Source: Archangium sp. (GTDB lineage Bacteria; Myxococcota; Myxococcia; Myxococcales; Myxococcaceae). From it: a DNA stretch of 37,668 nucleotides. Every line of letters begins with the position of its first letter. Within the stretch, counting starts at the first letter, position 1. The stretch spans positions 1-37,668 of the forward strand of contig JAUYRZ010000008.1 of the NCBI GenBank assembly GCA_030695565.1, given 5' to 3'. Positions 1-37,668 of this stretch are shown here, piece by piece. A program made the position numbers and the translations under genes. The notes under the pieces were generated by a model. It was not told the DNA's origin. It ran no database searches and saw only the letters and a program-made list of their open reading frames with translations.

Positions 1-171
1 GTGCGACCGCTGCGACTCGGGCAAGAAATCACTGCGCCGCACTTCATCCATCACCTTCACGATGCGCGCATCACGCACGCCCTCCGAGGAGAGCACGCGT
101 TTCCAACTCAACTCCTCCGCCAGCGCCGCGGTGGCCACCACCACCCCCACCACGAGCGCCCGGCGAATCAT
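1..171 (-). CDS. Secreted protein-L-isoaspartate O-methyltransferase-like protein, N-terminal part
   Basis: Only the first 57 codons lie in the window; the gene runs off the left edge. The product opens with a short basic stretch and a hydrophobic run (MIRRALVVGVVVATAALAEE), a plausible cleavable signal peptide. It continues with a segment of the form GVRDARIVKVMDEVRRSDFL, which matches the start of PCMT-family enzymes, where a conserved region of the form I-x-D-x-R-V-L-x-A-M-x-x-V-P-R-x-x-F-V-P precedes the SAM-binding fold. The family methylates isoaspartyl residues for protein repair; an exported copy would act in the periplasm. The ATG overlaps the stop of the upstream gene (ATGA at 168-171), so the two are probably translationally coupled. 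The catalytic part is outside the window, so the family call rests on the N-terminus alone. Confidence 0.6.
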   Translation of the reverse strand, partial: MIRRALVVGVVVATAALAEELSWKRVLSSEGVRDARIVKVMDEVRRSDFLPESQRSH

Positions 172-632
172 CGCGTCGCAGCCGGTGCACTCGCTTGCGT
201 ACGCCAGGCGACCCAGACCGGCATCCCATCAGGCGCACGCAGCTTCAACGACGCATCACCCCGCCGCACCTCGATCGCGATCAGCGACTCGACCCCGTTG
301 TGCTTCACCCGCGAGCCCGTCACCGCGACGCGATCATCCATCGCCAGGTGCAGCTCCTGATTGTCGAGGAACCACGAGGGCCCCAGGTTCACGCTCACGT
401 CACCCTGCTTGGTGCGCACCATCGCGTGCACGGAGGTCAACCAGACCTTGGCCGACGGCACCTGGTAGATGCGCACGATTGTCCCCTCGACGGACGCAAC
501 GTGCGCGGGGTTGAACAGCACCAGATACTCCGCGCCCGGCTTTCCCGGCGGCTTCAAGGCGGGTGCTGCAGCGAAAGCCACGGAGAGCGGCAACACCACC
601 ACCAGGAGACCTCTCATCAGTTCTCGCGTCAT
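168..632 (-). CDS. Small secreted OB-fold-like protein, unknown function
   Basis: A protein of about 154 residues with an N-terminal signal peptide (MTRELMRGLLVVVLPLSVAF then AAAP). The mature part has alternating beta-strand character: VEGTIVRIYQV, VSVNLGPSWFLDNQ, DDRVAVTGSRV, LIAIEVRRGD and LKLRAPDGMPVW. This pattern of a strand set followed by V-x-V-x-L-G-P-x-W-x-L and V-x-V-x-G-S-x-V recurs in small secreted OB-like proteins of proteobacteria and myxobacteria, but no catalytic residues are apparent. The ATG at 632 is chosen because it directly precedes the signal peptide; starts at 662 or 617 remain possible and none has a strong ribosome site. It is coupled to the downstream methyltransferase-like gene through ATGA. 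Confidence 0.65.
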   Translation of the reverse strand: MTRELMRGLLVVVLPLSVAFAAAPALKPPGKPGAEYLVLFNPAHVASVEGTIVRIYQVPSAKVWLTSVHAMVRTKQGDVSVNLGPSWFLDNQELHLAMDDRVAVTGSRVKHNGVESLIAIEVRRGDASLKLRAPDGMPVWVAWRTQASAPAATR

Positions 633-710
633 GCGTGACTGAACGTGCATCGGCTCTGCCATCCGACATGGCAGGCAGCACGCGCAGGAACTGCATCACA
701 CGCGCGAAAC

Positions 711-1082
711 TTACCGGCTCCCGTCTTCGCGTTTGTGAGGCTGAAGAATGCCCACCGCCACGCCGGCGGGATCAGCGAACATCGCGTACGCGCCGACCGA
801 AGGGATGTCGGTCGGCGGCACGAGGATCTTCCCGCCCAGCTCCACCACGTTGTGCAGCGTCGCCTTCAGGTTGCTCACTTCGAAGTACGTGTTGAGCCCC
901 GCCATCGGCGCCGCCTGGGGCGCAGTGGTGAGCGCTCCGTTCGGGTTCGCCCCCGTGTCGATGATCGTGTACCCGGGGAACGCTTTGTCGTCGAAGCGCC
1001 AGTCGAAGATCTTCCGGTAGAAGGCGCGCGCCTTGTCAGCGTTCGGGACCACGAACTCCCAGTGAATGATCGGATTGCCCAT
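711..1082 (-). CDS. VOC-superfamily (glyoxalase/bleomycin-resistance-like) protein
   Basis: A 123-residue single-domain protein with the hallmarks of the vicinal oxygen chelate fold. The N-terminal strand IIHWEFVVPNADKARAFYRK is followed by IFDWRF and a second module ending in YAMFADPAGVAVGILQP, the usual D-P-x-G-x-x-x-x-L motif. Such proteins pair two beta-alpha-beta-beta-beta units around a metal or ligand site; the substrate cannot be inferred. The ATG at 1082 is supported by AGGAG about eight bases upstream. The gene lies 57 bp downstream of crtY on the same strand and could be the distal gene of that unit, but nothing in the sequence ties it to carotenoid metabolism. Confidence 0.85.
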   Translation of the reverse strand: MGNPIIHWEFVVPNADKARAFYRKIFDWRFDDKAFPGYTIIDTGANPNGALTTAPQAAPMAGLNTYFEVSNLKATLHNVVELGGKILVPPTDIPSVGAYAMFADPAGVAVGILQPHKREDGSR

Positions 1083-1139
1083 TTCAGTTGCTCCTCGCGT
1101 CGGGGAGCGAGCACCGTGTGCAACCACCGGGCCTGAATT

Positions 1140-2264
1140 TCAGCTCAGGTCCAGGGCCGCGCGCATCGCCCGAATCGGGGGCACCGTCGGCGCTCCCCGT
1201 TGCAGGGCTCGCATCTTGTCCGCCAGCGTGAGCTTGCCTGCGTAGAAGCGGCCGATGAGCTCGTCGTCGTGGCCGTAAAACGAGGAGAAGATCTTCACCC
1301 GCTCCTCCGGCGCCGCCCCGCGGAACAACATCCGGTTGAGCAGGCGGAAGAACGACTGGCTGTCCCAGTGCGCGCGGGCGATGCGGTTGATGCTCTGGGT
1401 GAGCGAGGCCGCGTCGAGCGTCGGCGAGGCGCACAGCGTCTCGGCCAGCTGCGCGGCAAACGGCAACGAGTAGCCGGTGGTGGCGTGAAACAAACCGGCA
1501 GCCACGCCGAGCACGGGGCGATCGGGCTGCGGCACCTTGCCCCCGAGTGGAATCGGCAAGGCAGCGGCCTCTTCACGCAGCACCGAGGCGATCTTCCACC
1601 CGCGCGCATTCACCCACTCGGCGATCCGCACGCGCATCGAAGGGAGATCGAGCTCAGGCGTATCGGAGTACCGCGTGTCTTCCACCAACACCCGGCGTTC
1701 ACTCCAGGGCAACGCGTAGACGAACCGGAAGCCTTCCAGTTGCGCCACCGTCGCATCCATCAGCATCGGCCGCGAGAGACCGTGCGGCGCCTCGAGCTCG
1801 AGATCCTGACCCAGGAATTTCTGAAAGCCCGCGGGGAAGTCGAAGGCCTGCGCACGCGCGTCGAGCACCGCACCTGCTTCGAGAACCTCGCCCGACTCCA
1901 GCACCACCCGGGTCGCGCTCACGTCACCCACCCGGCAGCCGGTGCGCACACGCTCTCCCAGGGTCTGGCGGAGCTCGCGATCGAAGTCTTCAGAGCGGAT
2001 CGAGTGGTAGCTCCCCGCGATCTGCCGCGTCACGCCGGGAAGGCTGACGTCGTGCGCCTCCCAGTTGCCGCCGCAGAACCGGGCCAACCACGCACGCTGC
2101 GACTCGCTCACGTCGCTGCCGTGAAAGCTCCAGGTGTGATTTCCCCCGAGCGTGGCGCCGAGCTCCAGCACCACGAACGAGAGCTCGGGCCGCGTGGCCG
2201 CGAGGCGATCGGCCAGCAGTCCGTTGGCGAGCCCACCACCGACGAGGATCAGATCGAACCTCAC
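1140..2264 (-). CDS. crtY: Lycopene beta-cyclase, CrtY type
   Basis: A 374-residue flavoprotein of the bacterial CrtY family, which cyclises the psi ends of lycopene to beta-ionone rings without net redox change. The N-terminus has the dinucleotide-binding motif LILVGGGLANGLLADRL and the family signature GGNHTWSFH near residue 42. Further family blocks are YHSIRSEDFDRELRQTL, FVYALPWSERRVLVEDTRYSD and the late GLFHATTGYSLPFAAQLAE. Length is close to the usual 380. Translation starts at a GTG that overlaps the stop of the upstream crtU-like gene (GTGA, 2261-2264). The well-studied Myxococcus operon uses heterodimeric CrtYc/CrtYd cyclases, so a CrtY-type cyclase beside an aromatase suggests a different end product. 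Whether it acts on one or both ends cannot be told from sequence. Confidence 0.93.
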   Translation of the reverse strand: MRFDLILVGGGLANGLLADRLAATRPELSFVVLELGATLGGNHTWSFHGSDVSESQRAWLARFCGGNWEAHDVSLPGVTRQIAGSYHSIRSEDFDRELRQTLGERVRTGCRVGDVSATRVVLESGEVLEAGAVLDARAQAFDFPAGFQKFLGQDLELEAPHGLSRPMLMDATVAQLEGFRFVYALPWSERRVLVEDTRYSDTPELDLPSMRVRIAEWVNARGWKIASVLREEAAALPIPLGGKVPQPDRPVLGVAAGLFHATTGYSLPFAAQLAETLCASPTLDAASLTQSINRIARAHWDSQSFFRLLNRMLFRGAAPEERVKIFSSFYGHDDELIGRFYAGKLTLADKMRALQRGAPTVPPIRAMRAALDLS

Positions 2265-3850
2265 GGTGTGGCCATCAGCTTCTTCCGCGCGGGGGACTGC
2301 GGAATGCCAGCGAGCAGACCGCGCCGGGGGATCGACTCCACCGGCTCTTCACGCACCCCATCGGACGCGAGGATCTTGTTGGCGGCCATCACGCCGCTGG
2401 AGAACGCGCCCTCCATCAACATCGCGGGGAACGGCAGCTTCACCCAGTCGCCTGCGCAGTACAGGCCGTCGACCCCCGTCTCGGTGCCCGGGCGACGTTC
2501 GTTCATGCCCAGGTGCGAGGCGTTGAAGTCACGGCGCAGCTGAAAATGATCGTGCCGCACCTTCGCGGTGGTGAGCTCCGGGAGGAACTTCACCATGTCT
2601 TCCAACAGCTGCTCACGCACCTCGGTCTCGGTCAGACCATCGGGCACCGCATAACAATGCAGCTCGACGACTGAGCCGCCGTTCTCGCGCACCCATGCCG
2701 CCGACTCCGCTTCGGTGCGGTCGTAGAAGGTGATCGCGTCGAGAATGCGGTAGCGATCGGTGATCACGAACACCGGCAACGTCGCGCGCGCGGCGATGTC
2801 GAGCCAGAGCCGCAACACGGCGTACCGCTGGCCTGGCCTGAGCGCGAGGAGGCGGGGATCGAGCCCGTCGAGCCCTTTGGCGCCCTCCAGCACCGCGCGC
2901 ACGCCGACCACGTCGGCGGCCAGCACCACCTTGTCGAACCGTTCACCGTTCACCACGAAACCCGCGCCTTCACGCTCGAGCGACTTCACCGGCGTGGAGA
3001 GCCGCAGCGCCACGCCGTTCTTCTCGAAGTGTTCGCGGATGGGCTTGAGCAACGAGGCCTCGTAGTCCTCGACCGGGTGGTCGTAGACCAGCCCGCCATC
3101 GTGCCCCAGGTAATAGGAGTGAAAGCCCTTCACCAGCTCGGCCATGGAGAGCTTCTCTTCGTCGGCGAAGAAGGCGCGCGCGAAGGTGTTGAAGGCCATC
3201 TTCAGCCGAGGCGGCAACTTCGCGCGGCGATCGAACTCCGCGAACGACATGCCGTCGAGCTGAGCGAAGGTCTTCACCTCGTCGTACTCGAGGAACACGC
3301 CCATCAGATCGCGCGTGGGCGCGGCCATCACTTCACCCAACTGGTACACGCCCTGATCCGCGAGCGAGAGCAGGTTGAGCACCGGCGTGTTCTCCAGCTC
3401 ACCGAAGGTCAGCTCGCTGCCGCCCGGCAGGAGAATCCGGTAGTCGGAGATCGGCTTGAACTTCTGCCGCAGCCCCAACGCGAGGAGGAAGCGGTTGAGG
3501 TTGTAGTAGTGCCGGAAGAACGCGTGGTACCCGTGGCTCACCCACTCGGTCTTTCCGGGCGAGAGCTCCACCGGCCACGAACCGAGCTTGCCGCCCAGAT
3601 ACGCGTTCGCTTCGAAGACCGTGACCCCGTACCCGCGCGTGCCCAGCGTGGAGGCCGCGGCGATGCCGGCGAGGCCGCCTCCGATCACCGCCACCTTGCG
3701 AGGTTGAGCGGGACGCATCGGCGCTGCCGGATCGACCCGATTCACCGTGAACCGATACGGACCCAGGCGCCACCGAACGAGCGCGCGGAAGAGCGGACGG
3801 CGGGCGAGCACCAACCCCACCCCCACGAAGAGCAGACTGAACCAGGCCAT
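2261..3850 (-). CDS. crtU: CrtU-type carotenoid phi/chi-ring synthase (desaturase/methyltransferase)
   Basis: A 529-residue FAD-dependent amine-oxidase-fold protein. Residues 1-16 form a hydrophobic anchor. The Rossmann motif VAVIGGGLAGIAAA lies near residues 53-66 with the acidic strand end at E80. The block SHGYHAFFRHYYNLNRFL near 105-122, then FARAFFADEEKLSMAEL, FHSYYLGHDGGLVYD and GSVVELHCYAVPDG, fits the CrtU family, which desaturates beta-ionone rings and shifts a methyl group to give aromatic phi or chi ends (isorenieratene, chlorobactene). It ends with the usual FAD motif GLYCAGDWVKLPFPAMLMEG. It overlaps the upstream stop by one base (TGATG) and the crtY start by four. CrtU-crtY pairs are known in aromatic carotenoid clusters of actinobacteria. 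A related desaturase of other specificity is the main alternative. Confidence 0.8.
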   Translation of the reverse strand: MAWFSLLFVGVGLVLARRPLFRALVRWRLGPYRFTVNRVDPAAPMRPAQPRKVAVIGGGLAGIAAASTLGTRGYGVTVFEANAYLGGKLGSWPVELSPGKTEWVSHGYHAFFRHYYNLNRFLLALGLRQKFKPISDYRILLPGGSELTFGELENTPVLNLLSLADQGVYQLGEVMAAPTRDLMGVFLEYDEVKTFAQLDGMSFAEFDRRAKLPPRLKMAFNTFARAFFADEEKLSMAELVKGFHSYYLGHDGGLVYDHPVEDYEASLLKPIREHFEKNGVALRLSTPVKSLEREGAGFVVNGERFDKVVLAADVVGVRAVLEGAKGLDGLDPRLLALRPGQRYAVLRLWLDIAARATLPVFVITDRYRILDAITFYDRTEAESAAWVRENGGSVVELHCYAVPDGLTETEVREQLLEDMVKFLPELTTAKVRHDHFQLRRDFNASHLGMNERRPGTETGVDGLYCAGDWVKLPFPAMLMEGAFSSGVMAANKILASDGVREEPVESIPRRGLLAGIPQSPARKKLMATP

Positions 3851-4371
3851 CAGCGCACGACCAGGGAAGTCAGCAGCTCGAAGACCTGATCGATCTCTGC
3901 CGCAGTGAGCGCGCCCACCTTCGAGAACAACACCTTTTCTCCCGTCGCATCGATCACCAGCACGTTCGACCCCGTTGCGCTCAGGTTCCACGGCTTGCTC
4001 GACAAGCTCCCCGTCCAATCCACATAGACCGGCACGCCCGATTTCTTCTCGGCATCCTTCACCGCGGCCACCACGAAATTCTTCGCGGGAAACCAGTCGA
4101 AGGCCCGGACATTCGCGATGGCGATCACCGAGACCGCGTCCAACAGCCCCTTTTCCTTACCCTTCTTGAAGAGTTCGTCCTTCAGCGGCTGGTTCTGAAA
4201 CGTCGCGTCTTTGTCTTCGTAGAAAATCACCGTGGGTTTTCCCCACAACTGGGTCATCCAGACCGACTGGCCCTTCGTGTTGGATATCCGGGCGTCCATT
4301 GGCTGCCCCCAGGCGCCTGCTGCGCTCACCGTCATCGCGACCCCGATCCACTTCGCTTTGACAATCCTCAT
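3850..4371 (-). CDS. Exported thioredoxin-fold protein, YtfJ-like
   Basis: A 173-residue protein with a signal peptide (MRIVKAKWIGVAMTVSAAGA). The mature domain has a thioredoxin-like order of elements: KPTVIFYEDKDA, helix, VSVIAIANV, PVYVDWTGSL, then NVLVIDATGEKVLFSKVGAL followed by TAAEIDQVFELL. The closing pattern of strand, turn and G-A-L-T-x-x-E helix resembles YtfJ-family periplasmic proteins. No CxxC is present and the mature protein has no cysteine, so it is not a disulfide oxidoreductase. It is the first gene of the crtU-crtY unit, joined by a one-base stop/start overlap, so it is co-expressed with carotenoid ring formation; its role there is unknown. The start falls about where a transcript from the adjacent TATAAT would begin, suggesting leaderless translation. 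Confidence 0.7.
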   Translation of the reverse strand: MRIVKAKWIGVAMTVSAAGAWGQPMDARISNTKGQSVWMTQLWGKPTVIFYEDKDATFQNQPLKDELFKKGKEKGLLDAVSVIAIANVRAFDWFPAKNFVVAAVKDAEKKSGVPVYVDWTGSLSSKPWNLSATGSNVLVIDATGEKVLFSKVGALTAAEIDQVFELLTSLVVR

Positions 4372-4385
4372 ACGGACATTATACA
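4358..4385 (+). promoter_or_regulatory. Putative sigma-70-type promoter of the crtE operon
   Basis: A perfect -35 hexamer TTGACA at 4358-4363 is followed after 16 bp by TATACA at 4380-4385 (four of six consensus bases). The predicted transcription start near 4391-4393 lies downstream of the ATG at 4390, which is one reason to prefer the crtE start at 4435. The -35 and -10 both fall inside the tandem 11-bp repeats, so a repressor bound there would exclude RNA polymerase. Confidence 0.65.
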
Positions 4386-4402
4386 AAGCATGTACAACCC
4401 GC
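4359..4402. promoter_or_regulatory. Four tandem 11-bp repeats, candidate CarH operator
   Basis: Consecutive 11-bp units read TGACAATCCTC (4359), ATACGGACATT (4370), ATACAAAGCAT (4381) and GTACAACCCGC (4392), sharing nnAC(A/G)(A/G) at exact 11-bp phase; on the other strand this is a TTGTA-like core. CarH of Thermus is known to bind tandem 11-bp direct repeats overlapping its promoter, one MerR-type domain per repeat, as a tetramer. The array covers both divergent promoters, and a carH gene sits in the downstream operon. Assignment to CarH is inference from architecture and neighbourhood. Confidence 0.65.
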
Positions 4403-4406
4403 GCAA
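4378..4406 (-). promoter_or_regulatory. Putative promoter of the crtU-crtY unit (minus strand)
   Basis: Read on the minus strand, a perfect -10 hexamer TATAAT lies at 4383-4378, with TTGCGC at 4406-4401 as a weak -35 and a 17-bp spacer. The expected start of transcription, about seven bases past the -10, coincides with the ATG at 4371, so the transcript may be leaderless. It overlaps the 11-bp repeats and the opposing crtE promoter. Confidence 0.6.
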
Positions 4407-4434
4407 CGGTTCCGATCCACCTGAGGCCCCGCCG

Positions 4435-5493
4435 ATGACCCAGCTCGCTCCCAATCAGAACGCCGGTGTCTCCGCGCTCGCCCGATTTCAGGTGGATCTC
4501 AAAGAAGGGTTGGAAGGTTGGGTGGAGGCCGATGATGAACGCGGCCTCGACCCGCTCTGGCAGCAGTCGCGGCAATTCGTGCGCGAGTACGCCCTGCGCC
4601 CGGCCAAACGCGTTCGCCCCACCCTGCTCGCCCTCGGGTGGATGCTGGCGCGCGGCCACGCGGACTGGTCGGCCATTCCCCGCGAGGTGGTGCAGTTCGG
4701 CGCGGGCCTCGAGCTGCTGCACACCTTCATGCTGATCCACGACGACGTGGCTGATCGAGCCCAGTCTCGCCGCGGCGGCGCGTCGCTCCACAAGCTGCTC
4801 GGCTCGGGCCGTCTGGGTGAGGATCTCGCGGTGGTCTCCGGAGACCATCTCTATGCGCGCGCGATGGAGGCGATGTTCGCCGCACCGTCACCCCACGCCA
4901 TCGCTGCGGCCCGCTACATGCTCGAGGTCTGCCGGCACACCGCCGCGGGCCAGCACCTCGATCTGGTGCTCACCATGGCGCCGCTCGCCGAGGTGACGCT
5001 CTTCCGCACCCTCAAGGTGGCTGACCTCAAGACCGCGCGGTACGGCTTCGTGGCCCCGCTCGCGTGCGGCGCGATGCTGGGCGGCGCCGATCGCGGCCTG
5101 CTCGAGACGCTTCGCCGGGTGGGCCGGCACGCCGGGCTCGCGTACCAGCTGCGCGACGATCTGATCGGCCTGTGTGGCGACGACGCAGTCGCAGGCAAAG
5201 CAGGCGGCGCCGACTACCTCGAGGGCAAACGCACCTTCCCGGTGATCGCCGCGTGGACGCGCGCCGACTCGGCTGGCCGAGCGCACCTCGAGTCTCTCTG
5301 GACTGAACCGAACCCGCTCCTGCTCGAGGGCGCACGAGCCGCCGTAGCGCGGTGGGGCGGCATTGCCTCGACCCAACGCGTGGTCGAGGTGCGCACCCGC
5401 GCGGCCCGCAAGGCGCTCGAAGCGTTGGGAACGTCGCCCGCGGTGGCCTTCCTCGATTCGATGCTCAGCGACTTCACCCGGAGAGCCGCATGA
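4435..5493 (+). CDS. crtE: Geranylgeranyl diphosphate synthase
   Basis: A 352-residue trans-prenyltransferase that condenses isopentenyl diphosphate with allylic diphosphates to make the C20 precursor of phytoene. The first aspartate-rich motif is HDDVAD (D103, D104, D107) and the second is RDDLIGLCGDD starting at D241, both metal-diphosphate sites; RPAKRVRPTLLALG near residue 55 is the usual basic block for isopentenyl diphosphate. The start at 4435 is preferred over the ATG at 4390 because the predicted transcription start lies between them. It is the first gene of a nine-gene operon and ends with a four-base overlap (ATGA) with the desaturase. The first gene of the Myxococcus carB-carA operon encodes the same activity. 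Repression by CarH in the dark is inferred from the promoter repeats. Confidence 0.92.
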   Translation: MTQLAPNQNAGVSALARFQVDLKEGLEGWVEADDERGLDPLWQQSRQFVREYALRPAKRVRPTLLALGWMLARGHADWSAIPREVVQFGAGLELLHTFMLIHDDVADRAQSRRGGASLHKLLGSGRLGEDLAVVSGDHLYARAMEAMFAAPSPHAIAAARYMLEVCRHTAAGQHLDLVLTMAPLAEVTLFRTLKVADLKTARYGFVAPLACGAMLGGADRGLLETLRRVGRHAGLAYQLRDDLIGLCGDDAVAGKAGGADYLEGKRTFPVIAAWTRADSAGRAHLESLWTEPNPLLLEGARAAVARWGGIASTQRVVEVRTRAARKALEALGTSPAVAFLDSMLSDFTRRAA

Positions 5494-7013
5494 GCGCCAA
5501 ACGCGCCATCGTGATCGGAGCAGGCGTCGGTGGCCTGACCGCGGCCATGAAGCTCGCTCACGCGGGGCTCGAGGTGGATCTCTACGAGAAGCAGCCGGGC
5601 CCCGGTGGCCGCTGCGGCCGGGTGGAGTTCGACGGCTTCCGCTTCGATCTCGGCCCCACGATTCTGTTGATGCCCCACGTGCTCGAAGCCACCTTCGCTT
5701 CGGTCGGCCGCCGCATGAGCGACGTGCTCGAAATGCAGCGTTGCGACCCGCACTACCGGGTGCACTACCGTGACGGCTCGCGCTTCACGCTGTGGACCGA
5801 TCCGAAGCAGATGAAGGCCGAGCTGGAGCGCATCGAGCCCGGCAGCCACGCGCGGTACGAGCAGTTCCTCGCGCACGGCAAGAAGCAGCACGACACCGCC
5901 TTCGAACGTTTCGTCACCAAACACTTCCCCACCCTGGGCTCCTTCCTCACTCCGCGAAACCTCCCGGAGATCCTCCGTGTCGGCGCGCTGAAGAAGTTGT
6001 GGAAACACGTCGCGAGCTACTTCAAAGACGAGCGGCTGCTCCAGGCGCTGAGCTTTCAGACGATGTACCTGGGCATCTCTCCGTGGGAGGCGCCTGCCGT
6101 CTTCTCGCTGCTCCCGTACACCGAAGCCACGCACGGCATCTGGTTCCCCAAAGGTGGGCTCTACGCCGTGCCGCTCGCGCTCGAGAAGGTGTGCCGTGAG
6201 AAGGGCGTGCGCCTGCACTACAGCCAGAGCATCAAGCGCGTGGTGGTCGAAGGTGGCGTGGCCATCGGCGTGGAGCTGGCCGACGGCAGCGTTCGCAAGG
6301 CCGACATCGTGTTGTCGAACGCCGACTACGCGTACGGCGTGAAGCAGCTGCTGCCCGAGTCGCTCGCGGCGAAACGTTCGGCGAGCGTGGAGAAGAAGCG
6401 GTTCACCTCGTCGGGCCTGATGCTCTACCTGGGCCTCAAGAAGAAGATCGACCCGCTGCTGCATCACAACGTCTTCTTCGGCCGCGACTTCGAAGGCAGC
6501 TTCGATGACATCTTCGAGCGCAAGCAGGTGCCGGCTGACGTGAGCTTCTACGTCAACGCGCCAGCGCACACGGGCGAGGGCTTCGCGCCCGAAGGCAAAG
6601 ACGCGCTCTACGTGCTGGTGCCGGTGCCGCATCAGAACCCGAACGTCGATTGGAAGATCGAAGGCCCCCGCGTGCGCGCGCAGGTGCTCAAGCGCCTCGT
6701 CGAAGAGGGCTACGGCGACCTCGAGCCGCTCATCGAAGCCGAGCGAATGATCACCCCCGATGACTGGGAGACCGAGCTCAACCTCGCGCGCGGCTCGAAC
6801 TTCGGGCTCGCGCAGAACTTCTGGCAGATCGGCCCCTTCCGACCGCAAGTGACCGACCCCGACGTGAAGAACCTCTTCTGGTGCGGCGCCTCGATTCAGC
6901 CGGGCACCGGCGTGCCGACGGTGATGTTGAGCGCGGGCTTCGCGGTCGATGCGATCCTCGCGCAGCTCGGCGCGACGGCCCCTGTTCCGCAACGGATGGA
7001 GGCACTCGCATGA
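5490..7013 (+). CDS. crtI: CrtI-type phytoene/carotene desaturase (first copy)
   Basis: A 507-residue FAD-dependent desaturase of the CrtI family, which introduces conjugated double bonds into phytoene on the way to lycopene. It begins with AIVIGAGVGGLTAAMKLAHA and GGRCGRVEFDGFRFDLGPTI, the FAD Rossmann fold and its following family block. It ends with the CrtI signature FWCGASIQPGTGVPTVMLSA followed by GFAVDAIL. Length is normal. Myxococcus xanthus is known to use two cooperating CrtI-type desaturases to make lycopene, and this window also has a second full-length copy at the end of the operon. Which copy does the early and which the late steps cannot be assigned by eye. It is coupled to crtE and crtB by ATGA overlaps. 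Confidence 0.9.
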   Translation: MSAKRAIVIGAGVGGLTAAMKLAHAGLEVDLYEKQPGPGGRCGRVEFDGFRFDLGPTILLMPHVLEATFASVGRRMSDVLEMQRCDPHYRVHYRDGSRFTLWTDPKQMKAELERIEPGSHARYEQFLAHGKKQHDTAFERFVTKHFPTLGSFLTPRNLPEILRVGALKKLWKHVASYFKDERLLQALSFQTMYLGISPWEAPAVFSLLPYTEATHGIWFPKGGLYAVPLALEKVCREKGVRLHYSQSIKRVVVEGGVAIGVELADGSVRKADIVLSNADYAYGVKQLLPESLAAKRSASVEKKRFTSSGLMLYLGLKKKIDPLLHHNVFFGRDFEGSFDDIFERKQVPADVSFYVNAPAHTGEGFAPEGKDALYVLVPVPHQNPNVDWKIEGPRVRAQVLKRLVEEGYGDLEPLIEAERMITPDDWETELNLARGSNFGLAQNFWQIGPFRPQVTDPDVKNLFWCGASIQPGTGVPTVMLSAGFAVDAILAQLGATAPVPQRMEALA

Positions 7014-7921
7014 ACCAGACCGACCAGGGCTATCTCTCCGCGCGCGCCGTCACCCGGCACCACGCCAAGAGCTTCTACTTTTCTTCCATCGCGTTGTTCG
7101 GGGCCCGCCGCCGGGGCGCGTTCGCGCTCTACGCGTTCTGCCGGCGCCTCGATGATCTCGTCGATCAGCCCGGCACCGACCCAGCGGCCCTCCCCGGCCT
7201 GCTCGATCGCGCACGCGAGCTGGTGAACGGCCTGTTCACCCGCGGTGAGGTGAAGGCGCTGCACCCCTGGCCTGAGACCGAGCTGCACGCCTTCCTCGAC
7301 ACCATCGAGCGTTACGGCATTCGCCAGCAGCCGTTCCTCGATCTGATCGACGGCATGCAGATGGATCTGACCATCGATCGCTACGCCACCTGGGCTGAGC
7401 TCGATCTCTATTGCTACCGGGTCGCGGGCACGGTGGGCCTGATGATGGCGCCGCTGCTGGGCACCACCCACTCCGTCGCGCTCAGCCACGCTGCCGATCT
7501 CGGCCGCGCGATGCAGCTGACCAACATCCTGCGCGACGTGAAGGAAGACCTCGGCCGCGGCCGCATCTACCTGCCGCAGGAAGACCTCAGAGACTTCGAC
7601 GTGTCGGAAGAGAACCTGAAGGCCGGCGTGCTGAACGATCGAACGCGCGGCCTGCTCGCGTTGCAGATCTCCCGGGCGCGCACGCTCTACGCCTCGGCGC
7701 AGCAGGGTGTGCCGTACCTCAATGGCCTCGGCTCTCAGCGCGTGGTGCGCCTGATGGGCGAGATCTACGGCGGCATCCTCGACGTCATCGAAGAGCGTGA
7801 CCTCGACGTCTTCTCGGCCCGCGCGTCCCTGCCCACCTCGCGCAAGGTGCTCAAGCTCGCGAAGGTGATGCTCACGCCCAACCCCCGCCAGCTGCGCCTG
7901 ACTGCAGAGACCGCAGCATGA
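7010..7921 (+). CDS. crtB: Phytoene synthase
   Basis: A 303-residue squalene/phytoene synthase-family enzyme, which joins two geranylgeranyl diphosphates head to head to give phytoene. The two diphosphate-binding aspartate motifs are present: RRLDDLVDQPG (D48, D49, D52) and NILRDVKEDLGRGRIYLPQE (D176, E179 and D180). The N-terminal HHAKSFYFSS block and the RVAGTVGLMM helix are also typical. Length is in the normal range. The ATG at 7010 overlaps the preceding stop by four bases and its own stop overlaps the next start in the same way, so stoichiometric coupled translation with the desaturases is likely. No missing catalytic residue was noticed. Confidence 0.93.
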   Translation: MNQTDQGYLSARAVTRHHAKSFYFSSIALFGARRRGAFALYAFCRRLDDLVDQPGTDPAALPGLLDRARELVNGLFTRGEVKALHPWPETELHAFLDTIERYGIRQQPFLDLIDGMQMDLTIDRYATWAELDLYCYRVAGTVGLMMAPLLGTTHSVALSHAADLGRAMQLTNILRDVKEDLGRGRIYLPQEDLRDFDVSEENLKAGVLNDRTRGLLALQISRARTLYASAQQGVPYLNGLGSQRVVRLMGEIYGGILDVIEERDLDVFSARASLPTSRKVLKLAKVMLTPNPRQLRLTAETAA

Positions 7922-9351
7922 GTCGCCGCATCGCCATCATCGGAGCGGGCCTGGGCGGCATGACCGCGGCCGGCGAGCTTGCTCATGCAGGTCACAAGGT
8001 CACTCTCTTCGAGCAGTCACCCACGCTGGGCGGCAAGGCGCAGGTCGTCTCGCGAAACGGCGTCTCCCTCGACACGGGCCCCACCCTGCTCACGCTCCCC
8101 GCGGTGGTGCGTGAGAGCTTCGTGCGGCTGGGCGCTGAAGATCTGCTGCCGCGCTTCATTCCGCTCACCCACCAGGCGCGCTACCAGTGGAGCGATGGCC
8201 GCATCTTCGACTGCTTCGAAGATCTCGAGCGCACCCTCGAAGGCGCGCCTGCCGAAGCGAAGGGCCTGCGCTCGTTCTACGCAGAAGCCGCCGCCATTCA
8301 CCGCGCCGCGGGTGAGCCGTACCTCGAGGCGCCCTTCGATGGCCTGCCGGCGTTCCTCGGGCGCGTCGCCAAACGGGGCCTCAAGTCGATGGTGAACGGC
8401 CTCAAGCTCTCCACGCTCGACGGCCTCGCGCGCAAACACTTCCGTGCTTCACCGCAGCTGCAGCAGTTCGTCGGCCGCTTCGCCACGTACGCGGGCGCCT
8501 CTCCGTACCAGGCGAGCGCCGCGTTCGCGTTGATCCCCCACCTGGAGAAACAGTTCGGCGTGCATCACGTCGAAGGCGGCATGGTCGCGTTGGTCGCGGC
8601 GATGTGCGGCGCGCTCACCCGGCAGGGCGTCGAGATTCAGCTCGGCGTGAAGGCGCGTTGGGAAGAAGGTCCGTACGGGTTGAGGGCAGGACGGCCGGGT
8701 GATGAGCAGCCGTTCGACGCGGTGATCGTCAACGCAGATCCGCTCGCAGATCGCCCGCTGGGCACGGAGCAGCTCGCGCTCTCCGGCTACGTGCTGCTGC
8801 TGGAGATCAATCGCCGGCTCACCCTGCCCCACCACTTCATCGCGTTCGGCGACGACTACGTGCGCGAGTTCTCCGAGCTGTTCGGTGGCGAAGTCCCCAG
8901 CGATCCGACGGTGTACTTCTGCCACCCGGCGGCGAGCGATCCCACGGTCGCTCCCGAGGGCAAGAGCGGGCTCTTCGCGATGGTGAACGCACCGGCGCTG
9001 GCCAGCCCCGACGACGCCGCGGGTTGGGAGTCGCGGGCCGCGGTGCTCAAAGCGCGCTGCCTCGCGGTGCTCAAACGCGTCGCCCCCGAGGTGCAGCCCG
9101 AAGACATCACCGTGCTGGGTGAACGCACGCCGCTCGATCTCGCCGCGCGTGGCGCACCGGGTGGTTCGATCTACGGCTTCCTGCCTCACGGCAAGTTCGG
9201 CCCCTTCCGCCGTCCTCGCATTCGTTCGCGGGTGCCGGGCGTCTTCTACGCAGGTGGCGGTACGCACCCGGGTGGCGGCGTGCCCCTGGTGATGCTCTCG
9301 GGCCGCTTCGCCGCTGAGCTGGCGATCGAACATCTGGGCTCCGGCGCATGA
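7918..9351 (+). CDS. crtD: CrtD-type carotenoid 3,4-desaturase
   Basis: A 477-residue member of the CrtI superfamily with an intact FAD motif (IAIIGAGLGGMTAAGELAHA). Its middle part, LSGYVLLLEINRRL, HHFIAFGDDYVREFSELF, DPTVYFCHPAASDPTVAPEG and LFAMVNAPA, fits CrtD/hydroxyneurosporene desaturases better than phytoene desaturases. CrtD enzymes desaturate the C3-C4 bond of a 1-hydroxylated end, and the adjacent downstream gene is the matching hydratase crtC. The C-terminus has the usual VFYAGGGTHPGGGVPLVMLS block. The homologous position in Myxococcus clusters is also filled by a CrtI-like enzyme, so an alternative is that it contributes to lycopene formation. Coupled on both sides by ATGA. Confidence 0.78.
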   Translation: MSRRIAIIGAGLGGMTAAGELAHAGHKVTLFEQSPTLGGKAQVVSRNGVSLDTGPTLLTLPAVVRESFVRLGAEDLLPRFIPLTHQARYQWSDGRIFDCFEDLERTLEGAPAEAKGLRSFYAEAAAIHRAAGEPYLEAPFDGLPAFLGRVAKRGLKSMVNGLKLSTLDGLARKHFRASPQLQQFVGRFATYAGASPYQASAAFALIPHLEKQFGVHHVEGGMVALVAAMCGALTRQGVEIQLGVKARWEEGPYGLRAGRPGDEQPFDAVIVNADPLADRPLGTEQLALSGYVLLLEINRRLTLPHHFIAFGDDYVREFSELFGGEVPSDPTVYFCHPAASDPTVAPEGKSGLFAMVNAPALASPDDAAGWESRAAVLKARCLAVLKRVAPEVQPEDITVLGERTPLDLAARGAPGGSIYGFLPHGKFGPFRRPRIRSRVPGVFYAGGGTHPGGGVPLVMLSGRFAAELAIEHLGSGA

Positions 9352-10214
9352 GTCACTTCTCCCTGCCCAGCGTCTCTGGCTCGTACCGTTGGTACTACGT
9401 CGACCTCACCGCCGGTGACTTCACCGCGGTGGTCATCTTCATGATCGGCTCGCTCTTCTCACCGCGCTATTCGAGCGCGCTGCGCAAGGGCGCCAGTCCC
9501 CGCCAACACGCCGCGGTGAACTTCGCGCTCTATGAAAGGGGCGTGCGCCGCCAGTGGGTGCTCTCGGAGTACCAGGACGTCACTGCAGAGGGACAAACAC
9601 TGAAGATCGGCGAGTCCACGCTGCACGCGCGCAGCGATGGCAGCCTGGTGGTGCAGGTGATCGACACCACGGCCATCTGGGGCAAGCCGGTGGAGGCGCG
9701 GCTCGAGCTCACGCCCGAAGGCCCCGGCCACGCACCGATTCGCCTGGTGGAGGGCCTGGAGCACTGGTGGCAACCGATCGCCCCGCGCGCGCGCGCCACG
9801 CTGACCATGCCGAAGCTCGGCTTGAAGCTCGAAGGCCGCGGCTATCACGACGGCAACCACGGAGAGGTTCCGCTCGGCAGCGACCTGCGCGGTTGGGACT
9901 GGGTGCGCAGTCACGCGAGTGAGCGCACCACCATCACGTATCGCCCGTGGAACGCGGCAGCCTCGTGGCAGGTCGCCGTCGACGAAAACTCGGTGGCGGT
10001 GAACCAGGTCTCGCTCCCGCCAGCCCCGTCTTCACGCACGGCGTGGGGGCTGTCGGTTCCGAAACTTCAGGAGAGCCGGCTGCTCGAGTCGTCGCCCTTC
10101 TACGCGCGCCTCGAGTCGGGCCGGGACACCCTGGGTGAAGCCGCCGACTTCCAACGCTTTCACTCACCGTGGATCCGCTGGATGGCGGGCCTGCGCACGA
10201 GGGTGGCGTCATGA
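9348..10214 (+). CDS. crtC: Carotenoid 1,2-hydratase
   Basis: A 288-residue CrtC-family protein. These cofactor-free enzymes add water across the terminal 1,2 double bond of an acyclic carotenoid end, creating the tertiary hydroxyl that later carries a sugar. The core family block GYHDGNHGEVPLGSDLRGWD lies near residues 165-184, and the WDW triplet at 183-185 follows it. An N-terminal SYRWYYVDLTAGDFTAVVIF matches the usual W-Y-Y-x-D start of this family. It sits between crtD and the glycosyltransferase, exactly where a hydroxyl-forming step is needed, with four-base overlaps on both sides. Confidence 0.9.
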   Translation: MSHFSLPSVSGSYRWYYVDLTAGDFTAVVIFMIGSLFSPRYSSALRKGASPRQHAAVNFALYERGVRRQWVLSEYQDVTAEGQTLKIGESTLHARSDGSLVVQVIDTTAIWGKPVEARLELTPEGPGHAPIRLVEGLEHWWQPIAPRARATLTMPKLGLKLEGRGYHDGNHGEVPLGSDLRGWDWVRSHASERTTITYRPWNAAASWQVAVDENSVAVNQVSLPPAPSSRTAWGLSVPKLQESRLLESSPFYARLESGRDTLGEAADFQRFHSPWIRWMAGLRTRVAS

Positions 10215-11257
10215 TCACCTTCCTCGCCCTCTGGGTGACCGTCGCGACCTTCTTCACGGTGATCGCCCTCGCGCGCTTTCTCGCTTCGACGGCGCCCGGC
10301 GCTCCGCGAGCCGACGTGAACCGTCAAGGCGTGCTGCTGCTCCGCCCGGTGGATGCCGCCACCCCCGACGAACTGGAGAACCTCTCGACGCCGATTTCCG
10401 GCGTCACCCACGTGGTGCTGGCGCCGTTTCGGCCGCGCTTGAACGACGCAGTGCAGTGGTTGCCTTCAGACCCGCTGCAGCACAACCGCAAGCTGGGGCA
10501 CCTGCAGTACGCCTTGTCGATCCTCGAGACGAGCGGCCGGCCCGTGCTGGTGGTCGACGCCGACGTGCGAGTCGACGACGCGTTGGTCGATGCGCTGTTG
10601 AGCGAGCTCGCGTCAGGAGCGGATCTCGCCTGGGCTGCTCCCCGGCCGATCGAGAGGGGCGTCACGCGGGGCTTGTTGGTGCAGTCGCTCCACAGCTTCA
10701 AGGCGCTCGATGCGCTCAGCGGTGGCGCGAAGCCCGTGTGTGGCAAGGCCATCGCGCTCAATCCCCGCGCGCTCGAGGTGTTGCGCTCGTTGCCCGACTG
10801 TCTGGGTGAAGATCTCGAGTTGGCGCGCAAGCTCCACCAGCAGAACCTGAAGGTCTCGTTGGCCGGTGAAGCGAACGTGCCCGGTGCGCCTGCTTCGCTG
10901 AACGTGCTGATCGCCCGCTTCACCCGCTGGATGCAGGTGCTCAAGGCGCATCGGCCGCTGCTGTTCCCCACCATCCCACTGCTCTTCGCCGCCACCCCGA
11001 TGCTGGCCCTCGCCGCGGCGTTGCTGGGCTCGACGCCGTTGCTGCTCGGAGCGCTGGGCCTGGTCTCCGCCCGCGCCACGCTCGCCGCCGTGCTGGAGCG
11101 AAGGGCCTTCACGTTCGGAGCGTGGTTCGGCGCGGAGCTGTTGCTCTTGTTCTGCTGGCTCAACGCGTTGGTGTTGGGCTCGAAGGTGACCTGGCGCGGC
11201 CGGGTGATGGAGGTCGGTGTGCATGGCCGGCTCAGCCGGGCCGGAGGCGTGCCGTGA
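10211..11257 (+). CDS. Membrane glycosyltransferase (GT2/ceramide glucosyltransferase-like), probable carotenoid glycosyltransferase
   Basis: A 348-residue protein with an N-terminal membrane segment (residues 2-23) and hydrophobic segments near 250-290 and 295-322. Catalytic features of processive-type GT2/GT21 enzymes are in order: VVDADVRVDD (D116, D118), GEDLEL (catalytic-type D201) and the R-x-x-R-W motif as RFTRW at 236-240. Such enzymes transfer glucose from UDP-glucose to a lipid acceptor at the membrane face. Its position between crtC and a PlsC-like acyltransferase argues that the acceptor is the 1-hydroxyl carotenoid end, as CruC does for chlorobactene in green sulfur bacteria. The donor sugar is inferred, not seen. 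The ATG at 10211 overlaps the crtC stop. Confidence 0.8.
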   Translation: MITFLALWVTVATFFTVIALARFLASTAPGAPRADVNRQGVLLLRPVDAATPDELENLSTPISGVTHVVLAPFRPRLNDAVQWLPSDPLQHNRKLGHLQYALSILETSGRPVLVVDADVRVDDALVDALLSELASGADLAWAAPRPIERGVTRGLLVQSLHSFKALDALSGGAKPVCGKAIALNPRALEVLRSLPDCLGEDLELARKLHQQNLKVSLAGEANVPGAPASLNVLIARFTRWMQVLKAHRPLLFPTIPLLFAATPMLALAAALLGSTPLLLGALGLVSARATLAAVLERRAFTFGAWFGAELLLLFCWLNALVLGSKVTWRGRVMEVGVHGRLSRAGGVP

Positions 11258-11928
11258 TCACCGACGCCAAGAGCCCGGTGCTCACCTGGGGCCTGGGCCA
11301 GTACGTGGAGTGGAAGCTCCGCAGCGCGTTCCGCGGCATCTGGCTCGAGGGCGCCCTGCCCGACGGCGATGACGGAGTGATCTGTTACGCGAACCACACC
11401 AGCTTCTGGGACGGGTTCCTCGCGCACCTGCTCGCTCGACGCGCAGGCCGTGATGGCTACGCGGTGATGGAAGAGCAGAACCTGCAGCGCTACCGCTTTC
11501 TGACCCGCATCGGCGCCTTCTCCATTCGCCGGGGCGACTCGCAGTCGGCATTGCAGACCTTCCGGCACGCACGCACTTTGTTGCGACGACCGAAGGCCGC
11601 GGTGTTCATCTTTCCGCAGGGCAAAATCGAAGCGAACGCGGTGCCTCCGTTGAAGTTCGAGCGCGGCACCGAGGTGCTCGCGCGCATGGCCCGGGTGCGC
11701 TGCGTACCCGTGGCCCTGCGCTACGCCTTCTTCGAAAACGAATACCCCGACGTGGTGGTGAAGGTCGGAGAAGCCCACGCGCCTACCCCGCTCACAGAGA
11801 TGGAGAGCCGCCTGGGCGCGTTGGTCGGTGAGCTCCAGGCCGTCAAAGACGTCGGCTCGCTGCAACCGCTCGTGCGCGGAAGACGCTCCGTCGCTGAGCA
11901 GTGGGATGCCGTGAGAGGGTTGCCATGA
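11254..11928 (+). CDS. PlsC-family acyltransferase, probable carotenoid glycoside acyltransferase
   Basis: A 224-residue 1-acylglycerol-3-phosphate acyltransferase-like protein. The H-x4-D catalytic motif appears as NHTSFWDGF, and the second family block, normally FPEGTRS-like, appears as FIFPQGKIEANAVPPLKFER. A later P-V-A-L-R block (RCVPVALRYAF) is also typical. The start is a GTG whose bases overlap the preceding stop (GTGA, 11254-11257). Located directly after the glycosyltransferase, it most likely esterifies the sugar of the carotenoid glycoside with a fatty acid, as in myxobacterial carotenoid esters and by analogy with CruD of green sulfur bacteria. A role in phospholipid synthesis is possible but less likely inside this operon. 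Confidence 0.82.
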   Translation: MITDAKSPVLTWGLGQYVEWKLRSAFRGIWLEGALPDGDDGVICYANHTSFWDGFLAHLLARRAGRDGYAVMEEQNLQRYRFLTRIGAFSIRRGDSQSALQTFRHARTLLRRPKAAVFIFPQGKIEANAVPPLKFERGTEVLARMARVRCVPVALRYAFFENEYPDVVVKVGEAHAPTPLTEMESRLGALVGELQAVKDVGSLQPLVRGRRSVAEQWDAVRGLP

Positions 11929-12821
11929 CCGGACGGGCGTATCGGATCCAGGTGGCGGCCAAGGTGTCGGGCGTGAAGGAAGGGCTCATTCGCGCGTGGG
12001 AGCGCCGTTACGGCGTGCTCGATCCAGTGCGGACGCCCGCGGGCTACCGCACGTACAGCGACGCCGACATCGAGGTGCTCAAGCGCCTCAAGCAGCTCAC
12101 CGATGAAGGCGTGTCGATCGCCCAGGCCGTCGCGCTGCTGCCGAGCATTCGCCGCGAAGTGAAGGCGCGCACCACCGAGAAGACGATCAAGGTGCCCCGC
12201 GCGTCTCAGCTCAAGCGGTGGCGCGACGACATCCTGCTCGCGGCGCAAAGGCTCGATCAGCCGGGCATCGAAGCGACGCTCGACGAGGCGTTGCGCTCCA
12301 CGCCGCCGGTGCCGTTCTACGAAGACCTGATCGCCCCCCTGCTCCGCGAGGTCGGCGAGCGGTGGCACAAGGGCACCCTGACGGTCGCTGAGGAGCATCT
12401 GATCTCTTTCGCGGCGCGCGAGCGCCTCATCTCGTTGCTCGCCGGTGCCCCCCGAAAGGCCGCGCACCACGTGATCTGCGCCTGCCCCCAGGAAGACCAG
12501 CATGAGCTCGGGCTCATCGGAGCGGCTCTCCGCTTTCGCCATGCCGGTTGGCGGGTGACGTTCCTGGGCGCGCGGACCCCGGCCGATCATCTCGAGCGTG
12601 CGGTGCGTGCACTCTCGCCCGACCTGGTGGCCCTCTCCCTCGTCGAGACCACCGGCGCTGCGGAATACTTGAACGAGCTGGCGGCGCGGCTGCCTGAGGG
12701 TATTCACGTGGTGATCGGGGGCCAGGCGGCCCACCGCAACGCTGCGCTCGCCGAGAAGTACGGCTTTCAGCTCGTCGAGACAGATGAAGACTGGACGAAG
12801 CTCTTGAGGAGAACGCGATGA
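11925..12821 (+). CDS. carH: CarH-type B12-dependent light-sensing MerR repressor
   Basis: A 298-residue protein with a MerR winged-helix domain (residues 5-72: IRAWERRYGVLDPVRTPAGY then RTYSDADIEVLKRL) and a C-terminal cobalamin-binding region. The residues for adenosylcobalamin sensing are all present: W147, H148, E157 and H158 in WHKGTLTVAEEH, and the B12 signature E-x-x-H-x-x-G as EDQHELG with H193. The distance H148 to H193 is 45 residues, the same as between the upper and lower ligand histidines of Thermus CarH (H132, H177). In that protein dark tetramers repress and light disrupts them. The gene lies inside the operon it probably represses, giving negative autoregulation. Myxococcus carries carA and carH in tandem; here there is one. 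Start fixed by the ATGA overlap at 11925. Confidence 0.92.
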   Translation: MTGRAYRIQVAAKVSGVKEGLIRAWERRYGVLDPVRTPAGYRTYSDADIEVLKRLKQLTDEGVSIAQAVALLPSIRREVKARTTEKTIKVPRASQLKRWRDDILLAAQRLDQPGIEATLDEALRSTPPVPFYEDLIAPLLREVGERWHKGTLTVAEEHLISFAARERLISLLAGAPRKAAHHVICACPQEDQHELGLIGAALRFRHAGWRVTFLGARTPADHLERAVRALSPDLVALSLVETTGAAEYLNELAARLPEGIHVVIGGQAAHRNAALAEKYGFQLVETDEDWTKLLRRTR

Positions 12822-14359
12822 AGGTTTTGATTGTCGGAGCAGGTCCCGGTGGGCTCGCCGCAGCCATCAACTTCGCGGGCATGGGCCTGGACGTGACGGT
12901 GATCGAGAAAGAACAGATCCCCGGCGGGCGCATGCGGGGCATCTCGTTGGGCGACTACGAGGTCGACACCGGCCCCACGATTCTCCAACTGCCGCAGGTC
13001 CTCGAGTCGGTGTTCTTGCGCGCCGGCAAACGCCTGCAGGACTACGTCACGCTCAAGCAGCTCGAGCCCAACACCCGCATTCATTTCTGGGACGGCACGC
13101 ACCTCGACACCTCGGCCGACCCCGCGAAGATGCGCGAGTCGTTGGAGAAGCTCGACCCGAAACACCCGAAGGCCTTCGACAGGTGGCTGGCCGACGCGAA
13201 GTCGAAGTACCCCATCGCGTACGAGAAGTTCATCTGCACGCACGCCGACTCGCTCGCCTACTACGCGCCGTGGCGCTTGATGGGCGCGCTCAAGTTCAAG
13301 CCGTGGCAGTCGCTCTACAGCCACCTCGACTCGCACTTTCACGACGACCGCGTCACCTACGCGCTGAGCTACCCCTCGAAGTACCTCGGGCTTCACCCCA
13401 CCACCTGCTCCAGCGTGTTCAGCGTGATCCCCTTCCTCGAGCTGCAGTTCGGGGTGTGGCACGTGATGGGCGGCTTCCGCTCGCTCGCGAAGGGCATGGC
13501 CCGCTGCGCGGAGGATCTGGGGGCGAAGTTCGTCTACGGCCAGGGCGTCGCCGAGGTGCTGGTGGAGAACGGCCGCAGCACCGGCGTTCGTCTGGCGAGC
13601 GGTGAAACGGTGTTGGCCGACACCGTGGTCATCAACGCCGACCTCCCGTACGCGGCGACCAAGCTCATCGCACCGAAGACCCGTGAGGGCACCAAGCTGT
13701 CGGACACCGCGTTGGAGAAAGCGAAGTACAGCTGCAGCACGTTCATGCTGTACCTCGGGCTCGACAAACGCTTCGACGAGCTGCCGCATCACCTGATCCA
13801 CCTCTCCAACGCCGCGCGGCGCACCGACGCCAGCGCCCTGGAGGATCGGGAAGTCGATCTCGAGGATCCGCCGTTCTACGCGTGCAACCCCACGCCCACC
13901 GATCCTTCGGGCGTCCCCGAGGGGCACTCGTCGCTCTACGTGTTGGTGCCCACGCCCAACACAGGCCGCCCGATCGATTGGCCCACCGTGGAAAAGGAAC
14001 TCACCGCGAAGGTGCCGCGCTGGTTGGAGAAGGTCGGCATGAAGGGCGTGGAGAAACACATCAAGGCGAGCCGCGCCTTCACCGCGCAGACCTGGCGGGA
14101 TGACTTCAATGTCTTCCGTGGCGCGGTCTTCAACCTCTCGCACAACTGGACGCAGCTGGGCCCGCTGCGGCCGAAGGTGAAGTCGCCCGACGTCGAAGGG
14201 CTCTTCTGGGTCGGTGGCGGCACGCACCCGGGCAGCGGGCTGCTCACCATTCTCGAGAGCGCCAACATCGCGGGTGACTATCTGGCGCAGCAGCTGGGCA
14301 AACCCGGGTTGCCGCATTGGCCGTACACCCCGGGCCTCGAAGCGAAGCTCGCCGCGTGA
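12818..14359 (+). CDS. crtI: CrtI-type phytoene/carotene desaturase (second copy)
   Basis: A 513-residue CrtI-family flavoprotein with an intact FAD motif (VLIVGAGPGGLAAAINFAGM), the block GGRMRGISLGDYEVDTGPTI, and the C-terminal signature LFWVGGGTHPGSGLLTILES. Central blocks KYLGLHPTTCSSVFSVIPFL and FGVWHVMGGFRSLAKGMA fit a phytoene desaturase. It follows carH with an ATGA overlap and closes the operon. With the copy at the operon start it fits the two-desaturase route to lycopene known from Myxococcus xanthus; in that species one of the two desaturase genes is a separate locus, whereas here both sit in one transcription unit. No terminator is obvious after it. Confidence 0.9.
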   Translation: MKVLIVGAGPGGLAAAINFAGMGLDVTVIEKEQIPGGRMRGISLGDYEVDTGPTILQLPQVLESVFLRAGKRLQDYVTLKQLEPNTRIHFWDGTHLDTSADPAKMRESLEKLDPKHPKAFDRWLADAKSKYPIAYEKFICTHADSLAYYAPWRLMGALKFKPWQSLYSHLDSHFHDDRVTYALSYPSKYLGLHPTTCSSVFSVIPFLELQFGVWHVMGGFRSLAKGMARCAEDLGAKFVYGQGVAEVLVENGRSTGVRLASGETVLADTVVINADLPYAATKLIAPKTREGTKLSDTALEKAKYSCSTFMLYLGLDKRFDELPHHLIHLSNAARRTDASALEDREVDLEDPPFYACNPTPTDPSGVPEGHSSLYVLVPTPNTGRPIDWPTVEKELTAKVPRWLEKVGMKGVEKHIKASRAFTAQTWRDDFNVFRGAVFNLSHNWTQLGPLRPKVKSPDVEGLFWVGGGTHPGSGLLTILESANIAGDYLAQQLGKPGLPHWPYTPGLEAKLAA

Positions 14360-14362
14360 GGC

Positions 14363-14509
14363 TCAGCGCTTCAACGTGCCGTTCGCCCGCAGCTGCTGGC
14401 CACTGCGGCGAATCTCCTGCTCGCCCTGCATCAACGCGCTGGAGCTGGTGAGCACCAAGTCGTTGCCCAACCCGAGCTCGTGGGGGTGCTTGATCGCCGA
14501 GCCGAACAG
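14363..14509 (-). pseudogene. Short C-terminal gene remnant, unknown family
   Basis: A 48-codon open stretch with protein-like composition (it reads LFGSAIKHPHELGLGNDLVL early and QEIRRSGQQLRANGTLKR at its end) lies convergent to the last carotenoid gene. It is preceded directly by an in-frame stop and has no good start codon or ribosome site. It looks like the C-terminal end of a longer gene whose front has been lost. The family is not recognised; a chance open frame cannot be excluded. Confidence 0.3.
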
Positions 14510-14528
14510 TCAAGGCACGCGGATCGCC

Positions 14529-15002
14529 TCAGGCGGCAAAGCGCTGTACCTCGGTGACTTCTTCGGGGGCGTCGGCGAAGCCGGCGTCCTGCCCGGGCAC
14601 CTGTTTGATCCACGTGAGCGCCAGGCCGACCTCGCTGAAGACCTTGGTCGGATATGGGTTCTTGGCCAGCAGCGAAAAGCCCACCATGAAGGTGCGGATG
14701 ATCGTCGAGGTGAAGCCGTTCGGCGGCACCACCGTGGCGCTGGCCACGAGGTCGTGGCGGTACTTCTTCACCAGCTCGAGCGCGGCCTCCTTCACGTCGT
14801 CGCGCACCCGGCTCATGCTCTTGCTGCCACCCACCACTGACAGCACGCTGATCTTCCCGTAGCGCGCGACCATCAAACCTTGCTGGCGATCGATTTCTTT
14901 GAACGCCTCGGGCGGCACGTTGTCGCCGTAGACGACGATGAGCAACGGCCCTGCATTGGCAACGCGGATGTGGTCGTTTCTGTAGACGGACGTCAGTTTC
15001 AA
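14529..15002 (-). CDS. SpoIIAA/STAS-like hypothetical protein
   Basis: A 157-residue soluble protein without signal peptide, membrane segment or cysteine. Its strand-helix order (LLIVVYGDNVPPEAFKEIDR, then ISVLSVVGG, LVASATVVPPNGFTSTIIRT, PTKVFSEVGLALTWIKQ) resembles the SpoIIAA-like alpha/beta fold, in which a late lysine-valine-phenylalanine strand precedes an A-x-x-W-I helix. Function in this family is mostly unknown. A similar but shorter protein occurs at 33985-34278. The start is a TTG: an in-frame stop lies directly upstream, and GAGG is placed five bases before it. It is transcribed away from the downstream kinase gene and towards the carotenoid operon. Confidence 0.55.
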   Translation of the reverse strand: MKLTSVYRNDHIRVANAGPLLIVVYGDNVPPEAFKEIDRQQGLMVARYGKISVLSVVGGSKSMSRVRDDVKEAALELVKKYRHDLVASATVVPPNGFTSTIIRTFMVGFSLLAKNPYPTKVFSEVGLALTWIKQVPGQDAGFADAPEEVTEVQRFAA

Positions 15003-15201
15003 TCAGGCCTCGCAGGGGGGAACTTCGTGTCTGCCTGAGCATGACTCGTGCCCTGATGAATTCGTGATCGCTCGCAGGGTTGAGCGACTGCTAGGTGAGT
15101 CCGATCCGACCGGGGGCGTGAGGAAGCACCCGCCCCTTGCCGTCCAAGCGTCGATCTTACGGACCGCTTTCGGCGGCACGGCCGATGCCTAGAGGCCGGT
15201 C
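15003..15201. other. Divergent intergenic region without recognised gene
   Basis: This roughly 200-bp gap lies between a minus-strand gene starting at 15002 and the plus-strand kinase starting at 15202, so it must hold both promoters. A short AT-richer patch (gatgaattcgtgatcg near 15054-15069) is the only local change in composition. No convincing -35/-10 pair, repeat or hairpin was seen. GAGG about eight bases before the kinase ATG is its likely ribosome site. Confidence 0.5.
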
Positions 15202-17019
15202 ATGAACGAACGACGGCGAAAGCTACTCGCCGAGCAGCTCAAAGAGATGTACTCGCGCCGCTCGCGCATCTTCTTCTGGCTGATGCTGGTGCAGTGGGCC
15301 GCTGCCATCGTGCTCACCCTCACCTGGCCGGCCAGTGGAGGCAGCACGTCCACCGCGGTGATCCTCGGAGGACTGATCGGCGTACCGGCGATGCTGCTCG
15401 CCGCGCTTCGTCCTGATGCGGTATTCACCCGGCACGCGATGGCGGTGGCGCAGCTGGGGTACTCCGCGGTGCTCAGTCACCTCACCGGCGGACACCTCGA
15501 GACTCACTTTCATGTGCTGGGCTCGCTGGTGTTTCTCGCGTTCTACCGCGACTGGGGGGTGCTCCTGACAGGCACGCTGATGTTCGGAGCGACGCACCTG
15601 TTCCGCGCGATGGTCTTGCCCGCGTCGGCGCTGGGGCCCACCAACTCCCAGTGGTGGAGCGTGGGCTTCGTCCTTGTCGTGCTCATGCTGGGCGTCCGCG
15701 AAGCCCTCCGGGAAATGAGGGAAGTGGCGAACAGCCGCATCGCGATGGAAGAATCGGCCGCGTCGGTCGAAGCGCGCGCGGCCGTGCGCACCGCGGAGCT
15801 CGAAGCCAGCCGCGAACAATATCGAACGTTGATCGACACGACACACACCCTGCCTTGGCGCTGGCTGCGTTCAGAGCGCCGGTTCATCTCCGTGGGCCAA
15901 CGCGCCAGCACGCTGCTCGGTTGCTCCGCGGAGACCTGGCTCGCGCCCGGCTTCTGGAAAGAGCGGCTGCACCCGGCCGACGTGGCGGTGGTCGACCAGG
16001 TGTGGGCCCGCGAGCGAGGCAACGCAGGGGCGGTCGACCTGGAGTTCAGGCTCAAACACGACGATGGGAGCTGGGTGTGGGTTCGCTCCATCGTCGGAGC
16101 TCAACACGACGACACCGCACCGATGCTGCAGGGCATCATGCTCGACGTGACGCTGCAGAAGCAGTTGGAGAACGAGCTCAACCAGGCACAGAAGCTGGAG
16201 TCGGTCGGCCGCCTCGCTTCGGGCATCGCGCACGAGATCAACACCCCCATTCAGTTCGTGGGCGACAGCATTCAGTTCATCTCAGATGCCTTCTCGGGGC
16301 TGCTCCCGTTGATCGCCGCGCAGCAGACGCTGCACCGCGCGGCCCTCAAAAGTGCGGTGACGCCCGAGCTCATCGCCGAGGTCACCAAGGCCGAGGAAGA
16401 AGCCGATCTCGACTACGTGCTGGAGAACGTGCCGCTCGCCCTCGAGCAATCAGTCGAGGGTCTCGAACGGGTGGCCACCCTGGTGCGCTCGATGAAGGAG
16501 TTCGCTCACCCTGACGCGAAAGAGAAGGCCGCAGCGGATCTCAACCGCGCAATCGAGTCGACCCTCGTCATCGCCCGCAACGAGTTCAAGTACGTCGCCG
16601 ACGTGACGACCAAGTTCGGAGACCTGCCGCCGGTCACCTGTCACTTGAGCGAGCTCAACCAGGTGTTCTTGAACATCATCGTCAACGCGGCGCATGCGAT
16701 CGGCGAGCGGGTCGCTGGCACCAGCGAACGGGGGCTGATCCGCATTCGCACGCGCATGGAGGGAGGGCAGGTCGAGGTCGCCATCTCCGATACCGGCGGC
16801 GGCATTCCCGATGCGGTGCGCCAGAAGATCTTCGAGCCCTTCTTCACCACCAAACCGGTGGGCAAGGGAACCGGCCAGGGCCTCGCCATCGCGCGCAGCG
16901 TGGTGGTGGAGAAACACCAGGGCACGCTGACCTTCGAGACCCAGCCCGGCGTGGGCACCACCTTCTTCATCCGCATTCCGTGTGAAGGCGCCGAAGAGGT
17001 CGTGCAACAGGCCGCGTGA
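15202..17019 (+). CDS. Membrane sensor histidine kinase with His-rich sensor and PAS domain
   Basis: A 605-residue hybrid-free histidine kinase. Residues 22-165 form about five membrane segments containing histidines H93, H98, H102, H104 and H132 (HLTGGHLETHFHVLGSLVF); this H-x-E-x-H-F-H plus Y-R-D-W pattern recurs in membrane sensor domains of bacterial chemoreceptors and kinases and could bind a metal or haem, which is inference. A coiled coil (about 166-205) leads to a PAS domain (206-318). The H box is GIAHEINTPIQF with H344. The ATPase domain has the N box (N495), DTGGGIP (D530) and a closing GKGTGQGLAIARSV. No receiver domain is fused and no response regulator is adjacent, so its partner is elsewhere. 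It ends one base before the convergent catalase gene. Confidence 0.88.
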   Translation: MNERRRKLLAEQLKEMYSRRSRIFFWLMLVQWAAAIVLTLTWPASGGSTSTAVILGGLIGVPAMLLAALRPDAVFTRHAMAVAQLGYSAVLSHLTGGHLETHFHVLGSLVFLAFYRDWGVLLTGTLMFGATHLFRAMVLPASALGPTNSQWWSVGFVLVVLMLGVREALREMREVANSRIAMEESAASVEARAAVRTAELEASREQYRTLIDTTHTLPWRWLRSERRFISVGQRASTLLGCSAETWLAPGFWKERLHPADVAVVDQVWARERGNAGAVDLEFRLKHDDGSWVWVRSIVGAQHDDTAPMLQGIMLDVTLQKQLENELNQAQKLESVGRLASGIAHEINTPIQFVGDSIQFISDAFSGLLPLIAAQQTLHRAALKSAVTPELIAEVTKAEEEADLDYVLENVPLALEQSVEGLERVATLVRSMKEFAHPDAKEKAAADLNRAIESTLVIARNEFKYVADVTTKFGDLPPVTCHLSELNQVFLNIIVNAAHAIGERVAGTSERGLIRIRTRMEGGQVEVAISDTGGGIPDAVRQKIFEPFFTTKPVGKGTGQGLAIARSVVVEKHQGTLTFETQPGVGTTFFIRIPCEGAEEVVQQAA

Positions 17020-17020
17020 A

Positions 17021-19465
17021 TCAGACCGCCGGGGGATCGCTCTCGCGCCCGAAGTGGCGGTGTTGGGCCAGCGCTCCGATGAAGGCTGCGACCTTGCCGA
17101 GCACCAGCCCGGGATCCTTCGCGCCATCAGGCAACGTGTCGGGCAGTCCGGCCGCGTCGAACAACGAGCTGCCTTCTCCCAGCAGGAGGATCGTCTTGCA
17201 GTGGCGGTACTGATCTTTCACGAACTCCACCGCCTGCCCGAACTCGGCCAGCGCGTGATCGTTCGCGGGGATCACCACCGCATCCCAGAGCACGGAAGGC
17301 GCGACCTCGAGCGAGGCCTCGACGTGAATGGGCTCGCCCGTGGCCGGCTCCACCTGGCCCAGCCGCACGCCGAGGAACCGGGGTACCGCGCCCGCCTTCA
17401 CCAACGCCGCGTGAGCCGCACGCAGTGACTCACCGTCGATGCCATCGGCGACCAGCAACGCCACCTTGCGGGTCTTCACGCCCAGCTCACCGGGGCGCGC
17501 GAGCAGCGACAACGCCGGGGACGTCTCGACCTCGGGTTTGCTGGGTTGGGCGAGCACCCGCTCCTGCGCGGGGGGCACCGGCATGCCCAGCCCATCGGCC
17601 ACGGCCTGGGCGAGCCCGGCGTCGACGTTCACCAACATCGAGATCACCCGCTCGCGAATGGCCTGCGGCTGCACCTTGGTGAGCTCGAACCGAAACGCGC
17701 CGATGAGGTGGTTCTGCTCGACGGGCGACTGGCTCTTGAAGAACAGCCGCGCCTGGGTGAAGTGATCGGCGAACTTCTCGGGCTTGCCGCGCACCTTGTC
17801 GTCCTGCACCGGCGCGGGGAACGTGGTGAAGCCGCGCAGGCCCGCCTGGAACGGGCAACCACCGCCCAGGGAGTTGGGCTCGTACGCCACCCGGCCACGC
17901 GGGATCGCCTGGCGGTGCATTCCGTCACGCTGGTTGTTGTGCACCTGGGCGACCGACGAGTTGATGGGCAGCTCGTGGAAGTTGGGGCCGCCCAGGCGGC
18001 TGAGCTGGGTGTCGAAGTAGGAGTGATGCCGGCCCTGCAGCAGCGGGTCGTTGCTGGTGTCGATGCCCGGGATCATGTTCATCGTTCCGAAGGCGACCTG
18101 CTCGGTCTCGGCGAAGAAGTTGTCGGGGTTGCGGTTGAGAACCATGCGGCCGACGGGCTGCACCGGCACCAGCTCTTCAGGCACGATCTTGGTGGCGTCG
18201 AGCACGTCGAAGCTGAACTTGTCGGCCTGCGCGTCGGTGAAGACCTGCAGCCCCAGCTCCCACTCGGGGAAGTTGCCCGCTTCGATCGCTTCCCACAGAT
18301 CGCGGCGGTGGAAGTCGGGATCGGCGCCGTTGATCTTCACCGCCTCGTCCCACACCACCGAGTGCGTGCCGGCGGCCGGCGCCCAGTGGAACTTGCAGAA
18401 GCGCGACTGCCCTTGCTCGTTGACGAGCCGGAAGGTGTGAACGCCGAAGCCCTGCATCATGCGGTAGCTGCGCGGGATGGCGCGATCCGACATCACCCAC
18501 ATCAACATGTGCGTCGACTCGGGCATCAACGAGACGAAGTCCCAGAAGGTGTCGTGCGCGCTGGCGGCTTGCGGCATGCCGTGGTGCGGCTCGGGCTTCA
18601 CCGCGTGCACCAGGTCGGGGAACTTCATCGCGTCTTGAATGAAGAAGACGGGGATGTTGTTGCCGACGATGTCCCAGTTGCCTTCGTCCGTATAGAACCT
18701 GGTCGCGAAGCCGCGAACGTCGCGGGCGAGATCGAACGAGCCGCGTTCACCGGCCACCGTCGAGAAGCGCACGAAGACGGGAGTGCGTTTGCCCTTGCTG
18801 GCGAACGGGGCCGCGCGGGTCAATGACTTGAGCGAGTCGTACGCCTCGAAGTAGCCGTGCGCGCCCGAGCCGCGCGCATGCACGACGCGCTCGGGGATCC
18901 GCTCGTGATCGAAGTGGGTGATCTTCTCGCGGAGGATGAAGTCTTCCATCAGCGTGGGGCCGCGCAGGCCGGCCTTGAGCGAGTTCTGATTGTCGCTGAC
19001 CTGAGTGCCCATGTTGGTGGTGAGCGCCCGGCCTCCGGAGTCCACCCGCGCGCGATCGAGCGGCCCGTTTCCGGGGTTGAAGCCGTCGGGAGGCACGCCC
19101 TTGCCGACCTTCGCCGACGCGGTGTTCTCGGTCACCGTGCTCGCGGCATCGATCGGATCATGCGGGGGCACCGGCACGCCCGCTTCAGGCGAATGCCCGT
19201 GCTCGAGCCCGAACTCGCTGGGCTTGAGCGGATTGGACGGTACGGCGGCGCTGGCCAGCTGCGCTCCCACCTTCTGGGTGGCGAGCTTCTGCTTGTTCGA
19301 ACCCTCGAGCGATTTGGCGCCCGCTTGATCGAGCTGCGAAGTCGACGGCCCGGCAAAGGTCGCGAGCACCGTACCGATGCTTTCGACTGCAGGCGCGCGC
19401 ACGCCCTGCCTCGGCTTTCCGTTGGACGAAGGTTTTGCACCACGCTTGCTGGGGAGTTTGGGCAT
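17021..19465 (-). CDS. katE: Large-subunit (clade 2, HPII-like) catalase
   Basis: An 814-residue monofunctional haem catalase that dismutates hydrogen peroxide. The first 130 residues are a low-complexity, Lys/Ala/Pro-rich extension. Catalytic H196 ([17 protein letters not shown]), N269 ([11 protein letters not shown]) and the haem-ligand Y483 (SYFDTQ) are spaced 73 and 287 residues from the histidine, as H128, N201 and Y415 are in Escherichia coli HPII. The C-terminal 150 residues (from about 665, [20 protein letters not shown]) form the DJ-1/glutamine-amidotransferase-like domain typical of clade 2. The residue aligned with HPII H392, which makes the His-Tyr crosslink, is G460. The start at 19465 gives a sensible N-terminus; 19489 is an alternative, neither with a strong ribosome site. 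It ends one base from the convergent kinase gene. Confidence 0.93.
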
Positions 19466-19556
19466 GGGGAGCCCATGAGCCAAATCCATGCCACGCGAGA
19501 CGGGAGCTAGCGCCCAGCCGCCGTGAGACCGATGCCCAGACCTTCGTTGGCGGCGG

Positions 19557-19916
19557 TCAGTCGGCGAGCAGTTTCTGAAGCTCGCCACTCTCCGCGAGCT
19601 TCTTCAAGTCACTGGCGCCACCGACGAAGGTGCCCTTCACGAAGACGAGCGGGAAGGTCGGCCAGCCCACCCAGATCTTCAGGGCGAGGCGGCGCCGCCA
19701 GCCGGAGAAATAGCTGCCGTACTGGAGGTACCGGTAAGGCACCTTCTGCTCTTCGAGGATCTTCCGGGCCTTCTTGCCGGGCGCCAGGCCCGACACCCCG
19801 ACCACCACCACCTTCTCATCGGTGACCGCCCTGGCCACCTCCGCAACGAGGTCGGAGTGGAAGGCCTTCTGCACTTCAGCCACGGCAGGAAGAACGGGGG
19901 GGCGAGCGGGTGTCAT
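19557..19916 (-). CDS. Glutaredoxin-like protein lacking all cysteines
   Basis: A 119-residue protein with the fold pattern of monothiol (CGFS-type) glutaredoxins. The strand DEKVVVVGVSG is followed by the helix KKARKILEEQKVPYRYLQYG, then GWPTFPLVFVKGTFVGGASD with the conserved T-x-P loop, and a closing L-x-E-S-G-E-L helix. The active-site loop, C-P-Y-C or C-G-F-S in known members, reads GLAPGKK, and the protein has no cysteine anywhere. It therefore cannot act as a thiol oxidoreductase or ligate an iron-sulfur cluster through cysteine; a binding or regulatory role is possible. It is divergent from a phytochelatin-synthase-like gene, with about 95 bp between the starts. The ATG at 19916 is chosen over a GTG at 19922. 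Confidence 0.75.
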   Translation of the reverse strand: MTPARPPVLPAVAEVQKAFHSDLVAEVARAVTDEKVVVVGVSGLAPGKKARKILEEQKVPYRYLQYGSYFSGWRRRLALKIWVGWPTFPLVFVKGTFVGGASDLKKLAESGELQKLLAD

Positions 19917-19979
19917 GTACACGCACCGTATCGGTCTCCCCTGCCCCGCGCATCAAGCAGCACAATTCTTCACGGAGGC

Positions 19980-20051
19980 ATGCGCACCAGTCCGTTACCC
20001 ATCGTGCCCCCATGCTCCGTTCTTCGATGCCGTTGCCGTCCATCAGGTTGA
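19980..20051 (+). CDS. Possible 23-codon Cys-containing leader ORF
   Basis: A short frame (MRTSPLPIVPPCSVLRCRCR then PSG, stop) starts at an ATG with GGAGG a few bases upstream, the best ribosome site in this stretch. It overlaps the start of the phytochelatin-synthase-like gene in another frame, ending inside that gene's first codons. Three of its 23 residues are cysteine. It could be a translated leader controlling the overlapping gene, or simply chance. Confidence 0.3.
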   Translation: MRTSPLPIVPPCSVLRCRCRPSG

Positions 20052-20590
20052 GCCCGACGTATCAGCGGCGTGAGCTGATCGAGAAGGCGTGGGAGCTCCC
20101 CGTCGCGAGGTTGTACGCCCCGCTTCTCTCCCAGAGCTTCAAGTCGATCTGTGGCCCGACCAGTGTCGCCAATGTGCTGCGTTCGATGGGCGTGCGCACC
20201 GGCACCAATCCATTCACCCGCTTCGGGGTCAGGGCGATGAGCCTCGACCAGGTGGTGAACGAGTCGCGCGAGGTGGTGCCAAAGGAGTGGCGCGTGAGCG
20301 CAGTGCGCACGAGGTCGGTCGAGCAACTGCGCGTACAGCTCCGGGAATCGAATGATCCGAGCCGGCGCTTCGTGAGCAACTTCGCGCGCTCCTCACTCTT
20401 CGGCGGCGGCAGTGGTCATCACTCCCCCCTCGGCGGCTATCTGGAAGCTGAAGATCTCGCGTTCGTGCTCGACGTGAACTCGGGCTTCGGCCCGTGGTTG
20501 GTCGAGGCAGCGCGACTGTTCGACGCGATGAACACTGGCGACTGGTCGGGTGGCCTCACCCGCGGTCTCGCGCGCTACGAACGCGAGTGA
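20012..20590 (+). CDS. Phytochelatin-synthase-like papain-fold protein
   Basis: A 192-residue protein matching the catalytic domain of phytochelatin synthases, clan CA peptidase-like enzymes that remove glycine from glutathione and, in eukaryotes, transfer gamma-Glu-Cys to make metal-binding peptides. The triad is in order: C47 in SFKSICGPTSVANVLRSMG, H136 in GSGHHSPLGGY and D154 in FVLDVNSGFGPWLV. The 18-residue spacing of H136 and D154 equals that of H162 and D180 in the Arabidopsis enzyme. It lacks the C-terminal Cys-rich metal-sensing domain, as bacterial homologues do; these mostly hydrolyse glutathione. No signal peptide is evident. The start at 20012 is uncertain (20027 is possible). 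Substrate in this organism is inferred. Confidence 0.82.
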   Translation: MLRSSMPLPSIRLSPTYQRRELIEKAWELPVARLYAPLLSQSFKSICGPTSVANVLRSMGVRTGTNPFTRFGVRAMSLDQVVNESREVVPKEWRVSAVRTRSVEQLRVQLRESNDPSRRFVSNFARSSLFGGGSGHHSPLGGYLEAEDLAFVLDVNSGFGPWLVEAARLFDAMNTGDWSGGLTRGLARYERE

Positions 20591-20663
20591 CCTGACGAGA
20601 GCAGTCGAGGGGCTCCTTGTCGTCAGACCGCTTCGCAGGTGAAGGCGGAGGTGATGCCAGAGA

Positions 20664-20714
20664 GTGTGGCCTGGCAGGTCACACTCCCGGATCATTGTGG
20701 CCTGGCAGGCCACA
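20664..20714. promoter_or_regulatory. Two tandem palindromes, candidate operator pair
   Basis: GTGTGGCCTGGCAGGTCACAC at 20664-20684 (nine of ten arm bases match) and TGTGGCCTGGCAGGCCACA at 20696-20714 (perfect nine-base arms) are two near-identical odd palindromes centred at 20674 and 20705. The 31-bp spacing is about three helical turns, placing both on the same DNA face. They lie 60-110 bp before the lipoprotein start at 20774. A one-base centre suits protein binding better than a hairpin, and no T-tract follows. The cognate regulator is unknown. Confidence 0.5.
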
Positions 20715-20773
20715 GTTCTGAGCCCCGCACGCTCGGGAGATGATGGGCGCGCGCCTTGCTAGGTCCTCGCGAC

Positions 20774-22156
20774 ATGCGCCATGTGATGTTGACCCTCGCC
20801 CTGTGTTCCGCCTGTGGCCTCGAGCAAGAAGAGCCCGCCTCCTACGCTCGCCAGGACGAGCTGAGACGGCGTGGTGACGACGACGGCATCATCATCATGA
20901 ACGGCCTCTCGCCGGCTCACCTCGGCGAGAACCTGCTGCTCAACGACGCGCACACGCGCTCGAAGTTGATCGGCTCGAGCCTGTCGACCGCCAGCTTCGC
21001 TTCGGGAGAACTGGCCACCGCCGTCCGTGAAGATCCGCGCGCGCGCGAAGTGCTGAAGTACGTGGTGCGCTGCGCGCTCGGCCCGAGCTCATCGGTGACC
21101 GCTGGCGGCGTCACCTCCGTGGGCCAGGCCGAGCTGTGCCCGAGCTGGGCCACCGGCGGCATCGCCTCTGACGTGAGCTGCCAGCGGCGGGTGACGTCGT
21201 GCCTGCTGGGCGTCTCCAACGTGATGGGCGTGCACGTGCCGGTGTCGATGCGAGGCGCCGGCGTGGGGAGTGCGGCGGCGCCTTCGATGCATCCGCGATC
21301 GTTTCTCCCCAGCGGCGCGCCGGTGAGGAGCCTGCAGCCGTGTGGAGCGAACTCGTACGGCGTTCGCAGCGACTGCGGTTGGGGGCCGGTCGACGACGCG
21401 GCTGCCGAGGCGGCGCAGGTCGACATGGTCTTCGCGTGCACGCCCCGCTCGCTGGTGAAGGTGGGAGCAGGCAGCACGTGCGCAGGTGGGCCGCTGGGCA
21501 CGATGAGCCCGGGCTCCGACAAGGTGCTGCGGGTGTGCTCGGGCATCGCGGCGTGCGATCACGCGTCGGCGCTCGCCGAGAACGAGGGTGCGTGTGGCTC
21601 GATTCGGCCGCACGTCCAGTTCACCTGCCCTGACAGCGGCACCTACGTGGTGATGCAGCGTGACTACGCGGTCTATTTCCCCGCGCGGACGCCCGGCACG
21701 ATGACCGTCGGCCAGGCCGGCAGCCTGGGCCCCGCGAGCGAGGCGAGCCTCTTCCCTCACCGTGAAGGCGCGTTCTACGGCACGGTGTTCGAAGGGGCCC
21801 TCGGCCGGAAAGTCACCTTCGATGCCGTGAAAGGTGAGCTGGTGACGACCGTCTCCTCCTACAAGGAGCCCATCTTCGAGAGGCTCTACTCGTGCCTCGA
21901 CGCGGAGTGGAATGCACCCGAGGCGTACCAGGCTCGGCGGCTCTGCGGCCTCGGTGGCCAGTGTCTGTCTGACAGCCAGGGCGTGTGCCAGGCCGGCGTC
22001 TGCGGCGTGATGGACGATTCACCTGCGGGCAGCGGCTGGTTCTCGTCGTGCAAAGGGCGCGATGGGCTGCACTACGATGAGGCGCTCACCACCTTCTTGC
22101 GCCAACCGTGCGAGCTGATCTCCCAGAACACGCAAGACGCGGCCTGTCAGCGCTGA
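20774..22156 (+). CDS. Cysteine-rich lipoprotein of unknown function
   Basis: A 460-residue exported protein. The N-terminus (MRHVMLTLALCSACGLEQEE) has a hydrophobic core ending in CSAC-G, which can serve as an atypical lipobox; an Asp/Arg-rich stretch (RRRGDDDG) follows. The mature part has about 18 cysteines spread in short spaced groups (CPSWATGG, SCQRRVTSC, CGLGGQCLSDSQGVCQAGVC), suggesting several disulfides and surface exposure. The C-terminal group resembles the Cys-rich repeats seen in many myxobacterial surface proteins. No enzyme motif was recognised. It stands alone, with the tandem palindromes upstream, so it may be individually regulated. The ATG at 20774 is chosen because it opens the signal sequence. 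Confidence 0.7.
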   Translation: MRHVMLTLALCSACGLEQEEPASYARQDELRRRGDDDGIIIMNGLSPAHLGENLLLNDAHTRSKLIGSSLSTASFASGELATAVREDPRAREVLKYVVRCALGPSSSVTAGGVTSVGQAELCPSWATGGIASDVSCQRRVTSCLLGVSNVMGVHVPVSMRGAGVGSAAAPSMHPRSFLPSGAPVRSLQPCGANSYGVRSDCGWGPVDDAAAEAAQVDMVFACTPRSLVKVGAGSTCAGGPLGTMSPGSDKVLRVCSGIAACDHASALAENEGACGSIRPHVQFTCPDSGTYVVMQRDYAVYFPARTPGTMTVGQAGSLGPASEASLFPHREGAFYGTVFEGALGRKVTFDAVKGELVTTVSSYKEPIFERLYSCLDAEWNAPEAYQARRLCGLGGQCLSDSQGVCQAGVCGVMDDSPAGSGWFSSCKGRDGLHYDEALTTFLRQPCELISQNTQDAACQR

Positions 22157-22288
22157 CGGGCAGGATCGCCGCGGTCGACCCGGGCTGAGGCGCAAGCGCG
22201 CTACAGCTCGCCGGCGCTTCCCTGGGGCGCCCGACGGAACGGAGCGTGCACGACTCTGGCGGACAGCCACCCGACCAGAGGAGCAGTC

Positions 22289-22786
22289 ATGGACGCAATC
22301 GCACTGTTGGAAGAGCAGCACGCAGAAGTGATGGAGATGATGGAGCTCCTCAAGGAGTCGTCGCCAGGGCGCGAGCGCAACGAGACGTTCAAGAAGCTGC
22401 AGCGCGCGTTGATGGCGCACATGGTGATCGAAGAAGAGCTGCTCTACCCCGTCGTCGCGAGCCGCACCGAAGAAGGCGAGCCGGTGGCGGAAGGGTACGA
22501 GGAGCACTCCGGAGCGCGCGTGTCGATGACCCGCTGTGCGCGAGCACTGAAGGAAGACGACTTGTTCAAGGTGCGCATCGGCGTGCTGAAGGAGATGATC
22601 TCGCATCACGTGAAAGAGGAGCGAGAGGCGATCCTTCCGCAAGTTCGCCAGGTGATGGACGCGAACGAGCGCAAAGAACTCGGAGCGCAGATGAAGGCAC
22701 TCTTCGAGAAGGTGCGGCGCACCGGTCGTGCAGGCGCCGGCCTCAATCGCAAGACCACGGCCAGAGAGCTCAGAGCCCTGAGCTGA
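22289..22786 (+). CDS. Hemerythrin (HHE) domain protein
   Basis: A 165-residue all-helical protein with the HHE cation-binding pattern. Candidate di-iron ligands are H11 (LLEEQHAEV), H44 with E48 (MAHMVIEEELLYP), H73 (YEEHSGA) and H106/H107 with E110 (MISHHVKEER), in the expected helix order. Bacterial single-domain hemerythrins bind oxygen or nitric oxide at a non-haem di-iron centre, or protect iron-sulfur proteins. A lysine/arginine-rich tail follows the domain. The ATG at 22289 has AGGAG at a good distance (aggagcagtc before the ATG). The gene is monocistronic, with a strong GC-rich hairpin 31 bp beyond its stop. Confidence 0.88.
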   Translation: MDAIALLEEQHAEVMEMMELLKESSPGRERNETFKKLQRALMAHMVIEEELLYPVVASRTEEGEPVAEGYEEHSGARVSMTRCARALKEDDLFKVRIGVLKEMISHHVKEEREAILPQVRQVMDANERKELGAQMKALFEKVRRTGRAGAGLNRKTTARELRALS

Positions 22787-22817
22787 AACAAACGAAGAAC
22801 AAGGAACGAAATGAGTC

Positions 22818-22860
22818 CCCTCTCCCTTCGGGCCCTTCGGGAGAGGGTCAGGGTGAGGGC
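22818..22860 (+). repeat. REP-like hairpin element, likely also a terminator
   Basis: CCCTCTCCC (22818-22826) and GGGAGAGGG (22839-22847) form a nine-base perfect stem around a 12-base loop, followed by TCAGGGTGAGGG. The same combination, a CCCTCTCCC stem plus a GGGTGAGGG tail, is seen in widespread intergenic REP-type sequences of proteobacteria. No T-tract follows. It sits between the hemerythrin stop and the response regulator start and may end or stabilise the upstream transcript. Only one copy was seen in the window. Confidence 0.6.
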
Positions 22861-22926
22861 CTCACTTCCTGTTCGAAACGAACGAAGCCATGATCGAGAT
22901 GCTGCCAGTTGCGGTAGAGGCAGGCG

Positions 22927-23589
22927 ATGATCGTGAAGGAGCCGACCCCGGTCCGCGTGGCCCTCGTGGAGGATCACGCCCCGACGCGCGCGGCGCTGGA
23001 GAAACTGCTCGCTGAGTTTCCTGCGCTGGTGACGCTGGCCGGCTCGTTCGCGAGCGCGGAGGCGTTGCGGCCCGCACTCGGCCGGCTCGAGTTCGAGGTG
23101 GCCCTGATCGATCTCCACCTGCCTGGCACGAGCGGTCACGCGCTCATCGGCGAGCTGACCACGGCCGCGCCAGCCGTTCGTTCGCTGGCGCTCACCGCCT
23201 TCGACAACGAAGGAGACGTGCTGGAGGCAGTGCGAGCCGGTGCGTTCGGCTACCTCCTCAAGGACGAACCCAAGGCACGCCTGATCGCCGCCATCTGCGA
23301 GGCCGCCGCGGGCGCGCACCCCGTCTCGAGTCGCGTCGCCGGCTTCCTGTTCGCACACACCCGGCGCGCCCCGCCCCCGGTGTCCCTGAGCGATCGCGAG
23401 GAAGAGCTCGCCGGCTGTCTGTCGGAGGGGCTGAGCTACAGCGAGTGTGCCGGGCGCATGGGCATCAGCCTGGGCACCGTGCAGGACTACGTGAAGCGGC
23501 TGTACCGAAAGCTCGACGTCAACTCGAAGAAGGAAGTGCGAACGTGGGTCGCGATGCACTTCGCCCGCGAGCCCGGCAAGCTCAGCTGA
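22927..23589 (+). CDS. NarL/FixJ-family response regulator
   Basis: A 220-residue two-domain regulator. The receiver domain (about residues 8-125) has the acidic pocket VALVEDHAPT (D16), the phosphoacceptor D62 in ALIDLHLPGTSG, the T in SLALTAFDNE and the lysine in GYLLKDEPKA. The C-terminal LuxR-type HTH runs from about 152 to 214 (LSDREEELAGCLSEGLSYSE and ISLGTVQDYVKRLYRKLDVN). Its last eight bases overlap the end of the convergent kinase gene at 23582. Together with that kinase and the next one it makes a three-gene signalling locus. A NarL-type regulator is the normal partner of HisKA_3 kinases, which fits both neighbours. Confidence 0.9.
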   Translation: MIVKEPTPVRVALVEDHAPTRAALEKLLAEFPALVTLAGSFASAEALRPALGRLEFEVALIDLHLPGTSGHALIGELTTAAPAVRSLALTAFDNEGDVLEAVRAGAFGYLLKDEPKARLIAAICEAAAGAHPVSSRVAGFLFAHTRRAPPPVSLSDREEELAGCLSEGLSYSECAGRMGISLGTVQDYVKRLYRKLDVNSKKEVRTWVAMHFAREPGKLS

Positions 23590-24814
23590 ACCGTCGGGGC
23601 ACCACCACCCGAGCCCTCAGACCCGGCCCCCTCACCTCGAGGCTGCCGTCGAGCGCTTCGATCTGCTCGCGCACCACCTCGAACGCGTCGCTCACCCCGT
23701 CGGCGGGCTCGAGCCCATCTGCCTCGACGTTCAGCTCGAGCGTGGCTCCCGCGTCGAGCGAGAGCGTCACCTGGGTGGCGTTGGTGCGCTGCCCGCCGAG
23801 GCGCACCAGCTCCTGCGCGGCCCTCAAGAGGCCCAGGGCGACGGCTGAGCCGAGCCGCAGCGTCGCGTCTCCCGCGAGAGGCCGTCGCAGGTAGGTGAGC
23901 CCTGCGCACCGCTTCGAGCACGTCGCATCGACGAGCTTGGCCAGCTCACCGACGGTGCCCTCCTCCTTGCGCAGCCACCACACCACCGAGCGCAAGCCGG
24001 CCAGCACCTGCTCGGCGCGCTGCGCGAGGCCCGCTGCCTTCGGGTCGCGAGCGCTGGCGTCGCGCAGCTGGAGCACCAGCGCCATCACGTCGGCGCCCAC
24101 GCCGTCGTGCAGCTCGCGTGCGGCGCGCCCGCGCAGGTTGGTGACCTCGAGCCCCAGCGACGTGCGATCGAGCAGGTCGCGCTCGACACGCGCGCGCATG
24201 CTGCGGGAGGTCGACCGCGCCGTCATGCCGTACGCCACCCCGAAGGCGCCCAGCGAGAGCAGCACCACCGCGGCGCTCGCGGGGCGCCCGAGGCCTGCGC
24301 ACGCCCCGGCCACCAGCGAGTACCCCAGGAGCTCGACCGCGATGGTGCGGCGGCGCTCGTGGGCCGACTCGGCGCGCCACGCGAACCCGCGCGGAAGGCA
24401 CACCAGCAAGAAGAAGAGCGCCGCCTCGCCCGAGAGCACCAGCGAGGTCATCAGCGCGCTCGTTCGGCAGAGTCGATCGACCGCCGCCGTCACCCGGTAC
24501 AAGCGGTGTTCGGCGCCGAGCGCGTGGTAGGCGAGCGTCGCGAGGAAGAACGCGCTGGAGACCACCACCAGCAGCAGCGAGGTGCGCAAGAGGGAGAGCT
24601 CACCGAACAGCTGCGGCCAGGCGGCGCCGACCCACCAGCGGCCCCCCGCGAGGGCGAGCGCGGCGACCAGCGCACGTCCGGCCGTCGGCGTCGAACGGCC
24701 CCGGGCCTCCGCGCGCGCAGACGACTCGGCGAGCGCTCGGCGGAGCTCTTCGGCCAGCTCGTCGGGAGCGATCACGCCGCTCGGGTGGGCCGTCACCCGA
24801 AGGCTCGCTAGCAC
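23582..24814 (-). CDS. HisKA_3-type kinase with phospho-His but degenerate ATPase domain
   Basis: A 410-residue membrane protein. About six hydrophobic segments lie between residues 45 and 200. The dimerisation/phosphotransfer motif is intact: GRAARELHDGVGADVMALVL with H236. The ATPase domain is eroded. The N-box helix reads AQELVRLGGQRTN, with no asparagine where QELVRNAITHG occurs in its neighbour; the usual D-D-G-x-G box reads VEADGLEPADG; the G-L-x-G-M loop is replaced by GVSDAFEVV. It may thus be unable to phosphorylate itself but able to accept a phosphate in trans. It is convergent with the response regulator (8-base overlap) and divergent from the second kinase (50-bp gap). The start is a GTG at 24814 and is uncertain; 24796 is an alternative. 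Confidence 0.8.
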   Translation of the reverse strand: MLASLRVTAHPSGVIAPDELAEELRRALAESSARAEARGRSTPTAGRALVAALALAGGRWWVGAAWPQLFGELSLLRTSLLLVVVSSAFFLATLAYHALGAEHRLYRVTAAVDRLCRTSALMTSLVLSGEAALFFLLVCLPRGFAWRAESAHERRRTIAVELLGYSLVAGACAGLGRPASAAVVLLSLGAFGVAYGMTARSTSRSMRARVERDLLDRTSLGLEVTNLRGRAARELHDGVGADVMALVLQLRDASARDPKAAGLAQRAEQVLAGLRSVVWWLRKEEGTVGELAKLVDATCSKRCAGLTYLRRPLAGDATLRLGSAVALGLLRAAQELVRLGGQRTNATQVTLSLDAGATLELNVEADGLEPADGVSDAFEVVREQIEALDGSLEVRGPGLRARVVVPRRFS

Positions 24815-24864
24815 AGGCGATCGAATCAGGTGAGCGGGGTCGAGGGGGGGTAAGAGGCGCGGCG

Positions 24865-26085
24865 GTGGGCGACCGATTGCTCCAGGAGCAGCTGCGCATC
24901 ATCGACGAGCTCGAGGCGCGCGCTGAGGGAGAGCGGCGCTCCTGGTCGTTCACCGCGCAGTTGGCGATCGCCAACCTCGGGCTGGCGCTCGCCCCGCGGG
25001 TACCTCAGGCCGAGCGGGTGTTCGGCGCGCTGTCCGGTTCGCTCGCGCTGATGATCGTGATTCCGTGTTTCCTGCCGGTGTTCGTCAGCCTGTTCTTGTA
25101 CCGGCGTTGGGGCGCGAAGCGCCGCTGGTACCGGGGCTTTGACGCGCTCGAGGCGTTCTCGCTCTACGCGATCCCCCTGCTCTTCATCGCGGTCTCTGGG
25201 CTTCCCTGGTCGGTGCTCTGGGCGCTGTGCCCGTTCTCGGCGATCTTCTTCGCGCTCACCAAGCCGTTTCGCGGCGCCTTCTACGCCACGCTGATCGCCA
25301 CGAGCCATACCGCCCTGGCGCTCGCCCTGGTGGCCCTGGGCAACGAAACTGCGGGCGTGGTCTGTGTGGGCGTGGGCGCCGTCGCGCTGGCGGCGTTCGT
25401 GACCATCGCGCGATCGCAGCGCAACGCCGTGCTCGCCGAGGCCGACCGCAACGTGGCACGCACGGGGCTGGCCCAGCGGCAGCTCGACGAAGAGCGCGAT
25501 CGCATCGCCAGCTCCCTGACGAGCGGGGTGGCGCAGGAGCTCTCAGCGCTGGCAGAAGAGCTGAGCGCCGCGACCCGGGGGGAGCAGCCTTCGTTGGCGC
25601 TGGTGCAGGCGACGAAGCAGGCCCAGGCCGCGTTGCTGGAGCTCGGCGCGATCACCGCGGAGGGGCGCTCCGCGACGTTGCCGCGATCGTTGGGCGAGCT
25701 GGCTGCGTTGCTGGAGCGAAAGCTCGGAGCCCTGTGTGTGAACGCCGAGTACCGGCAGGTGCTCGTGGGGAACGGCGCGGCGGCCATCGCTCCGGCCACG
25801 GCGCTCGCTCTCCTTCGCATCGGGCAGGAGCTGGTGCGCAACGCGATCACCCACGGCGCGGCGCGCACGGTGACGGTGGAGCTCGCGCAGCTGGGCCACG
25901 AGGTCGGGTTGGCGGTGACCGATGACGGCAGCGGGCTGCGCGACGAGCGGCTGCGCAGCGCGACGGGTGGGCTCGACAACGTGCGCCGGTGGCTTCAGGA
26001 ACGGAGCGGCCGGCTGCAGCGCTCGAGCCCCGCTGACAAACGTTCGGGGACCGTGCTGCGGGTGACGATGCCGCTGGTGCCGTGA
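24865..26085 (+). CDS. HisKA_3-type kinase with intact ATPase domain but no phospho-His
   Basis: A 406-residue membrane kinase with six or so hydrophobic segments between residues 30 and 182, then a coiled helix. The region where the family has R-I-A-R-E-L-H-D reads RIASSLTSGVAQELSALAEE; the catalytic histidine is T219 and the next aspartate is S220. The ATPase domain is well kept: QELVRNAITHGAARTVTVEL (N326), VTDDGSGLRDE (D353, D354, G355, G357) and TGGLDNVRRWLQE. It could bind and use ATP but cannot autophosphorylate on the canonical residue. The GTG start at 24865 has GAGG seven bases upstream. Divergent from the histidine-bearing partner, it probably forms one functional kinase with it. 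Confidence 0.82.
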   Translation: MGDRLLQEQLRIIDELEARAEGERRSWSFTAQLAIANLGLALAPRVPQAERVFGALSGSLALMIVIPCFLPVFVSLFLYRRWGAKRRWYRGFDALEAFSLYAIPLLFIAVSGLPWSVLWALCPFSAIFFALTKPFRGAFYATLIATSHTALALALVALGNETAGVVCVGVGAVALAAFVTIARSQRNAVLAEADRNVARTGLAQRQLDEERDRIASSLTSGVAQELSALAEELSAATRGEQPSLALVQATKQAQAALLELGAITAEGRSATLPRSLGELAALLERKLGALCVNAEYRQVLVGNGAAAIAPATALALLRIGQELVRNAITHGAARTVTVELAQLGHEVGLAVTDDGSGLRDERLRSATGGLDNVRRWLQERSGRLQRSSPADKRSGTVLRVTMPLVP

Positions 26086-26190
26086 CCGGGCTTTCAGAAA
26101 TTCCACTTTCATGGGGCAAGCGTGGGTCTGGGCGGGAGCGCGGCGATCGCTATCGTCTGCGGTTTCCCCCGTTGGTCGAAAAGGAATGCA

Positions 26191-27024
26191 ATGAAACAAC
26201 TGTGGCTCGGAGTGATTTTCCTCGTTGGTTGTACGCAGGCTGAAGGTGTCGCAGGGCCCAAAGGTGAGACGGGCGCGACGGGGGCCGTCGGTGCGACGGG
26301 ACCGGCCGGCGCGGTCGGACCTGCAGGCCCGGTTGGACCCGCGGGCCCGGCGGGCGCAGACGGCGTGGCTGGCGCCGACGGCGTCGCTGGAGCTGCCGGT
26401 GCGCCGGGAGCCCCGGGAGCGGCCGGACCTGCCGGTTTCAGCCCGATCGTCGCGGCGATCACGGATGGTGGCTGCGCGACTGGCGGCACGTCGATCACTT
26501 CGGCAGACGGCGGCATCTCGCGGGTCTGCAACGGCGCAGCGGGGGCGCAGGGCGTCGCCGGCGCTCCGGGTGCACCGGGCACGCCGGGCACGCCTGGAGT
26601 TCAGGGCATTCAGGGCATTCAGGGGGTCGCCGGCCCTGGAGGCTTCATGTCGAGCTGCGGCGTGAATGGCAGTGGCACGGCGGCGGTGACGGACGTGGGC
26701 TGCGGTGAGGTGGTCACGGCGCCGCGCAACATGAGGTGCACCGCGACGGTGACCGGCTACGTGGCGCCCAGCGCCATCGGGCCCACCACCACCTTGTCGG
26801 TCATCAAGACGATCGGCGGCGTCAACTCGATCTTTGGAGGCGCCGGTGGCCCCAACGGCTTCACCTTCTGGCCCGCGTCGCCGTCCGGCGCGACGACGTC
26901 GTCGAACAGCTTCACCATCGAGGCAGCTGTCGCGAGCGGCACCAGCCTCAACTTCGGCTGCCGGGTGGCGAACATGACCGCGGCCACGCAGGTGGCGTGC
27001 AACGTGTCGTGGATCTGCTTCTGA
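26191..27024 (+). CDS. Collagen-like lipoprotein
   Basis: A 277-residue exported protein. MKQLWLGVIFLVGC is a lipoprotein signal with lipobox LVGC. Two Gly-X-Y tracts follow: about 22 triplets (beginning GVAGPKGETGATGAVG) and, after a 30-residue cysteine-containing interruption, about 12 triplets ending GVQGIQGIQGVAGPGG. The C-terminal 130 residues form a beta-rich globular part with five cysteines (CRVANMTAATQVACNVSWIC at the end). Bacterial collagen-like proteins form trimeric stalks at the surface; without hydroxyproline, stability comes from proline and charged residues. The ATG at 26191 is supported by AAGGA. A phage tail fibre is unlikely because of the lipobox and lack of phage neighbours. 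Confidence 0.85.
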   Translation: MKQLWLGVIFLVGCTQAEGVAGPKGETGATGAVGATGPAGAVGPAGPVGPAGPAGADGVAGADGVAGAAGAPGAPGAAGPAGFSPIVAAITDGGCATGGTSITSADGGISRVCNGAAGAQGVAGAPGAPGTPGTPGVQGIQGIQGVAGPGGFMSSCGVNGSGTAAVTDVGCGEVVTAPRNMRCTATVTGYVAPSAIGPTTTLSVIKTIGGVNSIFGGAGGPNGFTFWPASPSGATTSSNSFTIEAAVASGTSLNFGCRVANMTAATQVACNVSWICF

Positions 27025-27039
27025 AGAGTTGAAGGTGCT

Positions 27040-27071
27040 GAGCGGATCGGGCCGGGGGGCCTGGTCCGCTC
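27040..27071 (+). terminator. Strong hairpin after the collagen-like gene
   Basis: The arms 27040-27053 and 27058-27071 pair over 14 positions (two G-T wobbles) around a GGGG loop, starting 15 bp after the stop of the collagen-like gene. There is no T-tract, as is common in GC-rich genomes. It may terminate or protect the transcript, and may also serve the convergent minus-strand remnant. Confidence 0.5.
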
Positions 27072-27084
27072 GGCGTTCACTCGC

Positions 27085-27240
27085 TCACCGGCTGCGCTTG
27101 AAGTCGTAGGCCGAGACGTCGTCCTTTCCCGGCCCGCATCAGATCGGGAGTGACGGTGACGTAGCCGCGATCAAACAAGCGGTGGATGTCGGCGCGAAGC
27201 AGGAGACCATTCGAGACATCGTGGGTCCCACCACCTGGTG
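27085..27240 (-). pseudogene. Remnant of an HNH endonuclease-like gene
   Basis: Minus-strand codons give GGTHDVSNGLLLRADIHRLF then DRGYVTVTPDLMRAG, matching the C-terminal half of HNH nucleases, with the Asn-x8-His pair (N of SNG, H of DIH). After the lysine that follows, the frame must shift by one base to continue into DDVSAYDFKRSR and a stop at 27085. The upstream half with the first metal ligands is not seen. It is a decayed fragment, perhaps of a restriction-like nuclease from a former mobile element. Confidence 0.55.
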
Positions 27241-27335
27241 CGCTTCCTTCCCCGCCGCTTCGGAGTACCGCGAGACGCGCACGCGCATCTCGACGAAGGT
27301 GCGCGCGCCGTTCTTCTCTCCAGACGTAGTCAGGT

Positions 27336-28283
27336 TCATGGATGTAGGAGCGCAGGTTTCGTCGTATTCCACGCGAGCACGGCCTCTTCGCCGAGCAGGA
27401 ACCGATCGCCTTCGTGCACGCGGGCGATCTTTACTTCTTCGTCCGTCAGCCACGTCCCGTTCGTGCTTCCCGCGTCAATCACACGCAGGCCGTCCTGCAG
27501 CAAAAGCAGCACTGCGTGCACGCGTGACACTGTCTGCATAGGAACCACGACATCACACCGCGGCGCGCGGCCGATGAGCAGCCCACGCTCGAGCGCCTTC
27601 ACTCCGAACGCGCAGACGCGCTCGCCGAATGGGGTCTGCACGCTCAGCGACCCCACCACCGACTCGCGGGCCTCGAGGTTCCGCGGCGACTGGCGCGTGA
27701 CGACGCGCGGCCGGAGCGTGGCCCATGGATCACCGCCGTCCCGATTCCACGGCGCGGGCTGGCCGGTGGGGATGCAAAAGAAGATGAAGTCTGAGGCCCG
27801 AAGAATAAGCGGCCCCGAAGCCTCCGCCGATCGCACCGCGGCTCCGGACTCCAACTGAATGCCACTCGACGTCTCGAGATCGATCGCCTGATACGCCACG
27901 CCGCCACCGTGACGCCGCACCACGAAGAGCACGTGACGCAGCGACAACGCGTCATCGAGCGGGAGCGCGAGGTCGACCGAGGCATGCCTCCCGATCGTGC
28001 CCGCGCGAGGCTCGGCGCTTGCCTCCAGCCACAGCCGCGCCACGTGCCCGTATTGGAGGTGCGCCGCGAAGACGAACAGCCCCGGCCTGGGCTCCTCAAG
28101 CACCGCCGACGCCATCATTCGCTGCTTGTCGAGGAAGAGGCTCTCGAAGCCTGGCCTCGGCGACGACCTGCGCGTCGAGACGCGCGTGGCGCCATCTGTG
28201 CGGAGGGGAGAGACCGACGCCTGGATCCGCGCGTACCGAGTTGCCTCGACCATGCTGCACAGCTTGCTGGACGCTCGTGACAC
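27336..28283 (-). CDS. Dual FHA-domain protein
   Basis: A 315-residue cytoplasmic protein. The C-terminal 90 residues are a clear forkhead-associated domain: LLIGRAPRCDVVVP (phosphothreonine-binding R in GR), SRVHAVLLL and DAGSTNGTWL with the conserved N. A more divergent first copy lies near residues 92-150: AGTIGRHASVDLALPL, LSLRHVLFVV and LETSSGIQL. FHA domains read phosphothreonine marks from Ser/Thr kinases, which are abundant in myxobacteria; no kinase is in the window. It follows the WYL regulator by six bases on the same strand if the GTG at 28283 is used, so they are probably co-transcribed. The ATG at 28253 is an alternative start. Confidence 0.82.
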   Translation of the reverse strand: MSRASSKLCSMVEATRYARIQASVSPLRTDGATRVSTRRSSPRPGFESLFLDKQRMMASAVLEEPRPGLFVFAAHLQYGHVARLWLEASAEPRAGTIGRHASVDLALPLDDALSLRHVLFVVRRHGGGVAYQAIDLETSSGIQLESGAAVRSAEASGPLILRASDFIFFCIPTGQPAPWNRDGGDPWATLRPRVVTRQSPRNLEARESVVGSLSVQTPFGERVCAFGVKALERGLLIGRAPRCDVVVPMQTVSRVHAVLLLLQDGLRVIDAGSTNGTWLTDEEVKIARVHEGDRFLLGEEAVLAWNTTKPALLHP

Positions 28284-28289
28284 CTGAGG

Positions 28290-29324
28290 TCAGCGCACGG
28301 TGCCCGCGTACTCCGTGAGGAGCCAGGCCCCGTAGGTGAGCAACTCCGCGCGGAGCTTCTCGGGCTTGAGCACCTGCACGTGATCTCTCCACCCCGCCAC
28401 CCAGTTGGTGACCTCGTAGCTGGGGGCACACTCGAAGCTGAGCACCACCCCACCGTCAGGCTGAGGCTCGAGCTTCTGGGTGGGGTGCCACTGCCGCTCC
28501 TCGATATACGGCCGGGAGAATGCGTCGAAGCGCAGCTCGAAGGCCTCGGGCTTCGGCCCGATGAAGATGCCGAACGCCGTCGCCTCGAGTTGAGCGGCGT
28601 CGTAGCCAGCCGGCATCGACAGGACCTCGTCCGTCATTTTCAAGGCGATCAGCCGATGAAGGTTCAGGGGAAGGACCGACTGGTGCTTGGGCTGCCAGGC
28701 GTGAAGGTAGAGCGCGCCGTGGTGCACGAAGAGGCGCAGCGGGAGAATGCTGAAGGAGTTGGTCTTGTTTCCGCTCGAGGGCGCTCGGTAGGTCACCTCG
28801 CACCTCCTCCGCTCGGTGATGGCGTCGACCAACGGCAGCACCACGTCGAGCGGCGCGTTTCGCCAGGCGAACTTGTCCCAGCTGAAGAAGCAGTTGTCGA
28901 TCGCCATGAGCTGCGCCCGACCCTGCTTGCCGATGGCCAGCTCGATGCGGTCAGACAGGTCCTCGAGTGATGCGAAGAGCAAGCTCTGCCGCTTCACCGC
29001 CAGGCCCTCGTTCATCGCCAGACGCAGCGCCATGAAGTGAGTGGTCTCGATGAGACTGGTGATGCGGCCCGTGGCCTGGGTGTCGAGTGACCAGCGCACC
29101 TTGCTGCCCTCCCCCGGCTCCTTCTTGAGGGGGATGCCGGCCTCTTCGAGCGCCTCGAGATCGCGCCGGATGGTCCGGGTGGTGGTGCCGTAGTGGGTGG
29201 CGAGTTCGTAGAGATCGCAGCCGCCCAGCCGCTCCAGATCACGCAGGAGGTGGAGGATGCGGACGACTTGATCGTTCCGGCTCGCCGCCCGCTTCTTGTT
29301 TGCTGCCACGCCGACCTCACTCAC
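28290..29324 (-). CDS. WYL-domain transcriptional regulator
   Basis: A 344-residue DeoR-like regulator. The N-terminal HTH (residues 15-72, VRILHLLRDLERLGGCDLYE and TTRTIRRDLEALEEAGIPLK) is followed by a WYL domain (about 140-230) with RCEVTYRAPSSG, ILPLRLFVHHGALYLHAW and LNLHRLIALK, and a WCX-like C-terminus ending in VQVLKPEKLRAELL. The tryptophan-tyrosine-leucine motif is relaxed to YLHAW. WYL proteins bind nucleic-acid or nucleotide ligands and often control defence or DNA-damage genes. It starts with GTG, overlapping the stop of the upstream remnant by four bases, and precedes the FHA gene. Targets are unknown. Confidence 0.87.
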   Translation of the reverse strand: MSEVGVAANKKRAASRNDQVVRILHLLRDLERLGGCDLYELATHYGTTTRTIRRDLEALEEAGIPLKKEPGEGSKVRWSLDTQATGRITSLIETTHFMALRLAMNEGLAVKRQSLLFASLEDLSDRIELAIGKQGRAQLMAIDNCFFSWDKFAWRNAPLDVVLPLVDAITERRRCEVTYRAPSSGNKTNSFSILPLRLFVHHGALYLHAWQPKHQSVLPLNLHRLIALKMTDEVLSMPAGYDAAQLEATAFGIFIGPKPEAFELRFDAFSRPYIEERQWHPTQKLEPQPDGGVVLSFECAPSYEVTNWVAGWRDHVQVLKPEKLRAELLTYGAWLLTEYAGTVR

Positions 29325-29626
29325 AGGGTGGAGAAACCCACGCCCAGTCCGAGCGTGATGATGACACCGCTCAGATCGAAGTGAAGTCCGGCTTGAGGGG
29401 TCAGCACGAATCCATCGAACAAGTTGATGACGCCTTGAAGCAGCGCGGAGCCCGCCAGCCCCGCGAACGTGTCTCCACCAAAGCCGCCCGCCAGCAGCGT
29501 GGGGCCGAGCGAGAGCACCACGTGAGAGGTCTCCCCCAGACGCAGCCCGGGAGCGAGCCCCAGCCGGCTCAGGTCAGGCAGCGAAGCCGTTCACGCTGAC
29601 CTCCGGCGTCACGGTGCGGGGTTCAA
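29321..29626 (-). pseudogene. Frameshifted remnant of an outer-membrane barrel-like protein
   Basis: The last 89 codons (PDLSRLGLAPGLRLGETSHV early, GVIITLGLGVGFSTL at the end) are open from 29590 but lack an ATG. The preceding codons VTPEVSVNGFAA continue the same style in another frame before a stop, so a one-base shift near 29585 has split the gene. Gly/Leu alternation and the terminal aromatic-poor strand suggest the C-terminal strands of a beta-barrel, at low certainty. The stop still overlaps the WYL gene's GTG, so the two were once an operon. Confidence 0.4.
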
Positions 29627-29635
29627 GTGCGCGGC

Positions 29636-29821
29636 ATGAACTCAAACCAAGGCGCGGTGGTGGTGTCCGGAGTCGATATTCCCTTCCTGGATCTGGTGGG
29701 GCTGCTCATCAAGCTGGCGCTCGCGTCGATTCCCGCGACCATCATCCTGGGCGTCATCTTCTTCGGAGTCGGCCTGATGATGACCGCGGTCTTCGGCGGC
29801 ATTGGGATGCTCGCGCGATGA
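29636..29821 (+). CDS. Small membrane protein, unknown
   Basis: A 61-residue protein with a short polar N-terminus (MNSNQGAVVVSG) and a hydrophobic body from about residue 17, probably two membrane helices (FLDLVGLLIKLALASIPATI and IFFGVGLMMTAVFGGIGML). No family is recognised. Its stop overlaps the next start by four bases (ATGA, 29818-29821), which supports it as a real coupled gene. It is divergent from the barrel-like remnant. The ATG at 29636 is preferred to a GTG nine bases earlier; neither has a strong ribosome site. Confidence 0.55.
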   Translation: MNSNQGAVVVSGVDIPFLDLVGLLIKLALASIPATIILGVIFFGVGLMMTAVFGGIGMLAR

Positions 29822-30219
29822 GGGCGGCGATCGCGGCTGTTCTCCTTCTCGGGGCCTGCACTCAGAACACCCCGCTGCCGGTCGACGGCCCGCCCGTGTA
29901 TTCCACGCGGATCGTCGAGGCGTCGGACTCCAGCGGCGTCAGCTCGGTGAGCTGTCCGACGACCCACCGCATCATGGGCGGAGGGTGTCGCTGCGAGGGC
30001 GTGAGCGATGTGCTCTTCGGCGCGGGCCCTGCTGGCAACGGGTTCGTCTGCGGCTGCTACGACTACGGGAGCTCCGGTGGGTCGGCGACCGCGTACGCGG
30101 TCTGTCTGACGTCCACGGTTGCGGGCACGCTGAAGTCAGGCCTGGTCGCTCCTGATCCTGAGTTGGAGGCTGCGGCGGCGCAATTGAGAGCGCAGCGAGC
30201 GGAAGCTCCGCGGCCGTGA
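29818..30219 (+). CDS. Small cysteine-containing lipoprotein
   Basis: A 133-residue lipoprotein: MRAAIAAVLLLGAC gives lipobox LGAC. The mature part carries six further cysteines (SCPTTHRIMGGGCRCEG, GFVCGCYDYGSSGG, YAVCLTS), with HRIMGGGCRC the most conserved-looking block; similar C-P-x-G-x-x-x-x-G-G-G-C patterns occur in secreted proteins of unknown function. The C-terminal 25 residues are Ala/Glu/Arg-rich and probably unstructured. It is translationally coupled to the small membrane protein before it. Confidence 0.65.
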   Translation: MRAAIAAVLLLGACTQNTPLPVDGPPVYSTRIVEASDSSGVSSVSCPTTHRIMGGGCRCEGVSDVLFGAGPAGNGFVCGCYDYGSSGGSATAYAVCLTSTVAGTLKSGLVAPDPELEAAAAQLRAQRAEAPRP

Positions 30220-30254
30220 CGACGGGTCGTCCTTGAGCGAGAATCGCAGCCCGC

Positions 30255-30479
30255 ATGGAGAAGCTGACCGGACCGTGGCTGTTGTTCCTCGTCATCGGCG
30301 GGTTCGGCTTCGGCACCTACCAACTCTGGTCGAAGACCTTCACGCGCACCGAAGCGGGTAAGCGCCGAACCATCGCGCGAAAGGACCAACCGGTTCGCTG
30401 GTTCGTCTCCACCCTCGGCTGGTTCCTCATCGGGCTGGTCAGCTTGATGATCTTCGCCGCCCCCCGCCTGGCTCGATAG
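30255..30479 (+). CDS. Small two-helix membrane protein
   Basis: A 74-residue protein with two hydrophobic helices (about 7-22, GPWLLFLVIGGFGFGTYQLW, and 50-68, TLGWFLIGLVSLMIFAAP) joined by a very basic loop (TEAGKRRTIARKDQPVR), so the loop is likely cytoplasmic. No family is recognised. It lies 35 bp after the lipoprotein and 49 bp before the ECF gene on the same strand. Coding status is supported by its composition and position rather than homology. Confidence 0.5.
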   Translation: MEKLTGPWLLFLVIGGFGFGTYQLWSKTFTRTEAGKRRTIARKDQPVRWFVSTLGWFLIGLVSLMIFAAPRLAR

Positions 30480-30528
30480 GCACTTTCTTCCAACACCCAC
30501 GCCCCGCTCGGCAACATGTTGTTCGCCG

Positions 30529-33500
30529 ATGAACTCGCCTTCCCCGATTTCCGCTGAAGAAGCGCTGGCCCACACCGAGTGGGTGGGCCGACTCGCGCGG
30601 GCGCTGGTGGACACCCGGGAAGAAGCCGCCGACCTCGCGCAAGACGCCTGGGAGGCTGCGCTCGACACCACGGAACGGCCCCAATCTGAACTGCGCGCCT
30701 GGCTGACCGGCGTGCTGCGCAACCTCTCCGCGATGCGAGCGCGCACCAACACGCGGCGCACCCGCCGTGAGCTGGCCACCGAGGATCCCCAGCCCCCACT
30801 CCCTCCCGATGAACTGATCGCCCGGCTCGAGACTCAACAGCTCGTCGCCAAGCTCGTGCTCGAACTCGATGAGCCGCTCCGGATGGTGCTGTTCCTTCGC
30901 TACTACGAAGGCCTCTCCTCGGCGGAGATCGGCGGCCGGCTGGGCATTCCTGCCGGCACCGTGCGCTGGCGCCTCAAGGCCGGCGTCGACGAGCTCCGCG
31001 TGCAGCTCGATCACTCGTTCGGTGGTGACCGCCAACAGTGGATGGGCCTGGTCCTGCCTGCCCTGGCCGCACCCACCGCCGGGAGCGAATTCCTCAAAGG
31101 AGCGCTGTTCATGAAAGCCAACAAGGTCGTGGTGGGAATGGTCGGAGCGCTTCTTTCACTCTTCCTGATCGGCGCCTGGTGGCTGTGGCCTTCACCTGAG
31201 TCGCCCCGCCTCACCACGGGCGGTCCATCAGCGATGCGTGCCATTGAGCCCTCAACGCCCCGCCTCGGTGCACTGAGCCTGACCGCAAGCCCGACCCTCG
31301 ACGCCGAACGAGAGCAGCTGCCCGGCTGGCTGAGTCAGCCCGACGTGCCCCCTCGCCACGTCGCAGGCCGCGTCCTCATGGGCGGCCAACCCATGGCCGG
31401 AGCGCTCGTCCGTCTCGAGCCGCGGCCCCTCCCGGTTGGAGTTCGCGCCAAAGAACTGCGCTCCGCAGGCGACGGCACCTTCGACTTCGGCGAGCAGCCG
31501 GCCGCGATTCACATCGTCAGTGCCTCCGCTCCCGGCCGCACGGGCGCGCTGGTCGAGGTGGACCTGCGTGATCCTTCGGCTTCGCCTCCACCGGACGCCC
31601 TCGAGTTGGTGCTCACCTCCTGCGATGCCCGGCTCGTCGGGCACGTCTTCGATTCTTCCGGCGGCCCCATCGAACACGCGCGCCTCCGCCGCACCAACAG
31701 CATCGGCGTCGAGACCAACGCCCGCGGCGAGTTCGAGCTGTGCCTGCCCCCGGGCCCCAATGCGCTCCACGCCGACGCGCCCGGCTACGGCACAGTGCAA
31801 TTGACCGTGTTGGCGCTGGGCCGCACCGCGCGCGACGTGGTGTTGACGCCCGAAGCGTTCATCGTGGGCAAGGTCGTGTCGGCCGAGACCGGCGCTCCTG
31901 TCTCAGCAGCCCTGCTGTCTGCGTTCCCCGGCCAATACCTCGGCACCGACTCTGTGCTGGGCGGCATGGCGCTCTCGGGGCCTGATGGCCGCTTCCTCAT
32001 TCCCGTCGCACCGGGAGACTACCGAGTACGGGCGTCCGCCCCCAACGCGGAGAGCCCCTCAGCGGTCCTCGTCACCGCCATCGTGGGGAGACTGAGCGAC
32101 GAGGTGGTGCTGCGCGTGCGCGAACTCACGACGCTTCGTGGTCACGTTCGCAGCGAGGGCAAGCCCATCGCGGGCGCACAGGTGGTGGCCATCGCCACTT
32201 CCGGCGGCCAGCGCGCAGACGGCTTCAGCCAGCGCGATGGCAGCTTCACCCTCACGCGCGTCCCCCGGGGACAAGTGACCTTCACCGCGGCTCCGTTCGC
32301 CGTGTTCTCGCCCGGGCGCGTCTCCCTCACGAAGGTCGAGGAGACCGTGGAGCTCGAGGTCAAGCGCCAGGGCTCGCTGCGCGGCCTGGTGACCCGCGCG
32401 GGCAAACCCGTGGCCGGAGCGAAGATCCAGGTGACCTCAGGCGTGATCGAGTTCAACGCGACCAGCGATCTGACCGGCCACTACGCCGTGCTGGGTTTGC
32501 CTGGAGGTCGCTTCCGGGTGCTGGCGAGCAGCGTGACGGCCGGAGGGTTCGTCGATCGCGAGGGCGTCGTCCTGGCCGAGCGCGAAGACCGCGCACTCGA
32601 TCTCGAACTCAGCAACGCAGCCAGCATCGCGGGACAGGTGGTGAACGCCGAAGGCACGCCAGTGGCCGGAGCCGTCGTCGTCTTCACGCACACCAAAACG
32701 GGTGATGAGGGCAAGTGGGTGACCGACGCCGACGGAAGGTTTCTCTGCAACCAGATGACCGGAGGCGGTGAGTACCAGCCGCAGGTGTTTCCCACGGAGA
32801 CCTCACGCACGCCCTACTCCCCCGCCGGCGCGCCCTTCTCTGCCACCCACCTGGTGGACGGGAACGCGCACGTCGAAGGGGTGACGCTGGCGATCAAGTA
32901 CGAGCGATTGCAGATCAGCGGCCGCGTGGTGGACCCGGATGGCGTGCCGATTCCCGATGCGAAGATTCGCGCTCAATCGGCGCCGCCCGGCGAGACGCTC
33001 GCCTGGAAGTCGTGGGTGGTGCTGCCCTCTGCCATCAGCGACGCACAAGGCGGCTTCACCCTCGACGCGCTGACCAGCGGCCCCTGGGCGCTGCAGGCGC
33101 GAGCACCCGACGGTTCAGAAGCCGTCGTCAACGGCGTGGCCGCGGGGTCCAAAGAGGTGGTGGTCACGCTGCGCCCCGCCGGCGGCATTGAAGGAACCCT
33201 CGTCGGCTACGAGGCGCCCCCCGCCATCTACGCGCGTTCGATCGACACCCTGCGCATGATTCCCGGGCAGGTCGACGGCGCTCGCTTCCACCTCAAGCTG
33301 CCGGCGGGCAGCTACCTCGTCTCGGCGATGAACGTCGCCGAGGGTGACGTGCAGCGGGTCGAGGTGCGCGAGGGCGCGATCACCAAGGTGACGATGACCA
33401 GTCATGGGAAAGCGGTGATCACCGGGAGGGTGACGGATCACCTGACGCACGCTCCGATCCCCGACCTCATCTGTCAAACCGTGATCGCCGTGGAGGGCCA

Positions 33501-33975
33501 GGGCGGAGTCACGAACTGGGATCTCGAGTCCGCCCCGAAAACCGACGCGACCGGCACGTTCGTCGCAGATCCTTCGCCCGCGGGAGATCTGTTCGTGGGC
33601 TGCTTCGGTGACTGGCGTGAGTACAGCAAGGCCTCCGCGCTCATCACCGTCGCCAAAGGAGGCCGTGCGACGGTCAACCTCGAGGCCGTGAAGCTGATCT
33701 CGCCCGACGCTCCGGGCGATATCGGCGTCTCCTTCGGCGACACCGCCACGCCGCTCATTCGTGCCGTGAAGGCCGGCAGTCCGGCAGCGCGAGCGGGCGT
33801 TGCCGCGGGCGACGTGGTGGTCGCCGTCGATGGACTCCCCACCGCGCCGCTCGATGCGTCGGGTGTCGAAGCGCTCATCGGCAATCACGCTCCGGGCTCG
33901 AGGGTGGCGATGACGCTGCTGCGTGGGACGCAGCGGCGCGAAGTGACGCTCACCACCACGGCACTGGGTCGTTGA
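30529..33975 (+). CDS. ECF sigma factor fused to a membrane segment, carboxypeptidase-regulatory-like repeats and PDZ domain
   Basis: A 1148-residue single open frame. Residues 13-85 are a sigma-2 region (REEAADLAQDAWEAALD) and 105-160 a sigma-4 region (MVLFLRYYEGLSSAEIGGRL and GIPAGTVRWRLKAGVDELRV). A membrane helix at about 200-218 (VVVGMVGALLSLFLIGAWWL) follows. From about 275 to 1030 come repeated Ig-like units of the carboxypeptidase D regulatory type, each with G-x-V-x-x-x-x-G-x-P-V-x-G-A-x-V (for example GQVVNAEGTPVAGAVVVFTH). The last 85 residues are a PDZ domain (SPAARAGVAAGDVVVAVDG). The topology puts the sigma part in the cytoplasm and the repeats outside. ECF factors with large C-terminal extensions are known in myxobacteria and planctomycetes; release by proteolysis is inferred. 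An internal start may make a sigma-less form. Confidence 0.85.
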   Translation: MNSPSPISAEEALAHTEWVGRLARALVDTREEAADLAQDAWEAALDTTERPQSELRAWLTGVLRNLSAMRARTNTRRTRRELATEDPQPPLPPDELIARLETQQLVAKLVLELDEPLRMVLFLRYYEGLSSAEIGGRLGIPAGTVRWRLKAGVDELRVQLDHSFGGDRQQWMGLVLPALAAPTAGSEFLKGALFMKANKVVVGMVGALLSLFLIGAWWLWPSPESPRLTTGGPSAMRAIEPSTPRLGALSLTASPTLDAEREQLPGWLSQPDVPPRHVAGRVLMGGQPMAGALVRLEPRPLPVGVRAKELRSAGDGTFDFGEQPAAIHIVSASAPGRTGALVEVDLRDPSASPPPDALELVLTSCDARLVGHVFDSSGGPIEHARLRRTNSIGVETNARGEFELCLPPGPNALHADAPGYGTVQLTVLALGRTARDVVLTPEAFIVGKVVSAETGAPVSAALLSAFPGQYLGTDSVLGGMALSGPDGRFLIPVAPGDYRVRASAPNAESPSAVLVTAIVGRLSDEVVLRVRELTTLRGHVRSEGKPIAGAQVVAIATSGGQRADGFSQRDGSFTLTRVPRGQVTFTAAPFAVFSPGRVSLTKVEETVELEVKRQGSLRGLVTRAGKPVAGAKIQVTSGVIEFNATSDLTGHYAVLGLPGGRFRVLASSVTAGGFVDREGVVLAEREDRALDLELSNAASIAGQVVNAEGTPVAGAVVVFTHTKTGDEGKWVTDADGRFLCNQMTGGGEYQPQVFPTETSRTPYSPAGAPFSATHLVDGNAHVEGVTLAIKYERLQISGRVVDPDGVPIPDAKIRAQSAPPGETLAWKSWVVLPSAISDAQGGFTLDALTSGPWALQARAPDGSEAVVNGVAAGSKEVVVTLRPAGGIEGTLVGYEAPPAIYARSIDTLRMIPGQVDGARFHLKLPAGSYLVSAMNVAEGDVQRVEVREGAITKVTMTSHGKAVITGRVTDHLTHAPIPDLICQTVIAVEGQGGVTNWDLESAPKTDATGTFVADPSPAGDLFVGCFGDWREYSKASALITVAKGGRATVNLEAVKLISPDAPGDIGVSFGDTATPLIRAVKAGSPAARAGVAAGDVVVAVDGLPTAPLDASGVEALIGNHAPGSRVAMTLLRGTQRREVTLTTTALGR
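31098..31113 (+). promoter_or_regulatory. Strong internal ribosome site and ATG within the ECF fusion gene
   Basis: AGGAG at 31098-31102 (within AAAGGAG) lies eight bases before an in-frame ATG at 31111, codon 195, just ahead of the membrane helix. Initiation here would make a 954-residue product beginning MKANKVVVGMVGALLSLFLI, which reads like a signal anchor, without the sigma domains. The main ATG at 30529 has no comparable site. Confidence 0.45.
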
Positions 33976-33984
33976 GAGATCCAG

Positions 33985-34278
33985 GTGGCATCTCGACTGC
34001 GCTCGCAGCCAAGGCGATTCTCCAGCCCCGTGGGCTTGCTGGTTCACGTGCCGATCTCCCTGCGTCAGCTCGATCTCAATGTGGCCGCGTTCTGGATGGG
34101 CGGGATGCGTGAACTGGCGCCCGGGCTCAAGGCCATGGCCGCGGTCACGACTTCGCGCCCGCTGCGTTACTTTGCCGACAGGTTCTCGCAGACGCTCGAG
34201 CTGGTCGGGACGAAGGTTCAGATCAAGGTGTTCGAGAACGCTGCCGCGGCCCGCGAATGGCTCGAGCAGGTCGTCTGA
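33985..34278 (+). CDS. Short SpoIIAA/STAS-like protein, possibly N-terminally truncated
   Basis: A 97-residue protein starting at a GTG ten bases after the ECF stop and in the same frame as it. The second half, PGLKAMAAVTTSRPLRYFAD then TKVQIKVFENAAAAREWLEQ, resembles the closing strand-helix of SpoIIAA-like proteins and of the protein at 14529-15002. The N-terminal 30 residues are basic and look less ordered, and the total is shorter than a full domain of about 120, so this may be a fragment. No strong ribosome site was seen. Function unknown. Confidence 0.45.
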   Translation: MASRLRSQPRRFSSPVGLLVHVPISLRQLDLNVAAFWMGGMRELAPGLKAMAAVTTSRPLRYFADRFSQTLELVGTKVQIKVFENAAAAREWLEQVV

Positions 34279-34302
34279 CCCAGCCGCCATGGGACTGAAC
34301 GC

Positions 34303-34316
34303 TTGATCGCGATCAA
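34303..34316. promoter_or_regulatory. Perfect FNR/DNR-type binding site
   Basis: TTGATCGCGATCAA matches the FNR/ANR/DNR consensus TTGAT-N4-ATCAA exactly and extends to a 16-bp palindrome with flanking C and G. Its centre (34309.5) lies about 41.5 bp before position 34351, one base ahead of the downstream ATG, with GTTAAC at 34337-34342 as a possible -10. This is the geometry of class II activation and implies a leaderless transcript. It predicts induction by low oxygen or nitric oxide. Confidence 0.65.
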
Positions 34317-34351
34317 GGCGCGCGGCCGAGCGGTGCGTTAACCCTTCGCGC

Positions 34352-34822
34352 ATGAGCAGCGCGAAGACGTGGATGTTGGTTTCGATGCTCGGGCTGGTCC
34401 CCACGGCGCTCGCCGAGGCGAACGACGAACACGCCGGCCACCACCCGTCCGGGCCCGCCAAGCTCACCCTGAACGCCGGCAAGAAGTGGCAGACCGACGC
34501 CACGCTGCGCACCGGAATGATCACCATCAGGGACCAGGTGCAGGCGGCGCTGCCCGGGGTCCACTCCGGGAAGTACACGAAGGAGAACTACCTCGCGCTC
34601 GCCACGAGCATCGAGGGCGCGCTCAACACCGTGATCAGCCAGTGCAAGCTCCCCCCTGACGCCGACGCGCAGCTGCACCTCGTGCTCGCCGACCTCTTGG
34701 CCGGTACCGCCACGATGAAGGCCGAACGCAACCGCATGGCCGGCGTGGTGAAGGTGATCGGTGCCCTCAAGGGCTACGGAGAGTTCTTCGACCACCCAGA
34801 GTGGAAGCCCGTGGTGCACTGA
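34352..34822 (+). CDS. Small secreted helical protein with His-rich N-terminus (DnrO-like)
   Basis: A 156-residue exported protein. A signal peptide (MSSAKTWMLVSMLGLVPTAL then AEA) is followed by a histidine cluster (EHAGHHPSG) and a helical domain: KLTLNAGKKWQTDATLRTGM, helices to about 80, ISQCKLPPDADAQLHLVLAD, and a closing GYGEFFDHPEWKPVVH. This arrangement recurs in small periplasmic proteins of proteobacteria that some annotations call DnrO; function is not established. Conserved histidines and a single cysteine could bind metal or haem, which is inference. A perfect FNR/DNR box upstream suggests control by low oxygen or nitric oxide. ATG chosen because it opens the signal peptide. Confidence 0.65.
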   Translation: MSSAKTWMLVSMLGLVPTALAEANDEHAGHHPSGPAKLTLNAGKKWQTDATLRTGMITIRDQVQAALPGVHSGKYTKENYLALATSIEGALNTVISQCKLPPDADAQLHLVLADLLAGTATMKAERNRMAGVVKVIGALKGYGEFFDHPEWKPVVH

Positions 34823-34923
34823 AGCCGTGCGCAGGGCTCCGTCCGCCTTTGGTAATCGCCTGAAGAAGATCCTCGTTGCTGTGGGGCGCGGCACGAACCA
34901 ACTCGTGACCAACCGGCCTTGAG

Positions 34924-36186
34924 TCATTTCATTTCGCTCAGCGCCTTCACGAGGGCGCTCTTCATCGCCTTGCGGTTACCGAAGAGGCCCCGACTCGGAA
35001 ACGGAGCAGCGCCCACCATGAGCGCGTTCAGCGCTGAGTAGTAGGGATCGGCCTTGATGGCTGGAAGGTCGTACACCGCCGGAAACGCCGCCAGCAGGTA
35101 CCGTGGAACGCGCTCGGCCTTCACGTCCTCAGACAGCATGATCCACTGAAATGTCTCTGGCTTGTTCATGAAGGCGATGAACGACTCAGCAGCCGCGCGG
35201 CATTTCGTGTCGCAACCCCGCCGCACCACGAACGAATCGACGAAGACGATGGGCTGGCTGCCCGCGCCAAGGGGAGCCGAGGCCATCGCGATCTTGCTCG
35301 TGTCCTTTTGGTTCCGCAGGACGACATGCAGCCGCTCGGAGTAGCCGATCAGGCCATCAGATTCCGCGCGAGCAAAGCGCTCCGCCGCAAGGTCATTGTC
35401 GTGGAAGGTCTGGTTGACGCATGGGTTGGTGCCGTTCTCGTCGCACTCCTTGCCGAGCTGAACCAACGACGCAACCGCGTCGGCATTGAGTGGAGTGGTG
35501 ATGGCGGTTTCCAGTTTCGTGTTGCCGTTCGTGTCGGCCCACCCATCAAGGTACAGCGCAGGCAGGTTCCAGCTGCCGGCGAGGTCAACGAAGAGGTTGG
35601 GGGCCGGTGTGCTGAGCCCTCGCAGATTTTGAATGAGCTCACGAGCGGTCGCGCTTTTCGCGACTGCAGTCGAGCGCGAAAACAGAATGTGCGTGCACAT
35701 CCAGTGTGGCACGCCGAATCTGGCTCGCACCCCATTGCGTTCGACCGACGTCGCAACCTTTGCTGCTTCGTGCCAGCCCTCGGTTGCTTGTGCAGGCCAC
35801 TCGCCGATGACGCCGAGGTCTGCGAGATCGCCCAGAATGACGCTGTCGACTTCGGCCACGTCCTCCGTCGCCGGAGCGCCCGCCCCCAACAGTCCCGCCA
35901 CCCACGGCACTTCGTAGAAGTCTTCGTTCTTGTCGAACTTGCGGAGTTGCAGATCGATGCGGGGGTTTTCCCGCTCGAATTCGGTCTCAATGTGTCGGGC
36001 CAGAGCCGCCAGCCCATCTCCTGCCGCATCTGGCAGATAGGGGAAGAGGGCCGCACGGAGCTGAACGTCGCGCACTGGGGGCGGGTTCGAGGCTGAGGAC
36101 ACTTTCAGCTCGGCCGACGCGCCTGGTACCCGGTGACAGCCCAACGCGGCCAAAGCAACGACAACGACGACTCGAAACCCTCGCAT
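34924..36186 (-). CDS. Thiaminase I-like lipoprotein (periplasmic-binding fold)
   Basis: A 420-residue protein with a lipoprotein signal (MRGFRVVVVVALAALGC). The mature part follows the order of Bacillus thiaminase I, an enzyme with a type 2 solute-binding fold that displaces the thiazole of thiamine with a nucleophile: ALFPYLPD, VDSVILGDLADLGVIGEW, FGVPHWMCTHILFSR with C164 at the place of the catalytic cysteine, LIGYSERLHVV with E284 at the likely catalytic glutamate, and a late PYYSALNALM. It could be an active thiaminase, a thiamine salvage enzyme for degradation products, or a binding protein that keeps the residues. No transporter genes adjoin. ATG at 36186 opens the signal; 88 bp separate it from the upstream secreted protein. 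Confidence 0.7.
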   Translation of the reverse strand: MRGFRVVVVVALAALGCHRVPGASAELKVSSASNPPPVRDVQLRAALFPYLPDAAGDGLAALARHIETEFERENPRIDLQLRKFDKNEDFYEVPWVAGLLGAGAPATEDVAEVDSVILGDLADLGVIGEWPAQATEGWHEAAKVATSVERNGVRARFGVPHWMCTHILFSRSTAVAKSATARELIQNLRGLSTPAPNLFVDLAGSWNLPALYLDGWADTNGNTKLETAITTPLNADAVASLVQLGKECDENGTNPCVNQTFHDNDLAAERFARAESDGLIGYSERLHVVLRNQKDTSKIAMASAPLGAGSQPIVFVDSFVVRRGCDTKCRAAAESFIAFMNKPETFQWIMLSEDVKAERVPRYLLAAFPAVYDLPAIKADPYYSALNALMVGAAPFPSRGLFGNRKAMKSALVKALSEMK

Positions 36187-36273
36187 GGCAGCCCCCCACC
36201 CAGGAATCCGCAAGAGATTGGTCTCGGCGGCTGCTGCGGTCAATCGATTGATGCGCGCACCGTGGTGCACTGC

Positions 36274-36957
36274 TCAAAGCGCTTCGAGGTAGACCTTCAC
36301 GGCTCGGCGCTGAGGCGCATCGGGGTCGCGCTGCCACGACGAGTTGGGCGCCCACTCTGCACCGACGACTTCGTGCGGCTTCGAGAAGCCGTCCTTGACC
36401 ATGCGGAGCAGCAAGACGTTGGTGACGCGAGAGCGCGCGAGGCTGCAGTCGACGGCTTCCGGCGCGCCGAGCTCGGCTTCCTCGAACTCCGACGGGCCGA
36501 ACTTCTTCTCGCCCAGCGGCTTCTTGATGATGTTGAAGAGTCGCGCGGTGCAACCGCTGCCTGCGGGCTTCGTTGAGGTGTCGACGGCAGGAGCAGGTTG
36601 CGAAGACTCGACGGGTTGCAGCGGCTCGGCAGCGGGAAACGGAGGCGGCACCGGAGCAGGCGCTGCTGCCTGGCGACCCGCCGAGCAATACACCACCGTG
36701 CCGTCACGGCCGGTTCCTGCGCGGCGGACATCGAGCACCGCTTCGCTGCCTGGCGTCAGGCCAGCGGAATCCTCCAGCCGCACCACCACCGGCGTCGGCG
36801 AGCGGCCATCCTGAGTGTCGGCGACCGCGCGGATGTAGACGCTGCCGCGCTGGCACGTGTTTCCCGGCTCTCCGAAGTACGGGTAGGCGAAATCGACGGA
36901 GACCACCTTCACCGAGAGGTTGGATGCAAGGACGAGGGCGAGCGCGGGGGCAATCAT
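36274..36957 (-). CDS. Secreted protein of unknown function
   Basis: A 227-residue protein with a short N-terminal hydrophobic stretch (MIAPALALVLASNLSVKVV) that may act as a signal peptide. The first half is beta-rich (VSVDFAYPYFGEPGNTCQRG, RSPTPVVVRLEDSAG, EAVLDVRRAGTG), then a Pro/Ala-rich linker (about 95-130), then a second region (CTARLFNIIKKPLGEKKFGP and VTNVLLLRMVKDGFSKPHEV). Five cysteines are present. No family recognised. It precedes the thiaminase-like gene on the same strand, so the two may be an operon; a role near that protein is only suggested by position. Confidence 0.55.
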   Translation of the reverse strand: MIAPALALVLASNLSVKVVSVDFAYPYFGEPGNTCQRGSVYIRAVADTQDGRSPTPVVVRLEDSAGLTPGSEAVLDVRRAGTGRDGTVVYCSAGRQAAAPAPVPPPFPAAEPLQPVESSQPAPAVDTSTKPAGSGCTARLFNIIKKPLGEKKFGPSEFEEAELGAPEAVDCSLARSRVTNVLLLRMVKDGFSKPHEVVGAEWAPNSSWQRDPDAPQRRAVKVYLEAL

Positions 36958-37003
36958 GGCTATCGGTGGAGACCCCTGAGGTCCCAGCCATGCGCAATCG
37001 AGT

Positions 37004-37333
37004 TCAGGTCGCGCTGCAGCGTTTGAACTTTTCGCCGCTGCCGCAGGGGCACTGCACGTTCCGGCGGGCGCCTCGCCATCGACGAGCAGAGCCTTCAGGC
37101 AGTTCGTTGGTGCTCCCCAGGCCGATCACGCCCGGAGACGCAGCGAACTCGACAAGGTTGTCCCAGACCTCTGAGCACGTCGCGCAGGTCGACCGAGCTC
37201 AGATGCACGACCTGATCCTTGCCGACGCGTTCGCCCTTCCAGCCCACCATCAGGGCGAGGGGCTGATCATGCTCAGTGATTTCCCGCATTTCCCGCAGTG
37301 CAGAGAAATTTCCACATCAATTTCGAACTCCGG
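37004..37333 (-). pseudogene. Multiply frameshifted SEC-C motif protein gene
   Basis: Three consecutive frames on the minus strand each carry coding-like sequence. The first gives PEFEIDVEISLHCGKCGKSL (zinc-ribbon-like CxxC), the second ALMVGWKGERVGKDQVVHLS, and the third CSEVWDNLVEFAASPGVIGL and finally QCPCGSGEKFKRCSAT with a stop at 37004. The last is a textbook SEC-C zinc motif (C-x-C-x8-C with G-S-G and K). Shifts lie near 37245-37285 and 37170-37180. Either the gene is decayed or the sequence has indel errors. Confidence 0.6.
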
Positions 37334-37445
37334 AATTGTTCATCTTCTTCTTCGCGGAGGCGCTTGCCCTGCGGGGGGGGCGCCCGTCTTGCGCGGGTGG
37401 CTCGGAGGATCAGGTGAGCTTGGTTCTTGCTCCATCGTTCGAGGC

Positions 37446-37668
37446 ATGAGCGTCAAAGCACTGCTGACAGTCCTCCTTACGTGGAGCCTGGCGACGGGCT
37501 GCTCTTCTCCCAACGACCCGGGATCGGGCGGCGGAGAGGGCGGGACCGGAGGCGCGTCGGGTGGCGGTAGCGGAGGCGCGTCGGGCGGAGGCGGCGGCGC
37601 GACGGGCGGTGGCGGCGGCGCAACGGGCGGTGGCGGCGGCGCGACGGGCGGAGGCGGCGGCGCAATCG
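37446..37668 (+). CDS. Gly-rich lipoprotein, N-terminal part
   Basis: The first 74 codons of a gene that leaves the window. MSVKALLTVLLTWSLATGC is a lipoprotein signal with lipobox ATGC, followed by SSPNDPGSGGGEGGTGGASG and a Gly-rich linker. Many myxobacterial surface lipoproteins start with such a linker ahead of a globular domain, which here lies outside the window. A GAGG just before the ATG is the likely ribosome site. Function cannot be inferred. Confidence 0.75.
   Translation, partial: MSVKALLTVLLTWSLATGCSSPNDPGSGGGEGGTGGASGGGSGGASGGGGGATGGGGGATGGGGGATGGGGGAI
37584..37667 (+). repeat. Four tandem 21-bp repeats coding Gly-Gly-Gly-Gly-Gly-Ala-Thr
   Basis: Units start at 37584, 37605, 37626 and 37647, differing only at third codon positions until the last two codons, and the array may continue past the window. 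They encode a GGGGGAT linker in the lipoprotein. Such arrays change length easily by slippage. Confidence 0.85.

Follow-up and report, generated by a model that had tools for sequence, protein, structure and literature searches.

At positions 22927 to 26085 of the window, by which we mean the whole analysed stretch of 37,668 nucleotides from an 8.5 Mb, Myxococcaceae-type genome, three adjacent genes encode a NarL-type response regulator (RR) and two membrane kinases, here named K1 and K2. RR and K1 are convergent and overlap tail to tail by 8 bases, as the preliminary description of this DNA had noted for a NarL-type regulator and the first kinase. K1 and K2 are divergently transcribed from a gap of 50 bases, which presumably holds the promoters of both genes. 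The following features were assigned, with the evidence given in brackets:

22927..23589, plus strand: RR, receiver and LuxR/NarL-type HTH, 220 amino acids (Pfam, ortholog identity, alignment)
23110..23112, plus strand: Asp62 of RR, predicted phosphorylation site (alignment of eight related regulators)
23582..24814, minus strand: K1, membrane kinase; HisKA_3 phospho-acceptor domain present, catalytic (CA) domain degenerate; 410 amino acids (Pfam, alignments; CA fold in the AlphaFold2 model)
23798..23800, minus strand: Leu339 of K1, taking the place of the essential Asn of the N box (K1 aligned with K2 and the 12 one-gene kinases)
24107..24109, minus strand: His236 of K1, predicted phospho-acceptor (ARELHDGVGA, identical in the ortholog)
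24815..24864, no strand: gap of 50 bases that separates the start codons of the divergent genes K1 and K2 (gene positions)
24865..26085, plus strand: K2, membrane kinase; CA domain intact, DHp domain without His; 406 amino acids (Pfam, alignments; CA matches VraS and DesK structures)
25519..25524, plus strand: Thr219-Ser220 of K2, replacing His-Asp (Leu-Ala in the ortholog; alignment)
25534..25536, plus strand: Gln224 of K2, at His+5, where the phosphatase Gln of HisKA_3 kinases lies; K1 has Ala (alignment; role of Gln, PMC5231405)
25840..25842, plus strand: Asn326 of K2, N box (kept in the orthologs of G023 and G006)
25921..25935, plus strand: DDGSG, G1 box of K2 (DDGKG in G023, DDGRG in G006)

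Upstream of the trio lie genes for a short phytochelatin-synthase-like protein (19910-20590, plus strand; Pfam, 78.9 bits) and a hemerythrin-domain protein (22289-22786, plus strand). Directly downstream of K2, a lipoprotein-like protein with collagen-type GXX repeats is encoded (26122-27024, plus strand; Pfam Collagen, 45.7 bits). Further along, an ORF of 1148 amino acids (30529-33975, plus strand) has regions 2 and 4 of an ECF-type sigma-70 factor at its head, then some six carboxypeptidase-regulatory-like domains and, at the C-terminus, a PDZ domain, i.e. a sigma factor fused to repeats of a usually extracytoplasmic kind.

Distribution of the catalytic motifs

K1 carries the motif ARELHDGVG with H236 and matches HisKA_3 (PF07730) in Pfam with 24.8 bits at a cut-off of 24. 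Its N box has Leu339 where Asn is expected (QELVRL), Ala365 replaces the adenine-binding Asp of DxGxG in the G1 box (VEADGLEP), the GxG of the ATP lid is gone, and no HATPase match was obtained in Pfam at E<=1. For K2, T219-S220 stand at the His-Asp position (SLTSGVAQ), Pfam gave no HisKA_3 match, and the DHp region contains no other His, either in the window or in the ortholog from G023 described below. The N box QELVRNAITHG (N326) and the DDGSG box (D353-G357) of K2 are intact, and HATPase_c (PF02518) was matched with 39.1 bits at a cut-off of 26.4. Thereby, the residues and domain matches bear out what had been described for both proteins, namely a K1 that keeps H236 with eroded N and G boxes and a K2 that keeps N326 and DDGSG with T219-S220 in place of His-Asp. 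As read from these motifs, the His and ATP functions are divided between two proteins, as a split or bipartite kinase requires.

RR matches Response_reg with 57.8 bits and GerE with 39 bits in Pfam. Its receiver site is intact, the acidic residues, Asp62, Thr and Lys being conserved in an alignment of eight related regulators. With acidic pocket, Asp, Thr and Lys followed by a GerE HTH, the predicted protein fits the NarL/LuxR type.

For both kinases, single-chain AlphaFold2 models were calculated from alignments of 7 sequences and reached pLDDT values of 81 (K2) and 76 (K1). In both models, a bundle of membrane helices continues as a long DHp helix, which is followed by the second helix of DHp and by a CA sandwich of the Bergerat type. 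The best Foldseek matches of both models were DesK structures, and the CA domain of K2 matched that of VraS with a TM-score of 0.78. The whole-chain TM-scores were low and the rmsd high; the low scores are due to a differing arrangement of DHp and CA, so the matches identify the fold and not the pose. According to its model, K1 appears to keep the CA fold though its ATP site is lost.

Conservation of the split and comparison with one-gene kinases

A protein search of 60 relatives and 96 genomes of the family yielded a complete orthologous trio in the Myxococcaceae MAG SSF41, which belongs to another genus (G023 contig 47, the same locus as L062; L034/L062). Gene order and orientations are identical to those of the window, and the K1-K2 gap is also shorter than 100 bases if K1 starts at the conserved ATG. 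The ORF directly upstream of this trio differs from that in the window and is lipoprotein-like. Identities between the window and G023 are 41% for K1, 44% for K2 and 65% for RR. The K1 protein of G023 keeps ARELHDGVGAE and has lost the N and G boxes, again with Ala for the G1 Asp; in the K2 protein, QELVRNAVVHG and DDGKG are intact and Leu-Ala stands at the His-Asp position. The sole other complete pair found is thus in the identical complementary state, so that the check proposed in the preliminary description, whether the paired losses are conserved together in relatives, came out positive. No ortholog of K1 or K2 had full motifs, the observation that had been named as refuting; homologs with full motifs were exclusively one-gene kinases without a partner.

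A third genus contributes a fragment. In G006 (MAG bin.172), the last 149 residues of K2 with intact N box and DDGRG are encoded at the very start of a contig, directly followed by an RR gene (57% identity). Since this contig begins inside K2 and lacks its first half, the absence of K1 there is uninformative. Both genes lie on one strand of this contig (contig 340), with RR after K2 and not beyond K1; linkage is kept, order is not. Between the stop codon of this K2 gene and RR, its end of approximately 80 bases is tandemly repeated (L006, 380-585). A search for further split pairs covered 145 genomes of the order, 195 genomes sampled from the phylum and, by a conserved-peptide scan, 84,980 species; it found them only in the window's genome (G000), G023 and, as a fragment, G006. 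The five congeners of the window's genome lack the trio, which is therefore not a core function.

For comparison, 12 one-gene kinases of the same subfamily from two genera (g5, g8) were used, all of which keep His, Asn and the DDGxG box; each of those whose neighbours were read adjoins a similar RR. In neither G000 nor G023 did we find an intact one-gene kinase of this subfamily that could take over the task of the pair. Among the other four HisKA_3 matches in the window's genome, two have full motifs (L139, L141), and the motif script made no call on the remaining two. Since the same two losses recur in a trio of only about 41-45% identity, and the motifs are kept in 12 of 12 one-gene relatives, the paired losses go beyond chance.

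The positions invariant among the 12 one-gene kinases, 17 in DHp and 19 in CA, served as reference columns. K1 keeps 12 (window) and 10 (ortholog) of the DHp columns and 8 and 5 of the CA columns; for K2, the respective numbers are 7 and 5 in DHp and 15 and 14 in CA. Pooled, DHp versus CA retention differs between K1 and K2 with p = 0.005 (Fisher), a value to be read with partly dependent cells, as orthologs share ancestry, with DHp/CA boundaries set by us, and with just two complete pairs, a small and related sample. Between the genera, DHp identity is 55% for K1 and 40% for K2, and CA identity is 31% for K1 and 48% for K2; the reference one-gene pairs G062-G061 and G062-G118 show approximately 55% in DHp and 45% in CA. 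This pattern indicates that each protein held the domain that its partner let drift, K1 holding DHp and K2 holding CA. Third-position GC is approximately 0.9 in every part of both genes in both genomes, including the eroded CA part of K1 (0.89-0.90), and this strong codon-position bias argues that the reading frames are maintained.

In a maximum-likelihood tree, K1 and K2 grouped (support 87/76) beside the one-gene kinases; trees without this grouping were not rejected (p 0.24 and 0.22). The favoured origin is that K1 and K2 are sister copies which arose by duplication followed by complementary loss.

Proposed phosphotransfer and alternative explanations

The reciprocal-loss pair is well supported by comparison, and from it we infer a heteromer and its phosphotransfer. 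We consider it likely that the heteromer is obligate, K2 phosphorylating His236 of K1 in trans and K1 passing the phosphate to RR. This supports the reading of the preliminary description, a heteromeric kinase in which one membrane protein phosphorylates the other. On this view, a single HisKA_3 membrane sensor kinase would have given rise to two copies, K1 and K2, which diverged and share out its catalytic work. Because both keep the multi-helix membrane sensor part and two DHp helices, the predicted physical pairing would most likely occur via the DHp four-helix bundle. K2 would bind ATP and phosphorylate His236 of K1 across the DHp interface, phospho-K1 would in turn phosphorylate the adjacent NarL-type RR at Asp62, and phosphorylated RR would change transcription. 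Neither protein alone would autophosphorylate, and output would need both sensors, present and compatible, which suggests a two-input (AND-like) logic. Whether the CA of a DHp dimer reaches the His of its own chain or that of the partner depends on loop handedness (PMC6798134). The split would work only if CA reaches the partner's His; with cis autophosphorylation in the DHp dimer, a simple heterodimer would fail and a higher-order contact would be needed.

Alternatively, K1 could be phosphorylated by the ATP domain of another histidine kinase, with K2 as a pseudokinase that only modulates K1, similar to the allosteric partners DivL for CckA and RetS for GacS. Such modulation between histidine kinases is documented (PMC9491836, PMC12189002), and other HisKA_3 kinases of these genomes could cross-talk with K1. 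We regard this explanation as quite unlikely: the intact ATP site, which a pure modulator would not need, is the most conserved part of K2 in three genomes, and in each of these a regulator of the same kind lies beside K2.

A further aspect of K2, not raised in the preliminary description, concerns dephosphorylation. At the His+5 position, K2 has Gln (Gln224) and K1 has Ala in both genomes; for the one-gene relatives, the alignment shows Ala, Thr or Ser. In HisKA_3 kinases, this position holds the phosphatase Gln (Gln193 in DesK), and Gln, not His, carries the phosphatase reaction, for which His was dispensable in NarX (PMC5231405). As a lead, K2 may also hold the off-switch, despite missing the neighbouring Asp. 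A three-way split, in which K1 would be a pure phospho-donor without phosphatase Gln and K2 would combine the ATP site with the phosphatase Gln, seems unlikely. If true, kinase and phosphatase would sit on the partner that cannot be phosphorylated, and the pair would be an evolved switch with its on/off balance set by the K1:K2 ratio and two membrane signals.

The same Gln could be taken to mean that K2 is a phosphatase or ATP-gated off-switch that dephosphorylates the regulator, with K1 phosphorylated by another donor. This is very unlikely as the whole explanation, as it leaves the source of the K1 phosphate unexplained; moreover, the DHp domain of K2 is less conserved than that of K1, and the Asp beside His, which contacts the regulator in DesK (PMC5231405), is also lost. 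Such an off-switch could, however, coexist with the trans-phosphorylating heteromer. That one or both genes are pseudogenes decaying after duplication, their complementary pattern being accidental, would fit the poorly conserved catalytic domain of K1 and the patchy, rare occurrence of the trio, but was rejected as extremely improbable on codon bias and conservation: the frames are full-length and strongly biased by codon position in the two genomes, at approximately 41-45% identity, the ARELHDGVGA and QELVRNA blocks are conserved, a DesK-type fold is predicted for both proteins, and the reciprocal state is identical in the second genus.

Relation to known split kinases and significance

CheA3/CheA4 of Rhodobacter sphaeroides is a proven split kinase, and the precedent for divided labour that had been seen in it holds (PMC3591291). 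Like K1/K2 as proposed here, it consists of two proteins, neither autophosphorylating, one with the His and the other with the ATP domain (PMC3591291). In contrast to K1/K2, these are soluble chemotaxis CheA proteins without membrane sensors that lack entire domains (P1, P3-P4) instead of being eroded at single points, and their regulator is CheY6, not a NarL-type DNA-binding protein (PMC3591291).

FasB/FasC-FasA of group A Streptococcus resembles K1/K2/RR in combining two membrane kinase-like proteins with one regulator, a likeness in mode of action only. Its kinase and regulator class differs from HisKA_3/NarL. FasB and FasC, with six transmembrane segments each, are the nearest published membrane example; in two-hybrid assays they formed heterodimers and no homodimers (PMC12675982). 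His246 of FasC is the proposed acceptor, the kinase domain of FasC is dispensable, and FasB supplies the kinase (PMC12675982). Unlike K2, FasB keeps a candidate His (H284), so that the losses do not appear to be fully reciprocal (PMC12675982). The preliminary description had called a two-membrane-sensor HisKA_3 version apparently unusual; with FasB/FasC, a version with two membrane kinases has a published precedent (PMC12675982). No natural HisKA_3 pair with reciprocal loss was found in the open full-text literature, which is weak evidence of absence.

DesK-DesR and VraS, HisKA_3 kinases with NarL-type regulators, are similar to K1/K2 in the sequence of the cytoplasmic half and in predicted fold, but are homodimers encoded by one gene, in which a single chain carries all motifs. 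HK1/HK2-TcrA of Mycobacterium tuberculosis (Rv0600c/Rv0601c/Rv0602c) comprises adjacent kinase genes and a regulator, with the ATP domain on one kinase and the His domain on the other. Unlike in K1/K2, a whole domain is missing from each protein, and the class is not HisKA_3/NarL. HK1 and HK2 cooperate with TcrA (PMC9274095). Hik36-Hik43/Rre6 of Synechocystis shares with K1/K2 a kinase spread over two genes and a common regulator, with interaction in two-hybrid assays; it differs in being CheA-type with an HPt piece, in genes lying far apart, and in showing no paired loss in duplicated full-length kinases (PMC7656254).

K1/K2 would extend the known split-kinase principle of CheA3/CheA4 and FasBC to the HisKA_3/NarL class. 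Classic laboratory heterodimers combine His-minus and Asn-minus mutants of one kinase. The K1/K2 locus looks like the evolutionary fixation of such a heterodimer, with one-gene relatives remaining for comparison. ChrS, a laboratory-evolved pseudokinase, belongs to the HisKA_3 class. It demonstrates that such losses can be tolerable and useful (PMC9491836). For genome annotation, the locus is a warning: domain scans would call K1 a kinase without ATP domain and K2 an ATPase without His domain, and would overlook that both together may be one enzyme. K1/K2 would provide a clean natural test of trans phosphorylation in HisKA_3 kinases, of the origin of pseudokinases and of the published theory that split kinases give switch-like responses (PMC3591291).
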